NCBI RefSeq assembly: GCF_004361815.1
Contig: NZ_SNWA01000001.1
Span: forward strand, 310,001-374,000
Length of the DNA stretch: 64,000 bases
Direction: 5' to 3'
From: Paraburkholderia sp. BL10I2N1
GTDB taxonomy: Bacteria; Pseudomonadota; Gammaproteobacteria; Burkholderiales; Burkholderiaceae
This document shows, one piece after another, positions 1-64,000 of this stretch; positions within the stretch are counted from its first letter, which is position 1, and every line of letters begins with the position of its first letter. The notes below the pieces were generated by a model, which was given only the letters and a program-made list of their open reading frames with translations, made no database searches and was not told the DNA's origin. The position numbers were made by a program, and so were the translations under genes.

Positions 1-459
1 TACCAACAGTCGTGACCTTGATGATGGGCGCTCCCACTGGTGAAGTGGTGGCTTTGACACTTCCACTAATGGCACATCGATGCCGTGCCGGGCGGGGCCG
101 TCCATTCCATTAGCAAAGCTGACGCAGTTGGTCGTTGGTCGCGCCAGCGGCAGCTATGGCCGCTGACAAGCAACACGTCACAATTGCGAATTGAATGGCC
201 GGTTCCTGAGTGGAGCCGCCACCTGAATGTCTCAGCGACGGTGCGAGTGAATGACGCCTCATGGCCGACCACTGTCTAATGCACGCCGCGTATGCCGCCT
301 GCACCTCACGAGCTTCGGGGGCCGGCGGTCGACCCTTCCCTGCCACTCGACACTCGGCCGTCTCAATGTCTCTTATGCAGGCAGGACCGTCGCTCGAATG
401 ACCTCCGTTTTGTTTCTACTGTGTTCGAGGCCATCCAGCGCGCGAAGCGCCAAGTGCAC
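1..459. other. Intergenic, no gene recognised
   Basis: No open frame here resembles a protein. Bases about 195-275 contain GAATGGCC- and TGACGCCTCATGGCC-type stretches that loosely echo noncoding stretches near 3775, 34165 and 57600, suggesting a degenerate dispersed intergenic repeat. No promoter or RNA gene is identified. Confidence 0.4.
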
Positions 460-2091
460 TCAGTGTGACTGCCCGGCTGAGACCATTGGGTCTAGCGACA
501 ACTGCTGGAGGCTCTCTTCGATGTCGTGATCCCAGCGAACCCGTACTACGGAGAAGCCGCAACTGGCCGCCCACCCGTCTTTGACCTCATCCCGCCGCAC
601 AGTCGCCTCGTGTACCCGAAGCGCCTCTTCTTCAGACATCCCGGCATATCGCACAGGTGCGAAGTGGTGAGGACCGTCGACTTCGACGAACATGCCGAAC
701 GCCGGTAGATAGAAATCGAACCGGCCCCACCGAGTCTGACCGCCAGCCGCAGGGATGAGCACACGAAACTCGACTTCGAACTCAATGTTCCTGCTTCTGA
801 GCCATGCGGCTACGCGCGTCTCGCCGCTGGATTGACTGCATTGCGGGCATCCTTTTGCTTCCAGATGCGCCTGCGGTGTCTGCCGGAAAACTCCGTGCTT
901 CCGACATTCCATTTCGACCGGCTGGTTGTACCGCTGATAATCTGTCCGAGAGTAATCGTAACGATCGCCGTGAAGCAACCTGAAGCGCCTGACGATCTCG
1001 GTCGTCGTGAGAACCCGTTGAGCGGCTGCTGCCAGTCGCGCTTCGCGGCCGCAATCCGGACAACCCTTACCAAGCCAATGATCGCGTGGTGACTGCAGGA
1101 AAGCCCCATGCTCTTTACACACTATGCTCACCCGTCGGTTTGACTGCTCGTAGCTCATCGCGGAGTAGTCGTATCGGCCTCCATGGATGTCGCGAAACCT
1201 TGACAGTACTTCGTCGGCCGATAACACGAGTTTCGGGGTTCGAACGGACGCGGCGCTTTCCCCGCCGCAGCCCGGGCAACCTGTGCCAGCCAGATAGTTG
1301 ACTGCGGTCGGATAAAAGGGACCGTGACGGCGGCATACGACGGTGATGGGATCGCACATCCTCTGATACCGAATGAGACTGTGGTCGTATTTTGCGCCAT
1401 GGACTGCCGCGATTCGGCTCATATACGTATCCGGCGTCACGCGATGCGCGAGCCCCTTCGCCCGCAACGCGCAGACAGGGCAACCACCCTCATTCCACAA
1501 GTTGTATGGAAGGATCGAGAAGCCTCCGTGTTCGGCGCACTCAACGACGACATGGTCGTACTGCGTCTTGTACACAGCGGATGACAAGTCATAGCGGTCG
1601 CCGTGGGCCGCGCGAGCCCGAAGCTCGAACTCAGCCTGGCCCAACCGGTGCTTGTTCGCGGCCACGAGAGAGCCGCATTCGGGGCAACCGGAACCGCGGA
1701 GATGGTTGTTGGGTAACTGCTGAAAGGGGCCATGCGCACGACAAACAATCGTTACCGGGCGCTTCGTGCTGCGGGCGTCGACCAGGCTGTAGTCGTAGAC
1801 AGCGCCATGACGGGCTACGAAGCGATCGACCAGTTCTGTGGTTGTTAAGCGCCGCCTTACAGCGCTCTTTCTGTTCGCTTCCTGGCTGTCTTCGCGTCCG
1901 CACAGTTGGCATCCGCGCCCTTGGATGTGTGCTTGAGCCCGCTGACTAAAACTAAACGGACCATGGCTACGGCAAACGATATTTACCTTTTCTGCCATCC
2001 CCACGTAGCCGCAGTTGTCGTACCGGTACCGATCCCCATGGCGTGCCTTCGCGAGGCTGATCCACTCCTCTTCTGTAAAGCGTCGCGTCAC
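460..2091 (-). CDS. Six-repeat zinc-ribbon protein with C-terminal Vsr/PD-(D/E)xK-like nuclease domain
   Basis: A 543-residue protein with GTG start, preceded by a purine-rich AGAGAGGATCGGAGA ribosome-binding region. Six repeats of about 70 residues begin with HG-x2-Y-D-like motifs at residues 18, 95, 163, 231, 303 and 374. Each carries C-x2-H then C-x2-C, for example C117/H120/C136/C139 and C396/H399/C415/C418; the H-to-C gap is 15 in five repeats and 17 in the first. The C-terminus (about 423-530) resembles a Vsr or restriction-endonuclease-like fold, with GETR, RFDFYLP (D459) and FVEVDGPHHF (E470, D472). Inference: the repeats bind zinc and probably nucleic acid, and the C-terminal domain cuts DNA. 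Similar zinc repeats (DUF723-like) occur in phage and homing-endonuclease-like proteins. It stands alone with no methylase or partner beside it. The function is unknown; homing nuclease or defence nuclease are the main options. Confidence 0.8.
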   Translation of the reverse strand: MTRRFTEEEWISLAKARHGDRYRYDNCGYVGMAEKVNIVCRSHGPFSFSQRAQAHIQGRGCQLCGREDSQEANRKSAVRRRLTTTELVDRFVARHGAVYDYSLVDARSTKRPVTIVCRAHGPFQQLPNNHLRGSGCPECGSLVAANKHRLGQAEFELRARAAHGDRYDLSSAVYKTQYDHVVVECAEHGGFSILPYNLWNEGGCPVCALRAKGLAHRVTPDTYMSRIAAVHGAKYDHSLIRYQRMCDPITVVCRRHGPFYPTAVNYLAGTGCPGCGGESAASVRTPKLVLSADEVLSRFRDIHGGRYDYSAMSYEQSNRRVSIVCKEHGAFLQSPRDHWLGKGCPDCGREARLAAAAQRVLTTTEIVRRFRLLHGDRYDYSRTDYQRYNQPVEMECRKHGVFRQTPQAHLEAKGCPQCSQSSGETRVAAWLRSRNIEFEVEFRVLIPAAGGQTRWGRFDFYLPAFGMFVEVDGPHHFAPVRYAGMSEEEALRVHEATVRRDEVKDGWAASCGFSVVRVRWDHDIEESLQQLSLDPMVSAGQSH

Positions 2092-2701
2092 TCTCCGATC
2101 CTCTCTTCTACCTTCAACGATGTCACGCTAGAAAGCGCGCCGATTGACTATATCCGCGGTATGGGCTCGCGGACCGTGGGGCCGCGCACAGCGGCGTCGG
2201 CACGACCGGTCAGGGCGGCAACGTTTCCATGTCTTATTATTCAGCGACTGGCATGTCAGCAACAACGACTTCGTAGAGGAGGGGTTAACGTTGCGACCAA
2301 TGTCCTGTTCCACGCGTATATGAGTCACTCGGAGGACAATGCGCCGCGCTATCGGAATGTCCGTAGTTGGCCGAACCCGGTCCGACAGCAAGCTTTGGGT
2401 GAGGGGGCTGAACACCGCCGGTCGCGATCGGCAGCACCCGACCCGCTCCGGCCGTCGGCGTCGCCCCAGCCTACTGGCGGCTTTAAGGGGCGAACGGTCG
2501 TCCGCGCCGCGGGTCCGCTAACCGGTGCTTGCGTCACGTGTTGATAAGTCTCACTCTTCCCGTGCGTTGACGTTCGTCGCCTTGTTAAGTAACTTGTTCC
2601 ATTTGCGGTAAAAGTGGCAGTATTGATCGGTCGTTGTCCATTTCGAAAACGAAGTCAAGTTTGCCGAGTACGGCAAGAATACGAAGTCGTCGCAAAGTGG
2701 G
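2092..2701. other. Intergenic, about 600 bp, no gene recognised
   Basis: Frames across this stretch show no family resemblance. Bases around 2400-2520 are G+C-rich low-information DNA, and 2560-2700 is more A+T-rich and may hold the promoter of the following acyltransferase gene. No clear -35/-10 pair was found. Confidence 0.35.
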
Positions 2702-3631
2702 GTGTTGGCAGAAGTTCTCCACGTGGCACAGCCGACCGCCACACAGGAGCCGGTCTTGGATCAACTCGGTCATTTGCTCGTCGTAGGTTTACTTCGCGCG
2801 CTCTCAATACTGCCGTACCCATTGGTTGCGAGGCTTGGCAGCGCGCTCGGCGCGGCCCTGTATACGCTTCCCAGCCGCCGCAAACATATAGTCCTTGTCA
2901 ACCTGCGCCTCTGCTTTCCCGAAAAGTCAGTACGTGAGTACGATGAGCTTGCGAGGGAACACTTCCGGCATGTCATCCGCAGCTATCTCGAACGAGGCGT
3001 TCAATGGTTCGGTAGCGCGCAAAGGATAAGAAATCTCGTCCAGATCGAAAGCGCCATTGATCTCGAAGACAGGAATGCTCCGCCTACCATCTTTATGGGG
3101 TTTCATTTCGTAGGCATCGAGATCGGGTGCATACTTTACTCGCTGAAAATGCCTGCCGCTTCCTTGTACACACACATGTCGAACACGCGTCTTTGCGACC
3201 TCGCCAAACGGCAGCGCGGCCGATTCGGCGCTGAGATGATCGAACGTTCGACAAGCGCCAGAAAGATCGTGAGAGTCCTTCACGAGGGCAAACCGGTCAT
3301 GCTTGCTGCGGACATGGACCATGGCATCGAAAACTCTGTTTTTGTGCCTTTTTTCGGCGTCCCTGCGTGCACTCTGACTTCTGTTTCGCGACTTGCGAGA
3401 ATGGGGCGCGCGCGCGTTGTACCGTTCGTCACGGAAGTACTGCCGGATTTCAAAGGGTATCGGTTGACCGTCTTTGCGCCGCTCAGCGATTTTCCATCGG
3501 GAAGCGACACGAATGATGCGTGTCGCATGAATGCGTTTCTCGAGACCCAGATACTGAAATTCCCAGCCCAGTATTACTGGGTGCATCGACGCTTCAAGCA
3601 TCGTCCACCGGGCATGCCTGCGGTATATTGA
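2702..3631 (+). CDS. LpxL/HtrB-family lipid A acyltransferase
   Basis: A 309-residue member of the lysophospholipid/lipid A acyltransferase family, which adds a secondary acyl chain to Kdo-lipid A at the inner membrane. Seen: an N-terminal hydrophobic stretch (LLVVGLLRALSILPYPLVA), the catalytic H-x4-E motif in GFHFVGIEIG, a middle block ADMDHGIENSVFVPFFG, and a C-terminal YYWVHRRFKHRPPG typical of LpxL/LpxM homologues. Length fits the family. The start is GTG with no convincing ribosome-binding site, so the true start may lie slightly downstream. The gene is isolated and not in an LPS operon, which suggests an accessory or acquired paralogue. Whether it acts on lipid A or another acyl acceptor cannot be told from sequence. 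Confidence 0.82.
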   Translation: MLAEVLHVAQPTATQEPVLDQLGHLLVVGLLRALSILPYPLVARLGSALGAALYTLPSRRKHIVLVNLRLCFPEKSVREYDELAREHFRHVIRSYLERGVQWFGSAQRIRNLVQIESAIDLEDRNAPPTIFMGFHFVGIEIGCILYSLKMPAASLYTHMSNTRLCDLAKRQRGRFGAEMIERSTSARKIVRVLHEGKPVMLAADMDHGIENSVFVPFFGVPACTLTSVSRLARMGRARVVPFVTEVLPDFKGYRLTVFAPLSDFPSGSDTNDACRMNAFLETQILKFPAQYYWVHRRFKHRPPGMPAVY

Positions 3632-3952
3632 TCGTGCGATGGGCCCAGCTCGCTTTCACGTTGCCGGCAAGCTACCGAAACCCGCAAACGAAACCAACGC
3701 GAACGGCCGTGCCGGCCGACGACGCGACCGACATGGTCCGCGCACGAAGGTCCGTACAGGGGCGGAGCGGCCGCTTGAATGGCCGCCTGAGTGCTACACC
3801 GAACGTCAGCAGCTTTGGCCGACTACTGCCCGATGCGGTTGGCCGAAGCCGATCCGAAGCAGTCCTTTAACCTGAAGGGCAACCGGTGACAGGAACCAGC
3901 GGGAATCGGCCATTCATCTTAGCGGATCGTTTGTCCCTGCTGTATTCGCAGC
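3632..3952. other. Intergenic with degenerate repeat
   Basis: About 320 bp separating convergent genes. Bases 3770-3850 contain TTGAATGGCCGCC and TTTGGCCGACTACTGCC, echoing the noncoding stretch at 195-275. No gene is seen and no clear terminator hairpin is evident. Confidence 0.35.
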
Positions 3953-4828
3953 CTATTGTTCGTTTTCGTCGAAATCGTCGTCGTGCCCGTTGTTGCGCTC
4001 GTGCTCTTCCCCCGACACGAACCTGGAGTTTCCTTTATCGTCGACGCAGGTTTTCTTGTCCGACTTCCTGATCTGGTTCTTGTTTTTGTCCTTAACTTCC
4101 TTCACAACGTCCACCACATCACAGTTCGCAGTGCTGAATCCCACTGAGCTCCCGGTGTTGGACCCTCCAGAGCTTGCTGCACCCGATTCCACGGTATAGG
4201 TTTCCTCGACAGTGCCAACCATCGTCTGTTCGCTCGAGTTTGAGTACTCTATGCCTTCGCCAAGCACACCGGAACTCCCCACCGGTGCAGAGATTGGAAT
4301 GGGATCGATTTGAGTGATGACATCGACCGACCCGTCATCATTGATCTGACCGACTTCAGCAGACGTCTCGGGATTGGTGAAGATCTCTTTTGTCTCTGTA
4401 ACCGTAATGGGCGTACCGTTTTCCAGCACGATGTCGGTGATGGTTTCCATGGTTTCAAGGACAGCAGCATCATTAAACGTAGCCACAACAGGTGCGGAGT
4501 CCGTCAGCGTCCCCGATCCGGTGACAGGAACGCTGTCTATCGTGCCAGAGACGGAGAAGCTCGCGGTGTCGCCGTTATCAACCTGATTGGCAATAGCGGC
4601 CTGCAACGGCACCGAAACCGGTTGTGCGGATGTTGTAGTTGCATTGTTATTACCGCCGCCACAGCCGCCGAGCAGCATCGCGGAAGCCACGGCCACCAGG
4701 GCGCGTCGCGTGGGCAACGCCCGCCGCGTAACCTCGCCCCGATGCTCAGCTGATACCGCCCACACGGGATAGCGGTGCCGCGTTGCAAGGCAAACGGCCC
4801 GTGCAGTTAAGAGAGGATGACGTTTCAT
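3953..4828 (-). CDS. Predicted outer-membrane or periplasmic lipoprotein, unknown function
   Basis: 291 residues with a well-placed GGGGGAG ribosome-binding site before ATG. After an unusually long polar leader, a signal segment RRALVAVASAMLLGGC carries a lipobox with the acylated Cys preceded by LLGG. The mature part starts with a Gly/Asn/Thr-rich linker, continues as Thr/Ser/Val-rich beta-type sequence, and ends in a charged tail (KEVKDKNKNQIRKSDKK, then EERNN and a DDDFDENEQ terminus). Two Cys residues in the C-terminal third could pair. No enzyme motif is seen. The roughly 40-residue extension before the signal core is odd; a later start would make a more standard lipoprotein, but no internal ATG or GTG fits well. 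Confidence 0.6.
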   Translation of the reverse strand: MKRHPLLTARAVCLATRHRYPVWAVSAEHRGEVTRRALPTRRALVAVASAMLLGGCGGGNNNATTTSAQPVSVPLQAAIANQVDNGDTASFSVSGTIDSVPVTGSGTLTDSAPVVATFNDAAVLETMETITDIVLENGTPITVTETKEIFTNPETSAEVGQINDDGSVDVITQIDPIPISAPVGSSGVLGEGIEYSNSSEQTMVGTVEETYTVESGAASSGGSNTGSSVGFSTANCDVVDVVKEVKDKNKNQIRKSDKKTCVDDKGNSRFVSGEEHERNNGHDDDFDENEQ

Positions 4829-5969
4829 TACGAACTCCCCCGGTGGCCATTCGGGACTTATTTCGATTGAAGCACGGCGCCACTTCTAAATTAGCGCGCT
4901 GGACGTGTTCGTTCTATCGGACCAAGGTCCGATACGTCTGCAAAGAATAGGCGGTTCGGCGGGGGCAAGCGTATGCTGCGACACAACCTGCTCAAAAAAT
5001 CCCCCGACTTTGACGGCTTTAGCCTGTGAACGAGCGTTCGCCCTTTACGATTGGATGGCCGTTCACGGCATGGAACCGACGCTTGAACGTCCGACCGACG
5101 ACGCATGTGAACGGCGGTTTGTGGCCGGTCACTGCCTCATGCGATTCGCATACTCGGCGTGATCCTCAGATTCTCGGCGGACGGCAGCACACGACCCCTT
5201 CGAGTCACTCAATCGACGTTGACGAATGTCCCCTTGCTGCTGTGCAGCAGTCCTTCGTAACGGACGCGGCGTCTCGCTCCGCCGCATCAGTTAGACAACG
5301 GCCGAGCTAAGAGCTTTGCTAAGCAGTGGTCGCGTTCTAATGGTCCGGTGCCGTACGTGTCCCTTAGGACTTCCGCTTTCGCCGCGCTCGCCGGCAATTT
5401 TCCTTCTCCATCTTCGATCTGTTCGCCACACAAGGTTTTTCAAGTCAAGGCCGAAGGTAGTCCACTGGCGGCACTTACTGGTGGATCAGTCATACCTTTG
5501 CGGGGATTCAACGGCATCGGGAGCACCGTCAAAAAAAGTTCATGGTCAAGCGGCGCAGATGGACTATATACAAACGAGGGGCGGCGAACGGCTGTACGTC
5601 CAACCAAGACCGCCCTTGACTCAGGCCCGCGAGAGCCGCAGTCAGCCGAACGGAGATGTACGACGCCGAATAGTCGCGACCCGTCTTTTCCCACATAGAC
5701 CCGTCAGTGGATCGCAGCGTTAGCATCATTTCCGGGGCGAGGCGTTCCTGACCAATCCACCCTGCCCGATGTTCCCTGTTCGACCTCCTTAACCACTGTG
5801 TAGTGAACGCGAAGGGGTGAGGTAGTGAAACAGCTCGCGAACCGGGTAACGCTCTTGCAGGTCTGCCTGTAGCCCAAACCTATCAAGGACGTAACGTACA
5901 GCTACCTTCTCTGCCCACTCGTCCATCCGACGTCACCCGTTCGGTCGTCGCCCACGCAAGGAGTACGCC
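4829..5969. other. Long intergenic region with one copy of a dispersed inverted repeat
   Basis: About 1.1 kb with no recognisable gene. It carries, at 5122-5196, one arm of a 75-bp repeat whose reverse complement lies at 40086-40160. Bases 5200-5960 are otherwise unremarkable. GGAG just before 5970 serves the next gene. Confidence 0.5.
5122..5196 (+). repeat. 75-bp dispersed repeat, copy 1
   Basis: Reads TGGCCGGTCACTGCCTCATG at its start and matches the reverse complement of 40086-40160 at 70 of 75 positions by eye, without gaps. It is noncoding in context. The two copies are in opposite orientation about 35 kb apart. Confidence 0.85.
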
Positions 5970-7082
5970 ATGTCATTAGTCACGTGCCGTTTAATGTTTA
6001 TATTGCGAGCCATCGCGTTCGCGACGGCGTTAGGATTCGCTTCTGTCAGCACTGCGCAAGCCGACTCGGAGGTCGATCCGCCAGGAGCGGTTTACGTTCT
6101 GTCAAACCAGCCGTCCGGGAACTCGGTTCTTGTCTATTCGCGCGCTGCCAACGGAATACTGAACTACGAGGCCACGTACCCAACTGGCGGTAAAGGAGCA
6201 GGCACAGGAGCCGATCCACTAGGCTCGCAAGGTTCCCTAACCTTGGCAGCGGGCTTTCTCTTCGCCGTGAATCCTGGCAGCAACGATGTTTCGCTGTTCG
6301 CGGTCGACGGCAGCAAACTGACGCTGCTCGACAGAAAACCATCGGGCGGTCAGATGCCCGTCAGCGTGACAGTCAAGGGACCCATCGCGTATGTGCTTAA
6401 TGCCGGAGGCACACCGAACATCAATGGCTTTATCGTCGACGCGTTCGGCAAGCGTCTCGTTCCATTACCAGGCTCACAACGACCGCTTGCCGGTGGGAAA
6501 TCCGCCCAGCCCGCGCAAGTGAAGTTTGCGCCGGAAGGCAACGAACTGCTCGTGACCGAAAAGGGCACACAACTCATTGACACGTATTATGTCGGCTTCA
6601 CCGGCTACGCCTCGACTCCAACGCCCCATGCGTCAAACGGCGTCACGCCGTTCGGCTTTTCTATCACGACCCGGGGTTATGCGATCGTCTCCGAGGCCGG
6701 GTCTGGTTCCGTTTCCTCATATGAGGTCGAGGACAGCAAACATCTGACTTCGATCAGTGCGGCAATTCCCTTGGGCCAGAGCGCCCCTTGCTGGCTTGTC
6801 ACCACGGGCGATGGACGTTTTGCCTACACGGCCAATGCCGGTAGCGGCTCGATCAGCAGTCTGCGGATTGCGGCGGACGGTACAGTACGCTTGCTTAATT
6901 CGACTGCGGGCACGCTCAGCGCTCCCCTTGACATGGCGCTCAGTCGTCACAGCAAATTCCTCTACGTTCGGGAAGGTAACGGCGCTTTAAGTGGCTTTCG
7001 CGTGATGCCAGACGGAACACTCGAGCCACTTGGCTCAGTCACCGGCGTACCGCCGGGGGCACAAGGGATCGCGGCGCGCTAG
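5970..7082 (+). CDS. Secreted lactonase-like seven-bladed beta-propeller protein
   Basis: 370 residues with a Sec signal peptide (LRAIAFATALGFASVSTAQA, cleaved near residue 31) after an AAGGAGTACGCC ribosome-binding site. The mature part is a run of propeller blades with repeated phrases such as VYVLSNQPSGNSVLVYSR, FLFAVNPGSNDVSLFAVD, YAIVSEAGSGSVSSYEVED, FAYTANAGSGSISSLRIAADG and FLYVREGNGALSGFRVMPDG. This is characteristic of the YbhE/6-phosphogluconolactonase-like family (PF10282), many secreted members of which have no known substrate. It is monocistronic, with a hairpin right after the stop codon. The enzymatic role is unproven. Confidence 0.8.
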   Translation: MSLVTCRLMFILRAIAFATALGFASVSTAQADSEVDPPGAVYVLSNQPSGNSVLVYSRAANGILNYEATYPTGGKGAGTGADPLGSQGSLTLAAGFLFAVNPGSNDVSLFAVDGSKLTLLDRKPSGGQMPVSVTVKGPIAYVLNAGGTPNINGFIVDAFGKRLVPLPGSQRPLAGGKSAQPAQVKFAPEGNELLVTEKGTQLIDTYYVGFTGYASTPTPHASNGVTPFGFSITTRGYAIVSEAGSGSVSSYEVEDSKHLTSISAAIPLGQSAPCWLVTTGDGRFAYTANAGSGSISSLRIAADGTVRLLNSTAGTLSAPLDMALSRHSKFLYVREGNGALSGFRVMPDGTLEPLGSVTGVPPGAQGIAAR

Positions 7083-7083
7083 A

Positions 7084-7111
7084 CACATCTCCCCCCGCGC
7101 GGGGAGATGTG
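7084..7111 (+). terminator. Hairpin terminator after the beta-propeller gene
   Basis: A perfect 11-bp stem, CACATCTCCCC (7084-7094) with GGGGAGATGTG (7101-7111), and a 6-nt loop starting one base after the stop codon. There is no downstream T-run, so it may end transcription only weakly or protect the mRNA 3' end. Confidence 0.65.
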
Positions 7112-7480
7112 CACGCGGGACCGTGCTTTCGTATCCCTGAATCGGCAGCCTCCGCGCAAGAACGTTGCCAGTGCCGCTGAGCACCTGCCGTCCGCCTTGA
7201 TTAGATTAAAATCGAGGCTCCCGGTCAAGCGGGTGTTAGGTGAGCCCCAACGGGCGACGGTGAGCGAGTCCAATCGCATCAGTTTCCTCGAGGCTTCCTG
7301 GAGCCACATTGACTACCGGTCTTCCGTGGCTGAGCTCTGGAAAGTGGCCGCGTGGGCCGCGGCGCCGAGCAACCTTTGGCCGCCCGTTAAAGAGGTCCCG
7401 AATCGCCCCGAGAATGTCCGTTTGAGTTCGAACAAGCGACGTAGCCTCCCGCCAGGAGCCTCAGTTGCGGCAGATCGGGC
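7112..7480. other. Intergenic between convergent genes
   Basis: About 370 bp. Frames on either strand show no family resemblance; nothing further is recognised. Confidence 0.3.
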
Positions 7481-8647
7481 TTATGAACGTTGCGGTGACG
7501 AACGGCGTCCGCCATTCCGTCCTGCGAACGAGGTAAGCGCCGCTCGGGGTAATTCTTCAACTGAAAGCGCCCACAGCGAATACGCGACGCTGCGCTGGAA
7601 CAACGTACCGACAGCAGCGCGAAGCTCGCCCCTGCCCAGCGCGTACACCGAGTCGGTCACGGCAATGGCGCCGTGCATCAGGACGCTGGCATGCCGGTAG
7701 CACCCCATCATGCAGTCATTGCAGGGCTCCCGTTGATCGGGCAGGCGGTCGAGGTCGAAGACGGAGCCCATTGGCTCAGGCCACGCCTCGCAACGCCAGA
7801 CATCGAGGTTCCAGTCGATATAAAAATACTTGCTGCCGCCGATACATGGAATCAGTTGCTGTTCGCCGCGCACGAACCGCGCGACCTCGGCCAGCGCAGC
7901 GCTCGGGTCCATTACACGAAAGTACTTTTTGAGGCGGGCGATTGCGCTCAACGCTTCAAGTAGTTCGTCACGGCTTAGGTCGACGAGCGTCGATGTTTCG
8001 TCGTAGACGAGCGATGTGGAACCGAACGCCTCGCGCCTTGGATAGGAAAACGTGACGGCATCGACGCCGAGCCGGTCGAGCGTTTCTGGAAGCGACGCGT
8101 AACGGACCAGACGACTGACCGTCACCGATGCACAGACCGGGATGCCGAAGGCGTGCGCCTGAGCGATTCCCTCACGGATGCGGGCCTCCAGACCGCGCAG
8201 GCCGCGATTGCGCTCGTGCTCGCCCATGTCCGCACTATCGATCGATATCAGGAGACGCTTGAGTCCGGCCGCCGCCAGTTGCTTGATGTGGCGCGGGAGG
8301 AACCAGCCGTTCGTGATCAGACCGCAATCGATGCCGGCTTTCGTGGTCGAGGCCACGAGCGATTCGATCTTCGGGTGAACCAGAGGCTCGCCCCCCTGCA
8401 GCGTCATGTAGCGAATCCGGCGTCTGCGCAGGATCGGCAGCGCACGCGCGAACTCATCAGGGTCGAGATAGCGACGCGGGCCTGCCAGGTTTTTGTCGCG
8501 CGAGAACCCGCAGAAGTCGCATGCGGCGTTGCAAACGTTCGTTACCGATACGTCACAGACCGCAGGCAGTGGATTGCGCGGCTCGCTGGCGACACCCTCT
8601 GCGTGCCGCAGATTGCGCCACTTGATGATCCGCTCTGTCGTATCCAT
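7481..8647 (-). CDS. Radical SAM/SPASM-domain protein
   Basis: 388 residues from the ATG at 8647, chosen because GAGGG lies five bases upstream; an in-frame ATG 19 codons earlier lacks this. The radical SAM motif CNAACDFCGF binds the 4Fe-4S cluster that cleaves S-adenosylmethionine, followed by GGEPLVHPKI, a glycine motif for SAM binding. The C-terminal half has a SPASM-like cysteine set: CIGGSKYFYIDWNLDVWRC then CNDCMMGC. Such enzymes often modify peptides or build cofactors. There is no precursor peptide or transporter gene nearby, so the substrate is unknown. It is transcribed towards the beta-propeller gene. Confidence 0.82.
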   Translation of the reverse strand: MDTTERIIKWRNLRHAEGVASEPRNPLPAVCDVSVTNVCNAACDFCGFSRDKNLAGPRRYLDPDEFARALPILRRRRIRYMTLQGGEPLVHPKIESLVASTTKAGIDCGLITNGWFLPRHIKQLAAAGLKRLLISIDSADMGEHERNRGLRGLEARIREGIAQAHAFGIPVCASVTVSRLVRYASLPETLDRLGVDAVTFSYPRREAFGSTSLVYDETSTLVDLSRDELLEALSAIARLKKYFRVMDPSAALAEVARFVRGEQQLIPCIGGSKYFYIDWNLDVWRCEAWPEPMGSVFDLDRLPDQREPCNDCMMGCYRHASVLMHGAIAVTDSVYALGRGELRAAVGTLFQRSVAYSLWALSVEELPRAALTSFAGRNGGRRSSPQRS

Positions 8648-9073
8648 GGAACCCTCACGGTCGGCTGACGAATTCGGCACGAGGCATGCCAGTATACGCT
8701 TCACCCGCTAGCCTGCGCGCGATAGATGCGGGTATGGAATCAGGTAAAGGCGGACTGAAGCGGAAGAGATTACGGCGGACCGGTGTAGGGCGGAAGACGG
8801 CCATCCGGCGTCGACTGGCGGACGTCTCTTCCTGGCCGCTCTCTGCCCGATCAGCCGGCCGTCCGAAAACAAACGCAGCTATGCCTGGATCGGGCATCCG
8901 ACCCATGAACGTTTATTGAATCCCGCCGCATCGTTATGGAAACGCCCCTCTTCCTACTGTTACTTAATGGTCACAACCCTGTGCCGCACAGCTTCGGGCG
9001 AACCGGCAGTTGCTGAAGGAAATATTTTTTACGCTGGTCACAATATTCGCGCTCCTGAAACGTCTTCAGACGC
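8648..9073. other. Intergenic between divergent genes
   Basis: About 425 bp between the radical SAM gene and the sigma factor gene. It must hold both promoters. An A+T-rich stretch near 9020-9050 (AATATTTTTTACG) is a possible promoter area for the sigma operon, but no -35/-10 pair is clear. Confidence 0.35.
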
Positions 9074-9655
9074 ATGGAACCGCCACCCACCTCGCACACG
9101 ATGACCAAACGAGACAGCGACATCACCGCGACCGTGGTGCGTGAGCGAACGAGGCTGGTCAATTTCATCCGGCGTCGAATACGCGATCCCGACGATGCCG
9201 AAGACATCCTGCAGGATGTGTTCCACGAATTTGTGCAGGCTTACAGGCTTCCCGCTCCGATCGAACAAGCGAGCGCGTGGCTTTTCCGTGCCGCGCGCAA
9301 CCGCATCATCGATCGTTTTCGCAAGAAGAGAGAGCAGCCTCTGACTGATCTGTCTGAGGGCGAGGATGACGCCAGCAGTGAGTATCGCCTCGACCTCGCC
9401 CTACCGGCGCACAATGCTCGTCCTGAAGCTCTATACGCTCGCGCTCTAGTGCTCAGGGCCTTGCAGGATGCGCTCGATGAATTGCCGCCGAGTCAACGTG
9501 AGGTGTTTATCGCGCACGAGCTGGAGGGGCGGCCCTTCAAAGACATGGTGGCGGAAAGCGGCGTCACGCTCAATACGCTGCTCGCGCGCAAACGCTACGC
9601 GGTCTTGCATCTGCGCGCCCGATTGCAGGCCATTTATGACGAACTGGGTATTTAG
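9074..9655 (+). CDS. ECF-type RNA polymerase sigma factor
   Basis: 193 residues. Region 2 is visible as DPDDAEDILQDVFHEFVQAYR followed by ASAWLFRAARNRIIDRFRKK; region 4 is ALDELPPSQREVFIAHELEGRPFKDMV then a recognition helix including TLNTLLARKRYA. It directs core polymerase to a small regulon. The start is uncertain: 9074 or the ATG at 9101 (MTKRDSD), neither with a strong ribosome-binding site. It is followed after 12 bp by a small membrane protein, in the place where anti-sigma factors are often encoded, then a ferredoxin. The inducing signal is unknown. Confidence 0.88.
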   Translation: MEPPPTSHTMTKRDSDITATVVRERTRLVNFIRRRIRDPDDAEDILQDVFHEFVQAYRLPAPIEQASAWLFRAARNRIIDRFRKKREQPLTDLSEGEDDASSEYRLDLALPAHNARPEALYARALVLRALQDALDELPPSQREVFIAHELEGRPFKDMVAESGVTLNTLLARKRYAVLHLRARLQAIYDELGI

Positions 9656-9667
9656 AGGAGTCGACGG

Positions 9668-9976
9668 ATGAATTATCGAATTAGATGTGCGGGTAAAGCG
9701 CTGCTTGTACTGGTCGGCATAGGCGTGCTCGGGTGGGTGGTCATGACACTATGGAACTGGGTGATTCCGGCGTTATTTGTCGGCGCCCGTGCGATCGACT
9801 TCGCGCATGCGTTGGGCTTGCTGGTTTTGAGCCGCATCCTGTTTGGCGGATTCCGCGGACACGGCGGCTGGCGCGAACGGCGTCACTGGCGCAAGTGGGA
9901 AGCCATGACGCCTGAGGAACGGGAGCATTTCCAGACGGCATGGCGATCGGGCCGCGCCCGGCGCGCGGGAGATTGA
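9668..9976 (+). CDS. Small membrane protein in the sigma-factor operon
   Basis: 102 residues with GAGGAG upstream of the ATG. There are two hydrophobic segments (about residues 10-40, LLVLVGIGVLGWVVMTLWNWVIPALFVGA, and 46-60), then a cytoplasm-like basic/charged tail with WRERRHWRKWEAMTPEEREHFQ, a short motif of acidic and Trp/His residues also seen in envelope-stress and metal-responsive small proteins. Its position right after an ECF sigma gene suggests a role in sensing or in regulating the sigma factor, but no zinc-binding anti-sigma motif (H-x3-C-x2-C) is present. The function is inferred from context only. Confidence 0.65.
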   Translation: MNYRIRCAGKALLVLVGIGVLGWVVMTLWNWVIPALFVGARAIDFAHALGLLVLSRILFGGFRGHGGWRERRHWRKWEAMTPEEREHFQTAWRSGRARRAGD

Positions 9977-9978
9977 AC

Positions 9979-10275
9979 ATGCGCGAGAAATCAGCGGCCG
10001 ACTGCAAACAGAAGCCGGGCGCGATTGCGCCAATCGTCGACCTGAAACGTTGCGAAGGCAAGGGCGATTGCCTGGAGGTCTGCCCCGAAAATGTGTTTGA
10101 GATCCGGCGCATCGACGAGATCGATTATCTCAGCCTCGATTTGATCCATCGCCTGAAGCTACGCGTGCATGGAATGAAAGTCGCCTACACGCCGAACGCG
10201 GACGCCTGCCGGTCGTGCGGTATTTGCGTGACGGCGTGTCCTGAACGCGCAATCAAGCTGGCCAGAACCGCATAG
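9979..10275 (+). CDS. Ferredoxin with one complete and one modified cluster motif
   Basis: 98 residues starting at the ATG two bases after the previous stop, with GGGAG eight bases upstream. It has two ferredoxin motifs. The second is complete, C77-x2-C80-x2-C83-x3-C87-P. The first has Cys at 25, 31 and 35 but Lys28 where the second Cys is expected. In known seven-iron ferredoxins such a loss leaves a 3Fe-4S cluster, so one 3Fe and one 4Fe cluster is a reasonable inference. It carries electrons for an unidentified partner and is translationally linked to the sigma factor and membrane protein genes. Confidence 0.85.
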   Translation: MREKSAADCKQKPGAIAPIVDLKRCEGKGDCLEVCPENVFEIRRIDEIDYLSLDLIHRLKLRVHGMKVAYTPNADACRSCGICVTACPERAIKLARTA

Positions 10276-10477
10276 CGTCATGCTTCTTCGCTGATGCAGC
10301 AAACGCACCAACTTCGCGCATGAAACGCACACAACACGCCCAACCGTAGTGCACTTCCGCGCGCCGCTCATCGCTCGCGCTTGCTGCACCGTCATGGCAC
10401 ACGGCTTGCTCCATATGGCGCCTCGATGCTGCCGCACTCTCGACGGCAGCCGACCGGCCCGTCCGACCTACACGCCC

Positions 10478-11293
10478 ATGAAAAACAAACTCACCCATCC
10501 CATCGTCCGTCGCACGCGTCGCGCGTGGCTCGCGGCGCTTCTCGTCTCACCCGCGCTCGCATTCACCGCAACTGCTGCGCATGCCGACGCGCTCGATAAC
10601 ATCGCCAAAGCCGGCGTGCTGAAGGTCGCGGTGCCGGAGGACTATCCGCCGTTCGGCGCAGTCGGCCCCGACATGAAACCGCAGGGCTACGACATCGACA
10701 CCGCCGCGGTGCTCGCAAAGGCGATGAACGTGAAGCTCGAACTTGTGCCGGTCAACAGCGCGAACCGCATTCCGTATCTGCAGACGAACAAGGTGGATCT
10801 CGTGATCTCGTCGCTCGGCAAGACGCCGGAGCGCGAGAAGGTCATCGACTTCTCGACGGCCTACGCGCCGTACTATCAGGGCGTCTTCGGTCCCGCCGAC
10901 GTCAAGGTGGGCGGGCCGGCGGACCTGACCGGCAAGACCGTCGGCGCGACGCGCGGCGCACTCGAGGAAATCGCCCTCACGCAGATGGCGCCGAACGCCA
11001 CCATCAAGCGCTTCGAGGACAACAACGCAACCATCGCCGCGTTCCTGTCCGGTCAGGTGCAACTGATCGCGGCGGGCAACATCGTCGCCGCCGCGATCCT
11101 CGCGAAGAATCCGCCACGCCGCCCGGAGCCGAAGTTCGTCATCAAGAATTCGCCGTGCTTTGTCGGCCTCAACAAGGGTGAAACGCGACTGCAGCAAAAG
11201 GTCGACGCGGCCATCACGACCGCGAAGCAGGACGGCACCCTCAACACGATGTCGAAGAAGTGGTTTGGCGCGCCCCTGCCCGCCGATCTGTAA
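10478..11293 (+). CDS. Polar amino-acid ABC transporter substrate-binding protein
   Basis: 271 residues. A Sec signal peptide (RRAWLAALLVSPALAFTATAAHA) precedes the family 3 solute-binding fold: LKVAVPEDYPPFGAVGPDMKPQGYDIDTA at the N-lobe, DLVISSLGKTPEREKVIDFS, then DLTGKTVGATRGALEE in the second lobe, ending DGTLNTMSKKWFG. It binds an amino acid or related cation in the periplasm and delivers it to a permease. No permease or ATPase gene is adjacent, so the partners are elsewhere. It lies immediately upstream of the urease genes, in the place where ureD or a urea transporter is usual. Start chosen for the signal peptide; no clear ribosome-binding site. Confidence 0.85.
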   Translation: MKNKLTHPIVRRTRRAWLAALLVSPALAFTATAAHADALDNIAKAGVLKVAVPEDYPPFGAVGPDMKPQGYDIDTAAVLAKAMNVKLELVPVNSANRIPYLQTNKVDLVISSLGKTPEREKVIDFSTAYAPYYQGVFGPADVKVGGPADLTGKTVGATRGALEEIALTQMAPNATIKRFEDNNATIAAFLSGQVQLIAAGNIVAAAILAKNPPRRPEPKFVIKNSPCFVGLNKGETRLQQKVDAAITTAKQDGTLNTMSKKWFGAPLPADL

Positions 11294-11464
11294 GCCGCGC
11301 GTTAGTTCAGCTTGTCAAGTTGTTCCGTTGCGCTTTATTGTGCGGCATGTCGTTGCCATCGCCACGTCCCACACCAGCACGTTGCAGCAACCATAGCGAA
11401 GAACAACCACTGACCGACCACCAGAGCCCGTACCACCGTGCGGGCTCGCTTACGTACCCATCCG

Positions 11465-11767
11465 ATGAAGCTGACACCTCGCGAAAAGGACAAGCTCCTG
11501 ATCTTCACCGCCGCGCTGCTCGCTGAGCGGCGCCGCGCACGCGGCCTGAAACTGAACTATCCGGAGGCCATCGCGTTCATTTCGGCGGCGCTCATGGAAG
11601 CGGCGCGCGACGGCAAGACAGTCGCCGAAGTCATGCACTACGGCACCACGCTCCTCACGCGCGACGACGTCATGGAAGGCGTGCCCGAGATGATTCCCGA
11701 TATCCAGGTCGAAGCCACCTTCCCGGACGGCACGAAGCTCGTGACCGTCCATCATCCGATCCCGTGA
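11465..11767 (+). CDS. ureA: Urease subunit gamma
   Basis: 100 residues, the normal length, starting [23 protein letters not shown], the hallmark of UreA, and ending [10 protein letters not shown]. It forms the structural gamma subunit that assembles with UreB and UreC into the (alpha-beta-gamma)3 urease trimer. It is the first gene of ureABCEFG. Upstream, 11294-11464, there is no ureD gene, unlike many relatives. Confidence 0.97.
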
Positions 11768-11777
11768 AGGAGCCCGC

Positions 11778-12083
11778 ATGATTCCCGGCGAACTGCTGAC
11801 CGACGACGGCGAACACGAACTGAACGCAGGCCGCGCCACCATCGTGGTGACAGTGTCGAACACAGGCGACCGCCCTGTGCAGATCGGCTCGCACTATCAC
11901 TTCTACGAAGTCAATCCGGCCTTGTCGTTTGATCGTGAAAAAGCGCGCGGCTTTCGCCTCAATATCGCGGCCGGCACCGCGGTGCGCTTCGAGCCCGGCC
12001 AGGAACGCACCGTCGAGCTGGTCGAACTGGCGGGCGAGCGGGTCGTCTTCGGTTTCAACGGCAAGGTGATGGGCAAGCTCTGA
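11778..12083 (+). CDS. ureB: Urease subunit beta
   Basis: 101 residues starting MIPGELL, with AAGGAGCCCGC as ribosome-binding site. The UreB hallmarks [25 protein letters not shown] and the end [12 protein letters not shown] are present. It is a structural urease subunit without catalytic residues. It follows ureA after 10 bp, in the same operon. Confidence 0.97.
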
Positions 12084-12133
12084 GGCATAGCGCCTCGATT
12101 CGATCATCGCACCGATATTTTCCGGATCACACC

Positions 12134-13840
<1,707 letters not shown>

Positions 13841-13841
13841 C

Positions 13842-14495
13842 ATGCGCACGATAAACAAACGCATCGACCCGCACATCAAGCTCGCTGCCGTGCTGGTGAA
13901 GCGCGCGCCGACGCTGACGCTCGCGTTCGATGCTCGCTGCAAAAGCCGTCTGGCGGCGACACTGGATAACGGCGAAGAGGTGGCATTGCTGTTGCCGCGC
14001 GGCTCGGTGCTGCGCGATGGCGACGTACTCGTTGCGCAGGATGGCGGACTGGTGCGTGTGGTGGCCGCCGCGGAAGAAGTGCTGTACGTACGTGCTCCCG
14101 ACCGGCTCACGCTCACGCGCGCGGCGTATCACCTCGGCAATCGTCATACGCCCGTCGAAGTGGGCGACGACTACCTGAAGCTCGAATTCGATCCGGTGCT
14201 CGCGGATATGTTGAAGCGCCTCGGCGCGATGGTGGATCAGGTGTCGATGCCGTTCCAGCCGGAAACCGGAGCATACGGCGGTGGCCATAAGCACGGCCAC
14301 GACGAGACGTTCGCCGAAGACTACGCCATCGCGCAGCAGGTGTTCGATGAACATCACGGGCACGGACATTCGCACGATCATGACCATGGGCATTCGCATG
14401 CACATGATCACCCGCACGATCACCAGCACGACCACGATCACGACGACTGCGATTCGTCCTGCGGACATACACATCATCACCATGCGCATCGCTGA
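13842..14495 (+). CDS. ureE: Urease accessory nickel chaperone UreE with His-rich tail
   Basis: 217 residues. UreE binds nickel and passes it to UreG for insertion into apo-urease. The N-terminal peptide-binding domain and the metal-binding domain ([38 protein letters not shown]) are followed by a long His-rich C-terminus of about 47 residues with roughly 22 His in [21 protein letters not shown] repeats plus two Cys, a nickel store. It starts two bases after ureC stops. Its last codons overlap the start of ureF by 14 bp, indicating translational coupling. Confidence 0.96.
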
Positions 14496-15162
14496 ACTCA
14501 CGGCGCTGTTGCATCTGGCGTCGCCAGCCCTGCCGATTGGCGCGTTCAGCTATTCGCAGGGACTCGAAGCGGCGATCGAAGCGCAACTCATCACCGATGC
14601 GCACGGCTCACGTGAATGGATCGCGAGCGGTCTGACGAACGTGCTTGCTCGCGGCGAGTTGCCATTTCTCGCGCATCAAATCGGGCGTTGGCGCGCCCAC
14701 GACGTCGCAGCCCTCGTCGAAGGCAACGTGGAATTCCTCGCGAGCCGCGAATCCGCCGAACTGCGACGCGAGACCGGGCAGATGGGCTGGTCGTTGCGAC
14801 AGCTGTGCACATCGCTCGAATGGGGCGACGCCGACAGGCGCGCGACGCTCGCTTCGATGACGCCGGTCGCGCAACCGACGGCGTTCGCGTTTGCCGCCTA
14901 TGCGCACGGCGTGGCGGATGACGCCGCCCTCGCGGCCTACGCGTTCAGCTGGGTCGAAAACCAGGCCGCCGCGGCGCTAAAAGCCGTGCCGCTCGGGCAG
15001 CTTGCCGGCCAGCGCATCATCGTCGCGTTGCGCGAGCGCATCGACGAAGCGGTAGCGCGCGCGCTCGCGACGCCGCCTCAGGACATCAACACCTTCGCGC
15101 CGCAGCTCGGCATTCTGTCGGCGCGTCACGAGTCGCAATATTCGCGGCTCTTCCGCTCATAA
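14482..15162 (+). CDS. ureF: Urease accessory protein UreF
   Basis: 226 residues starting [29 protein letters not shown], the classic UreF N-terminus. UreF joins UreG and UreD/H in the GTP-dependent nickel-insertion complex. The ATG at 14482 lies inside the His-rich end of ureE; longer upstream frames only read the ureE tail in another frame. The body ends [22 protein letters not shown], typical of the family. Confidence 0.95.
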
Positions 15163-15173
15163 GCTCAGCCACC

Positions 15174-15821
15174 ATGAACGCACCTCAGCACCCCAGCATC
15201 AAACGTACGAAGAAACTGCCGCCGCTGCGCGTGGGCGTAGGCGGCCCGGTCGGCTCCGGCAAGACGACGCTGCTCGAAATGCTCTGCAAGGCGATGCGCG
15301 AGCGCTACGACCTCGTCGCGATCACCAACGATATCTACACGAAAGAAGACCAGCGTTTGCTGACGATCGCCGGCGCGTTGCCGGCCGAGCGGATCATGGG
15401 CGTCGAAACGGGCGGCTGTCCGCATACGGCGATCCGGGAAGACGCATCGATCAACCTGGAGGCCGTCGACCGCATGCTGACGCGCTTTCCCGATGCCGAC
15501 ATCGTGTTCATCGAATCGGGAGGCGACAACCTCGCGGCCACCTTCAGCCCGGAGCTGTCGGACCTGACGATCTACGTGATCGACGTGGCGGGCGGCGAGA
15601 AGATTCCGCGCAAGGGCGGACCAGGAATCACGAAGTCGGACCTGCTCGTGATCAACAAGACGGATCTCGCGCCGATGGTCGGCGCGAATCTGGACGTGAT
15701 GGCATCGGACGCGAAGAAGATGCGCGGCGAACGGCCCTTCGTGATGTGCAACCTGAAAGCACTCGATGGACTCGCCGACGTCATCGCTTTCATCGAGAAG
15801 AAAGGGTTGCTGACGGTCTAG
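15174..15821 (+). CDS. ureG: Urease accessory GTPase UreG
   Basis: 215 residues. UreG hydrolyses GTP to drive nickel delivery. The P-loop [10 protein letters not shown], the metal-binding CPH in [34 protein letters not shown], and the nucleotide specificity motif NKTDLAP are all present. It ends the urease operon; waaA on the other strand converges with it after about 24 bp, with no obvious terminator between. Confidence 0.97.
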
Positions 15822-15845
15822 CCCATTGCAGCAACCCGACAACGT

Positions 15846-17147
15846 TCAGGCCTGCGGCAGGAGCGTCGTCAACACATCGACGGTTCTTGCCGTCGCGCCG
15901 CGATGGCGCGCGGCAAATGCCGACGCAGCGCCGCTCATCGCGATGCGGCGCGACCTGTCTTCGAAGAGTTCACACAGCACACGTGCAAGATCGGCTGGAT
16001 CCTGCACCTGCACCGCCGCGCCCGCGGCCACCGCATCAGCGGTCGCCTGCGTGAAGTTGAATACGTGCGGCCCGATCAGCACGGGTACACCTACCGCACA
16101 CGCTTCGATCAGGTTCTGGCCGCCCAGCGGCAACAGGCTGCCGCCGATGAACGCCAGATCCGACGCTGCGTAATACGCGCCCAGCTCACCCATCGAATCG
16201 CCAAGCAGCACGGTGATATCGCGCGGCAACGGATCGATCGTCTGCCCGGAAGCCGCGGCGCCTGCCGGCGTCCACTTCGAGCGCCGCATAAGACGCAGAC
16301 CGGTCTTCTGAACCAGTGAAGCGACTTCGTTGAAACGCTGCGGATGCCGGGGCACGAGAATCAACAGCGCATCCTCGACATTGAGCGCGGCGAATGCCTG
16401 CAACACGAGCGCTTCCTCGCCTTCGCGCGTGCTCGCAGCCACCCAGACCGGACGCGGGCCGATGGCCGCCCGCCAGGCATGGCCGCGCGCCGCGAGTTCC
16501 GGCGGCGTGCTCATATCGAACTTGAGGTTACCCAGCACCGCGACATTGCGCGCACCAAGCGCGGTCAGACGCTCCGCGTCGGATGGACTCTGCGCCAGCA
16601 CGCGGGCAAAGCCGCCGAACACTTGGCGCGTTCCGCCGCCGAACTTCGCGGCACGACGGTACGAACGCTGTGACATCCGCGCATTGGTCAGCACGAGCGG
16701 CACGTCGGCGCGGCGGCATTCGTCGATGAGCGTCGGCCACACTTCGGTTTCCATGACGATACCCAGCGAGGGCCGCCACGCACGCAGAAAGCGCCTCACC
16801 GCATGCGGCATGTCGTACGGCAGATAGCTGCGCAACACACGGTCGCCGAATATCTCCTCGCCGGTCGCGCGTCCGCTCGGCGTCATGTGCGTGAGCAGGA
16901 TGCGGGCATCGGGCCGCGCCTTCATCAGCGCTTCGATCAGCGGCTGTGCGGCGCGCGTCTCGCCCACCGATACCGCATGCACCCAGATGAGCGGCGTGCC
17001 GTCCTCCGGCAGACGGCCGCGGGTACGGCCGAAGCGTTCGCCGATATGCTCACGATAACCGCGCTCGCGACGCGAACGGATCAGAAGCCGCAGCACGGCG
17101 AGAGGCGCAACGATCCACCAGAGCGCGTTATAGATGACTCTCAGCAT
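15846..17147 (-). CDS. waaA: 3-deoxy-D-manno-octulosonic acid (Kdo) transferase
   Basis: 433 residues. WaaA/KdtA transfers Kdo from CMP-Kdo to lipid IVA at the inner membrane, the first step of LPS core assembly. Seen: an N-terminal membrane anchor (MLRVIYNALWWIVAPLAVLRLLI), the RERFG-type region ERGYREHIGERFGR, WVHAVSVGETRAA with the catalytic Glu, METEVWPTL, and the C-terminal nucleotide-binding LGDSMGELGAYYAASDLAFIGGSL and GGQNLIEACAVGVPVLIGPH. It is followed downstream by nothing on its strand and preceded by kdoO and waaC, forming an inner-core block. Confidence 0.95.
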   Translation of the reverse strand: MLRVIYNALWWIVAPLAVLRLLIRSRRERGYREHIGERFGRTRGRLPEDGTPLIWVHAVSVGETRAAQPLIEALMKARPDARILLTHMTPSGRATGEEIFGDRVLRSYLPYDMPHAVRRFLRAWRPSLGIVMETEVWPTLIDECRRADVPLVLTNARMSQRSYRRAAKFGGGTRQVFGGFARVLAQSPSDAERLTALGARNVAVLGNLKFDMSTPPELAARGHAWRAAIGPRPVWVAASTREGEEALVLQAFAALNVEDALLILVPRHPQRFNEVASLVQKTGLRLMRRSKWTPAGAAASGQTIDPLPRDITVLLGDSMGELGAYYAASDLAFIGGSLLPLGGQNLIEACAVGVPVLIGPHVFNFTQATADAVAAGAAVQVQDPADLARVLCELFEDRSRRIAMSGAASAFAARHRGATARTVDVLTTLLPQA

Positions 17148-17199
17148 TCAGCCCCCGGGTGGAGGCGAAGCACGCCATACGGTGCAAAACGGGCCGCGC

Positions 17200-18084
17200 T
17201 CAAACCAGCGCCCTGCCCTTCAGGCGTTCGAGGATGCCCAGCGGCGCGCACTCGGGCTGCGCCATGGCCTTGACCGGCAGGAAGAACGTCTGCTCCAGCA
17301 TGAACTGACCGGACATGACCGCGTGCGACGTCTGGTCGGAGAAGCAGACCCAGACGCTGCCAGGCGGAAACGGCATGGTCTCCTGCGGGCTCGCCTTCTG
17401 ATAGGCGAGGTCGGCCTTCATGCCGTCGTGCAGGTTCAGCATCAGGTGGTCGTACTCGCTGCGCCGCGACTTGGTCACCTGCAGCAGGTTCAAAAGCCAT
17501 GCGGAACCAGGCGCCTGCGGCTTGATCTTCGGCAGGAAACGCTTCGCCATGTCTTCGAACGGTTCGCCGACACGCCACACACGCGGCGCGCCATGCGGGT
17601 TCACGTTCGTGAAGACGCGCAAAATGCGCTCGCCGTAGTTCGGACGGGACGGAAACGCGTCGACGTGCAGACGGCTGTCGTCCTTACGCCACGACGTCTG
17701 ACGCGTTTCGACCTGATGCAGACGCAGGCTCGTGGGCGCGACGCGCAGTTTGCCGTCGTACTCGGGAAAGAGTCCGTCGACGAGCGTGCGCGCGTTCGTT
17801 TGATAACGCGCGATCAATGCCCGCACGGCCGATTGCGTAACCGCGTCGCCCAGTACGCCGTGAAGCGCGCCGCCATTCGGCTCGAGGCTGATGTTCTTGC
17901 GTTTCGGATCGGCCAGCGCAGGGTCGAGCAGCGCCTGCTCACCGCCTTCGACCGCAAAGCGCAGGTTCGGGAAATACAGCACCTTGCCGCGTTCGACGCC
18001 GGCGATCAGCGTCTCGCGCGGGACGGACAGGTTGCCGCCGTGCCAGTCGGCGGTTGCGACTTCGATGATCTGTGATTGGTTCAT
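17200..18084 (-). CDS. kdoO: Kdo 3-hydroxylase (Fe(II)/2-oxoglutarate dioxygenase)
   Basis: 294 residues from the ATG at 18084, which has AAAGGGCGACC upstream. KdoO hydroxylates Kdo on lipid A to give Ko, a reaction known from Burkholderia and Yersinia. The protein shows the facial-triad motif H-x-D in DDSRLHVDAFPSRPN with a distal His in SDQTSHAVMSGQF, and ends PECAPLGILERLKGRALV. It lies between waaA and waaC on the same strand, 52 bp from waaA, fitting modification of the first Kdo residue. A longer frame upstream lacks family similarity. Confidence 0.88.
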   Translation of the reverse strand: MNQSQIIEVATADWHGGNLSVPRETLIAGVERGKVLYFPNLRFAVEGGEQALLDPALADPKRKNISLEPNGGALHGVLGDAVTQSAVRALIARYQTNARTLVDGLFPEYDGKLRVAPTSLRLHQVETRQTSWRKDDSRLHVDAFPSRPNYGERILRVFTNVNPHGAPRVWRVGEPFEDMAKRFLPKIKPQAPGSAWLLNLLQVTKSRRSEYDHLMLNLHDGMKADLAYQKASPQETMPFPPGSVWVCFSDQTSHAVMSGQFMLEQTFFLPVKAMAQPECAPLGILERLKGRALV

Positions 18085-18282
18085 GGTCGCCCTTTGAAGC
18101 GGGTTGAGCGTAGCGTGTTGTCTGACGTGGCGGCGTTGCGTCTGCGCGGCGCGCTCCTGGTGCGGCATTCCACGTGTGGCGGACAACGAGCGGTCGCTCG
18201 TGTTCGCCCATTTCACGCAGCGCGCCTTGAAACGCGGTGCAGCGATTCCAGCGGCCGCGCACAGCGGCAGCCGCCGCGCCCG

Positions 18283-19284
18283 TTACAGCAGGCCGAAACC
18301 GGCCAGCGTGGACTTCACCTCTTGCAGCGTCGGCGGCTTGCCGGCCGTGCCGAGATTGACGACATTCGGCGACCAGTAACCGCCGGTGCGCCACGCGGTG
18401 GCGAAATTGTACAACTCGACCGTCGGCCGCTTCAGCGCCGCCGCGATGTGGACCAGACCTGTGTCAACCCCAACGGTCGCCGCGGCCCCATCGATCAGCC
18501 CGACGACAGCCGGCAACGACAGCCGCGGCGGCACGATCGCCGCGGCGCCGAATTCACGCGCGAGCCGCTCACTGGTCTCGCGTTCGGCGTCGCTGCCCCA
18601 CGGCAGAACGATCGACGCGCCACGCCGCACCAGCGACTGGCCCAGTTCGATCCACGCGGTATCCGGCCACTGCTTGTCGGTCCGCGACGTGGCGTGCACG
18701 AACACCACGTAAGGCACGGGAAGATTCAGCCCGAGCGCGGACAGCGCCAGCGACGCGCGGCGCGTGTCGAGGCCGAAGTCGATATCGTCGGTAGGCTGCG
18801 GCATGGGTGCGCCGAGCGCACCCGCGACCAGCTGGCGCGTCCGCTCGACGACATGCGTGCGCGGCGGAACCGGCACGCGCCGGCCATAGAAAAAGCGCAC
18901 CGGCCATTCAAAGCCCGCGCCGTCCGTACGGTTCGCGAGACCCACGAGCGGCCCGCGCGCCCAGCTGGCGACCCACGCGGTCTTGATGAGCCCCTGGCAG
19001 TCGATCACCAGATCGTACTTTTCGGCGGCGAGCGCACGGCGAAACGCGCTGATTTCGCGCCAGTTCTCCAGCGAAAACAGCCGCTTGCGCCAGCGACGCA
19101 GCGAAAACGGGATGGCCCGGCGCACCCCGTCGACCAGTTCCACGAGGTCGATGAAGCTTTCTTCGACGAGCCAGTCGATCTGCGCATCAGGATGCCGGCG
19201 GCGGATATCGGCAATCACGGGCATGTTGTGGACGACGTCGCCTAGCGACGACACCCTCACGATCAGGATCTTTTGTACGCTCAA
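18283..19284 (-). CDS. waaC: LPS heptosyltransferase I
   Basis: 333 residues, a GT9-family glycosyltransferase that adds the first L-glycero-D-manno-heptose to Kdo. It starts MSVQKILIVRVSSLGDVVHNMPVIADIRR, the WaaC N-terminus with the sugar-acceptor loop, and includes LVEESFIDLVELVDGVRRAIPF and the C-terminal donor-site region VVFVHATSRTDKQWPDTAWIELG then TVGVDTGLVHIAAALKRPTVELYN. The C-terminus is complete. It is co-oriented with kdoO and waaA, with about 200 bp to the next gene. Confidence 0.95.
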   Translation of the reverse strand: MSVQKILIVRVSSLGDVVHNMPVIADIRRRHPDAQIDWLVEESFIDLVELVDGVRRAIPFSLRRWRKRLFSLENWREISAFRRALAAEKYDLVIDCQGLIKTAWVASWARGPLVGLANRTDGAGFEWPVRFFYGRRVPVPPRTHVVERTRQLVAGALGAPMPQPTDDIDFGLDTRRASLALSALGLNLPVPYVVFVHATSRTDKQWPDTAWIELGQSLVRRGASIVLPWGSDAERETSERLAREFGAAAIVPPRLSLPAVVGLIDGAAATVGVDTGLVHIAAALKRPTVELYNFATAWRTGGYWSPNVVNLGTAGKPPTLQEVKSTLAGFGLL

Positions 19285-19492
19285 GTGGAAAATGCCGGCA
19301 AAGCCGCTCGAAGGGGCATGAACAGGAGCGCAATTCTATCGCGACGGGTCGGGAAACACGCTCATAAACCCGGACACGATACGAAAAAACGCGGCGCGAT
19401 GGCGCGAGCCATGCGCCGCGTCCGACGGCGGTGTCATCACGGGCGAGGTGCAACCCGCCCGGCATGCCGCGCGTCTGACCGTTGTCTGCCGC

Positions 19493-20899
19493 CTAGAACG
19501 GCAGTTTTGCGTCGGCCTTCTCGGCGAGGATCACGCGCCGGAAGTCTTCCTGAATGCGCGCAAGCGCGGCGTCGTTATCGGCCTCGAAGCGCATCACGAC
19601 CACCGGCGTCGTGTTCGACGAGCGCGCGAGACCAAACCCGTCCGGATACTCGACGCGCAGGCCGTCGATCGTCACGACATCGTCGGCGCCAGTGAACTTC
19701 GCGTTCTTCTGCATGCGGGCGATGAGTTCGAAGTTCTCGCCCTCTTCCAGCTTCAGTTGCAGCTCCGGCGTGGAATGCGAATTCGGCAGGCTGTTCAGCA
19801 GCTTGCTCGGGTCGGCCACGCGCGCGAGGATCTCGAGGAGACGCGCCCCCGTGTACAAGCCATCGTCGAAGCCGTACCAGCGGTCCTTGAAGAACACGTG
19901 GCCGCTCATTTCGCCCGCGAGCGGCGCGCCGGTTTCACGCAGCTTCGCCTTCACGAGCGAGTGGCCGGTCTTCCACATCAGCGGCTCGCCGCCTTTTTCA
20001 CGCACCCATTTCGCGAGATTGCGCGTGCACTTCACGTCATAGATGATCTGCGCGCCCTTGTTGCGGGACAGCACTTCTTCGGCAAACAGCATCAGCTGAC
20101 GGTCCGGATAGATGATCTGGCCGTCTTTGGTGACGACGCCGAGACGATCGCCGTCGCCATCGAAGGCGAAACCGATTTCGGCATCGGTTTCCTTCAGGGC
20201 GCGGATCACATCCTGCAGGTTTTCCGGGTGGGCCGGGTCCGGGTGGTGATTCGGGAAGTTGCCGTCGATCTCCGTGAACAGTTCCACGAGTTCGCAGCCG
20301 AGCTTCCTGAAAAGACGCGGAGCGAGCCCGCCCGCCACGCCGTTGCCGGTATCGACGACGATCTTCAGCGGCCGGGCCAGCTTGATATCGCTGGCGATGC
20401 GGTCGAGATACGCGTCCGCGATATCGTAGTCGGTGTAGCCTCCACTGCCCTCGCTGAAGTTTTCGTCGACGATGCGCTGATGCAGCGCCAGAATCTGGTC
20501 GCCATAAATGGCCGCGCCGCGCAGGACCATCTTGAAGCCGTTGTAGTCGGGCGGATTGTGGCTGCCGGTGACGACGATGCACGAATCCACGCGGCGCTCG
20601 CCGCCTGCGAGCTTGAGCGGCACGCTCGCGGCAAAGTAGCCGACCGGCGTCGGCACCATGCCGACGTTGACGACGTCCACGCCTGCTGCGCGCAGACCGT
20701 CGGAGAGCGCGGCGATAAGCTCAGGGCCTGACAGACGGCCGTCACGGGCCACGACGACCGCATCGCCGCCCTGCGCACGCACTTCGCTGCCGAACGCACG
20801 GCCGATCGAACGGGCGGTGTCGGCGTCCAGCGTCTTGCCGATCACGCCGCGGATGTCATACGCCTTGAAAATCGATTTGGAGATCATGAATTCGCTCAC
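19493..20899 (-). CDS. Phosphomannomutase/phosphoglucomutase
   Basis: 468 residues of the alpha-D-phosphohexomutase family (AlgC/ManB type), which interconvert hexose 1- and 6-phosphates for nucleotide-sugar synthesis. It shows IFKAYDIRGVIGK at the N-terminus, the catalytic phosphoserine loop VVTGSHNPPDYNGFK, the metal-binding loop FDGDGDRLGVV, the sugar-binding GEMSGHVFFKDRWYGFDDGLY, and the phosphate-binding RSSNTTPVVVMRFEADN. An alternative start four codons in (MISKSIF) is possible. It lies upstream of the LPS core genes on the same strand, so it may feed sugar for LPS or the glycan cluster beyond. Confidence 0.93.
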   Translation of the reverse strand: MSEFMISKSIFKAYDIRGVIGKTLDADTARSIGRAFGSEVRAQGGDAVVVARDGRLSGPELIAALSDGLRAAGVDVVNVGMVPTPVGYFAASVPLKLAGGERRVDSCIVVTGSHNPPDYNGFKMVLRGAAIYGDQILALHQRIVDENFSEGSGGYTDYDIADAYLDRIASDIKLARPLKIVVDTGNGVAGGLAPRLFRKLGCELVELFTEIDGNFPNHHPDPAHPENLQDVIRALKETDAEIGFAFDGDGDRLGVVTKDGQIIYPDRQLMLFAEEVLSRNKGAQIIYDVKCTRNLAKWVREKGGEPLMWKTGHSLVKAKLRETGAPLAGEMSGHVFFKDRWYGFDDGLYTGARLLEILARVADPSKLLNSLPNSHSTPELQLKLEEGENFELIARMQKNAKFTGADDVVTIDGLRVEYPDGFGLARSSNTTPVVVMRFEADNDAALARIQEDFRRVILAEKADAKLPF

Positions 20900-20932
20900 T
20901 TGCGTGCAATGGAAAAAATTGACCCGGAAATA

Positions 20933-20966
20933 ACGGAGCCTCTACGGAGCCTCTCTACGGAGTCTC
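20933..20966. repeat. Short tandem ACGGAG repeats upstream of the mutase gene
   Basis: Three copies of ACGGAGYCTC begin at 20933, 20944 and 20957 in the divergent intergenic region between the mutase and flippase genes. They may be slippage products or a regulator site. A TATAAT-like -10 sequence lies at 21015-21020 for the rightward gene, without a well-spaced -35. Confidence 0.4.
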
Positions 20967-21099
20967 GACTGGTCCTCGCATCGCACCCTTGCCGGAAGCC
21001 TTCCGGTTCCAACTTATAATTGCGGTTTTTCGGACACGCCTATCTGGCGCCTATTCTAATGCTTAGACGCCTTCCTCTCATAAAGTTGCCGCGACCTGG

Positions 21100-22374
21100 A
21101 TGCTGACGCTCAAGCGCTTTGCCAATCCGGATGTGACCAAAGCGGTCGCCAATATCGTCTGGCTGGGACTGGAACGGCTCACGCAGATCGCCGTCGCGAT
21201 CGTGATCAGTGGCTTGCTGGCCCGCTATTTTGGCCCGGACACCTTCGGCAAATGGCAATACGCCAATACGCTGCTGCTCGTTCTCTCGCCGGTTACCTGG
21301 GTCTGCGGCGCGGAAATTCTCGTACCGACCATCGTCAAACGCCCTCCTGCGCAACTGGGCACCGTGCTGGGCAGCGCGTTTGCGCTGCGGATCTCCGTCT
21401 CCGTCGCGGCGTTGCTGCTTACCTGGTGCGGCATTGCGGCCGGGATCGCGATGGACCTGACCGATCCGCTCGTCGGCGCAATGCTCGCGGGTCTTGCCGT
21501 GACGATGCTGTTTCGCGAGCCGTTTGTCGGCGTAATTAACGCGTGGCTGCAAAGCATGACGTACAGCAAGCCGCAATTGCGGACGAGCATGACGACGGCT
21601 ATCGTGAAGGCCGCGCTCGTCTATCTGCTCGTGCGCGCGGCCTCGGCGCCATCGCACTTCGGCTGGCTGTGGGCACTCGAATCGGCGGCCATCAGCGCGA
21701 TATTGCTCGCGTACTTTATGCGGCAGCATAACGGCAAGCTCGGCTGGCACGTCGAGCGCAGCCTTTTCCGCCATTTCGCGACCGCCGGCACCGTATTCTG
21801 GCTCGGCCTGATCTGCATGTACCTGTTCCTGAAGCTCGACCGGCTGATGCTCGAGCGCGCGATCTCGTTTGCCGATCTCGGGCGCTATTCGGCCGCGCAA
21901 CAGCTGAACGAGAACTGGATCACCCTTGCCCTCATGCTCGCGCAGACACTCGCACCGGCTTTCGTCTATCGCGTGCAGGACGCGGCGCACCTGCGCCGCA
22001 ATATGTGGCGGTTGATGGGGATGACCGCGCTGCTGATGACCGGCGGGGCACTCGTTCTCGATCTGCTGGCCGGTTTTATCATCAGCCGCGTGTTCGGCCC
22101 GGCCTTCGATGACGCGATCGGGATTTTCCGCTGGGCCGTGTGGCTCTCCGTACCGGCCGGCATCGAGGCAATCGGTAATCTGGTCGTGCTTAAATACCAG
22201 GCGAAATTTGTCCTGCTGTCGAAGTGGCTGCTGGCGCTTGCCGTGGCCTTCGTGATCAATCTGCTGACGATTCCGCATCTTGGCGCGTATGGCGCGCTCG
22301 TCGGACTCGCCGGCGGCTATCTGGCCGCCACCGCAGTCAATCTCTATTACATCCGCTTCAAGCTGCGCCCTTGA
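21100..22374 (+). CDS. Wzx-like polysaccharide flippase
   Basis: 424 residues with about 12 hydrophobic segments, of the MATE/MOP polysaccharide-transport superfamily, which move lipid-linked oligosaccharides across the inner membrane. N-terminal IVWLGLERLTQIAVAIVISGLLARYFGPDTFG is the family signature region (first helix, then R-x-LGP-like loop). It heads a plus-strand glycan cluster with two glycosyltransferases and galE. Its stop codon TGA (22372-22374) lies in the TTGAC that forms the right terminus of the TnpB element, so the original C-terminus may have differed. Confidence 0.88.
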   Translation: MLTLKRFANPDVTKAVANIVWLGLERLTQIAVAIVISGLLARYFGPDTFGKWQYANTLLLVLSPVTWVCGAEILVPTIVKRPPAQLGTVLGSAFALRISVSVAALLLTWCGIAAGIAMDLTDPLVGAMLAGLAVTMLFREPFVGVINAWLQSMTYSKPQLRTSMTTAIVKAALVYLLVRAASAPSHFGWLWALESAAISAILLAYFMRQHNGKLGWHVERSLFRHFATAGTVFWLGLICMYLFLKLDRLMLERAISFADLGRYSAAQQLNENWITLALMLAQTLAPAFVYRVQDAAHLRRNMWRLMGMTALLMTGGALVLDLLAGFIISRVFGPAFDDAIGIFRWAVWLSVPAGIEAIGNLVVLKYQAKFVLLSKWLLALAVAFVINLLTIPHLGAYGALVGLAGGYLAATAVNLYYIRFKLRP

Positions 22375-23660
22375 CTGCTCCCCTTCCTAAAGAAAAGGGG
22401 ATTCCCACTTCGCGGAGCCCAGCCTATGCCTCAAAGAGACACGGGACTTACAGCCTCTCCATGGGCTGACACCGCCAGTCCGGCGGCCAGAACATTACGC
22501 GCAGCGTTGACGTCGCGATCGTGGATCGACCCGCATTCCGGGCAGTTCCATGCACGGATCTTCAACGACATTTTGGCGACGGTGTACCCGCAATCACTGC
22601 ATCGCTTGCTGGAGGGATACCAGCGGTCGATACCGATCAGCGTGCGCCCATGCCACCGCGCCTTGTACTCCAGTTGCCGTGTGAACTCGGACCAGCCCGC
22701 ATCGCTGATCGACTTCGACAGGCAACGGTTCTTCTGCATGTTCCTGACCGACAGGCTTTCGATGGCGATCACCTGGTTTTCGTTGATCAACCGGGTCGAA
22801 AGTTTGTGCAGGAAGTCCCTGCGGGCGTCTGCCGTCCTGGCATGCATGCGTGCAACTTTGAGCCTCGCCTTCCTGCGATTGGTCGAGCCCTTTTGCTTCT
22901 TCGCAAGGCGCCGCGACAACTTTGCGAGCTTCGCCTCGTTCTTGCGGAACACGTTCGGCGCGGCAATCTTCTCGCCAGTCGACAGAATGGCGAAATGGGT
23001 AAGCCCCAGGTCGACGCCGATCTTTCCTGCGGCGACCGGGCGCGCGCTCACCACTTCGTCGCAAAGCATTGAGACGTGGTATCGGCCCCCCGTGTCCTTC
23101 GAAACGGTGACCGTCGTTACCTTTGCGCCCCTGGGGATCGCGCGTGACCAGCGGATCGCGAGCGGCGCATCCATCTTCGCCAGCCTGAGCGCGGCGCCGT
23201 CCCACCTGAAAGCGCTCGTGGTGTATTCGGCCGACTGCGGGCCATCCTTGCGCCTGAAAGTGGGGTACTTCGCACGCCTGGCGAAAAGTTGGCGAACGCG
23301 GTTTGCAGGTGCCGAAGCGCCTGCTGCACCGGCACCGAACTCACTTCGTTCAGCCAGGCGTGCTCTTCGGTCTTTTTGAGCGCCGTCAACGCCGCGGAGG
23401 TCTCGTGATAACCCATGCGTTCCTGCCGCCCATACCACGCATCGGTGCGTTGCCGGAGCATGTGGTTATAGGCGAAGCGTGCGCATCCAAACGTCCGGGC
23501 AAGAATCACTTCCTGCCCGGGCGTCGGATAGAACCGGAATCGGTATGCACGCTTGATGTCCATTCTTCACACAATACCATGGATATGTGCGTTAATTGGA
23601 GCACGGGAGCAACGTCAAAACCGTCTCCTTACCTCCCCGGCCTGAAGGCCGAGGTTTCTC
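22371..23660 (-). mobile_element. TnpB-only IS605/IS1341-type element in the glycan cluster
   Basis: The element contains tnpB and hairpin ends but no tnpA. On the minus strand the right end carries CCCCTT/AAGGGG flanking a short loop and finishes GTCAA (TTGAC on plus at 22371-22375). The left end has the palindrome CCCCGGCCTGAAGGCCGAGG (plus 23635-23654), typical of IS200/IS605 subterminal hairpins. It separates the flippase from the next glycosyltransferase. Movement would need a TnpA from elsewhere. Left boundary is approximate. Confidence 0.8.
22431..23563 (-). pseudogene. tnpB: TnpB RNA-guided nuclease, frameshifted
   Basis: The N-terminus (MDIKRAYRFRFYPTPGQEVILARTFG, start at 23563) and the remainder lie in different frames. 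Reading passes from LQTAFANF in the first frame to FARRAKYPTFRRKDG in the second; the join is at a run of four T near 23285-23295 and one missing T would explain it. Otherwise the nuclease is intact: RuvC-I Asp in GVDLGLTHFA, RuvC-II Glu in AIESLSV, RuvC-III Asp in HDRDVNAARN, and a zinc finger with CSDCG and CPECG. TnpB proteins use an RNA (omega RNA) made from the element's right end to cut DNA. It could be a true pseudogene, a sequencing error, or a slippage-dependent gene. Confidence 0.85.
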
Positions 23661-23670
23661 CGAGACACTG

Positions 23671-24561
23671 ATGAACTCATTCCTGCCTTCGTCCGCGTCC
23701 TCATCCGGGTCCCTTCCGGGATCCTCAGCAGCGCGGCTCACGAACACGTCACGCGACGGCGCGCTCGACGACGTCGCCGTGCTGATGCCCGCCTACAACG
23801 GCCAGGCTGACGTCGATCGCACGCTCGCGTCGTTCAGCGAAGCTGCGCCGGTTCACGTACTGATCGTCGATGACGGCAGCACGCCGCCGATCGTCGCGCC
23901 TCGCCTGCCGAACATGTCGATCGAGGTGCTGCGCATGCCGCAAAACGGCGGCATCGAACGCGCGCTGCAAGCCGGCATCGATGCGCTTCACGAGCGCGGC
24001 TATCGCTACGCCGCGCGCATCGACGCGGGCGATCTCACGGTGCCGCACCGGCTTGCGAAGCAGCGCGCGTATCTCGAAGCGCACCCGCAGGTCGCGGGCC
24101 TCGGCATGTGGACCCAGGTCGTCACGCGCGATGGCCTGCCGCTCTTCGTGCTGCGCCCGCCTGTCGAACCCGACGCGATCCGCCGCATCCGCTTTTTCCG
24201 TGCGTGTTTCGTGCATCCGTCGATGATGCTGCGTATCGACGCCGTGCGGGCTGTGGGCAACTATCGCGCGGCGTATCGCTCTGCCGAAGATCTCGATCTG
24301 TTCCTGCGCCTGATGGAGCGCCATGACTGTGCGAACCTGCCGGAACTCGGCCTCTATTACGAGCTGAACGAAGGCGGCATCAGCGCGACGAAACGCCGGC
24401 AACAGGTCACCTCGACGCTCAGGCTGCAACTGCACTACTTCAACGCGAAGAATGTCTATGACTGGCTCGGCCTCGCGAAAAACCTAGTGCATTTCGTGAT
24501 GCCGTATCGCACGTTGCAACGTATCAAGCGCGTTCTGTTCGCGCCTCGCACGGGCCGCTGA
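23671..24561 (+). CDS. GT2-family glycosyltransferase
   Basis: 296 residues from the ATG at 23671, immediately after the TnpB element's left end. After a Ser-rich N-terminus it has the GT-A fold signature: VAVLMPAYNGQADVDRTLASFSEAAPVHVLIVDDGSTPP, YAARIDAGDLTVPHRLAKQ (a DxD-like D-A-G-D), and FVHPSMMLRIDAVRAVGNYRAAYRSAEDLDLFLRL. It transfers a sugar from a nucleotide donor to a growing glycan. Sugar and acceptor are unknown. It precedes a GT4 enzyme and galE by short gaps, so one operon is likely, although the mobile element now separates it from the flippase. Confidence 0.88.
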   Translation: MNSFLPSSASSSGSLPGSSAARLTNTSRDGALDDVAVLMPAYNGQADVDRTLASFSEAAPVHVLIVDDGSTPPIVAPRLPNMSIEVLRMPQNGGIERALQAGIDALHERGYRYAARIDAGDLTVPHRLAKQRAYLEAHPQVAGLGMWTQVVTRDGLPLFVLRPPVEPDAIRRIRFFRACFVHPSMMLRIDAVRAVGNYRAAYRSAEDLDLFLRLMERHDCANLPELGLYYELNEGGISATKRRQQVTSTLRLQLHYFNAKNVYDWLGLAKNLVHFVMPYRTLQRIKRVLFAPRTGR

Positions 24562-24600
24562 ATCGTGTCGCCACACACTCTCCTTTCCGATGAAGTTTGC

Positions 24601-25749
24601 ATGAAGCCCGTCAGCGAATCCGCCAGCGCCCTTCGCATCAGCCTCGTCTGCAATACGGCGTGGGCGATTTATACCTACCGGCAGGGGCTGATCCGCATGC
24701 TCGTCGGCAAGGGGGTCGAGGTCACGGTGATCGCGCCGCGCGACCGCACCTTCGATCTGCTCGCGCAGATGGGTTGCCGCTGCATCGACCTGCCGGTGGC
24801 CTCGAAGGGCACGAGTCCGCGCGAGGATCTGCGCACGCTGTGGGCACTGTACCGGCACTACCGTTCGATCCGGCCGCATGTCGTGATTCACTACACGATC
24901 AAACCCAATATCTATGGCACCATCGCGGCAAGACTGGCGGGCGTCGATTCGGTCGCCGTGACGACCGGTCTCGGCTATGTGTTCATTCAGCAGAGCCGCG
25001 CGGCGCAGGTTGCCAAAAAGCTGTACCGTTTCGCTTTCCGGTTCCCGCGAGAGGTCTGGTTCCTGAATCGCGACGACAAGGCCGCTTTCGTCGACCAGAA
25101 CCTGCTTGTTCATCCCGAGCGCGCGCGACTGCTGCACGGCGAGGGAGTTGATCTCGAGCAGTTCGCATTCACGCCGCTCGATGAGAAGACACATTTCGAT
25201 TTCGTACTCATCGGGCGGCTCCTGTGGGACAAGGGCGTCGGCGAGTATGTCGAGGCCGCGAGACGGCTGCGATCGCGTTATCCGCAGGCGCGCTTCCGTC
25301 TGCTTGGGCCGGTCGGCGTGGATAATCCCAGCGCGATCACGCGCGCCGAAGTCGAGGCATGGGAGCGCGAAGGCATCATCGAGTATCTGGGTGAGGCGCA
25401 TGATGTGCGGCCTTTTATTGCCGATGCTGACTGCGTGGTTTTGCCGTCGTATCGTGAAGGCGTGCCTCGCACGCTGATGGAAGCATCGGCGATGGGTCGC
25501 CCGATCGTCACCACCGATGTGCCGGGATGCCGCGAAGTGGTCGCGGATGGCGTAAATGGCTTGCTGTGCGAGGTGAAAAGCGCGAAGAGTCTCGCCGCGA
25601 AGCTCGCACAGATGCTGGACATGAACGGCGATGAACGCCGGGCAATGGGAGAACGTGGCCGCGAGAAAGTCACGTCGGAGTTCGACGAACGCATGGTGGT
25701 CGAACGATACAAAGAACTTTTGCAGACCTTGACGGGCGTTTCACTTTAA
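24601..25749 (+). CDS. GT4-family glycosyltransferase
   Basis: 382 residues from the ATG at 24601; a GTG at 24565 would add 12 residues. The N-terminal acceptor domain ISLVCNTAWAIYTYRQGLIRMLVGKG and the nucleotide-sugar domain DFVLIGRLLWDKGVGEYVEAARRLR, then the E-x7-E motif region SYREGVPRTLMEASAMGRPIVTTDVPG, place it in the GT4 (GT-B) group found in exopolysaccharide and O-antigen loci. Acts at the cytoplasmic face of the inner membrane. The gap to galE is 11 bp. Confidence 0.9.
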   Translation: MKPVSESASALRISLVCNTAWAIYTYRQGLIRMLVGKGVEVTVIAPRDRTFDLLAQMGCRCIDLPVASKGTSPREDLRTLWALYRHYRSIRPHVVIHYTIKPNIYGTIAARLAGVDSVAVTTGLGYVFIQQSRAAQVAKKLYRFAFRFPREVWFLNRDDKAAFVDQNLLVHPERARLLHGEGVDLEQFAFTPLDEKTHFDFVLIGRLLWDKGVGEYVEAARRLRSRYPQARFRLLGPVGVDNPSAITRAEVEAWEREGIIEYLGEAHDVRPFIADADCVVLPSYREGVPRTLMEASAMGRPIVTTDVPGCREVVADGVNGLLCEVKSAKSLAAKLAQMLDMNGDERRAMGERGREKVTSEFDERMVVERYKELLQTLTGVSL

Positions 25750-25760
25750 CGGAGCACAGC

Positions 25761-26792
25761 ATGTCAGCAACAGAAGCGAAGGGCACGATTCTGGTCACAG
25801 GTGGAGCAGGTTTCATCGGCTCCCATACGTGCGTCGAATTGTTGAACGGCGGCTACGACGTGGTCGTGATCGACAATCTCGTCAACAGCAATCGCGAGTC
25901 GCTCGCGCGGGTCGAACGGATCACCGGCAAGACCGTCGCGTTCTACGAAGCTGATGTGCGCGATGAAGGCACGCTGAAGCGCATTTTCGACACGCATCCT
26001 GTCACCGGTGCGATTCACTTCGCAGCGTTGAAGGCGGTTGGCGAATCCGTCGCGAAACCCATCGAGTACTACCGTAACAACGTCGACAGCCTGCTCGTGC
26101 TGCTCGACGTGATGCGTCAACGCAATGTGAAGCAGTTTGTGTTCAGTTCGTCGGCGACCGTGTATGGCGTGCCGAAAAGCTCGCCGATCGACGAATCGTT
26201 TCCGCTTTCCGCGACGAATCCTTATGGACAGTCGAAGCTGATCGCCGAACAGGTGCTGCGCGATCTCGAGGTTTCGGATCCGGGCTGGCGCATCGCAACG
26301 CTGCGCTATTTCAATCCGGTCGGCGCACATGAGAGCGGATTGATCGGTGAAGATCCGGCCGGCATTCCGAACAACCTGATGCCGTATGTCGCGCAGGTGG
26401 CTGTCGGCAAGCTCGAGAAGCTGCGCGTATTCGGCGGCGACTACCCCACGCCTGACGGCACCGGCGTGCGTGACTACATTCATGTGGTCGACCTGGCGCG
26501 CGGGCACCTGGCCGCACTCGATGCGCTGGTAAAGCGCGATGCGAGCTTCGTCGTGAATCTGGGTACGGGCCAGGGGTATAGCGTGCTCGACGTGGTGCGC
26601 GCGTTCGAGAAAGCGTCCAGCAGACCGGTGCCGTATGAAATCGTCGCTCGTCGTCCGGGCGACGTGGCTTCATGTTTCGCGGACCCTCGCGCGGCTGAAA
26701 AGATCATCGGCTGGCGCGCACAGTACGGCATCGAGCGGATGTGCGCGGATCACTGGCGCTGGCAGGAGCAGAATCCAAAGGGGTTCGCCTGA
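25761..26792 (+). CDS. galE: UDP-glucose 4-epimerase
   Basis: 343 residues. Converts UDP-glucose to UDP-galactose with bound NAD. It has the Rossmann glycine motif TGGAGFIGSHTCVELL, the catalytic Ser in VFSSSATVYG, YxxxK in NPYGQSKLIAE, and GDYPTPDGTGVRDYIHVVDLARGHLAAL characteristic of GalE. It ends the plus-strand glycan cluster and would supply UDP-galactose to the adjacent glycosyltransferases. A hairpin about 100 bp downstream may end the transcript. Confidence 0.96.
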   Translation: MSATEAKGTILVTGGAGFIGSHTCVELLNGGYDVVVIDNLVNSNRESLARVERITGKTVAFYEADVRDEGTLKRIFDTHPVTGAIHFAALKAVGESVAKPIEYYRNNVDSLLVLLDVMRQRNVKQFVFSSSATVYGVPKSSPIDESFPLSATNPYGQSKLIAEQVLRDLEVSDPGWRIATLRYFNPVGAHESGLIGEDPAGIPNNLMPYVAQVAVGKLEKLRVFGGDYPTPDGTGVRDYIHVVDLARGHLAALDALVKRDASFVVNLGTGQGYSVLDVVRAFEKASSRPVPYEIVARRPGDVASCFADPRAAEKIIGWRAQYGIERMCADHWRWQEQNPKGFA

Positions 26793-27110
26793 CCGGCCTG
26801 CGGGTTGACGGCGCGTCAGCGCAAACAGAGGGGCGCCGGGACGCGTCCGCCCCGGCGGGTCACCCACACCTGAAACGAAACGAATCGAACGGCTGGCCGA
26901 CCGGGCCAGCCCTTCACTGAGCGTGTTGATGGGTAGCCAGGCCCAGCAAGGCTGATTCGAGGCGAAGACCAAATCTCCGCGCTTTCTTGTACAAATGCCC
27001 GCAAACGTTTAAGAAAATTTTTCGCTATCGGGATGCGCGGAAAGCCCCGTCCCTGGGAGCGGGGAGAACGTTAAAGGCTCCGCCCGATTGCCCGTCGGGC
27101 AGTGAGGCCG
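26793..27110. other. Intergenic after galE with two hairpins
   Basis: Holds the 8-bp hairpin at 26891-26911 and, at about 27040-27065, a CCCCG...CGGGG palindrome followed by GGAG, which resembles solitary IS605-type end hairpins. No gene is recognised. Confidence 0.45.
26891..26911 (+). terminator. Hairpin downstream of galE
   Basis: GGCTGGCC (26891-26898) pairs with GGCCAGCC (26904-26911) around a 5-nt loop. There is no T-run, so it is a weak terminator candidate for the glycan operon. Confidence 0.45.
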
Positions 27111-28715
27111 TCAGACCGTAGGCGCTGTCCAATTGCCCGCTTCTGGGCGCTGGGTAATACGCTCGACGGGTGTCGCTGCCTGTTTTGATATCAGACTGCA
27201 AAGCAGGTTGGCGAACGGTTCGATATTGCCATAGGTGCTGGCTTGTTCGAGCGCGTCCAGATAAGCCTTGCGCGACTGGACGGTCACGATTGTCCACGGG
27301 TAGCCGCCCGTGGTCAGCATGAAGTTCATGACGAATCGTGACAACCGTCCGTTACCATCCATGTACGGGTGAATGAAAACGAAAATGAAGTGGCCCAGCA
27401 CGGCTCTGACGCCGGGGTGGTCTTCGCTTTCAAGCAGGTCCATCAAAGCTGGCATGCACGCTCGTACGGCCTCCGGAGAGGGGGGCACGTGGAGGGCGTT
27501 ACGGATGAAAACCTGACTGTTGCGAAAGCCGGCCAGGTCTCCTGCCTTGAGAATACCGGCCTGCACACTCGGCGAAAAAAGCGTCACGTACCATTGAAAG
27601 AAATCGGCGCTGAAGGCTTCAGCCGGTTCCAGCCCTTCTTTCACCACGCGGCCGATGAGCGCCTTGACGTGGCTGTGCGTTTCCGCGTAACCCTTTGCTG
27701 CCATGGCGCCCCGGGTCTGCCGGTCCTCCGGGTGCGTGAGAGGGCTCCACTGGCCATTGCGGACCTTTTCGATGAGCTCCGCGCTGACCCGGTAGCCTTC
27801 TATGGACAGCGAATGGTAGGCGTCCGCGACGTACCGGGCGGCAATGTCCGAGACCAGGCTGTCTGCATCAGGTAATTCCCGCCTCGGAACGTTCTCAAAC
27901 CGCGTGAGGACAATCTCGCGCATGGTTGACCACATCGCCATGATGCGTAGGACGTAGGGGGATTCGTTGTGTCGTCCGTTGATTTGCGCAAGAGGCCGCT
28001 CGAACGGATTGTTCGCCGTTGTCGTGTACATCGCGGCCTTCATGGTGGTGAGCAACTGGTTTGCATCGGCCGTGCGTCCTACGGCCCTGAGCGCGCCGGC
28101 CAGCCGGCCCGCAACCAGGCTGTGCCCTCCCTCGAGCAGGCGTGCGATGAGCAGCGAGATGTCGACTTGTCGCATCGCAATCTGGGCGGCCATCTCATGC
28201 TGAGTGAAGAACGTCGGGCTGACGCGAATCAGCGCGTCAGGCAACGGCATAAGCAGTAGCCCTCTGGCGTCCGGGGCTCGCGAGGCGACGAGTTGGGATT
28301 CCGAGATGCGGTAGAGAAACAGGGAGCAACCGTGCGGTAGTTCCTGCATCTGGTTGTTGGCCTTCGGTGACTGCAACTGCAGCTGTTTCGCAATGCTGGT
28401 GTGACCGCTGTGCTTCAGAACCGACAGTTCGGCGCTGAGTTGCCAGTCGTCATCGAAGCGCGACTTGGCGTACGCCGCGACAAAGACCTCCATGTTGGCG
28501 TACCAGTGAGTCGAATCGCCGTCAGCATCCTCTGGATTGTTCGCGAGATACCATCCCTGGATGACCTGCTTCAGGAACCCGGCCTTAACCAGTCGTTCCC
28601 GATGAGTGCGAGTGAGCGAGCGCATGGCCGAAGGTTGGAACGCCCGAAAGCCTTGGTCCTGCAACGCCTTGAATACCTTCAGAGAGTCCGCCAGCTTTTC
28701 GTTGGGTGCCGCCAT
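27111..28715 (-). CDS. Fic-domain protein with N-terminal AbiEi-like winged helix
   Basis: 534 residues. The C-terminal third is a Fic domain with the full catalytic motif HPYMDGNGR (449-457), so AMP or another nucleotide could be transferred to a target hydroxyl. An inhibitory motif S-x3-E-G at 302-307 (SLSIEG) lies N-terminal to it, the arrangement of class II (self-inhibited) Fic proteins. Residues about 20-60 (FQPSAMRSLTRTHRERLVKAGFLKQVIQGWYLA) resemble the winged helix of AbiEi-type antitoxins, which bind DNA. Inference: a sensor, repressor and toxin fused in one protein, a plausible defence gene. No separate partner is next to it; an IS630 sits just upstream and four 24-bp repeats lie between. 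Confidence 0.85.
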   Translation of the reverse strand: MAAPNEKLADSLKVFKALQDQGFRAFQPSAMRSLTRTHRERLVKAGFLKQVIQGWYLANNPEDADGDSTHWYANMEVFVAAYAKSRFDDDWQLSAELSVLKHSGHTSIAKQLQLQSPKANNQMQELPHGCSLFLYRISESQLVASRAPDARGLLLMPLPDALIRVSPTFFTQHEMAAQIAMRQVDISLLIARLLEGGHSLVAGRLAGALRAVGRTADANQLLTTMKAAMYTTTANNPFERPLAQINGRHNESPYVLRIMAMWSTMREIVLTRFENVPRRELPDADSLVSDIAARYVADAYHSLSIEGYRVSAELIEKVRNGQWSPLTHPEDRQTRGAMAAKGYAETHSHVKALIGRVVKEGLEPAEAFSADFFQWYVTLFSPSVQAGILKAGDLAGFRNSQVFIRNALHVPPSPEAVRACMPALMDLLESEDHPGVRAVLGHFIFVFIHPYMDGNGRLSRFVMNFMLTTGGYPWTIVTVQSRKAYLDALEQASTYGNIEPFANLLCSLISKQAATPVERITQRPEAGNWTAPTV

Positions 28716-28735
28716 TTTGTTGGCCCAGGTAAGTT

Positions 28736-28831
28736 CACTACTTTTGCGCCATAGTATATCACTAAAACTGCGTCGCTCAATGACACTACTTTTATGTCAC
28801 TCAATATCACTACTATTTTGCTGTCCGATAC
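28736..28831 (-). repeat. Four 24-bp-phased direct repeats upstream of the fic gene
   Basis: CACTA begins at 28736, 28760, 28784 and 28808, exactly 24 bp apart. Units 1 and 3 share CACTACTTTT, units 2 and 3 share G-TC-CTCAAT, giving a consensus near CACTACTTTTGCGTCACTCA. The array starts 20 bp before the ATG of the fic gene and ends at the IS630 border. Likely operator sites, perhaps for the protein's own winged helix. Not CRISPR: there are no separate spacers. Confidence 0.8.
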
Positions 28832-28832
28832 A

Positions 28833-30088
28833 ACTAGTAGATCGTTGCATCAAAGTCGTTACATATTAAGCCACGCCGAGGTCGACCTTTTTCCAGCGGA
28901 AGACAACCGGTGAGGCATTGAATTCCTCGATGCCCCTCAGAATGCGCTCCTTCAGTTCATCGATCGATTTGACCCGGATGTGGCGAAGGAAAGTGCGGGC
29001 CATTTTGGAGAAGGTGCATTCGACCAGATTAAGCCAGGAGCCATGCTTGGGTGTGTGAACGTACTCGAAGCGCCCGGGGCGCGAGGCGAGATAGGCCATG
29101 GTCTGCCTGGAGATGTGGGCCGAATGGTTGTCCAGCACCACGCGGATGATGGCCTCGCTCGGATAGTACTCGTCCAGGCGCTTGAGCAGCGCGATGAACT
29201 CCACACTGCGGTGGCGGTCCTCGACGTTGGCGAAGATGTGACCCGAGTGCAAGTCGATTCCGGCGAGAATCGATACCGTGCCCCGACGCACATACTCGTA
29301 GTCGCGCCCGACGGTTGATGCCTTGCCCGGTACCGGGGGCAGATCCGGCGCGGTCAATCCGATCGCCTGAATACCCGGCTTCTCGTCGACGCTGACGGTA
29401 TAGATGGGGTTGGGTCGCGCATCATGAACGGCGCCCTCCCGGTAGATCGAGACATCCCGGTAGACCATCAGGACTTCCTGCATCTTGCGGTCAAACTCCG
29501 GGTCCCGTTTTTCCAGGTAGTAGCGAATCTTGTGGGGCTTGATCTCGTTCTCGTTGAGGATGCGCCACACGGTGCTCTTGCCAGCGTTGGCCAGGCGAGC
29601 GAATCCAGCGGCCTCGGCTCCTTCAGATACAAACCGCGCCAGTGCGGAGATGCTCCACAACTCGGCCGCCAGGCCCTGATCCTTGGGCTTGGTGCACGCG
29701 ATGCTCACCACCCAGGCTTTGGCTTCATCGCTGATCTCGGGTTCATGCGGCCGGTGGTACCTGTCTTTCAAACCCGCTTGCACACCTGCTGCCAGCGCCT
29801 TGTCAACGCTGCGATAGATCATCGGACGACTGAACCCGAGCTGGCGTTGCAGCTCCGTGATCGAAGTGCCCGCGGCGTAGCCCAACAGCACCTTCGCCCG
29901 TTCGACTTCGCGCGCGGGCGCTGTCCTCGATCCAGCAAGTTCCTTGAGCGTCGTCGTCTGCTCCGGTGTAAGCACCAGCGCCGCACGTTTGGACTTCCTC
30001 GCCATCGTCACCTCCGTCAAGAGTTGCGAACGAAACGAGGCTATTATCGCTTATTTAGTAACTGTATTGATGGAACGAACTACTAGTA
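28833..30088 (-). mobile_element. IS630-family insertion sequence
   Basis: Terminal inverted repeats of about 40 bp: the left begins ACTAGTAGATCGTTGCATCA (about 28834) and the right is its imperfect complement ending CTACTAGT (about 30080-30087). They enclose a single transposase. The expected TA target duplication is not clear. Boundaries are good to a few bases. Confidence 0.8.
28866..30020 (-). CDS. IS630-family DDE transposase
   Basis: 384 residues. N-terminal helix-turn-helix (SITELQRQLGFSRPMIYRSVDKAL), then catalytic residues in SVDEKPGIQ, VVLDNHSAH and HGSWLNLVE, the DDE set of the IS630/Tc1 group. Starts at MTEVTM or the MARKSK a few codons later. It appears complete, so the element may be active. 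Confidence 0.92.
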   Translation of the reverse strand: MTEVTMARKSKRAALVLTPEQTTTLKELAGSRTAPAREVERAKVLLGYAAGTSITELQRQLGFSRPMIYRSVDKALAAGVQAGLKDRYHRPHEPEISDEAKAWVVSIACTKPKDQGLAAELWSISALARFVSEGAEAAGFARLANAGKSTVWRILNENEIKPHKIRYYLEKRDPEFDRKMQEVLMVYRDVSIYREGAVHDARPNPIYTVSVDEKPGIQAIGLTAPDLPPVPGKASTVGRDYEYVRRGTVSILAGIDLHSGHIFANVEDRHRSVEFIALLKRLDEYYPSEAIIRVVLDNHSAHISRQTMAYLASRPGRFEYVHTPKHGSWLNLVECTFSKMARTFLRHIRVKSIDELKERILRGIEEFNASPVVFRWKKVDLGVA

Positions 30089-31736
30089 TTTTGCAGGATA
30101 GCCAGGGCCCCGTTGATACAAGGGGTTCGGCACATCGGGTAGCTTCGGATGGGGTGATTGAAGTGCCTTTATACGGCCAGCCCTCGACGCTCATAGAAAT
30201 GGACCCACTTGTGCTCACCTGAGCGTACCCATCCGGTGCGCAGTACTTCGTGAAGGAGCTCGAGCGTCGGGAGCGAGAAGGTTTGCGGACAGGTTGGTGG
30301 GTTGGACGGGTTCCGGTGGCTTGCTTGCCTGTAGGGCCACGAACTGTGCAGTGACTAGTGGGGGATGAGCCGACGAACGGATGGGGGATCGCGGCGAACG
30401 GCGACGGCGTCTGGGCTGACCTCGCAAAGCGGGGCCATGATGTGACGCCCTGGAGCCGGGTCAAGGGGGGCGGAAGCCCAGCGAAGCGGGCCCTTGGCGC
30501 GGCGCAGGGGCAATACGCTGGAGCATGGCTGTGAGCGCGGCATTGGGCGCCCACAGCCATGCGGACAGCAACGCGCAACAACGAGGCGATCCTTGTTCGC
30601 GTAATGTCCGTCACAGGCTTACCGTGTAAGGCTGGTATTAACCATCATTAACATAGGCATCCTAACTATTTCAGCCGATATGAACGCTTCCGCGACGTCG
30701 TCCGTGTGCGCGGCGCTGGTTTTAGCGCGGCCGCCGGCACAGCCATCTAATTGCTTGATTTTATTGAGAATTGCTTGTGCAATTCAGAACCTGCGCATCG
30801 GCGTTGGCGCGCGCCAACGGGCTTGATCTATCCGCAACCCCACGCCGACGACCAGCAGACTTCGCGCACGCTGGCAAGACAGCCACGTGAGTCAGCGCGC
30901 AAAATAATTGCTGCTGCCTCGTCATTAACTGTCGTCGTAGCACCGGCAAACATCAGCATATCGCCGCGACCCGGCAATGAGTTCTTTGGCGATCAAGCAA
31001 GGTTAACTTTTAGGTGATGTTGACCTCTTTGGCAAGAGGTTGATCGCAATATTTTGGTCGTACAGCCAATCGTGCGGCAGCCGAATGGGTCATTTTCCGT
31101 GAGCAGACGTGGGTCAATTCCCGTGAGCGTCAAGGGCCAGCAGACACATAAGGGTGGCCGAGTACAACTGTGTAGAACGACCAAAGTGTCGGGCTCATCA
31201 ATGGAGTTCGAAGATATTTTAGTGAGCCTCTCCCCCGCGCCGACGCCGCGCGAGGCGACGTAGTCGCTGTTCTGGTGGCAATCTGGGCTCTGGATGTTCT
31301 TCTGGGGCGCTCAATGATTTGACCTACCGTCTTCTTGAAGGCTACGTTTTTCGGTTCACCTTGGAGCCGGTTCGCCGCTTGCAGGCCAGGCGCGTGGTCC
31401 GCATTCTTCGCAAGCGCACAAAGCTCCTGGACAGAATGAATCGGGTTGAAGTAAAGGCGACCGTAGGGCGCCATAAAAGGCGCACCTGCATCTCGCTGAA
31501 AATCAACCACTTTCAAGTTAGCGCGCCATAAAGGCCCGGCGACCCTGTCTAACTTGGTGAGACTAGGCTACGAACGCGCCAAAGTTAGTGCGACCGAAAA
31601 ATGGACGCGGCCAGTCCTTTGCCAGCGTCGGCAACCGGCCAGTTCCGGCCATTCGCGTGCCGGAAAGGACAGCCATTTAACCGTCTGCTCCACCCAAACT
31701 GCAGACGTCGGTCAACGCGACGGTCGCGATGCCCCA
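30089..31736. other. Long accessory stretch with degenerate sequence
   Basis: No intact gene in about 1.6 kb. Seen: a frame near 30225-30360 reading AYPSGAQYFVKELERRERE, probably a gene remnant of unknown type; A+T-rich DNA at 30640-30780; the two 18-bp direct repeats at 31087-31128; and a minus-strand frame near 31300-31510 (VQELCALAKNADHAPGLQAA) that looks protein-like but is unidentified. Confidence 0.4.
31087..31128 (+). repeat. Two 18-bp direct repeats, probable IS21-type end remnant
   Basis: GGGTCATTTTCCGTGAGC (31087-31104) and GGGTCAATTCCCGTGAGC (31111-31128) differ at two positions and lie 24 bp apart. Spaced GGGTCA...GTGAGC repeats like these occur at the ends of some IS21-family elements, where transposase binds. 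No istA or istB is beside them. Confidence 0.5.
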
Positions 31737-32380
31737 TCAGTTTAGAGGACTCGATAAAATGACTTGCGGATATGACGGCAGCCGGATCATGCGATGGGGC
31801 ACGACAATCAGCGGGTCTTGCCAGGACAGCCTCGTGAGTTTCACTGCGGCCAGGCGATCTGGTACGGTCGCTACTCGTGTCGTCAAAGATAGTGGAAAGA
31901 TCGGAAATGGCCGCCGCCCAGACTGGCGCTCGGCGACCTTGACTTTGCGCCTGCCTGCCGTTGCGGCTTCTTCGATTCGCGCCAGCACACGCCTGCCGGA
32001 CTCCACCACTGTGGCATCGTGCGTCATCTGATAGCGCACGATCATCCCTTCCACACACAGCATCGCCTCTGCTGCCACGGGGGCCGGCGACTGCAGGCCA
32101 AGCCGGCTGGCCAGCCCGGCGATGAACTGTTCCACTGCCTGTTTGTGCGAAACCGCCTGCTGCAGGTGACCCGGATCGCCCGTGGACCCGGCCTCCACAA
32201 CCACATTGATGAAGGAGCAGCCGCGATAGTCCTCCTGGGCAAACCACTCGCCCAGTGCGTCAGCAATCGCGGACAACCCGGCCCGCTCGGCAAAGCGCGC
32301 TTCCACCGTTTCGACGAACCAGCGTATCCAGAAATCATGGCGCCAGTCCAGGAATGCCGCGATGAGTTCGTCCTTCGAGG
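31737..32380 (-). pseudogene. TetR/AcrR-family regulator lacking its DNA-binding domain
   Basis: From about 32375 leftwards the frame reads SKDELIAAFLDWRHDFWIRWFVETVEARF and on through the ligand-binding domain to YQMTHDATVVESGRRVLARIEEAA, the C-terminal part of TetR-family regulators. The helix-turn-helix that should precede SKDELI is absent; upstream sequence in the frame is unrelated. The 3' end also runs on into non-homologous residues. It cannot bind DNA as a normal TetR and is a remnant of a truncated gene. Confidence 0.75.
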
Positions 32381-33080
32381 CCGCACAGGCAAGGGTGGAA
32401 GGGGAACGGAAAAAGGAAGATTCTGAGAGGGCGACTACTATCGGGACGCCCCCTTGAAATGCAGCTTTGCCAACCGTCGACCGCAGGTCGCACGTATGCG
32501 ACTGACAAGCTGTCAAGAGTATCTACGAGATCTAATCCTGGAAACAGTCAATCACCGGCCCCGACGGAAACGGGACCTAACAGAGATGCCTTGCGGCCCA
32601 TTTGTCTCATCAGTAATCAGCCACGACGCGAACTGGCGGTATCCCTAACACTCGGTCTTACGGACATTAGCCTCGACGACCGTCCCACGACGTGTCTTTG
32701 ATCCGCTATACGACGGCCGGTCCTCCACGCTTCATCGTAATTCGCGTCGCTGGGATTTAACCGGTTCAGATGGGATGCGAATGGAGACTAGGGGCGCTTC
32801 GACCGCTGTACCGTCTTGCTGCCTGATGTATTGGTGCGGGATGACGCGCAGGCAGCGCGTCTGGAGGTGTATAGCGCGGCGCTGCTATTCAGTGGTGGCA
32901 TAAAAGAGATGCTGGTTGCGATCGACAAATCAACGAAAAGAGCCCGGAAAAGCGGCCTGTTCGCGATGCAAACCCGCGCATATGACCGATAGAATTTCGT
33001 CCTATACCCACGTGACGCACCGCCACGCGTTTGATATCTGTCGGATCGCTTTCCCACATCGGATTTCCGGTTAATTCAGC
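32381..33080. other. Intergenic, about 700 bp, no gene recognised
   Basis: Contains the break of the TetR remnant at its left edge and short unrelated frames. Nothing in it resembles a protein family. The promoter of the RAYT-like gene is expected near its right end. Confidence 0.35.
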
Positions 33081-33809
33081 ATGACACGGCTTGCACGGCA
33101 CTACGTCCCAGAACAACCGCAGCACGTTATCTTGCAGGGGCTCACGGGGCCCGCATTCCTGGACGAAGGAGACTACCTGTACTTCCTCGCCTGCCTGGCC
33201 GACGCAGCGCGCGTCGCCGATCTGGCAGTCCACGCGTGGGTACTCATGCCTGACGCGGTACAGTTCCTCGTCACGCCTTCATACGAGTCGAGCGTGGCCA
33301 TGGCGATGCAAGCGGTCGGCCGCCGCTATATCGAGACCTTCAACCGCCGCCACGGACGCCGCGGTACGGTGTGGCGTGGCGGGTACTGCGCAACAGTGAT
33401 TGAGCCCGACCGGTATTTCCTGCTCACGAGCCAGGCCATCGATCATGCGCCGGTGCGCAACCGCCTTGTCGCCGACCCGGGAAACTACCAGTGGTCGAGC
33501 TATACGCACCATATCGGGCTGCATGTCGATAGCTTCATCAAGGACCATCCACTCTACCGGGCGCTCGGCAATACGCCGTTCGAGCGCCACCAGGCTTACC
33601 GCGATTTGGGCGCACAGCCTCTTGACGAACGCGAGGTCAATAACCTGATGCAGTCGACGCTCAAGGGCTGGGTGCTCGGCAGCGCCGCGTATTGCGAGTG
33701 GGCGGCGCAGACAGCCAACCGGCGTTTGATGCCCCTGCTGCTGCGCGACCGGCCGCCCAAGGATTCGCACGACACGCGCCCTCGCACACGTGAGCTAACC
33801 AAAAGATAA
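33081..33809 (+). CDS. RAYT-like (Y1 transposase fold) protein without catalytic residues
   Basis: 242 residues related to REP-associated tyrosine transposases (Transposase_17/Y1 fold): ARHYVPEQPQHVILQGL, then HAWVLMPDAVQFLVTP, AMQAVGRRYIETFNRRHGRRGTVWRGGY, ERYF-like PDRYFLLTSQAIDHAPVRNRLVADPGNYQWSSY. In active relatives the middle motif carries two metal-binding His (HxH) and a Tyr sits before NPVRA. Here the HxH position reads AVQ and the Tyr position is Ala, so strand cleavage is unlikely. Homologues with the same change are, from memory, widespread in Burkholderia, suggesting a domesticated DNA-binding role. A perfect hairpin follows the stop codon. Confidence 0.82.
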   Translation: MTRLARHYVPEQPQHVILQGLTGPAFLDEGDYLYFLACLADAARVADLAVHAWVLMPDAVQFLVTPSYESSVAMAMQAVGRRYIETFNRRHGRRGTVWRGGYCATVIEPDRYFLLTSQAIDHAPVRNRLVADPGNYQWSSYTHHIGLHVDSFIKDHPLYRALGNTPFERHQAYRDLGAQPLDEREVNNLMQSTLKGWVLGSAAYCEWAAQTANRRLMPLLLRDRPPKDSHDTRPRTRELTKR

Positions 33810-33834
33810 ACAAGCAAGGAGACCTTGCTTGTTT
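33808..33834 (+). terminator. Terminator hairpin after the RAYT-like gene
   Basis: AAACAAGCAAGG (33808-33819) pairs perfectly with CCTTGCTTGTTT (33823-33834) around an AGA loop, a 12-bp stem ending in TTT and starting at the stop codon. Confidence 0.75.
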
Positions 33835-34301
33835 GAGAGGTTCTACGTCAGGTCAGAGCGTTTCAATCCGCTCGGCCGGTGCCGCGAAACCTCCCTGCCC
33901 ACTGCGTTCATCGTCGAACGCAGTGGCCGCACTGGAATAGGCGGTCACGTCGACCGGTCTATCCTTTTGCCCGAGCGGAACTTGAATATCCTCATCCTCG
34001 GGGTAGAAGAGTTCATGGCAGTGAAGGCATTCCTGCATGGCCTACGTTTACCACCTGACGTAGGAGTCCGCATTGGACGGTCCGAAACGTTTACTTCGCT
34101 CTTTGAAGGGCCGTTTTGTAGTCTCAACCGGACACCTGAACGTCAATGCAAGTGATGTATTGAATGACGCATCATGGCCGATCCTGGCCTCATAGATCGC
34201 TTCGAAGATGGAGTCGAACTTCAACCGTGCGGGTGGCGCAGCCCGTGGCGGCGGAGCTGGTGGTGCCGGAGGTGCTCGCGGCGGCGGCCGGCGCTAGTTC
34301 G
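33835..34301. other. Intergenic, no gene recognised
   Basis: A minus-strand frame reading MQECLHCHELFYPEDEDIQVPLG near 33950-34038 and a Gly/Arg-rich plus frame near 34205-34297 look like scraps of genes but cannot be placed. Bases 34155-34185 echo the TGAATGACGCATCATGGCC repeat motif seen at 250. Confidence 0.35.
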
Positions 34302-34670
34302 TCATACGAAGGGAAGCGATCCTAGCTGAATCAACATGCGATATGACCATTCCGGGCCCACCGCATGAGCGCTATTGACGCGCGTCACGGCTGGAGACTC
34401 CGTTTCCGTCCGGGAGGTGAGAGCGGCAACGCTGCCTGGCTCAAGAATGCTCGACGAGTTGTACAGGCAAATCCATTCGTGCTCGTCCGCATTCGACATG
34501 TCGGTTTCGAGCATCCACTGCACATCGCACTGACGACAGCGATACTTGCATACCTCGATCGGGCGACGACCCAGTGGACGCAGTCTCGTCACACAGTGTG
34601 ATTTCAGCAACTGTGGATGGGGCGCAGGGGTGGCGCTCTGCAGCATTCTTTCGCACGCGTCGCAAGGCAT
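34302..34670 (-). CDS. Small zinc-ribbon-like protein, unknown function
   Basis: 122 residues starting MPCDACERMLQ. Two cysteine pairs, CDAC near the N-terminus and CRQC in VCKYRCRQCDVQWMLETD, spaced about 50 residues, suggest a single zinc site. Sequence after residue about 85 (SSSILEPGSVAALTSRTE) may be read-through past a lost stop, since similar small proteins usually end soon after the second pair. It resembles in plan the 74-residue protein at 54711-54935. There is no strong ribosome-binding site, and its reading may be remnant. Confidence 0.45.
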   Translation of the reverse strand: MPCDACERMLQSATPAPHPQLLKSHCVTRLRPLGRRPIEVCKYRCRQCDVQWMLETDMSNADEHEWICLYNSSSILEPGSVAALTSRTETESPAVTRVNSAHAVGPEWSYRMLIQLGSLPFV

Positions 34671-35303
34671 GAGAGTCAGGCTCGCAGAAGAATGACGGGA
34701 CAAATATAGCACTGCGGATGGCAAAGTTGGGCGGCGCGCGCGGCGCTTTTGATGACATGGCGACGTCGAACCAACTTTCAAAGTGGAAGCATCGGATGGA
34801 CGCCTGCTCGGACCGTTGAAGCCGCGCTTGCGCCGGCAAGCCGCCGCGAATTGCACGTGCGCGATCGAGCCGCCGGGGCAGCGGAGCGCTGCTGATGTCT
34901 GCGGTGTCGATGCACATTGTTGACGATTCTGCGGTCCGTGTCGAAGGGCAACTTGTGGCCGATAGCACCAGTTCACTGAACGTTCTACACAGCGGGCGTG
35001 GGAATGTTTAGCGGCAGCATTCTGACCGTTTATGTGGATGCGTACTCTCGGCCATCTTCAGCCGGTCGCTCGCGCGCTCGGATGGGCACTCAAATGTCGG
35101 CTCTACGCATCACAGCGGCCCTTCCCCTATCGAGCTGACCAGTCGCATCATCGGCCTTTGGATCGCTAACACTGACCTGCGCTAACGACAATTTGCGGTT
35201 CGAGTATGGTGCGAATCTGGAATCTCTCCGTCCTCCTTGATTTCCAGCGCCCTCGCGACACCGCAGGGAATCACTTCGTCGAATCGAATGATCCCATCTT
35301 TTT
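34671..35303. other. Intergenic, about 630 bp
   Basis: No intact gene. A minus-strand frame near 35170-35300 reads KKDGIIRFDEVIPCGVARALE, which is protein-like and lies directly after the gene fragment at 35304-35455, possibly a second piece of a decayed operon. Confidence 0.3.
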
Positions 35304-35455
35304 TCAAGTCACGCGAATGCGCAACGTCTGGCCATCCTGGTAAGCAGAGGTGATCTCAACGCCTCCAGGCACTTCGTGTTGCACGGTACCCGGACAGCCC
35401 GTCGATCCGTCGCGGGCAATGCCGCCAGCCCGATAGAGCGTGCGTTCCTGGAGGC
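35304..35455 (-). pseudogene. C-terminal fragment of an unidentified gene
   Basis: Minus-strand frame reading GGIARDGSTGCPGTVQHEVPG then GVEITSAYQDGQTLRIRVT and a stop. Coding-like composition with no start in view: the upstream part is replaced by the promoter of the NmrA cassette at about 35460. It marks the left junction of that cassette. Confidence 0.45.
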
Positions 35456-35491
35456 GCGAGATGCATCAAGCCCAGCGCGGACCAGAATGTC

Positions 35492-35542
35492 TTGACAATG
35501 AGAGCATATGCTCCTATATTTCCCACAAGAGAGCATATGCTC
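35492..35542 (+). promoter_or_regulatory. Sigma-70 promoter with two GAGCATATGCTC palindromes
   Basis: TTGACA (35492-35497), 17 bp, TATATT (35515-35520) forms a near-consensus promoter. The 12-bp palindrome GAGCATATGCTC occurs twice, at 35502-35513 (inside the spacer) and 35531-35542 (downstream of -10), 29 bp apart. Binding of a dimeric regulator would block transcription. The MarR-family gene at 37804 in the same cassette is the obvious candidate. Confidence 0.8.
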
Positions 35543-35565
35543 TCACTTTCGAATGGAGCGAAGCT

Positions 35566-36447
35566 ATGAACGAGGCCGAAATTCTTGTGAGCGGTGCAAC
35601 CGGACGGACGGGAGGTATCGCTATCGACGAACTGCTCAAGATGGGCAGACGGGTGCGGGCATATGTGCGCACAGATGACGATCGGGCGTCCGCCCTGAGG
35701 CAGCGCGGAGTCGACATTGCGGTCGGGGACTTCACCGACATCGATGACATCCGCGCAGCCATGGAAGGAATCCGATCGGCCTATTTTCTTCATCCGATCG
35801 CGCCGGGGATCATCGGGGCCGCGGCCTATTTCGCTCAGGCCGCCAAGGAAGCGGGCGTCACGGCGATCGTCAACATGTCGCAGATTTCCGCGCGCCGGGA
35901 GTCGACGAGCCACGCGGCACAGGATCACTGGGTTTCCGAACGGGTCTTTGATTGGTCCGGCGTTCCGACTACACATCTGCGGCCCACCTTCTTTGCCGAT
36001 TGGCTCGTCTATCCGCATTTTGCGAAGGAGATCTGGGCCAGGAAGAAGATTGAATTTCCCTTTGGCAACGGCCGTCACGCCCCCATCGCCACCGATGATC
36101 AGGGGCGGGTCATCGCGCATGTCCTGGCCAACCCCGAAGGTCACGAGGGCAAGACCTACGCGCTCCATGGCCCCGTCGAGATGAACCATACCGAGATCGC
36201 CGCCGCGATGAGCGACGTTCTCGGCGCCCGGATCGAATACGCGCCGACTTCTATCGAGGAGTTCCGGATCAAGATGGAAACCCTTTACAAGTTTCCGCCG
36301 TTCCTCACGCAGCATCTGGTCGAGGTCGCGCAGCACTACCGCGACGGTATCTTTTCGGGCACCAACTATGCCATCGAGAAGATCACCGGAAAGCCGGCGC
36401 TTTCGGTCCAGCAGTTCGTCGCCAAGAATCGGGCCGCATTCGCATGA
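35566..36447 (+). CDS. NmrA-like NAD(P)-binding oxidoreductase
   Basis: 293 residues from the ATG at 35566, with GGAGCG upstream. It has a Rossmann motif SGATGRTGGIAIDELLKMG, then RVRAYVRTDDDRASALRQRGVDIAVGDFTDID, typical of NmrA/atypical short-chain dehydrogenases that sense or reduce quinones and NADPH. First gene of a four-gene cassette under the operator-flanked promoter. The substrate is unknown; relatives act in quinone or oxidative stress. Confidence 0.85.
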   Translation: MNEAEILVSGATGRTGGIAIDELLKMGRRVRAYVRTDDDRASALRQRGVDIAVGDFTDIDDIRAAMEGIRSAYFLHPIAPGIIGAAAYFAQAAKEAGVTAIVNMSQISARRESTSHAAQDHWVSERVFDWSGVPTTHLRPTFFADWLVYPHFAKEIWARKKIEFPFGNGRHAPIATDDQGRVIAHVLANPEGHEGKTYALHGPVEMNHTEIAAAMSDVLGARIEYAPTSIEEFRIKMETLYKFPPFLTQHLVEVAQHYRDGIFSGTNYAIEKITGKPALSVQQFVAKNRAAFA

Positions 36448-36478
36448 ACACGTCCTTTAAGCGAATCGAGGTTTGAAA

Positions 36479-36853
36479 ATGTCACACACACAAGATGAGC
36501 GTCACCCGTTTCTGGACGATCTGACGGATGACGCAGAGTTGGTCAGCTCAGTGTTGCGCGGTCCCGTGATCGGGCGCGACGAAATCCGGCTCGCCGTCAA
36601 CGCGGTCGGAACCTTCTACGCCTCACAGTCGCCCACGTTTCTTCAGACTGTCGGCTCGCGGCTCTTTCTTGAATACGAGGCCGTTCTGACGAGCGGCGAG
36701 AACCTGAGCGCGGTCGTCGTCGTTGACCGCAACTCCGACGGATCGGTGCCGCGAGTCAGCGTGCGGATGAGCCCGCTTGGCGCCGTGCTGACGCTCGCCA
36801 CCCATCTGCGGGAGGCGCTTTCGAAGCAGTTGCCGGAAAATTTTTTTCTTTGA
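36479..36853 (+). CDS. NTF2/SnoaL-like small protein
   Basis: 124 residues starting at ATG 36479, with GAGG before it. One compact domain: EIRLAVNAVGTFYASQSPTFLQTVGSRLFLEYEAVLTSGENLSAVVVVD is reminiscent of the SnoaL-like fold, which houses small enzymes or binding proteins. Lies 31 bp after the NmrA-like gene and 69 bp before an SDR gene, in the same cassette. Specific role unknown. Confidence 0.65.
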   Translation: MSHTQDERHPFLDDLTDDAELVSSVLRGPVIGRDEIRLAVNAVGTFYASQSPTFLQTVGSRLFLEYEAVLTSGENLSAVVVVDRNSDGSVPRVSVRMSPLGAVLTLATHLREALSKQLPENFFL

Positions 36854-36922
36854 ACCGAGTGCCCGCAGGCCAGCGACGGAAGTTAAATCCCTCGGCATGC
36901 GGTTTTGGAAAAGGAGCTTGTC

Positions 36923-37636
36923 ATGGATGTCAAAAACGCCACTGTCTTCATCACCGGTGCCAATCGCGGCCTGGGCCTGGCTTTCGCACGAGAGGCACGT
37001 CGGCGTGGGGCGGCGAAGATATACGCCGGCATGCGCAATACGAGTGATTTCAACGAGCCGGGCATTGTACCTGTCCGGATCGATGTCACGGATACGGCGT
37101 CGATCGCCGAGGCCGCGAAGCTGGCGGCGGATACGACTCTGCTGGTCAACAACGCAGGCATCGCCGCTCTGATCGACGGGCCTCTGGCGGCGGACGTCGA
37201 AGCGCAATCAACCCGCATGTTCGATACGAACTACTACGGCGTAGTGCGCGTCACGCAGGCCTTCGAGCAGATATTGGTGGCCAAGCCGCATGCCGCCATC
37301 ATCAACGTGCTTTCCGACATCGTGTGGCTTCCGCGGCCCTATCTGACGCCCTATGCCGCGTCAAAGGCAGCAGCGTGGAGTTATACGAACCAGCTTCGCT
37401 TTCATCTACAGGAGCGTGGCATCCAGGTTCTCGGCCTGCACGTCGGGTTTGTGGATACTGACCTGACCAACGGCATTGACGTGCCTAAAGCCAGCCCGGA
37501 GGACGTTGTGCGACAGACGTATGACGCCCTCACCGCCGGCAAGAGCGAGATTATGGCCGACGAGGGGACAGCGGTGCTGAAGAGCACGCTTGCGGCTGAG
37601 GTACCGGGCTACATCACACCGCCGGCAGGGCTTTGA
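36923..37636 (+). CDS. Short-chain dehydrogenase/reductase
   Basis: 237 residues from ATG 36923, with AAAGGAG upstream. Classical SDR features: TGANRGLGLAFAREA cofactor motif, LLVNNAGIA, active-site region NVLSDIVW with Ser, and YAASK with the catalytic Tyr and Lys. It ends with TPPAGL. Oxidises or reduces an unknown carbonyl or alcohol with NAD(P). Third gene of the MarR-associated cassette. Confidence 0.9.
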   Translation: MDVKNATVFITGANRGLGLAFAREARRRGAAKIYAGMRNTSDFNEPGIVPVRIDVTDTASIAEAAKLAADTTLLVNNAGIAALIDGPLAADVEAQSTRMFDTNYYGVVRVTQAFEQILVAKPHAAIINVLSDIVWLPRPYLTPYAASKAAAWSYTNQLRFHLQERGIQVLGLHVGFVDTDLTNGIDVPKASPEDVVRQTYDALTAGKSEIMADEGTAVLKSTLAAEVPGYITPPAGL

Positions 37637-37803
37637 ACACCGCAGATGACGAGAGTCGGCTTCGGGAGCGAGACATAGGCGCGCAGATCACTCTGACGCC
37701 AGCGCTTTCGGTGCTGGCTTTCATCGAAAGATACCGCGGTACCTTCGCGTGACGCAATGCGCGTTGCGTTCTGGCGATCAACCGAAATAAGGAGTGGAAA
37801 AAG

Positions 37804-38265
37804 ATGTTGCCGGTCAACCAGCCGCTTGGAATCGATCAATGCAACTGCTTCGCCGTGAGGAAAGCGAGCAGGCAGATCTCCCGCCTCTACGATAGTTATC
37901 TTGAGCCCGCGGGCCTGCGCATCACGCAATTCCTCACCCTGGCGGCTCTAAATGAGGTGGGAAGTGCCGCAGTCAACTCCCTTGCCGAACGGCTCGATAT
38001 CGAACGGACAGCTATGGGAAAAATGGTTGGCTTCCTGGAACGCGACGGCTTCGTCACGATCAAGCCGTCGCCCGCGGACGGCCGAAGCCGCCTTATAGAA
38101 CTCACCGAGGAAGGACGGCGCCTGCACGAAAGAGCGGCCCCTCTCTGGCGGGAAGCGCAACAGAAGTTCGAGCAACTGAACGGTGTGGAAAATGTCACGG
38201 CGCTGCGGGAGGGACTGAGAGGGGTGGTCGTCGGCGACGTGACGATGCGTTCATCTGAAGACTGA
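37804..38265 (+). CDS. MarR-family transcriptional regulator
   Basis: 153 residues. Winged-helix core: LRITQFLTLAALNEVGSAAVNSLAERLDIERTAMGKMVGFLERDGFVTIKPSPADGRSRLIELTEEGRRL, the MarR signature with a D-x-R-[SR] wing. It has a Cys near the N-terminus (CNCFAVRKASRQISRLYD), which could sense oxidants or electrophiles. It probably represses the cassette promoter through the GAGCATATGCTC palindromes; no such site is seen just before its own gene, so it may be co-transcribed. Confidence 0.9.
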   Translation: MLPVNQPLGIDQCNCFAVRKASRQISRLYDSYLEPAGLRITQFLTLAALNEVGSAAVNSLAERLDIERTAMGKMVGFLERDGFVTIKPSPADGRSRLIELTEEGRRLHERAAPLWREAQQKFEQLNGVENVTALREGLRGVVVGDVTMRSSED

Positions 38266-38478
38266 GCCTTCAGATAAATGGCGACAACAGCACGAAATCG
38301 TGTCTGCCTCGGACGATACGACGGGTCACCGCTCATTCAGCTTCGAACGGATATAGAAGACCGTTCCCGGTCGGTTCGGCGTCGCCGTCGATTGCAAACG
38401 CCTACCCTTGGTCAAAGACCGTTGAACAACTTCAAGCGGCCATCCCGGTGCTGTATTGTCTAGTGACGGCTATGGGTC

Positions 38479-40085
38479 GAGGCTGTGTGAAAACGCGTTG
38501 ATCGCCTATAGTTAGTCAACACGTTTTCCGATGGTGGCCCATGAAGCGATACATCGAAAGCGCGGCGCGAGAGCAAGTCGCGTTGCTGCCTGAGTCTCTC
38601 GACGATTACGTGGACGCCGAGAACCCCGTACGTGTGATTGACGTTTTTGTCGACGAGCTTGATCTGGTGAGTCTTGGCTTCGAGCGTGCCGCACCCGCTT
38701 TAACCGGTCGACCTGCATATCACCCATCGACCTTGCTTAAGCTGTACATCTATGGGTACCTGAACCGGCTTCAATCGAGTCGTCGTCTTGAGCGCGAAAC
38801 ACAGCGCAATCTCGAACTGATCTGGCTGACGGGCCAGTTGACCCCGGACTTCAAAACCATCGCTGACTTCCGCAAAGACAACGGCGATGCGATCCGCAAA
38901 GTCTGCCGGGAGTTTGTGATGCTTTGCCGGCAATTGAAACTGTTCTCAGATGCCACCGTTGCCATCGATGGAAGCAAGTTCAAAGCGGTCAACAACCGCG
39001 ACAAGAACTTTACGGACCGCAAGCTCAAGGCTCGCATGGAACAACTCGAGCAAAGTATCGCCCGTTACATGGATGAACTGGATCGGGCCGATCGTGAGCC
39101 AGCGAGCCTCCCGGAGGGACGCGTCCCGCACCTGAAAGAAAAGATATTGAAGATCAGGGCGCAGATGCATAAACTCGGCGAGATCGAAACGCGGATGCGT
39201 GCAGCTCCAGACGGCCAGATCTCGCTAACTGACCCGGACGCGCGCTCAATGGCCACCAGCGGTCGTGGCACAGGAATGGTCGGCTATAACGTGCAGACTG
39301 CTGTAGATCTCAAGAACCACATGATCGTTGCGCATGAGGTCGTCAATGTCGGCCACGATCGTTCCCAGTTAGCCGCGATGGCCAAACTGGCGCGAGATGC
39401 GATTGGTGAAAATCAGCTAACTGCATTTGCTGATCGTGGATACTTCAAGAGTGAGGAAATTCTGCGATGCGAGCAGGACGGAATCAAGACGCTGGTCCCG
39501 AAGCCGCTGACCTCAAACAGCAAGGCTGAGGGTCGCTTTGATAAACGGGACTTTGTCTACATCGAGTCCGACGACGAGTATCGTTGCCCAGCTGGAGAGC
39601 GAGCCATCCGGCGCTTCACGACCGTTGAGGCCGGCCTGACGATTCATAAGTACTGGCCGTCAGCGTGTCCGAAATGCCAACTGAAACCGCAGTGCACGCC
39701 GAGTCCATACCGAAGAGTCACGCGGTGGGAGCACGAGAAGGTGCTTGAAAAAATGCAGCGCCGACTCGATCAGACGCCAGACGCCGCGAGACTGAGACGA
39801 CAGACGGTCGAGCATCCGTTCGGAACGCTCAAGTTCTGGATGGGCTCTGTGCACTTTCTGACAAAGACCCTGCCACGTGTTCGAACCGAGATGAGCCTTC
39901 ACGTATTAGCCTACAACCTCAAGCGAGCGATGAATATCCTGGGTACGAAGGCATTGATCGAGGCGATGAGGGCGTAAGAACGCCCGTTGCCGCGCTACCA
40001 ATTGAAAAGCTGCGAAGTTGTTTCCTTCGATCGTGCTTTACCCCAGCTTCTCGCCGCTACACGCGGAGCGTTTCCACACAGCCTC
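38479..40085 (+). mobile_element. IS1182-family insertion sequence
   Basis: Inverted repeats GAGGCTGTGTGAAAACGC (38479-38496) and GCGTTTCCACACAGCCTC (40068-40085), with one mismatch, enclose one transposase. The right end touches the 75-bp dispersed repeat at 40086, so the element inserted into or beside that repeat. No target duplication was established. Confidence 0.85.
38541..39977 (+). CDS. IS1182-family transposase
   Basis: 478 residues. N-terminal YIESAAREQVALLPESLDDYVDAENPVRVIDVFVDEL, middle DGSKFKAVNNRDKNFT with the first catalytic Asp, then GYNVQTAVDLKNHMIVAHEV, ADRGYFKSEEI, and the C-terminal region EHPFGTLKFWMGSVHFLTKTL with the catalytic Glu, all typical of the DDE transposases of this group. 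Complete and probably active. Confidence 0.93.
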   Translation: MKRYIESAAREQVALLPESLDDYVDAENPVRVIDVFVDELDLVSLGFERAAPALTGRPAYHPSTLLKLYIYGYLNRLQSSRRLERETQRNLELIWLTGQLTPDFKTIADFRKDNGDAIRKVCREFVMLCRQLKLFSDATVAIDGSKFKAVNNRDKNFTDRKLKARMEQLEQSIARYMDELDRADREPASLPEGRVPHLKEKILKIRAQMHKLGEIETRMRAAPDGQISLTDPDARSMATSGRGTGMVGYNVQTAVDLKNHMIVAHEVVNVGHDRSQLAAMAKLARDAIGENQLTAFADRGYFKSEEILRCEQDGIKTLVPKPLTSNSKAEGRFDKRDFVYIESDDEYRCPAGERAIRRFTTVEAGLTIHKYWPSACPKCQLKPQCTPSPYRRVTRWEHEKVLEKMQRRLDQTPDAARLRRQTVEHPFGTLKFWMGSVHFLTKTLPRVRTEMSLHVLAYNLKRAMNILGTKALIEAMRA

Positions 40086-40160
40086 GGTCGCGTGCTGCCG
40101 TCCGCGGAGCATCCGAGGATCACGCCGAGTATGTGAATCGCATGAGGCAGTGACCGGCCA
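40086..40160 (-). repeat. 75-bp dispersed repeat, copy 2
   Basis: Reverse complement of 5122-5196 at 70 of 75 positions. It begins at the very end of the IS1182 element, so the two may share a junction history. Confidence 0.85.
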
Positions 40161-40254
40161 GGAACGGTCAGTCGACATCACCGCCCGAATTGCTGACAAT
40201 TGAGGTTGCGAAACAGGCGGCAACCTAGCTGCCTCATCCTGACGAGACAATCCG

Positions 40255-40647
40255 ATGAGCCGTGACGAGATGAACAGCGCGTTGAAAGCGCGTTTTGTTC
40301 CCGCGCTTCGCCAGCTAGGGTTCAAAGGTTCTTTGCCTCATTTTCGACGACAACGAGATGGCCGGGTCGATCTGTTGACGGTGCAGTTCGATCGCCACGG
40401 AGGAGGCTTCGTCGTGGAGCTGTCTCAATGCGGTGTGGAGGGTATCACCACCCACTGGGGGAAATTCATTTCCGCAAGCACGGTCACGGCACACGATCTA
40501 CATCCGAGTCAGCGCCATAGACTCGGGTCGCTTGGGCCGAATAATGACCACTGGTTTCGATTCGACGACGGCAATTCGCCGATGGCTGTCGCAGACACGC
40601 TATGCGCTCACATCGACGAGGCTGAGCGTTGGTGGGCAAGCCGCTAA
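40255..40647 (+). CDS. DUF4304-family protein
   Basis: 130 residues starting MSRDEMNSALKARFVPALRQLGFKGSLPHFRRQRDGRVDLLTVQFDRHGGGFVVELSQCG, matching the DUF4304 pattern of an N-terminal helix followed by beta strands with LGFKGS and the FVVELS core. Proteins of this family are common beside secretion or immunity clusters, but their function is unknown. Here it stands alone, about 100 bp after the repeat. Confidence 0.75.
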   Translation: MSRDEMNSALKARFVPALRQLGFKGSLPHFRRQRDGRVDLLTVQFDRHGGGFVVELSQCGVEGITTHWGKFISASTVTAHDLHPSQRHRLGSLGPNNDHWFRFDDGNSPMAVADTLCAHIDEAERWWASR

Positions 40648-40808
40648 CGCCGCCTTTGCGGCGGCCATGACTGTTCGGTCGCCCACTGTCGAAGCCCGGG
40701 TGGCGATCTTCGGCCAGCAGCGGACATCGCCGCGATGACTCCCGACGCAGTGAAGGTGTCTGTGGTGAAAGGAACGCCAACGCCTTCCTGAGACAGGCGT
40801 CCAAATCC

Positions 40809-41180
40809 TCAACGCGCCAGATAGAAGTCTAAGGGGATAAGCTCCACGGCCCATCCGCCTTCTTCGCCCAGTGTGGCAGCGGGGTGCATGGACGCGATGC
40901 GTAACGCCTCGTCAACGCTGTCCGCCTCGATGATGAACAGGCCGCCCACGACTTCCTTCGACTCGGTGTAAGGCCCATCGGTGATGCGCGTCTCTCCAGT
41001 GCGCGGGCGAAGCGTTTTCCACTTGTCCAGATCGCCAAGGGAGGCGGAAATCAGAACCTTGCCGGTAGCGCGCATCTTCTCGTCCAATGCCGGACACTGG
41101 CTCACCAGTTCCTTGATTTCGTCTGGTGCCATCGCGGCGAATTTTTCGGGGGAGAAGTACGCCAGGCCGAGGTATTTCAT
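40809..41180 (-). CDS. YCII-related (DGPF) protein
   Basis: 123 residues. MKYLGLAYFSPEKFAAMAPDEIKELVSQC opens the domain; the DGPYTESKEVVGGLFIIEADSVDEALRIASMHP core is the YCII/DGPF signature. The family is structurally related to muconolactone isomerase and may have enzymatic roles in degradation; no substrate is known. AAAGGATCCCCC precedes the ATG. Confidence 0.88.
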   Translation of the reverse strand: MKYLGLAYFSPEKFAAMAPDEIKELVSQCPALDEKMRATGKVLISASLGDLDKWKTLRPRTGETRITDGPYTESKEVVGGLFIIEADSVDEALRIASMHPAATLGEEGGWAVELIPLDFYLAR

Positions 41181-41917
41181 GGGGGATCCTTTGAATGGGG
41201 TTCACTAACGACGAATCTGATGATCGGAAATCGACAATGTCCTAGCTTGTTTGTAGCAGGTCTCGCCAGCCTGTCCGCTTTGGGTCCCTCGTGCCCGACA
41301 TAGGCAGATGGATGGGGAGAGACTTTAAGATTCGAGAGGACCGGGTGCGGCCAAGAGCGGCCTTCCAATACCTCGACTCAATTTCGCAACAATCTGGGGC
41401 GTAGTTCGTTTACGATCTGCGCCTTCAGAGCGGAAGGACGTACCGCGGTTTCCACCCCCCGTCTTTGTAGGATGTTTACCCATCGGATTGGTTCAGAGCG
41501 CGTGACATAGTGGTTGCAACACTCTGGCAGTTCCAGGATTTCGAGACGGTCATGCTCAGCCTTTTGCATCGGCAGACTGACATCAATTTTAGATTGCTTG
41601 CAATCCTTACGGTGACGCTGGTGCCGGCGGCCTCGCAAACCCTCTCGACCCATCAAGGGTCGGCCGCGATCCCGGATGCATTCTGTTCGGCGCAAATCGC
41701 CCGTGATACAACGTCCCCCGACAAGGCGTCGTTGCCTTTGAAGGCGGCCCGCTGACACGCAGCGCGTAGGACGGACTGAATCAGGCTGAATCAGGCTTTT
41801 GTGCCGAGCACTACCTGCTCGCGCGCATTTCCAGTTGCCCGGAAGTGGAGTGTTATAAAGAAAATTCTGTGCCGGCGAACTATCCCAAGGATAGAATCAC
41901 GGAAATTTTTGACCATC
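41181..41917. other. Intergenic, about 740 bp
   Basis: A plus frame near 41551-41750 (MLSLLHRQTDINFRLLAILTVTLVPAASQ) and an overlapping minus frame are both open but neither resembles a known family. The promoter of the DUF2946 operon should be near 41850-41910, where ATAAAGAAAATTCT is A+T-rich. Confidence 0.35.
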
Positions 41918-42286
41918 ATGAAGATTCGCGCCCGCATCCACTCTGTCGCATGGCTTGGCCTCATCGCCATGTGGCTTGTGGTTTTCGCGCCGCTCGTGAG
42001 TCAACTGATGCTCGCGGCCCGCGCCGATGGGCCGTTCGGTGCCATTTGTTCGGTCGTTGATAGCGACGCTTCCGTGGCTGCACATCATGCATCCACGGAC
42101 AAGCTCGCGGCATGCGGGTACTGCGATCTCCTCGCGCATCACGTACCGGCTCCGGGCGTCCCTCCGGCTGGCCTTCTAGCAAACATTTTGCTGGCGGATA
42201 CGCAGGTATCGATGCCGCCCGCGTTTGTCCCCCACGCCGCCTCGTTTCCATCTGGCCGGCCTCGCGATCCTCCCGTCCTTTCCTAG
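41918..42286 (+). CDS. DUF2946-family secreted protein
   Basis: 122 residues starting MKIRARIHSVAWLGLIAMWLVVFAPLVSQLMLA, a signal/transmembrane segment. The hallmark AACGYCDLLAHHVP carries the Cys-x2-Cys and His pair of DUF2946, and a nearby AAHHAS. These proteins often sit next to copper-handling TonB or TlpA-like genes, so metal binding is plausible. Followed by an outer-membrane protein and a TlpA-like gene, forming an operon. Confidence 0.8.
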   Translation: MKIRARIHSVAWLGLIAMWLVVFAPLVSQLMLAARADGPFGAICSVVDSDASVAAHHASTDKLAACGYCDLLAHHVPAPGVPPAGLLANILLADTQVSMPPAFVPHAASFPSGRPRDPPVLS

Positions 42287-42423
42287 TCTTCGTTTTCGCC
42301 GACCGCCGCTTCAGCCTGCTCCGTGATCAGGCCGTCGCCGCTGTCTGTCGTCTCAGGAAAACATGCGCGTTCTTCCACCCGACGAGGGGGATGGCGCGCA
42401 TCCGTATCAAGCGGAGGAACTCC

Positions 42424-43479
42424 ATGTCAACCAACCAGAACGCCCTGCTGCGCTACGCGCTGCCATGGGCCGTCAGTATCTTGCCCGCTGCGGCACACGC
42501 ATGCGCTACTTGCGGCTGCTCGCTGAGCACCGATGCCGCAATGGGCTATTCCGCCGCCCCGGGCTGGCGAATCAATGTCGAATACGACTTTATCAACCAG
42601 AACCAGCTACGCAGCGGCACCCGTTCGGTGCCGAACACGCAGCCCGCCGGTATCAACGACGCCGGCGGTAGCCAGGAGGTTGAGCGTCAGACGATTAACC
42701 GATACATCAATCTGGGCATCAGCTACAGCCCCAGCGCCAGCTGGAATTTCAGTGCTCTTATTCCTTACATTTACCGTAGTCATACCACCTACGGCAACGC
42801 GACGACTGACCAGCTCACCCCAGATAATGTGAGCGGCGCGACCAGTAAAGGGCTGGGGGACATTAAACTCATCGCCAGCTATCAGGGATTTCTGCCTACT
42901 CATAACCTTGGTTTGCAGCTGGGCGTAAAGTTGCCCACGGGTCGTTACGGTGGTCAGAATGTCAACACCGGCGCAACCGTCGGACACAACCCGGTGTTCT
43001 TTTCGAACGGGCCCAACGCAAGCGCCGGCCAGGCGCTCGACACGAGCCTGCAACCCGGCACCGGCAGCACGGACCTGATCGTTGGCGCCTACTATTACCA
43101 AGCGATTAGCCAGAACTTCGACGCGTTCATTAACGGCCAGTTTCAGTCTGCAATCGCGGAAAATCTCGATCATCCCGGCGCAACTTATCGCCCTGGGAAT
43201 CTGGCCAGCGTGAGCGTTGGCCTGCGCTATGAGGCCAACCCGAAGTGGGTTCCGCAACTACAGATCAACTTCACCCGTAAAAGCCATGACCAGGGGGACC
43301 TCGCCGACACCGCGAATACAGCAGGCACGGTGGTTTATCTCAGCCCGGGCATCACGGTAAATGTATGGAAGAATCTGGAAGTTTACGCCTTTGTGCAGCG
43401 CGCGATATACAGCAAACTTGACGGATATCAGCTGTTTCCACGCTGGACCGGCAACGTGGGGATGAGCTATGCGTTCTAA
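42424..43479 (+). CDS. Outer-membrane beta-barrel protein with N-terminal CxxC motif
   Basis: 351 residues with GGAGGA upstream. A signal peptide (LLRYALPWAVSILPAAAHA) leads to CATCGCSLSTDAAMGYSAAPG, then repeated amphipathic beta stretches with alternating aromatics (INVEYDFINQNQLR, LGISYSPSASWNFSALIPYIYR) and a terminal aromatic, WTGNVGMSYAF, as in barrels. Similar to the PF13557/MetA-type outer-membrane family. The two-Cys motif may bind metal or a thiol. It shares an 11-bp overlap with the TlpA-like gene, so translation is coupled. Confidence 0.78.
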   Translation: MSTNQNALLRYALPWAVSILPAAAHACATCGCSLSTDAAMGYSAAPGWRINVEYDFINQNQLRSGTRSVPNTQPAGINDAGGSQEVERQTINRYINLGISYSPSASWNFSALIPYIYRSHTTYGNATTDQLTPDNVSGATSKGLGDIKLIASYQGFLPTHNLGLQLGVKLPTGRYGGQNVNTGATVGHNPVFFSNGPNASAGQALDTSLQPGTGSTDLIVGAYYYQAISQNFDAFINGQFQSAIAENLDHPGATYRPGNLASVSVGLRYEANPKWVPQLQINFTRKSHDQGDLADTANTAGTVVYLSPGITVNVWKNLEVYAFVQRAIYSKLDGYQLFPRWTGNVGMSYAF

Positions 43480-44053
43480 GCCACCACGGCCGTCAACGGC
43501 TCGCACCGGTGTAGCACCCTCAGCGCTATCTACTCGCCGCGCGTGGTTGCGCGCTGCACTCGCGTTCTCGTTGGGTGCAGGGACATCTGGCTGGTCTATG
43601 GCGACCCGCGCGTCCACGCTCGCTGTTGGTCATCCGGCTCCGCCACTGGTCCTGCACACCCTTGATGGACACAGCATCAGCACAGCTGATCTGCTGGGTA
43701 AAGTGGTTATCCTTACGTTCTGGGCTACCTGGTGCGAGCCCTGTCGTGATGAGCTGCCTCTTTTGTCCGACTACGCCGCGCGCCACGCAGGCCAAGGACT
43801 ACAAGTTTTGGGGTTCAGTCTGGACGGAGCGGATGATTTACTCGCGGTACGCCAGGTTGCCGATGGCTTGAGTTTTCCGGTAGGGCTGCTGGGCAGCGCC
43901 TGGGCGGGCGACTATGGGCGGATGTGGCGCATTCCGGTGAGCTTTACCATCGACCGGGCGGGCGTCCTGGTTGACAACGGGTGGGACGACAAATATCCCG
44001 TTTGGACGTCCGAACGACTGCAACGCATTGTCACGCCACTGCTGAGACAATAG
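43469..44053 (+). CDS. TlpA-like secreted thioredoxin
   Basis: 194 residues. A twin-arginine-like signal (STRRAWLRAALAFSLGAGTSGWSM) is followed by a thioredoxin fold with WCEPC, the redox active site, in VVILTFWATWCEPCRDELPLL. The family reduces or oxidises periplasmic disulfides, often for cytochrome or copper-site maturation. With DUF2946 and an outer-membrane protein upstream, a role in periplasmic metal or thiol handling is a reasonable inference. Confidence 0.88.
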   Translation: MRSKPPRPSTARTGVAPSALSTRRAWLRAALAFSLGAGTSGWSMATRASTLAVGHPAPPLVLHTLDGHSISTADLLGKVVILTFWATWCEPCRDELPLLSDYAARHAGQGLQVLGFSLDGADDLLAVRQVADGLSFPVGLLGSAWAGDYGRMWRIPVSFTIDRAGVLVDNGWDDKYPVWTSERLQRIVTPLLRQ

Positions 44054-44063
44054 ATGCTAAATG

Positions 44064-44091
44064 GCGGACGGTGATCACGATGACCGTCCGC
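44064..44091 (+). terminator. Hairpin after the TlpA-like gene
   Basis: GCGGACGGT (44064-44072) pairs with ACCGTCCGC (44083-44091) around a 10-nt loop. No T-run follows, but it starts 11 bp after the stop codon and is a likely operon end. Confidence 0.55.
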
Positions 44092-44113
44092 TTACGAGCA
44101 GATTGGATGGCTG

Positions 44114-44890
44114 GTGTGGGTCGACAAACGCCAGTGGCGCTCTGGTGATCTTAGTTTAAGAGCTGGTTGCGATGACGAAGGAAATGCGCTCGGTAGCTGT
44201 GTCGTTGCCGGCTTCCTGGGCAAGAAGGTCACGCCGCAATTGGCGCAGGAGATCGGCTCGCGGCTGTCCACCCGCATCGAGGGACGCTGCATCAAGCACC
44301 ATATGGGCGTTGCCAGCGTCAAGGTTTACGACAAGTTCTCCCATGTGTTGCGGATAGAAACCACCATCAACGACGTGAGCTTCTTCAAACACCACCGCAA
44401 GGTGGACCACAGGAATGGCCAAAGCACCTACGAACTCGCAGCGTTGAGGAAAACCATCTACAGCCTGTTCGACCTGCGCGAGATCATGCTGGGCTGCAAC
44501 CAGCGCTACCTCGCGTTTTTGTCGAGTCTGGATGACCCCAGCGCAGGTGAGCGCGACCTTCAACGTTTGAGCCAGTCCCGCGTGGGCAGTAATGAGCGCA
44601 GGGTCAAAGGACTCAACTTCTTCAACGGCGGCGAGCAAGCACTGCTGCGTGCCTTGCAGCGCGGCGAGTTCAACGTGCATGGCCTGCGCCGTGCCGATCT
44701 GGCCAGGCATGTGGACATGAGCGCCCCGGTGCTGTCCCGACAGCTCTCGCGACTGCGCACACTCGGCTTGATCAAGAAGGTGGCCCATACCTACCGCTAC
44801 TACCTCACGCGTCTGGGCCGTGCCGCCATCGCTGCTGCCTGTTCTCTCACCCGTTTCAACATCGTTCCAATTCTGGCCGCAGCACACTGA
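44114..44890 (+). CDS. Protein of unknown function with C-terminal winged helix, N-terminally truncated
   Basis: 258 residues in the frame, but the first 45 or so look non-native and GTG is the only start, so the N-terminus may have been lost. From RIEGRCIKHHMGVASVKVYDKF and IETTINDVSFFKHHRKVDHR the sequence is coherent. The C-terminus, DLARHVDMSAPVLSRQLSRLRTLGLIKKVAHTYRYYLTRLGRAAI, resembles a MarR-type winged helix. No family is recognised; context, between a TlpA operon and an ISL3, suggests a mobile-element or integrated remnant. A terminator hairpin follows the stop. Confidence 0.5.
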   Translation: MWVDKRQWRSGDLSLRAGCDDEGNALGSCVVAGFLGKKVTPQLAQEIGSRLSTRIEGRCIKHHMGVASVKVYDKFSHVLRIETTINDVSFFKHHRKVDHRNGQSTYELAALRKTIYSLFDLREIMLGCNQRYLAFLSSLDDPSAGERDLQRLSQSRVGSNERRVKGLNFFNGGEQALLRALQRGEFNVHGLRRADLARHVDMSAPVLSRQLSRLRTLGLIKKVAHTYRYYLTRLGRAAIAAACSLTRFNIVPILAAAH

Positions 44891-44925
44891 AGTCTTCTCA
44901 CAAATCGCGAAGACTTAACTTTTTA
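44890..44925 (+). terminator. Intrinsic terminator, disrupted by the ISL3 insertion
   Basis: AAGTCTTC (44890-44897) pairs with GAAGACTT (44109 positions on: 44909-44916), then AACTTTTTA, a T-tract. The ISL3 element inserted at the T-tract and the tract is repeated beyond it as the target duplication CTTTTTAG. Confidence 0.7.
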
Positions 44926-45037
44926 GGGGTCTTCGCGGAAAAGTGTGATGGTTTTTCATGATGAAAATGTCGGAGAGCCAATCTGGGCAAGGGTTTGCGC
45001 GTCTTGATGGCCTCTCGAAATCGGGCATGATTTCGCG

Positions 45038-47150
45038 ATGGCTACTTCACGCAAACTCAAGCGTCTTTCCGACGCATACCGGTTCGACGGGTTCCGGCCT
45101 TGCGAAGCGCTGCGCGGTGTCTTCGGTGATCGCATGGCACGCGTCGTCACGCTGTTTCGGCGCTCAAAAAAACGGCCTGCAAGGGATGTGGTCGGCGGTG
45201 CTCAATCCACGATCGCAGGGTGCGTCGCGTTCGAGATCTGCCGAACGGCGATGTACGGATTTACCTGGAACTCGAAGCTCGTCGGGTCCGCTGTCGATGC
45301 GATGGCAGCGTGAAAGGCGAACGACTGAGCTTTCTGGCGGACAACCCTCACTACACGAGGCGCTTCGCGTGGTATGTCGGTCGCCGCTGTCGCGACAGCA
45401 CGATCAAGGACGTGGCTGACGAACTGAAATTGCACTGGCGTACGGTCAAGGACCTCGAGATGCAGTACATGCGGGCACAAGTGGAGCGGTTCGGCACGCC
45501 CGGGCCGAAGGTCATCGGCATCGACGAGATTTCGATTGGCAAGGGACAGACGTACCGCATTGTTGTGAGCGACCTGATACGGGGCCGTGCGATCTGGTTC
45601 GGTGGCGAAGATCGAAAGGAGGCCAGCATGCATCAGTTCTATGACTGGCTGGGCGAGAAAAAGGCCCGCGGAATCCGGCTTGTCGTGATGGACATGTGGC
45701 GGCCGTTTTACAACGTCGCACAGGAACGCGTGCCGCATGCGGCCATCCTGTACGACAAATTCCACGTCATAAAGCAGCTCAACGAAGCCCTGGATGAAGT
45801 ACGCAAGAGCGAATACGCTCGCCTGCAAGGCGAGCAGCGGCGCTACATCAAAGGCCAGAGTGCGACACGTGTTGCTGCCCGCAACGTGTCGAGTTTCATG
45901 TAGTACAGGGCAGCAAAGCTCGTTTCTGTCTTGTCACGCACAGTAGTCTGACGTGCCGTGACCTGCTGTACGGCCAGCAGTTGCCTACTTGGACAGGCGC
46001 GGCGGGTAACTACCGGGTCTGAAGCTCCAAGGACAATGTACTCGTCGAAAGACACCACGGCTCGGTGACGATACGTGATGACGCTGCGAGCCGCAATGCG
46101 GCGTAGAGGCTAGGCAAGTTCCGCATGTGCAACATATGTGAATCGTTGATAAACCTCGTGATTGATGATGGGCCGAAGCGGCCAATAGGCCCAAACCAAA
46201 AGGTACGCAGCGGGTTGCTCCTCTTTTGGCTGGGGGTACGCCGTCATAACGCTGCCGGGGAATAGACGAGCGCTTAACGGACAGGCCCAGTTGTATTGGG
46301 TCGGCAGGAACGGGAACGTGGTAAGCCCGACTCACCGCCAAGCTCGCGGAATATTGCGAGACGGCAGGCAAACCGCAAGGGGCGCTGTTGGTGGAGCGGG
46401 TAAGAGAACGCGGAGAACGCGAATGGCAGGCTGTAATGGCTTGCATAGGGGTTCGAACTTTGCCCTGACCCGAAAGGGTGCAGACTTCCGCGAGGTGTGG
46501 CTGTCGTGAGCCCGTATTCGAAGTCCGACGCAGGGAAGCTTGGAAGAGACTGCCTCGTTGCAGTTCAGCGCCCTCATCTCAGCGATGGGACGGACCAACA
46601 ATATGAAGTTAGCGAAGGACTTGTGCTGTCTGGCAAGGCCGGCATTGAGTGACGGTGCTTTAGCCATGCGCGAGCCCATTGCGGTGAAAGTCGCTTGATG
46701 GGTTCTTTGGGGAGGGGGCGGCGGGAATGCCGTCTCCTTACCCGCTAGTACGTTCTGCTCAGTCATCGCGAGAACCTGTCGATGGAAGGCAGGAACTCGT
46801 TGAAGACGCTTCTCGCAGCGAACCGACGTCTGAATACCGCGTACCTGCTCAAGGAGTCGTTCGGGCAGTTGTGGGACTACAAGCGCGAAGGCTGGGCACG
46901 TCGCTTCTTCGAGAACTGGAAATCCAGCTTGAAGTGGCAGCGTTTGAAGCCCTACGAGAAGTTTGCCGCGATGGTAGAGCGTCATTGGGACGGGATTGCT
47001 TCCTATTGCAAGCCAGAAAACAAGGTGCCGCTCGGATTCGTTGAGGGACTCAACAACAAGGTTCGGGTTATCCAGCGACGCGCGTACGGATTGCGAGATG
47101 AGGAATATCTGCGCCTGAAGATCCTCACTTGCATGCTGCCTCGAATCTGA
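45038..47150 (+). pseudogene. ISL3-family transposase, split by frameshift and group II intron
   Basis: Segment 1 (45038-45172) reads LKRLSDAYRFDGFRPCEALRG...RRSKK. At a run of seven A (45166-45172) reading must shift by -1 into the frame KTACKGCGRRCSIHDRRVRRVRDLP, a zinc-finger and helix region. Segment 2 runs to the intron at 45860; segment 3 starts at 46747 and completes the catalytic domain. Joining across the intron restores IKGQ-KYVLLSHREN in frame. The DDE residues are in IGIDEISIG, VVMDMWRP and GFVEGLNNK, all present. The gene would be functional if the intron splices and the A-run slips; otherwise it is dead. Confidence 0.85.
45860..46746 (+). ncRNA. ORF-less group II intron
   Basis: Starts with GTGCG, the 5' consensus, and contains a 34-nt domain V at 46672-46705 with the AGC triad, GAAA tetraloop and the two-part stem. 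Domain VI lies just 3' of it. The 3' end at 46746 is chosen because it restores the transposase frame; it ends CT rather than the usual AY. There is no reverse transcriptase frame of useful size, so splicing or mobility must use a protein from elsewhere. Confidence 0.88.
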
Positions 47151-47196
47151 AAAATGGCGATTTTTCATCACACTTTCCGCGAAGATCCCTTTTTAG

Positions 47197-47496
47197 TTAC
47201 TAAACAGTATCAGACGTTGCGCTCCGCCGGGGTGGCCGACTGCTTCACGCCCTGAGGCAGTCCGTCAAGGTTTTTTGAGCGGGAAGTTGGTTTCCGGCAC
47301 GCGGTTCGTAAGGAACGAGCAGGCGAGGCGGGCGATCTTGTCCGTCGTCGAAGGCAGCTCAGCCCACATCGAAGAAGACGTCATGTGCCCCCCTGGCGAG
47401 TTGCTCACCGTCAGCACACCTCCCGGCCAGCTTAACATTCTGGCGTTGCCGCTCACGAGCGACGACCGGATAACCGCCGCTCGTCTGCAAGCCCCT
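47197..47496. other. Intergenic, about 300 bp
   Basis: Right flank of ISL3. A minus-strand frame near 47280-47440 (LPSTTDKIARLACSFLTNRVPETNFP) is open but unplaced. Nothing else is recognised. Confidence 0.3.
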
Positions 47497-48426
47497 TTAC
47501 GCGGTTGCTTCCAGGGCCGCCGTTTCCGGGGCCACGACGACATCAGGCGTTGCGACCACCGTTTTGGCAACTGCCTTCTTCGCTGGCGCTTTCTTGACCA
47601 CCACCTTCTTTATAGCAGGCGACGTAGCCTTCCTGGCAACAAGCTTCTTCCCCGCAGGAGCCAAATTCTTTGTCGCTGGCGCCTTTTTAGCCGTGGCATT
47701 CTTGGTGGCGACCACCTGCTTCGCTGCCGGAACTTTCTTCGCGACCACCTTGTTGTCCGCAGTTTTCTTCGTAATAGCACCGTTCTTGCCGGCGGCGTTT
47801 GACTTGCTCGCCTTGTTCACAGCACCGGTTTCTGTCGTGACCGCGCTGGCGCCTTCAATCAAAAACCTGGTGCGGTCTTTGACGGCAGCCAGCCACGCAG
47901 GCGCCGGACCACGTCCGCTCCAGGTCGCCCCGCTTTTCGGGTCGCAATATTTGGCCGGCTGCGGGCCTTTGCGCTGCCCCGAGTGAGCGCCTCCGCTACC
48001 GACTGCAGCTGAGTTCTTGACTGTAGTCTTGGTCTTGCTTGCAGTAACCACATTCGCTGGGACTACAGGGGCAGCATCGCCTGCAATCAGGAACCTGGTT
48101 CGGTCCTTCACGTCCTTAATCCATACCGGGGGACGCGCGTGCCCACTCCACGTTGCGCCAGTCTTGGGGTCACGATATTTTGGCGGCAGGCCGCCCTTTG
48201 CCGTGGCAGTGGCCTTCGCCTTTCCATTAGCAGCGCTGGCACCCGGCTTGCGCCCACGCTTCTGTGCGCCACCGACGTGCGCATCAATATCTGCCGTGGT
48301 CAGGCCATGCTTATCCATCAGAGCTCTGATGTTTGCAAGAACGGCCGAGGATTGCTTTGCAATCAGTGCTTCGGCCCGCGACTGCAGCTTCTTCATCTTT
48401 GCCTCGATTTGTTCGAGTGTTGCCAT
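47497..48426 (-). CDS. H-NS-family protein with two DNA-binding motifs and histone H1-like tail
   Basis: 309 residues. An H-NS-type N-terminus (MATLEQIEAKMKKLQSRAEALIAK) for dimerisation is followed by two copies of the H-NS DNA-binding motif: residues 83-114 (KYRDPKTGATWSGHARPPVWIKDV) and 159-190 (KYCDPKSGATWSGRGPAPAWLAAV), each ending KDRTRFLI. The last third is a Lys/Ala/Pro-rich tail, like histone H1, with KKAPAKK-type repeats. H-NS proteins silence A+T-rich foreign DNA. Its position in an accessory island fits a xenogeneic silencer or an element-carried copy. The double motif could bridge or bind DNA more tightly than one. Confidence 0.92.
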   Translation of the reverse strand: MATLEQIEAKMKKLQSRAEALIAKQSSAVLANIRALMDKHGLTTADIDAHVGGAQKRGRKPGASAANGKAKATATAKGGLPPKYRDPKTGATWSGHARPPVWIKDVKDRTRFLIAGDAAPVVPANVVTASKTKTTVKNSAAVGSGGAHSGQRKGPQPAKYCDPKSGATWSGRGPAPAWLAAVKDRTRFLIEGASAVTTETGAVNKASKSNAAGKNGAITKKTADNKVVAKKVPAAKQVVATKNATAKKAPATKNLAPAGKKLVARKATSPAIKKVVVKKAPAKKAVAKTVVATPDVVVAPETAALEATA

Positions 48427-48734
48427 TTGGACTCCCTTTGTTGTTGATTAACCGACCGCACTATGCCACGTGCATGCATACTAGCGCTATAAGTTCATAG
48501 GGTTCCGAAGGTTCTGTAACAATCCAAACGCGCGAATATGCCGTCGAAGAGCCGGCGTCCTGATTTTTCAGTCGGAAAGGCCGCATGCGCCTACCCCCGC
48601 GAATCCGCATGATGCGGCAACCTGCCACGGGCGCAACGCCCCGATTTTATGGGCGCGGTGCATGCGCAGGGCAACTCACAACAATCGTCGTTCGAAAGAA
48701 GGTCGAGCAATTGTTTTAGGAAGGGAATGATTCA
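48427..48734. other. Intergenic between divergent H-NS genes
   Basis: About 300 bp. It must contain two promoters. No clear -35/-10 is seen. Short A+T-rich pockets, for example ATAAGTTCATAG near 48490, may be binding sites for the H-NS proteins themselves. Confidence 0.35.
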
Positions 48735-49064
48735 ATGGACGAAAGAAAGCGAGATAGCATGGTTGCTTATCTCCGTCGCCGTATGCAGGAATTTGGCATC
48801 AATGCGGCCGACCTGGCGTCAGCGATTGCGAGCGACCGATCAACGCAGACAGAAGCGCGCTACCGCAGTGCGGCCGGAGACACGTGGAACGGGGAAGGTG
48901 AGATGCCGCAATGGCTACAGCAAGCGATTAGCGCCGGACAATCCGTCGAACACTTCAAAGTATCCTCAGGCGGGGAGCCGCCGCGGAAGAATCGAGAAAA
49001 GGTCGACTGGCGAGACGACCCTTTTGCAGGCAGTCCGCTGGCCCGGGTGCAGCGCCAACCGTGA
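48735..49064 (+). CDS. Small H-NS-like DNA-binding protein
   Basis: 109 residues. An N-terminal helix (MDERKRDSMVAYLRRRMQEFGINAADLASAIASD) precedes one H-NS-type motif ARYRSAAGDTWNGEGEMPQWL with the TWNGEG core, then QQAISAGQSVEHFKV. The usual long coiled-coil domain is absent, so it may modify the other H-NS protein or bind DNA alone. It is divergent from the larger H-NS gene about 300 bp away. Confidence 0.8.
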   Translation: MDERKRDSMVAYLRRRMQEFGINAADLASAIASDRSTQTEARYRSAAGDTWNGEGEMPQWLQQAISAGQSVEHFKVSSGGEPPRKNREKVDWRDDPFAGSPLARVQRQP

Positions 49065-49512
49065 CCTGCATCGATACCTTCTGTCAACACGCCACGGCCT
49101 TCGGCATAAGTAACAGCCGGACTGTTCCGACGTACACCATACGTGACTGCGTTCTGGCTTGGTAGCGGCAGCCTTGTCCAATGGCAAAGGAGTCTGGACG
49201 GGGCGGCGTGATTCCAATGGCAAAGCGACTATCTGGATATTACCCATTTCAACATTCGGCAGGGATTCGTCGCTATCGCCCGCTAGTTTGAGAAGGTCGG
49301 CACTTGCAATAAGCTTGCGCCTTCGTTCTCGTGGAAGACCGTACCTTCTTACGCGTCCGAATGCACGTATCTACAAGCTATTGAGCAACGAGATGTCGCA
49401 CGTCGCCTTCGCATTGCCACACTCCAAGCACCCCGAGCAGTGATGCACCGAGCACGCGGACGCCAAGTCACAACTGCGGTGAGGTATCATCGTCCGTATC
49501 ACTCACCACAGG
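49065..49512. other. Intergenic, about 450 bp
   Basis: No gene or hairpin is recognised. Contains only short frames. Confidence 0.3.
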
Positions 49513-50163
49513 ATGCAAAATCTCATGGCTGTAGATTCCAGCTGGTTGGGCCAAATTGAACGCGAGTGGGCGCAACTTCGCCAGTGCGACGCGGCACTCG
49601 ACGTGGAAAAGTTCTTCCGGCACGTTGTGTCAGCAAACAAGGTTGGATTTCTTTCACTCGAATCTATTGCGGCGATTGCGAATGGCCTGCTTACAAGCCC
49701 GCTGTCGGGCGCGCCCTATCTCGGCCGTCAACTACTTGAACGGGTTGGCCCTGACCGACACCCTGCCCTGCGCGTGGCACTCGCGCTGTCCCTGCTCACA
49801 GAAACCGGTGGGCCAGTTGACTACGAGCTCGGCCACTCGATACTGGGCGATGTCATCAAAGACGATTCAGCTAGTGCCCCGTTGCGGGGCATGGCGACTG
49901 CGGCGCTCGCCGACAGTGCGCGCCTCGCACGTGGCCTGGACCTCGACCTCGAACTGGCCAAAGAGATGTACGCCACAGCGCTGGAACTGGGCCACCGTGC
50001 GGCCGCCCACAACCTTGGCCTGTACTGGGAGGGACGCTGGGATGGAAGTGCTCCGGGCGACATCGTTCCAGACAACACGAAAGCGCTGCAGGCCTACAAA
50101 AGCGGCGGTTCGAACGCAAAATGCACCGCCCGTCTGGACGCATTGCGGGGCCGCCAGCGATAA
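49513..50163 (+). CDS. Sel1-like repeat protein
   Basis: 216 residues. The C-terminal half has a Sel1-like helical repeat: LELAKEMYATALELGHRAAAHNLGLYWEGRWDG then DNTKALQAYKSGGSNAKCTARLDAL, typical of the [A/L]-x3-Y-x2-A...A-x3-LG-x2-Y pattern. The first half (LGQIEREWAQLRQCDAALDVEKFFRHVV) is helical and unclassified. Sel1 repeats mediate protein contacts. No signal peptide is seen, so cytoplasmic. Partner unknown. Confidence 0.65.
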   Translation: MQNLMAVDSSWLGQIEREWAQLRQCDAALDVEKFFRHVVSANKVGFLSLESIAAIANGLLTSPLSGAPYLGRQLLERVGPDRHPALRVALALSLLTETGGPVDYELGHSILGDVIKDDSASAPLRGMATAALADSARLARGLDLDLELAKEMYATALELGHRAAAHNLGLYWEGRWDGSAPGDIVPDNTKALQAYKSGGSNAKCTARLDALRGRQR

Positions 50164-50233
50164 ACCACGCCAATCGCTCCCAGGGAGCCCGCTGCTTAGA
50201 TTGGCTCACGCGCAGTAATACGGAGAAGAGACC

Positions 50234-50371
50234 GTGAAATTCGTTGGGTGCGGTTTGGTAATGATGGCGCTCGCATCTTCCGCGTTCGCAGGCGAGCGCT
50301 ATAAGAGGTTTGGATTCCGCCCGAAGCGCAAGGCGAGATGCACTACGGCCGAACCGCTCAGAGGCACTTAA
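50234..50371 (+). CDS. Small secreted peptide, unknown function
   Basis: 45 residues with GTG start after GGAGAAGAGACC. The first 20 residues (KFVGCGLVMMALASSAFA) are a Sec signal; the mature part GERYKRFGFRPKRKARCTTAEP is strongly basic. No family is recognised. It may be a small periplasmic or cell-envelope peptide, or a chance frame. Confidence 0.45.
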   Translation: MKFVGCGLVMMALASSAFAGERYKRFGFRPKRKARCTTAEPLRGT

Positions 50372-50652
50372 AACGCAAACAAGCCGGGACTCATCTCGTA
50401 AGGACACGGACGCGTCATCCGGCAGCTACCACGAAGCTGGCTGCAAAATCGCGCACAACCCATGACGGCACGCGACGCATTGCTCCCGACATGTCTGATA
50501 TTCCGAGGCAATTAGCTCCGGAAGGAAACGTGCTGCGCGTTGGCACCGGCGACTCGCGTGCTGAGGTCGACCGCTGATGGAATCCGGGAGCTACGATGGA
50601 TATCGCATCTGGCGTCAAGCAATAGGGGTCGTCTCGCGGATTCCGGCCCTCG

Positions 50653-50787
50653 ATGGCGCTCGAGCATGACGCCGACATTGCGAAGGTACAGGAGTGGCTG
50701 GGGCACGCGAACATCGCGACGACGCGGATCTACGACCGCCGCCGCAGCCGTCCGGAGGATTCGCCGACGTTCAAGGTGGCGTACTAG
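50653..50787 (+). pseudogene. C-terminal fragment of a tyrosine recombinase
   Basis: Frame reading [29 protein letters not shown] then a stop. The H-x-x-[A/G] motif and the catalytic Tyr in TTRIYD are the end of an XerD/phage-integrase domain. The N-terminal and middle parts are missing, so it is a remnant of an integrase. It marks the edge of a former integrated element. Confidence 0.75.
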
Positions 50788-51278
50788 GGACACCTCAGGG
50801 ACGAGCGATATACACGTCAGCGTGCGCAAGACGTGCTATTTGAATGTCACCGATCGGCCATGAAGGGACGCTCGCTGGACGGCGACAAACGGCTGAAACT
50901 CGACGCATTTCGGCCACTCGACGCCGTTGCGTTCAGGGCAGAGGCCCGCGTCGGCCCGGTCACCGAGCACGCTTCGCTGGTGCTCAAGGGCAGCTACACT
51001 GTGCCGCCGCCAGTGGGCAAGTCGAAGTCATTGGACTGCGGCAGCCGGCCCCCTTCGTCACCGGCTGGCTCGACGGGCAGGACGGTTCCCGGGCAGTGCA
51101 GGCCTTCCGGGTGCTTCTCTCGCGGCACCGCTTGTCCAAGTGGTGCTTTTTCCTCATTCCGTCATCCGTGCAAGGGCGCACGATGGATCAGAGCGCGATA
51201 CTTTCACCGCGAGGGCGTGCGCGGCCGCCTGGGTGCCGCATAGGAGCAGGATCGTGAGCCACCGGACCTCTAGCGGTA
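50788..51278. other. Intergenic with degenerate coding-like sequence
   Basis: Bases 50865-51110 give coding-like stretches in two frames (GRSLDGDKRLKLDAFRPLDAVAF, then GWLDGQDGSRAVQAFRVLLS), suggesting a frameshifted remnant of unknown type. No family is recognised. Confidence 0.35.
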
Positions 51279-51740
51279 TCAATATGGCGGATTGACGACG
51301 GTATACTGCGATCCCTGCGGCGCATACCAGGTGCCACCGCATTGCTGATAGACCATGCCGCCGTAGTTGACTGGAACGCAATTGGGCGGCACCGTGGCTA
51401 CCATCGAGCCGACGGCGGCAGCCGTCACGGCCACCGTGGTTCCGACCACTGCCGCGGCCGCGACCGGATGATCCCATCCGCCGCAACGGCCCGTGCAGTC
51501 CACGTTCACGTTGACATTTCTCTCTGCGTTGACGTTGTTGACGCTGGTGCTGCGCACGTCGTTCGTGCGCGCATCGGCCCTGCTGTTGTTGACCTGCGCG
51601 CCTTGCCCGGCGCGCGCACCGGCTGCTGCACCACCCCCACCCCCGCGGCGCTGCGCTTCCGCGATGGGTGCCATGACGAAGCTCGCCACAATGACGGCAG
51701 CCGCCGAGGCCAGAACCAGTTTGCCAATTAACGTTTTCAT
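51279..51740 (-). CDS. Small secreted protein, DUF-type Gly/Asn-rich
   Basis: 153 residues from ATG 51740, with GAGGAG upstream. Signal peptide LVLASAAAVIVASFVMAPIAEA, then RRGGGGGAAAGARAG, an Asn-rich stretch (NNSRADARTND, NVNAERNVNVNVD), two hydrophobic Ala/Val segments and a C-terminus PPNCVPVNYGGMVYQQCGGTWYAP. The last region is a conserved pattern in small envelope proteins of unknown role. It lies 11 bp after the DUF2092 gene and so is co-transcribed. Confidence 0.65.
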   Translation of the reverse strand: MKTLIGKLVLASAAAVIVASFVMAPIAEAQRRGGGGGAAAGARAGQGAQVNNSRADARTNDVRSTSVNNVNAERNVNVNVDCTGRCGGWDHPVAAAAVVGTTVAVTAAAVGSMVATVPPNCVPVNYGGMVYQQCGGTWYAPQGSQYTVVNPPY

Positions 51741-51751
51741 GTCGGGCTCCT

Positions 51752-52522
51752 CTACTTTGCCTTGCGCTCGACGATCTCGATCTTCTTCGCCCCCTGGGGT
51801 GGGGTGAACTTGAAGATCGAGTCCTCGAACGCCGGCTTCAGGTTCCAGCTGATCACGGAGACCGACTGCGGACGTGCTTCGTCGGCGCGGTTCGTAATCG
51901 CGACCTTGCGCGGCAGCGGCTGGTCTCCGTTTTTGATCCAGATCTGCCAGTCGATGCTGCCCTGACGGAAGGCGTAGTGGTCGCAAAGATCCTTCCCGAT
52001 GAAATCCTGGCCGGCGTTCATCGCCGAATCGATCTTGTCGAGCGGAGCGCTGGGCGTACCCCAGCGGAAGAGGTCTTCAAGCGGCAGCTCCACGCCGTAC
52101 TTTTCCTCGAGCCTTTCGATCAGGTCTCCGATCGAGCCGGCGAATTCGACGGTCGAATAGAATTTCTGCGCGGGCGTATAGAGCGTCACCGTCTTGCCGT
52201 TGAAGACAAGCTGACGATCGGCGCGGGCGCTGGAAATCCAGGCGTGCAGCTTCGAGGGGCGTACCACGTCCAGCTCCGCCCTGGCGGTATGCTGAAGCTT
52301 CTGGCCATCCTTTAGAACCTGCTCACCCGTGAGTTCGGTGGACACACTGAAGCGCTTGAGCTTCTGCAGGTAGGAGCCCATGTCCCTGAGGGCTTGGACA
52401 GATGCCGGATCGACGGCGTTCGCTGCCGGCTTGGAGCCAGCTGACGGCGGGGTCTGTGCGTAGGTACCTGCTGAAGCGAATGACACCGCCAGCAGGCCGA
52501 GCGCGAGTACTTTTCGTTGCAT
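51752..52522 (-). CDS. DUF2092-family periplasmic protein
   Basis: 256 residues from ATG 52522. Signal peptide LALGLLAVSFASAGTYA. The mature sequence has the DUF2092 order: ALRDMGSYLQKLKRFSVSTELTGEQVLKDGQKLQ, ARAELDVVRPSKLHAWISSARADRQLVFNGKTVTLYTPAQKFYS, then DHYAFRQGSIDWQIWIKNGDQPLPRKVAITN. The fold resembles LolA/LolB-type lipoprotein carriers, so lipid or lipoprotein handling is an inference. In an operon with the small secreted protein. Confidence 0.85.
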   Translation of the reverse strand: MQRKVLALGLLAVSFASAGTYAQTPPSAGSKPAANAVDPASVQALRDMGSYLQKLKRFSVSTELTGEQVLKDGQKLQHTARAELDVVRPSKLHAWISSARADRQLVFNGKTVTLYTPAQKFYSTVEFAGSIGDLIERLEEKYGVELPLEDLFRWGTPSAPLDKIDSAMNAGQDFIGKDLCDHYAFRQGSIDWQIWIKNGDQPLPRKVAITNRADEARPQSVSVISWNLKPAFEDSIFKFTPPQGAKKIEIVERKAK

Positions 52523-52955
52523 GGTTACCTCCGCGTCGCGAAAGGATGCTCGGAGCAATGGCTTCGATCGGGGTCCGCGAGTTGTCCTCCGAATCATGCC
52601 GTGGGGCTATTGAACCTTGGTGCCAGGGAGCGGCGGCATAATGCAGCGTCAAAGCCCCCCTCCCCATAAATGATAGGAAATGGCCTCAGGGCTTTCCCGC
52701 CGGCCGCATTCTGTCAAATTCCTGACAGCTTGATGTCCATCGCCCGGGACACCGACTCCGTGTACCAGTTTAGTCAACAATCAGAGAGTCATTGGCCGCT
52801 CGACGCAGCCGTTGACCCCGCACAAGGCCTAATTGCACCATGGCCACCAAGTCTCTTCATCGGAGACCAGTGAGCTGGAAGCCCGGGCATCAGCTCACCA
52901 AGCGCACGATCACCGCGCCCCAGGTGGTGAGCAGGATGTGGCCGATCGCCACCGC
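52523..52955. other. Intergenic, about 430 bp
   Basis: No gene is recognised. The right part (52833-52955) is open in one frame but not similar to anything; it replaces the catalytic N-terminus of the serine recombinase remnant. Confidence 0.3.
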
Positions 52956-54085
52956 GGCATTCACATCATCGGTGTCTCCGACGGCTACGACACCAACTCG
53001 TGCGCCGGGCGCAAGCTGCTACGCAGAGTCCGGGGACTGATTTGCGAAACCTACCTGGACGACTTGCGCGCCAAGACCCATCGCGGCTTGATCGGGCAGA
53101 TCAAGCTCGGCTATCACGTCGGTGGTCTGTCGTATGGCTATTGCTCGGTCATTGCCGGTCTGAACGCGCGCGGCGAGCCGATCGGGCATCGCCTCGAAGT
53201 TGACGACGCACAAGCCGAGATTGTGCGCGAGATCTTCAGGCACTACGCGTTGGGGGAATCCTGTCAGCGGATCGCTGCAGAGCTCGACGCGCGTGGCGTC
53301 CGCGGGCCACGTGGAGGAACCTGGTGCGTATCGGCGCTTTATGGTTCGCCAGCGAAGGGCGCCGGTGTGTTGAACAACGAGCACTACGTCGGGCGCTACG
53401 TATGGAATCGCTCAAAGTGGATCAAGAACCCCGATACGGGAAAGCGCGAGCGATTCATTCGGCCGGAGAGTGAATGGCAGTCGGTCGCGCGCCCTGAGCT
53501 ATGCATCCTCGATGATGACCTTTAGCACGCAGTGCACCAGCGCATGGCCTCATCCCGGCGCGCGGGAGGTCGACGAGGGCGCGGCGGCGTCCCGACGACT
53601 CTCCTGGGTGGCATCATCCGCTGCGGTTCTTGTGGCGGTTCGGTGGTCAAGATAAAGCACGCACGTACGGATGCGCCGCGCACAAGGACCGTGGTCCTGC
53701 AGTTTGCGAAGGTGTCGATGCGAGCTAAGCATACGTAGATCGGCACCTGCAGCGCGACATTGAGCGGCTCACCGATGCTGTCGCGCAGATGGGACTGTCG
53801 AGCGAACTTGCCGAACGGTTGCGCCAAGCGGAAGCCACGTGACGCGCCAAAACGCGCAAGGACGCGCGCGGCGGTAACGCCGGTACCTGCGGTGGTCCGA
53901 GCGCAGGTACGCGCGTTGGTGACCGGCCTGGACGTCGCGCTGCGTTCGGATCTTGCCCGCGCCCGGGACGCGTTGCGGGCCTTGCTCGGTGACGTGCAGC
54001 TGATCGAGGAAAACGGCGCGGTGTACGCCGAATGCGACAACGCCGCCGAAAGGCTACCGCTGGCCGACGGCGGCATGTCGATGGG
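52956..54085 (+). pseudogene. Large serine recombinase, degraded
   Basis: GIHIIGVSDGYDTNSCAGRKLLRRVRGLICETYLDDLRAKTHRGLIGQ starts the visible part and includes the resolvase C-end and the recombinase domain (LEVDDAQAEIVREIFRHYALGESCQRIAAELDARGV). The zinc ribbon (LLGGIIRCGSCGGSVVK) is in another frame after a stop near 53524; later pieces (VQLIEENGAVYAECDNAAERL) are in a third. The catalytic Ser domain is missing. It is an inactivated site-specific recombinase from an integrated element. Confidence 0.82.
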
Positions 54086-54092
54086 TCGGGTC

Positions 54093-54150
<58 letters not shown>

Positions 54151-54357
54151 CGGTCCATCACGCTGCACGGAGTGTACTGATGCTACCGATCGCAGCGTTG
54201 CATGCGATCGTCTCGTATCGGCAGGAAAGCGGACCGGCGCCAATGCTGACTGAGTGGCTCGAACGGGTCGATAGCGCCTGTTCGACTTCCCTGTAACCGG
54301 TCGTTCAAAGAGAGTGAACTGGATGGATGCTCGAACGGCCGACGACCCGACGACCCG

Positions 54358-54486
54358 GTAGTCGAACCCAACGTCGCCGACGCGATCCTTGACCGGCTGG
54401 TGCACGACGCTCATCGCATCACGCTCGCGGACGAATCGCTGCGCAAGACGCGCAGTCGATTGACCGCAAAGCCGCAGTCCGAGTAA
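54358..54486 (+). pseudogene. istB: IstB (IS21 helper ATPase) C-terminal fragment
   Basis: Frame reading [31 protein letters not shown] and a stop at 54484-54486 is the end of IstB. The rest of istB and istA is missing, so only the right end of an IS21-type element remains. Confidence 0.72.
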
Positions 54487-54533
54487 AAAGGTAAAGGTCC
54501 CGCGTCGCTGCGCCCCGTTTGTTTGCGATGGCG

Positions 54534-54603
54534 TGGAATCCTTGTTCGCTTTGCCGTGGAATCACGATTCTTTGCCCTGGAATGGCCGTTCTCTTTGTGG
54601 AAT
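54534..54603 (+). repeat. IS21-type terminal repeats
   Basis: TGGAAT occurs at 54534, 54557, 54578 and 54598, spaced 23, 21 and 20 bp, in a GTGGAAT...TTTG context. Repeated spaced motifs just after istB are typical of IS21 ends. Confidence 0.6.
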
Positions 54604-54701
54604 ACGCCGCCTTCCGCGCGCCGGACGTGTTTCCGACCGAAAAGGAAGCGATCGCATACGCGAAGCAGTTCGCCGAGGACTGGCTCGCGCGCAAGGCGTA
54701 G
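54582..54701 (+). pseudogene. Truncated gene next to the IS21 end
   Basis: Frame EYAAFRAPDVFPTEKEAIAYAKQFAEDWLARKA ends at a stop; only the C-terminal about 30 residues lie outside the IS21 end, and the first few come from the terminal repeat. Probably the 3' piece of an unknown gene cut by the IS insertion. Confidence 0.4.
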
Positions 54702-54710
54702 CCTCGACCC

Positions 54711-54935
54711 ATGAAACTCCGAATTCAGCCATGCGCTGCGTGCGCGGATCTTCACGGTAGGCCGGCTAGCGTTGCGCCGCATGACGATTTGGGGGTGAGA
54801 GCTCCCAGTGTTCTCGACGACCCGGTAGTCGAGTTGCGCTATGCATGCACGCAGTGCGGGGGCGTCTTCGCGTGCATTCTTGCCGGGCCGCCAGAGAAAC
54901 AGATTTGGATGTTGTTGAACGCCGGCCAGCATTGA
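54711..54935 (+). CDS. Small zinc-ribbon-like protein, unknown function
   Basis: 74 residues starting MKLRIQPCAACADLHGRPASVAP. Cysteine pairs CAAC and CTQC (in VELRYACTQCGGVFACIL) suggest one zinc site. In plan it resembles the minus-strand protein at 34302-34670, with a first CxxC, about 40-50 residues, then YRC/YAC-x2-C. Function unknown. It lies 9 bp after the truncated gene. Confidence 0.5.
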   Translation: MKLRIQPCAACADLHGRPASVAPHDDLGVRAPSVLDDPVVELRYACTQCGGVFACILAGPPEKQIWMLLNAGQH

Positions 54936-55502
54936 GGCTGGGCTGTCCTTCCCGAAAAACCATGGCATGCGCGTGAACGCGCAGGAGATCTCAGAGCAGA
55001 CCGAGATTTAGCGCCGCCGTTACCGGCCGCACGCCACGTCAGTTCGATAGGGCTCGCGCGGCCGCTATCTCGCCTGATGTCCTGCGAGTACTACCGGCCA
55101 TGAAGCGTCGTTAGCTTGCAACGGCACCAGGACATTCGGGCGTCCGATCAGCCCAGACACCGGACTTTTATCAGCCGCCACGCCGATCGATCATGAAAAA
55201 GCCTGGACGGCAGTGGCGGTTGATCCGACTAATCCTCAAAGCCTTTACCATCGACCTGTCCGAGGAAATTAGACCACTACACCACTCCAGCAGGAAAGAT
55301 CAGGCGATCCGCCAGGGAGCAGACCGCAAATATGACAAGGACATGAATTTAGCACGACTCCGCCGAACCCCCTTGCTTTTAGTCGAGTCCCTTGCCTTAA
55401 ATGTAGAGGCGTCGGCGTGACCTTCATGGGCAGTGCGATCAGCGTGGACAACCATGAAGCGATTCGATTGCCGTTCAGCCTCACTGTATCGGGAGAACAA
55501 TC
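54936..55502. other. Intergenic, about 570 bp
   Basis: No gene is recognised. Near 55490, GGGAGAACAATC before the ATG at 55503 serves the PQQ gene. Confidence 0.3.
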
Positions 55503-57064
55503 ATGCGGATCTGGATAGTTGCCGTTCTTCTCGCTCTGATTGTGCCGGCCACTACGTACGGCGAACGCGAAGGTAAAGACGACTGGCCGATGTACGGTCG
55601 GAATCTGGAGCACACCTTCAGCATCCGGACTCCCGTATCAATCCCAGGAACGTTGCAAACCTGCAAGAGGTATGGACCTTCCGTACTGGGGACGCCGTCA
55701 CTGCATCACCTACCGTCGTCGATGGCGTGATCTACATCGGCTCGTGGGACGGCTTCTTCTATGCGCTCGATGCGCACTCCGGAGCGATGCGCTGGAAGTT
55801 CCAGGTCGACTGCCAGAACACACTGATACCCGTCCCACCACAATGCCTCGCGTCCGGGCAGCAACCGCCCCCGCGTTTTTTTAGTCAAGGTGGACTGATC
55901 ACTTCGTCCGCGGCCGTGATTGCGGGCAAAGTCTATTTTGCTGCTGGCAAGACTCTCTATAGTTTGAATGCGAAGGACGGGTCGTTGCGCTGGAAGCGTG
56001 TCGTTTGCGGTAACCCGGACGAGCCGGCTTGCGCCTCCGATGCAAAGGATCCGTCGCAAATCTACTCATCTCCTGCCGTCTTCGAAGGCATGGTCTTCGT
56101 TGGCTGGACGCCCGGCGCCAATCACTACCGCGGGGGGTTTGCGGCATTCGATAGCGAGACCGGCGCAATGCGGTGGCGCTTCGAGGTCGACCCGATATTG
56201 GGCGCTAACGGGCAGCCGCTATTGGTGAACGGACATGTCGCGGGTGGGCAAAATCGTGGCTGTGGCAGCGTTTGGTCGTCTGCGGCGATCGACGTTGATC
56301 GCCACCTCGTCTTCTTCGGAACCGGCGACTGCAACAATGCTGCAACCGCGCCATATCATGAGGCCGTCATCGCCTTGGATAGCCGTACGGGGCAACTCGT
56401 TTGGGCATTTCGACCTCGCGTGAGCGATCCCAAGCTCTGCGACTTCGACTTCGGCGCCTCGCCTAATCTCATTCAGACCGACCAAGGCCAGTACGTGGGC
56501 GTAGGCCAAAAGGACGGGACGTATTACCTGCTTGAGCGTCTTACGCGTAACCCCGGTGGCAAGCTTGTGTGGGCGAGGAACGTCGTCTTCGGCGGAAACG
56601 CGGGGGGCTTCTATGGCGGTGCAGCTATTGGCGAATCTCGAATCTTCAGCGCAACAGGGATTGGTGACGGTAATGTGTACACGCAGACCGGGCTTTGCGA
56701 TCCACAGAATCCTCGCGATACGTTCATCCAGGAACCGACCATGCACGCCCTTGACCTGGGTGGAGGCGGTGTTCTTTGGCAGCAGTCCATGGACCCGGGC
56801 TTCGCGCCTACTGCACTTGCTGACGGCGTCGTCTTCAATGGCACCGTTGGACTCTTGCAGCCACCCGCGTTGAATGCCTACGACTCGCGAACTGGCGCAT
56901 TGCTGATGAGCTTCCCGATGAAGCCTCCTGGATCGGTCGATTCCGGAGCCACGCCGGTTGGCGACATGGTGTTCGTTGGTTCTGGGTACACGAACGATGG
57001 TACGGGCGGTGGTGTGCACGCATTCAGGCTGCTCGAGCGGTCTTCGAGCGCGGCATTGCGTTGA
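55503..57064 (+). pseudogene. PQQ-type beta-propeller protein, frameshifted near the N-terminus
   Basis: The signal peptide (MRIWIVAVLLALIVPATTYG) and first blade phrase DDWPMYGRNLEHTFS lie in one frame; the rest, from NPRNVANLQEVWTFRTGD through YIGSWDGFFYALDAHSGAMRWKFQVD and further blades to the end at 57064, is in the next. A one-base change near 55640 separates them. Repeated DxxTGxxxW-like blade ends are PQQ propeller signatures; the family includes PQQ-dependent and polyvinyl-alcohol dehydrogenases. Either a pseudogene or a sequencing error. Without the shift it would be about 520 residues, normal for the group. Confidence 0.85.
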
Positions 57065-57774
57065 GGCGGTCCGGCGTCCGTGAGACGGGCGCTCGCCCGA
57101 CCGACTGCGGATTCTCGCTGCACAACGTGACGGAGCTGACGTCGCCGACGGCGGCCTGCTTCTTTCTCAGCGAATCGGCGAACGCGAGCGCTCGCTCTTG
57201 CCAGCACATCGTTGCCGAAACGCTCGAAGCGAGCCCTTCCGTTCGACAACCTGTCTTCGAGCCAATACGATGTTCTTGCTGCTGTTGGTCGAGCTCGTAA
57301 GAGAGGCGAAGCCGGCGCGGCCCGCGCACTCTGACCGGAACAGCTACTCTACGGCGCCGGACGTTTGAACGTAGCGTCCGCCAACGCGGTAACTCGACAC
57401 TGTCTGTGGGACGTGATGCATAACGACCACAATCCGAAAACTTGCCGGCGGCTACATGCGCGCGCACGTCCGCTGCATCCGGGAAGCTGCCATTAAGGTG
57501 GCACGATCTTCAGCGGCCGGAGTGGGGTCGACTTCTGCCTTACGCGGACCGACTTATACATACGAGGTCGCAGTCTCGTCTGTCGGGATGGCCAACACAC
57601 GGTCAGCCATGGCAAATTTTGGCCGAGCACCGCACGCGTGAACATCGCCTCATAGGACGCCGGTCAGATTAGCTCCGCCCTGCAAATTCACCGGTGGATG
57701 CAAAACCGAGCGGATTTTTTGGCGGTGTAGGTCGGTCGCAGGAACTTTGTCCCCTAGTCGCACAACTGTGCCGC
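57065..57774. other. Intergenic, about 700 bp
   Basis: No gene is recognised. Bases near 57590-57660 (AGCCATGGCAAATTTTGGCC, CATCGCCTCATAGGAC) echo the dispersed noncoding motif seen near 250 and 34165. Confidence 0.3.
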
Positions 57775-58180
57775 TAATTCCGAGTCCCGGATTATCCCGA
57801 GTAGCTATTACAGCGGAGCAAAGTCCCGGGAAATCTCGGGGGTAAGGGCTGCTTGCGACTCGGCATAATCGGAGGCTCTTCGGGGACGCTAAGAGTCCCA
57901 TCATCGGGCAGATGGCGACTCTGTCGAACGCCGGTGCTACGGTCCTCGCTAGGACTTCTGCGGCTTCGGCCCGACACGTAAACGCTCCGCTCCCGCGTTG
58001 CCGGCACAATGCAGTTCTAACATGGCCTTTCTCCTCGTAGCGGTGGCGATCCTGCCAGCAATGGAAGTCGGCAGGATTATGCCGAGAATCAAGGCCCCGG
58101 GTCCGGCGCAAGTCATTGAAAGTCAACACGTAATTCTGCGCAAAAACGCAGAACTCGGAATAATCCGGGACTCGGAATTA
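57775..58180. mobile_element. 406-bp inverted-repeat-bounded element of unknown type
   Basis: A 28-bp end at 57775-57802 (starts TAATTCCGAGTCCCGG) and its reverse complement at 58153-58180 match at 27 of 28 positions. Inside, CTCGGCATAATC at 57859-57870 has its exact complement GATTATGCCGAG at 58075-58086. All four sites share a CTCGGnATAATC core, like binding sites of a recombinase arranged symmetrically. No convincing gene is inside, so the element would be non-autonomous (MITE-like). No target duplication was established. Confidence 0.7.
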
Positions 58181-58361
58181 TGGCGCCAGTCGCACATACT
58201 CTGGCGCCCTACGGCGACAAGACTTCGGGCGGCGACGCGGCTTCGCCAGCAGAAAAATCTCCGGACTGAGCGATGCCCCGGGAGTCCCTGACTCACGGGG
58301 CATCTTGACGAATTAAACCGTGCCCATCAACACGTTAAGTGTAGGGCCGGCCGCTCGGGTC

Positions 58362-58526
58362 TCAGCTCTTTTTCGATGTCTTTACGACAAAGGGCGTGGG
58401 TTTGTGTTGAACCTTCTCGCTCCCGCACTTGGGGCAAAGCGGACGGGCATTTTCATGTTCAACGAGATGTTCGGCATGCTCGAACGTCTCGCCGCACTCC
58501 TCGCAGCGGTATTGATAAGTCGGCAT
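58362..58526 (-). CDS. FmdB-type zinc-ribbon protein
   Basis: 54 residues from ATG 58526, with GGAGGGAGGAGCG upstream. MPTYQYRCEECGETFEHAEHL and LCPKCGSEKVQ give two C-x2-C pairs, the FmdB (PF09723) signature. It is a small regulatory or metal-binding protein of unclear role. Monocistronic. Confidence 0.9.
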   Translation of the reverse strand: MPTYQYRCEECGETFEHAEHLVEHENARPLCPKCGSEKVQHKPTPFVVKTSKKS

Positions 58527-58961
58527 CGCTCCTCCCTCCTGAATCCCATATCGGCCGTCGACGTATGCGACGGCAGCCGGATGCTGCACGCCAGCAACCT
58601 GCCTGGGCTACACCAGCGCATGTGATGCGCGCGAGTGTGGACCTGGCCCGTCCCGACCCCGATCTCGTTTCCACGCCTGGTGATAATCTGGACCTGTCGC
58701 TAACAGGGTACAAAACAGGCGCACGAAACATCGCTCCATAGCGCGATGATCGCCGTCGCCGTTTCTCCTGCGTGTGCGCAAAACGCTCGCCGTGCTCGCA
58801 GCCTGAACACGCGATGCGCCTCCGGCAGGGTTCGCTTTCAGTCTACATCCGATAGCCCGCGAGAATGCAACGATATTCCGACAAACGTGACGCAGCGCGA
58901 AAGCCGTGCGGCATTGCACAAGAAGCTGTCCGGCGTTCGCCGCGAATTCTGTGAGGACGTC
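58527..58961. other. Intergenic, about 435 bp
   Basis: No gene is recognised between the divergent FmdB and DUF2784 genes. Both promoters must lie here. Confidence 0.3.
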
Positions 58962-59336
58962 ATGAACCAGCTGGCCGACGCGGTGCTCGTCCTGCATGCG
59001 CTGGTGGTGATTTTTATCGTGGGGGGACTCGTCGCGATCTGGGTGGGTGCAGCCCTCGGCTGGAGCTGGGTACGCGGCCGGCTCTTCCGGTTCGTGCATC
59101 TGCTGGCGATCGGCGTCGTGTCCACGCTGTCGCTGCTCGGCGTCGCCTGCCCGCTGACCGTGCTGGAAGACTGGCTGCGACATGGCCCGAACGAAACGCA
59201 GGGCTTCATTCAACGTTGGGTGAGCCGCCTGCTCTATTACGACGCGCCCGCCTGGGTGTTCACGCTTCTGTACGTCGCGTTCGCGCTGGTGGTGCTGACC
59301 ACCTGGCGCCGGATTCCGCCGCGGCGACGCGCCTGA
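58962..59336 (+). CDS. DUF2784-family membrane protein
   Basis: 124 residues from ATG 58962. Hydrophobic segments at about 7-28 (AVLVLHALVVIFIVGGLVAIWVG), 45-65 and 98-115, with the conserved ACPLTVLEDWLR motif and N-terminal LADAVLVLHALVV pattern of DUF2784 (PF10861). An inner-membrane protein of unknown function. A short intergenic space, then the kinase gene. Confidence 0.85.
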   Translation: MNQLADAVLVLHALVVIFIVGGLVAIWVGAALGWSWVRGRLFRFVHLLAIGVVSTLSLLGVACPLTVLEDWLRHGPNETQGFIQRWVSRLLYYDAPAWVFTLLYVAFALVVLTTWRRIPPRRRA

Positions 59337-59501
59337 CCAAAAGGCGATCCGCCCGCAAACAACCTATCATTTGGACACCCGCCGGTTTTTTCGCGCATGC
59401 GATGTGCGGCAGGCAATCCGGTGATCCGGACGCCGGCGTGACCAGCAGGTGTCCCGGCACGCGGCTCCAGACCCCGCGTTCGACACAGAGGGAGGTTCGA
59501 T

Positions 59502-59987
59502 ATGCAACTGCTGACCATGGCCGTCGACAAGCCGGAAGACATGAATTTCATCCTGGGGCAAAGCCATTTCATCAAGTCCGTCGAAGACATTCACGAAGCA
59601 ATGGTCGGCACTGTCCCTGGAATCAGGTTCGGGCTTGCCTTCTGCGAAGCGTCAGGCAAGCGCCTCATACGGTCTTCGGGTACGGATGCGGGCCTGATCG
59701 AGCTTGCCCGGCGAAACGCGATGACGATTGGCGCCGGCCACAGCTTCATCATCTTTCTGGGCGACGGGTTTTACCCGGTCAACGTGTTGAACGCCATCAA
59801 GGCCGTGCCCGAAGTGTGCCGGATCTTCTGCGCGACGGCGAATCCCACCCAGATCGTCGTCGCCGAGATGGAGCAGGGGCGCGGCATCATGGGCGTCGTG
59901 GACGGATTCACGCCGCTTGGTGTCGAAACCGAAGAAGACGTCCAGTGGCGCAAGGACCTGCTGCGGCAGATCGGCTACAAGGCTTGA
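59502..59987 (+). CDS. Adenosine-specific kinase family protein (DUF355)
   Basis: 161 residues. PF04008 pattern: [48 protein letters not shown] then [18 protein letters not shown], ending [27 protein letters not shown] family member from an archaeon is known as an adenosine-specific kinase. In bacteria the role is uncertain. GGAGG precedes ATG. Isolated gene. Confidence 0.88.
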
Positions 59988-60213
59988 ACGCGACGCGGGG
60001 ATGCCCCGTGATTCAGGTCGATTCCCTTGCGTAGTGACCGCGGTACATATAACCGCAATGTGGGGTCCTGTACGGATATCTTTCGGGCGGCCGCCCGCAT
60101 CGCAACGTTTTACCAGCCTCTTCCTTCAGGTCTGAGGATTGCCCACAATTCCGGTTGTAAACCGCGTCAGACGGTGTTAACTTTTGCCATCCTATTGATG
60201 TAACGGCTGCGGA

Positions 60214-61590
60214 TTGGCGATCGGAGACGACACGGCAGACTGGGCGAGCGAGGAATTCGCGCAAGCGAACCTCGGAGACGCTCGCCTGTCGCAGCGCCTG
60301 GTTGCGTTGGCACGCCAACTGGCGACCAGTCCACACACGTCGCTGCCGCAAGCGCTGTCGCCCGCTGAACTGAAGGCGGCCTATCGATTCTTCGACAATG
60401 ACCTCGTCGACACTGACGGCGTGCTGGCGCCGCATATTGCGCAAACGCTGCACCGCATGGAGCAGATTCCGGTGGTGTTGGCCATACAGGACACCACCGA
60501 ATTCAACCTGACGCATCTGCATGCCACAGAAGGCTTGGGTCCGTGTACCGGTGGCAATGAGCGTGGCTTCTTGATGCACAGTCTGCTGGCGGTCAGTCCG
60601 GAGGGGCTGCCGCTCGGAGTGTTGGGCATGAAGACGTGGGCGCGCACCGAAGGAGCCAGGGGCAGTGCCGCGCAGCGCAAGTCCCGGCCGATCCACGAGA
60701 AGGAAAGCGTCAAGTGGATCGAGGGGCTTGCGCACCTGTCAGCGCTGAAGTCGCGCTGTGCGCACACGCAGCTCATTGGCATTGGCGATCGCGAGAGCGA
60801 TGTCTATGAACTGTTCGCTGCGCAGCGGCCAGAGGGTGTGCACTGGCTGGTGCGTGCGGCATGGAACCGCCGCGCCCGCCATCCCCAACGCTATCTCCGG
60901 CAGGCAGTGCTGGATACCCCTGCAGCCGGTCACACAGAGCTGCTGGTGCCAGCTAAAGGTACGCGTGCACAGCGCACGGCAAGCCTGACGCTGCGATACG
61001 CGTCTGTGCGCCTGCAGCCACCCAAGGCGCGGGCCAGCCAGCTGCCTGGACTCGATGTCTTTGCCATCCACGTCATCGAGGACGAACCGCCCGCCGGTAT
61101 CGAACCGCTCGAATGGATGCTGCTCACTTCTGTGCCCACACACTCCCCAGAACAGGCCCTTGAGCGGCTGCGGTGGTACGCGCGGCGCTGGACGATCGAG
61201 ACCTGGCATCGGGTGCTCAAGAGCGGCTGCCGTATCGAAGCCCGTCAGTTTGGCACGCTCGAGCGTTTCGTTCGTGCTACAGCACTGTTTGCCGTGATCG
61301 CCTGGCGTATCCTCTACACGACCCTGCTGGCTCGCCTCGATGGCGAACTGCCCTGTGAAGTGGTCCTTCAGCCAGTTGAATGGCAGGCGTTGTATTGCCG
61401 CGTACACCGTACCACCCGGCCGCCGGACAAGGTGCCGTCTCTGGAGCAGGCGGTACTGTGGATTGCCACCTTGGGCGGCTACCTGAATCGCCACAATGAT
61501 CCTCCTCCTGGCGCAACTGTCATCTGGAGAGGCTTCCTCGTCCTGCACGAAATCACCGAGATGTTTCGCATCTTTAATTCAGGATCATAA
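60214..61590 (+). CDS. IS4-family (IS50-like) transposase
   Basis: 458 residues. Tn5-transposase-like: WASEEFAQANLGDARLSQRLVALA at the N-terminus, then AIQDTTEFN, GIGDRESDVYELF, and YARRWTIETWHRVLKSGCRIEARQ holding the three catalytic acids and the YREK-like motif. The start is TTG at 60214 because the upstream frame is closed by TGA at 60196; the true start is uncertain. Ends of the element are imperfect (near 60175 and 61600). A TnpB element lies directly downstream. Confidence 0.88.
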   Translation: MAIGDDTADWASEEFAQANLGDARLSQRLVALARQLATSPHTSLPQALSPAELKAAYRFFDNDLVDTDGVLAPHIAQTLHRMEQIPVVLAIQDTTEFNLTHLHATEGLGPCTGGNERGFLMHSLLAVSPEGLPLGVLGMKTWARTEGARGSAAQRKSRPIHEKESVKWIEGLAHLSALKSRCAHTQLIGIGDRESDVYELFAAQRPEGVHWLVRAAWNRRARHPQRYLRQAVLDTPAAGHTELLVPAKGTRAQRTASLTLRYASVRLQPPKARASQLPGLDVFAIHVIEDEPPAGIEPLEWMLLTSVPTHSPEQALERLRWYARRWTIETWHRVLKSGCRIEARQFGTLERFVRATALFAVIAWRILYTTLLARLDGELPCEVVLQPVEWQALYCRVHRTTRPPDKVPSLEQAVLWIATLGGYLNRHNDPPPGATVIWRGFLVLHEITEMFRIFNSGS

Positions 61591-61604
61591 GATGTGGGTA
61601 AAAC

Positions 61605-62900
61605 CCAGGCCTTCAGGTGGAGGATGTAGAGCGCGGCGACCGGAGGTCGCCTTGACTTTGCCGTCGAAAGCATTAACGTTGGGGCATGCCGAAAAGACAG
61701 CCCGACCCGAGAACCACCACGCGCGTGCTCAGAGTCCGCATCAAGGACCGGCACGCATCGGAGTTGCTGGACAAGGCATTCTGGGTCAATCAGGTCTGGA
61801 ATTATTCGAACGAACTGTCGTACAAGGTGTGGGAGCGTGAACGACGCTTCATCAGCGGCTATGAGATCGACCGGTACACCAGCGGTGCCTCAAAGGCTGG
61901 CGTGCCGTTGCATTCCCAGACGATCCAGGCCATCAGCGCGGAATTCGTGACACGCCGCGTTCAGGCCCGCAAGGTCAGGCTTCGCTGGCGTGTGTCCTCT
62001 GGTCCACGCCGCAGTCTCGGCTGGGTGCCGTTCAAGGCCTCAGCGCTGCGCTACCGCAACGGGCAGATCTTCGTGTCCGGCCTGGACAGGCCGCTGTCAC
62101 TCTGGGACAGCTATGGTCTGTCCAGCTACGAGCTCGGGGCCGGTTGCTTCAGCGAAGATGCGCGCGGGCGCTGGTACCTGAACGTCACGGTCAGGATCAG
62201 GAAGGCAGCCCCCGAGCAAGGACGCAGCGCCATTGGCATCGATCTGGGCCTGAAGGACTTCGCAAAGACCAGTGACGGTGAGCCGATCGAGGCACAGTGC
62301 TTCTACCGCAAATACGAGGCGGCGCTAGGCGTGGCGCAACGTGCCCGGCAGAAGAAGCGGGTCGCTGCGATCCATGCCCGCATCAAAAACAGCAGGAAGG
62401 ACTTCCTGCACAAGGCTTCAACAGCGCTCGTGCGCAAGCACGGCGCCATCTTCGTTGGCAATGTGAATGCCTCAGCCCTGGCACGGACCGGTATGGCCAA
62501 ATCCGTGCTGGATGCAGGCTGGAGTGCATTCCGGACCATGCTGCAATACAAGTGCGATGACGCGGGCGTGTGGTTCGAAGAAGTCGACGAGCGCTACTCC
62601 ACCCAGACCTGTTCGTGTTGCGGATCACGTACCGGACCCAGCGGCCCAGAAGGGCTCGCGGTCCGCGAGTGGACCTGCACCGTGTGCGATGCCGCGCACG
62701 ACCGGGATACCAATGCCGCCAGGAACATCCTGCGTGGCGGTCTGGAGAGGATGGAGGCGCAGTTTGCCGCGGCGGTCGGTCAAGCCGTCGCGAATGAGGT
62801 GCCACCCGGCGCCAGGGTCGGACGTGACCCTCTTGCAGAAGGAATCCTCGCCCTTTCCGCGACAGCGGCAGCCGCAGACTGAGGGCGAGGAGGACGTCAA
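61605..62900 (+). mobile_element. TnpB-only IS605-type element
   Basis: Contains tnpB at 61686-62882. A 7-bp hairpin GGCGACC (61635-61641) / GGTCGCC (61645-61651) lies before tnpB. The right end holds TCCTCGCCCT pairing with AGGGCGAGGA and finishes GTCAA at 62896-62900, the same terminal word as the other TnpB element. There is no tnpA. It sits between an IS4-family gene and a DegP-like gene. Confidence 0.75.
61686..62882 (+). CDS. tnpB: TnpB-family protein with altered RuvC-II motif
   Basis: 398 residues, full length. RuvC-I Asp in GIDLGLKDFA and RuvC-III Asp in HDRDTNAARN are present, as is the zinc finger CSCCG and CTVC. The RuvC-II position, usually a Glu in a phrase like VVEDLNV, reads IFVGNVNASAL: the Glu is replaced by Gly. 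Related TnpB groups use GDV at the same place, so the catalytic acid may be supplied elsewhere, or the protein may be a nuclease-dead RNA-guided binder. In many TnpB elements the 3' end of the gene encodes omega RNA. Confidence 0.88.
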   Translation: MPKRQPDPRTTTRVLRVRIKDRHASELLDKAFWVNQVWNYSNELSYKVWERERRFISGYEIDRYTSGASKAGVPLHSQTIQAISAEFVTRRVQARKVRLRWRVSSGPRRSLGWVPFKASALRYRNGQIFVSGLDRPLSLWDSYGLSSYELGAGCFSEDARGRWYLNVTVRIRKAAPEQGRSAIGIDLGLKDFAKTSDGEPIEAQCFYRKYEAALGVAQRARQKKRVAAIHARIKNSRKDFLHKASTALVRKHGAIFVGNVNASALARTGMAKSVLDAGWSAFRTMLQYKCDDAGVWFEEVDERYSTQTCSCCGSRTGPSGPEGLAVREWTCTVCDAAHDRDTNAARNILRGGLERMEAQFAAAVGQAVANEVPPGARVGRDPLAEGILALSATAAAAD

Positions 62901-62962
62901 GTTTGGCCGCCCGTGACCGTCTCCAGGTGTTCAGCTGGACTATGTCCAGGCGTCCCAATCCA

Positions 62963-64000
62963 TCAGCCGAGTTCGACCGGGACAGACAGCTGCTCACCGT
63001 CCCGCTGGATCAGCAAGGACACTTGATCGCCGGCCTGGGAAATCATTTGCCTGAGTTGGTTCACGCTCGCCACCCGCTTGCCATCGACAGCAAGAATCAC
63101 ATCCCCGGACTGGATCCCCGCCTGGGCCGCCGGCCCCTGTGCCTGCTCAACGAGCAAGCCGGACGACAGCGACGCCTCACCCAGTTCCTCCTGCGTAAGC
63201 GGCCGGACCGCGACACCCAGCCGCGCATGAGCCGGCTGCCGTGCGGCGTTCGGCAACTCCTTCGTGCCGGACATGACGCCTACCGTAACGGACACGCTCT
63301 TCCGGCTGCCGTTGCGCCAGACGCCGATATCGGCCGTGGCACCCGGCGACAGCCCGGCGATCCGCGAGCGCAACTCCGACGCATCGGTCACTGGCGTGCC
63401 ATTGACCGAGAGGATCACGTCCCCTGTCTGTATCCCTGCCCTGGCGGCCGGGCCGTCAGGATTGACGGAGCCGACCAGCGCGCCCTGCGGTTTATCCATG
63501 CCCAGCGATTTCGCAGCGGACTGGTCGATGGGCCCGACACCGATGCCTAGAAGGCCGCGGCTCACATGGCCGGTCTTGACGAGATCGTCCTTGACCTTGA
63601 TTGCCTCGTCGATTGGAATGGCGAACGACAGCCCCTGAAAACCGCCTGTGCGCGAATAGATCATCGAGTTGATGCCGATCACCTCGCCCTTCATGTTGAA
63701 CAGCGGGCCGCCTGAATTGCCCGGATTCACCGGTACGTCGGTCTGGATGAACGAGGTGTAGTTCTCATCTGACATATTGCGTGACTTCGCGCTGATGATG
63801 CCGGACGTGACCGTGTTGTCAAAACCATAGGGCGAGCCGATCGCGAGCACCCATTCGCCGACCTTGCTTTGCGCCGGATCGCCGATTTTCACGGTGGGCA
63901 GGGTTCCCGCGTCGATCTTCAGCACGGCGACGTCCGACTCCTTGTCGGTGCCGATCACGTGGGCCGGAAATTCGCGCTTGTCCTTCAGCATGACGGTGAC
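62963..64000 (-). CDS. Serine protease of the DegP/DegQ (HtrA) family, partial
   Basis: The C-terminal 340 or so residues; the N-terminus lies beyond the right edge. It is a periplasmic quality-control protease. Catalytic Asp region DKESDVAVLKID and catalytic Ser in NPGNSGGPLFN are visible; the His is off the window. Two PDZ domains follow: residues about 165-245 (GLLGIGVGPIDQSAAKSLGMDKPQ) and 255-340 (ARLGVAVRPLTQEELGEASLSSG), each with a GDVIL motif. The window gives no start. Confidence 0.92.
   Translation of the reverse strand, partial: VTVMLKDKREFPAHVIGTDKESDVAVLKIDAGTLPTVKIGDPAQSKVGEWVLAIGSPYGFDNTVTSGIISAKSRNMSDENYTSFIQTDVPVNPGNSGGPLFNMKGEVIGINSMIYSRTGGFQGLSFAIPIDEAIKVKDDLVKTGHVSRGLLGIGVGPIDQSAAKSLGMDKPQGALVGSVNPDGPAARAGIQTGDVILSVNGTPVTDASELRSRIAGLSPGATADIGVWRNGSRKSVSVTVGVMSGTKELPNAARQPAHARLGVAVRPLTQEELGEASLSSGLLVEQAQGPAAQAGIQSGDVILAVDGKRVASVNQLRQMISQAGDQVSLLIQRDGEQLSVPVELG

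Follow-up and report, generated by a model that had tools for sequence, protein, structure and literature searches.

How does a group II intron without a reverse transcriptase come to lie inside the transposase gene of a mobile element, and is it still spliced from that gene? The question is raised by a 64,000-nucleotide stretch of the Paraburkholderia sp. BL10I2N1 genome (hereafter the window), in which an insertion sequence (IS) is split by an intron lacking an open reading frame (ORF) of that kind. A preliminary description had read this locus as an ISL3 element bounded by an 8-bp duplication. The ISL3 assignment held, with the Pfam domains Zn_ribbon_ISL3, HTH_Tnp_ISL3 and DDE_Tnp_ISL3 in the transposase, imperfect inverted repeats at the termini and copies of CTTTTTAG on both sides, while the length of the duplication had to be given as 7 or 8 bp, because one base at the boundary between repeat and duplication is ambiguous. 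The features of the locus are listed in Table 1.

Table 1. Positions of the ISL3 element, its intron and the intron's recognition elements, in window coordinates
Feature	Position	Strand	Remarks
Target-site duplication CTTTTTAG, left	44919..44926	.	
ISL3-family IS, intron included	44927..47188	+	Inverted repeats, Pfam domains, intron-free sister copies
Transposase 5′ exon	45038..45859	+	ATG at 45038; frame shifts at A7 run; main frame 45130-45859
A7 run	45166..45172	+	Site of reading-frame change
TA at −16/−15 of 5′ exon	45844..45845	+	Recurrent in family; probably read by intron-encoded protein (IEP)
IBS2 CATCAA (−14 to −9)	45846..45851	+	
IBS1 GGCCAGA (−7 to −1)	45853..45859	+	
ORF-less group II intron	45860..46746	+	887 nt
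Domain 1	45866..46320	+	RF02012 match at 45962-46109
EBS2 UUGAUG	46162..46167	+	Complementary to IBS2, 6 bp
EBS1 UUUGGCU	46225..46231	+	Complementary to IBS1, 7 bp including 2 G-U
Domain 2	46325..46401	+	Our assignment on the consensus structure
Domain 3	46409..46492	+	Our assignment on the consensus structure
Domain 4	46495..46669	+	Our assignment; 175 nt without ORF; covarying helices 38-47
Domain 5	46672..46705	+	34 nt
Domain 6	46709..46743	+	
Transposase 3′ exon	46747..47150	+	DDE_Tnp_ISL3 profile 118-240
Target-site duplication CTTTTTAG, right	47189..47196	.	

The transposase gene is interrupted at 45859/46747, and the translated exons cover positions 1-115 and 118-240 of the DDE_Tnp_ISL3 profile; the two positions between these stretches correspond to the last residue of the 5′ exon and the split codon, which lie outside the matches. 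The claim that intron removal restores the frame was borne out by this profile match and by intron-free copies of the element, which read through the junction. Splicing alone gives no single continuous ATG-started ORF, since the transposase frame is broken once more at the A7 run, where the N-terminus goes out of frame with the remainder. The A7 run is present in five of the six near-complete intron-free copies (L175-L180), and the remaining one (L180) has A8 and reads through. Because most copies of the IS carry the A7 break, its transposase may already need slippage or an internal start, and the fact that the A7 form has multiplied hints at the same.

The genome that contains the window (9.2 Mb in four contigs) also harbors this IS in seven copies that lack the intron; six of them are near-complete and the seventh is partial. 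The six share 98.5-99.1% identity with the window IS minus its intron over about 1376 nt, and the partial copy is 98.0% identical across 559 nt. A search with the first 941 nt, comprising the duplication and the 5′ exon side, returned six further near-complete matches at 98-99% and two fragments in the same genome. In all seven copies the junction GGCCAGA/AGTACG is unbroken, which fixes the intron boundaries exactly and shows that insertion duplicated no target bases. To the left of the window IS, 723 nt (44204-44926) match the left flank of one intron-free copy (L177; L182) at 99.6% identity, and 15 nt are also common on the right, so that both elements occupy one and the same position in two copies of a repeat. 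With 19 mismatches, these two IS copies are less alike than their flanks, so a separate insertion or conversion is possible.

The sense orientation of the intron within the transposase and the restored frame would both suit a joint element in which intron and IS move together, with splicing masking or gating transposition. This reading is largely refuted and must be regarded as highly improbable. With up to two mismatches allowed, 1 of 144 genomes of the genus had the ISL3-intron junction, as did none of the seven other IS copies, and a travelling ISL3-intron element was rejected on these counts; the intron family, moreover, also occupies other IS and other genes. The locus thereby differs from IStrons, which likewise join an intron ribozyme to an IS but are described as having a group I intron and parts that travel together (PMC4227781), whereas here a group II intron and its IS do not.

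The intron itself begins with GTGCG and ends with TACCCGCT. Group II introns usually end in AY at the 3′ side; this one ends in CGCT, a position fixed by the empty sites. Two Rfam models matched above their gathering thresholds, RF02012 at 45962-46109 (109.2 bits, E 4.9e-22, gathering threshold 34) and RF00029 at 46670-46746 (48.6 bits, E 1.7e-6). Together with the GUGYG 5′ end, the 34-nt domain 5 (D5), the bulged branch adenosine of D6 and a six-domain fold, in which the limits of D2-D4 are our own assignment, these features identify a group II intron and bear out the length, start and domain V given in the preliminary description. The candidate branch adenosine (46740) lies 7 nt from the intron end and is invariant in all 16 aligned introns. 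No reverse transcriptase is encoded within the intron, as had been stated: its only ATG-started ORFs of more than 60 codons are two antisense ones (153 and 115 codons), and D4 is free of an IEP. The intron belongs by its RNA to the RF02012 class, that of introns with CL-like IEPs, and nine of the ten IEP loci searched match the same model. Folding of the RNA, proposed as a check, was of little use for the single sequence (z −1.33, unremarkable and thus undiagnostic), and covariation within the intron's family, used in its place, supports a D1-D6 structure.

This family consists of ORF-less introns of about 0.9 kb in Paraburkholderia, Caballeronia, Cupriavidus and relatives. Matches to the intron were present in 68 of 299 family genomes; outside the window, 11 places match over 758 nt or more of the query, with identities of 69-81%. 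The copy number within the window genome, which the preliminary description had proposed to examine, proved low, with the full intron present once and one partial match of 136 nt elsewhere, but the intron is not isolated, given this multi-genus family. A 23-base pattern of the 5′ end retrieved 70 stretches from GTDB contigs, and in 62 cases the title named Burkholderiaceae, Burkholderiales or a member genus. We set aside the eight non-Burkholderiaceae loci as chance matches, L033 as a duplicate of L054, and L118, the single pattern match in viral contigs, as probable chance. Among the 24 copies with both ends, 17 measure 883-910 nt, five are longer and two shorter.

Fifteen of these 17 copies (without L100 and L103) were aligned together with L129, giving sixteen full-length introns in 956 columns with a mean identity of 77%. 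The consensus structure has 271 pairs, with 97.0% of cells paired. Pairs changed on both sides numbered 125, against a mean of 69.0 (sd 4.6) in shuffled alignments and 19-34 in slid versions, over which the structure has an advantage because it was derived from the same alignment. Covariation extends to D5, D6 and the 175 nt assigned to D4; in IEP-encoding introns this D4 location holds the reverse transcriptase gene, where the ORF-less family has covarying helices. Three loci of 2.5 kb (L070, L096 and L104) were considered as maturase-encoding parents and rejected, L096 because its ORF (L018) appears by eye to be an IS110-type transposase and the other two on their similar length only. Other long family loci are L062 (4.0 kb) and L107 (6.1 kb). 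At L069 and L020 an ORF-less intron lies within another copy of its own family, in a twintron-like arrangement.

The family occupies a variety of host genes. At 5 of 23 joined loci a sense transposase frame continues through the junction and is supported by a Pfam match in one or both exons: the ISL3 transposase of the window (L001), a Tn5-like transposase (L014), DDE_3 transposases of IS630 type (L099 and L110) and an rve transposase of IS3 type (L107). At L157 the last 410 nt of the intron are 94% identical to the window intron and the 3′ side enters DDE_Tnp_1, and at L082 the intron lies antisense within an rve transposase. Just downstream of L052 (exon TAAGAGAATGTTTCAA) is an antisense DDE_Tnp_1 gene (L022), and by eye that intron is perhaps placed in an IS end. 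In contigs of leaf symbionts, exons of phosphorylase, aconitase-like and MFS genes precede the intron 5′ end in sense (L081, L111 and L050); each of the ten leaf-symbiont loci breaks off after 49-257 nt of intron and is thus assigned to the family by the initial bases of the intron. Hosts identified so far, a minority of the sites, thus comprise several transposase families and some other genes.

If the introns reach such different sites by RNA-guided insertion, their EBS loops should match their own exons. Pairing with the exon had been named beforehand as one point on which the intron reading could fail, and the window locus passes this test: both EBS1, located by a search over 520 nt of the intron, and EBS2 can pair with the exon (Table 1). 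For the family we aligned 48 introns of at least 420 nt and removed six (L069, L073, L074, L075, L097 and L103), leaving 42, of which 25 had loop anchors (21 distinct) and 17 had none. Across the 21 distinct sites the mean score of EBS1 against IBS1 was 9.81 (shuffled maximum 8.24) and that of EBS2 against IBS2 was 9.38 (shuffled maximum 5.29), and none of 2000 permutations reached either value. EBS1 was fully paired across 6 nt at only 13 of the 21 sites. EBS1 of L066 fits its siblings' TTTCAA site fully and its present exon with one mismatch; by eye the 5′ exon there resembles an IS630 N-terminus, and the 3′ side contains an IS4/5 gene, which would be compatible with exon exchange by recombination.

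A second element of the target lies upstream of IBS2. TA occupies positions −16/−15 in 14 of 21 exon classes, taking the first member of each, against a background of 0.026; the classes are rough, with some unlike sites merged and some like sites split, and the 42 introns behind the count include some with less than 0.55 identity to the window intron that may be truncated or chance matches. Maturase-encoding relatives that start with GTGCGACRCG have the same TA in 10 of 13 cases, the exceptions being L142, L144 and L163, the last with TA shifted one base outward. It was found in none of nine maturase-encoding relatives with other apparent starts (GTGCGACC, GTGCGACG or TTGCG; L121, L137, L143, L145, L152, L153, L154, L155 and L164). 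An HNH domain is present in 11 of 12 GTGCGACRCG-start maturase loci examined, a set that excludes L163. The motif common to the ORF-less introns and the GTGCGACRCG-start relatives suggests that one IEP lineage, mostly HNH-bearing, inserts both, and TA at −16/−15 is probably read by the IEP.

Exact boundaries, empty sites, a family RNA structure, EBS-IBS matches to each intron's own site, sites that differ and a shared TA rule can all be read from the sequences compared here, and the ORF-less family appears to enter new sites aided by related introns. The explanation that we favor, with good confidence, is that a non-autonomous intron of the RF02012 class was inserted in trans into one ISL3 copy and would use a maturase for splicing. 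It would have entered one copy of the multicopy element by RNA-guided insertion, with the reverse transcriptase/maturase of a related intron acting in trans; the intron RNA would have recognized the site through EBS2 and EBS1, and the protein would have read TA at −16/−15. Thereafter a maturase of the class would be required or helpful for splicing from the transposase mRNA, and the interrupted IS copy would make transposase only where splicing works. Splicing may in this way control transposition, as the preliminary description had suggested and as has been proposed in print for RmInt1 (PMC4238363).

The supply of such a maturase was considered within and between genomes. Of the ten loci scanned in the window genome, only L121 combines RF02012, D5/D6 and an intact IEP. 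This protein (P0002) has RVT_N, RVT_1 and GIIM domains with no HNH match, and belongs to the other-start subgroup without the TA motif. The maturase search proposed earlier thus yielded one intact same-class IEP and, of the TA lineage, a remnant, namely an 86-aa match at 70% identity whose frame contains a stop (G000:C3:120803-121063). The suggested dependence on a foreign maturase stands in part: an intact IEP of the class exists in the genome, but its subgroup lacks both HNH and the TA motif.

Between genomes, an intact IEP of the same class, defined by 53% identity or more and 450 aa or more, was found in 10 of 16 intron-bearing and 0 of 16 non-bearing genomes (Fisher p 2.5e-4). Compared here were 16 bearing genomes, the best of 68, and the first 16 of 20 listed non-bearing genomes of the same genus; the bearing set includes other genera, and within the genus the counts are 4 of 8 and 0 of 16. 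At a threshold of at least 69% identity, the HNH lineage was intact in 6 of 16 bearing and 0 of 16 non-bearing genomes, one non-bearing genome having it in two pieces. Co-occurrence of intron and IEP is real but not strict, as the search found no intact same-class IEP in six of the 16 bearing genomes, several of which are drafts. These six genomes would fit an intron that self-splices independently of any protein, as would C.te.I1, described as self-splicing with no IEP gene in its own genome (PMC4424553). The TA motif shared with an IEP lineage and the co-occurrence with IEPs instead indicate use of a protein, at least for mobility, and we consider a maturase-free intron unlikely.

Maturase-dependent splicing would be compatible with two present states. 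Since the TA lineage is represented only by a broken remnant and the intact IEP belongs to another subgroup, the intron could be either active or stranded; if it is active, it may rely on a non-cognate protein in the window genome. A stranded relic would share the arrival route of our favored explanation and differ from it on present activity, splicing having been lost as the cognate maturase lineage broke and the IS copy having been inactivated. The stop in the TA-lineage IEP, the different subgroup of the intact one and the single full intron copy all point that way. The intron has nevertheless kept GTGCG, D5, the D6 branch adenosine, EBS1 and EBS2, the genome still holds an intact IEP of the class, and some Thermosynechococcus elongatus IEPs are described as mobilizing several ORF-less introns (PMC2882425). 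We therefore hold a stranded relic to be a real possibility, if a somewhat doubtful one, beside the favored reading of an intron still spliced with the help of a maturase.

The closest parallel is T. elongatus TeI3, served in trans by TeI4 IEPs. As described in PMC2882425, TeI3 introns are likewise ORF-less and related to IEP-encoding introns, their families likewise differ in EBS1/EBS2 with a base contact at A-15, and some likewise sit in IS or in other introns. That account concerns one thermophile genome and includes mobility assays, whereas the present family spans several Burkholderiaceae genera, has several of its coding sites in transposases that belong to different IS families and is known here from sequence alone. 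The same source describes EcI5 and TeI4h as dependent on A-15; the EcI5 IEP likewise recognizes A-15 and other positions upstream of IBS2, reading C-18, C-17, A-14 and T+5 as well, whereas in the 5′ exon, the side compared here, T-16 and A-15 stand out. RmInt1 of Sinorhizobium meliloti is likewise a group II intron in an IS, ISRm2011-2, and its splicing has been proposed to limit that IS (PMC4238363). It is described as encoding its own IEP, with an IS630-family element as natural site (PMC5894124), whereas here there is no IEP and several IS families are involved.

According to one review, group II introns without an ORF are rare in bacteria (PMC4424553), and in a genome survey 888 of 13,041 lacked an IEP (PMC8919778). 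Mobilization of ORF-less introns in trans, introns inserted into IS, twintrons and an intron that restrains its IS have all been published (PMC2882425, PMC4238363), and no description of a multi-genus ORF-less family in Burkholderiaceae was found in the open-licence literature searched. The case is thus a well-supported new example, each part of which has precedents. The intron that the preliminary description had called unusual belongs to a multi-genus family, with precedents in TeI3 and RmInt1. The retargeted family, the shared TA motif and the filled and empty IS copies provide one system for two questions: how parasitic introns change target, and whether intron splicing limits a host transposon.

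Several minor observations accompany these results. An HNH-lineage IEP lies in two pieces about 2.7 kb apart (G020:C3:529352-533529) in a genome that has no match to the ORF-less intron at E 1e-3. In the window genome, a strong D5/D6 match of 64.7 bits (L119; G000:C2:1413891-1413977) is accompanied by no match to the D1 family or to a maturase in the 7.5 kb of sequence searched. At L161:1299-1472 a ZTP riboswitch directly adjoins a maturase-encoding intron of the RF02012 class on the same strand. Within the window, Rfam 5_ureB_sRNA matches 12287-12572 on the minus strand with 118.4 bits.
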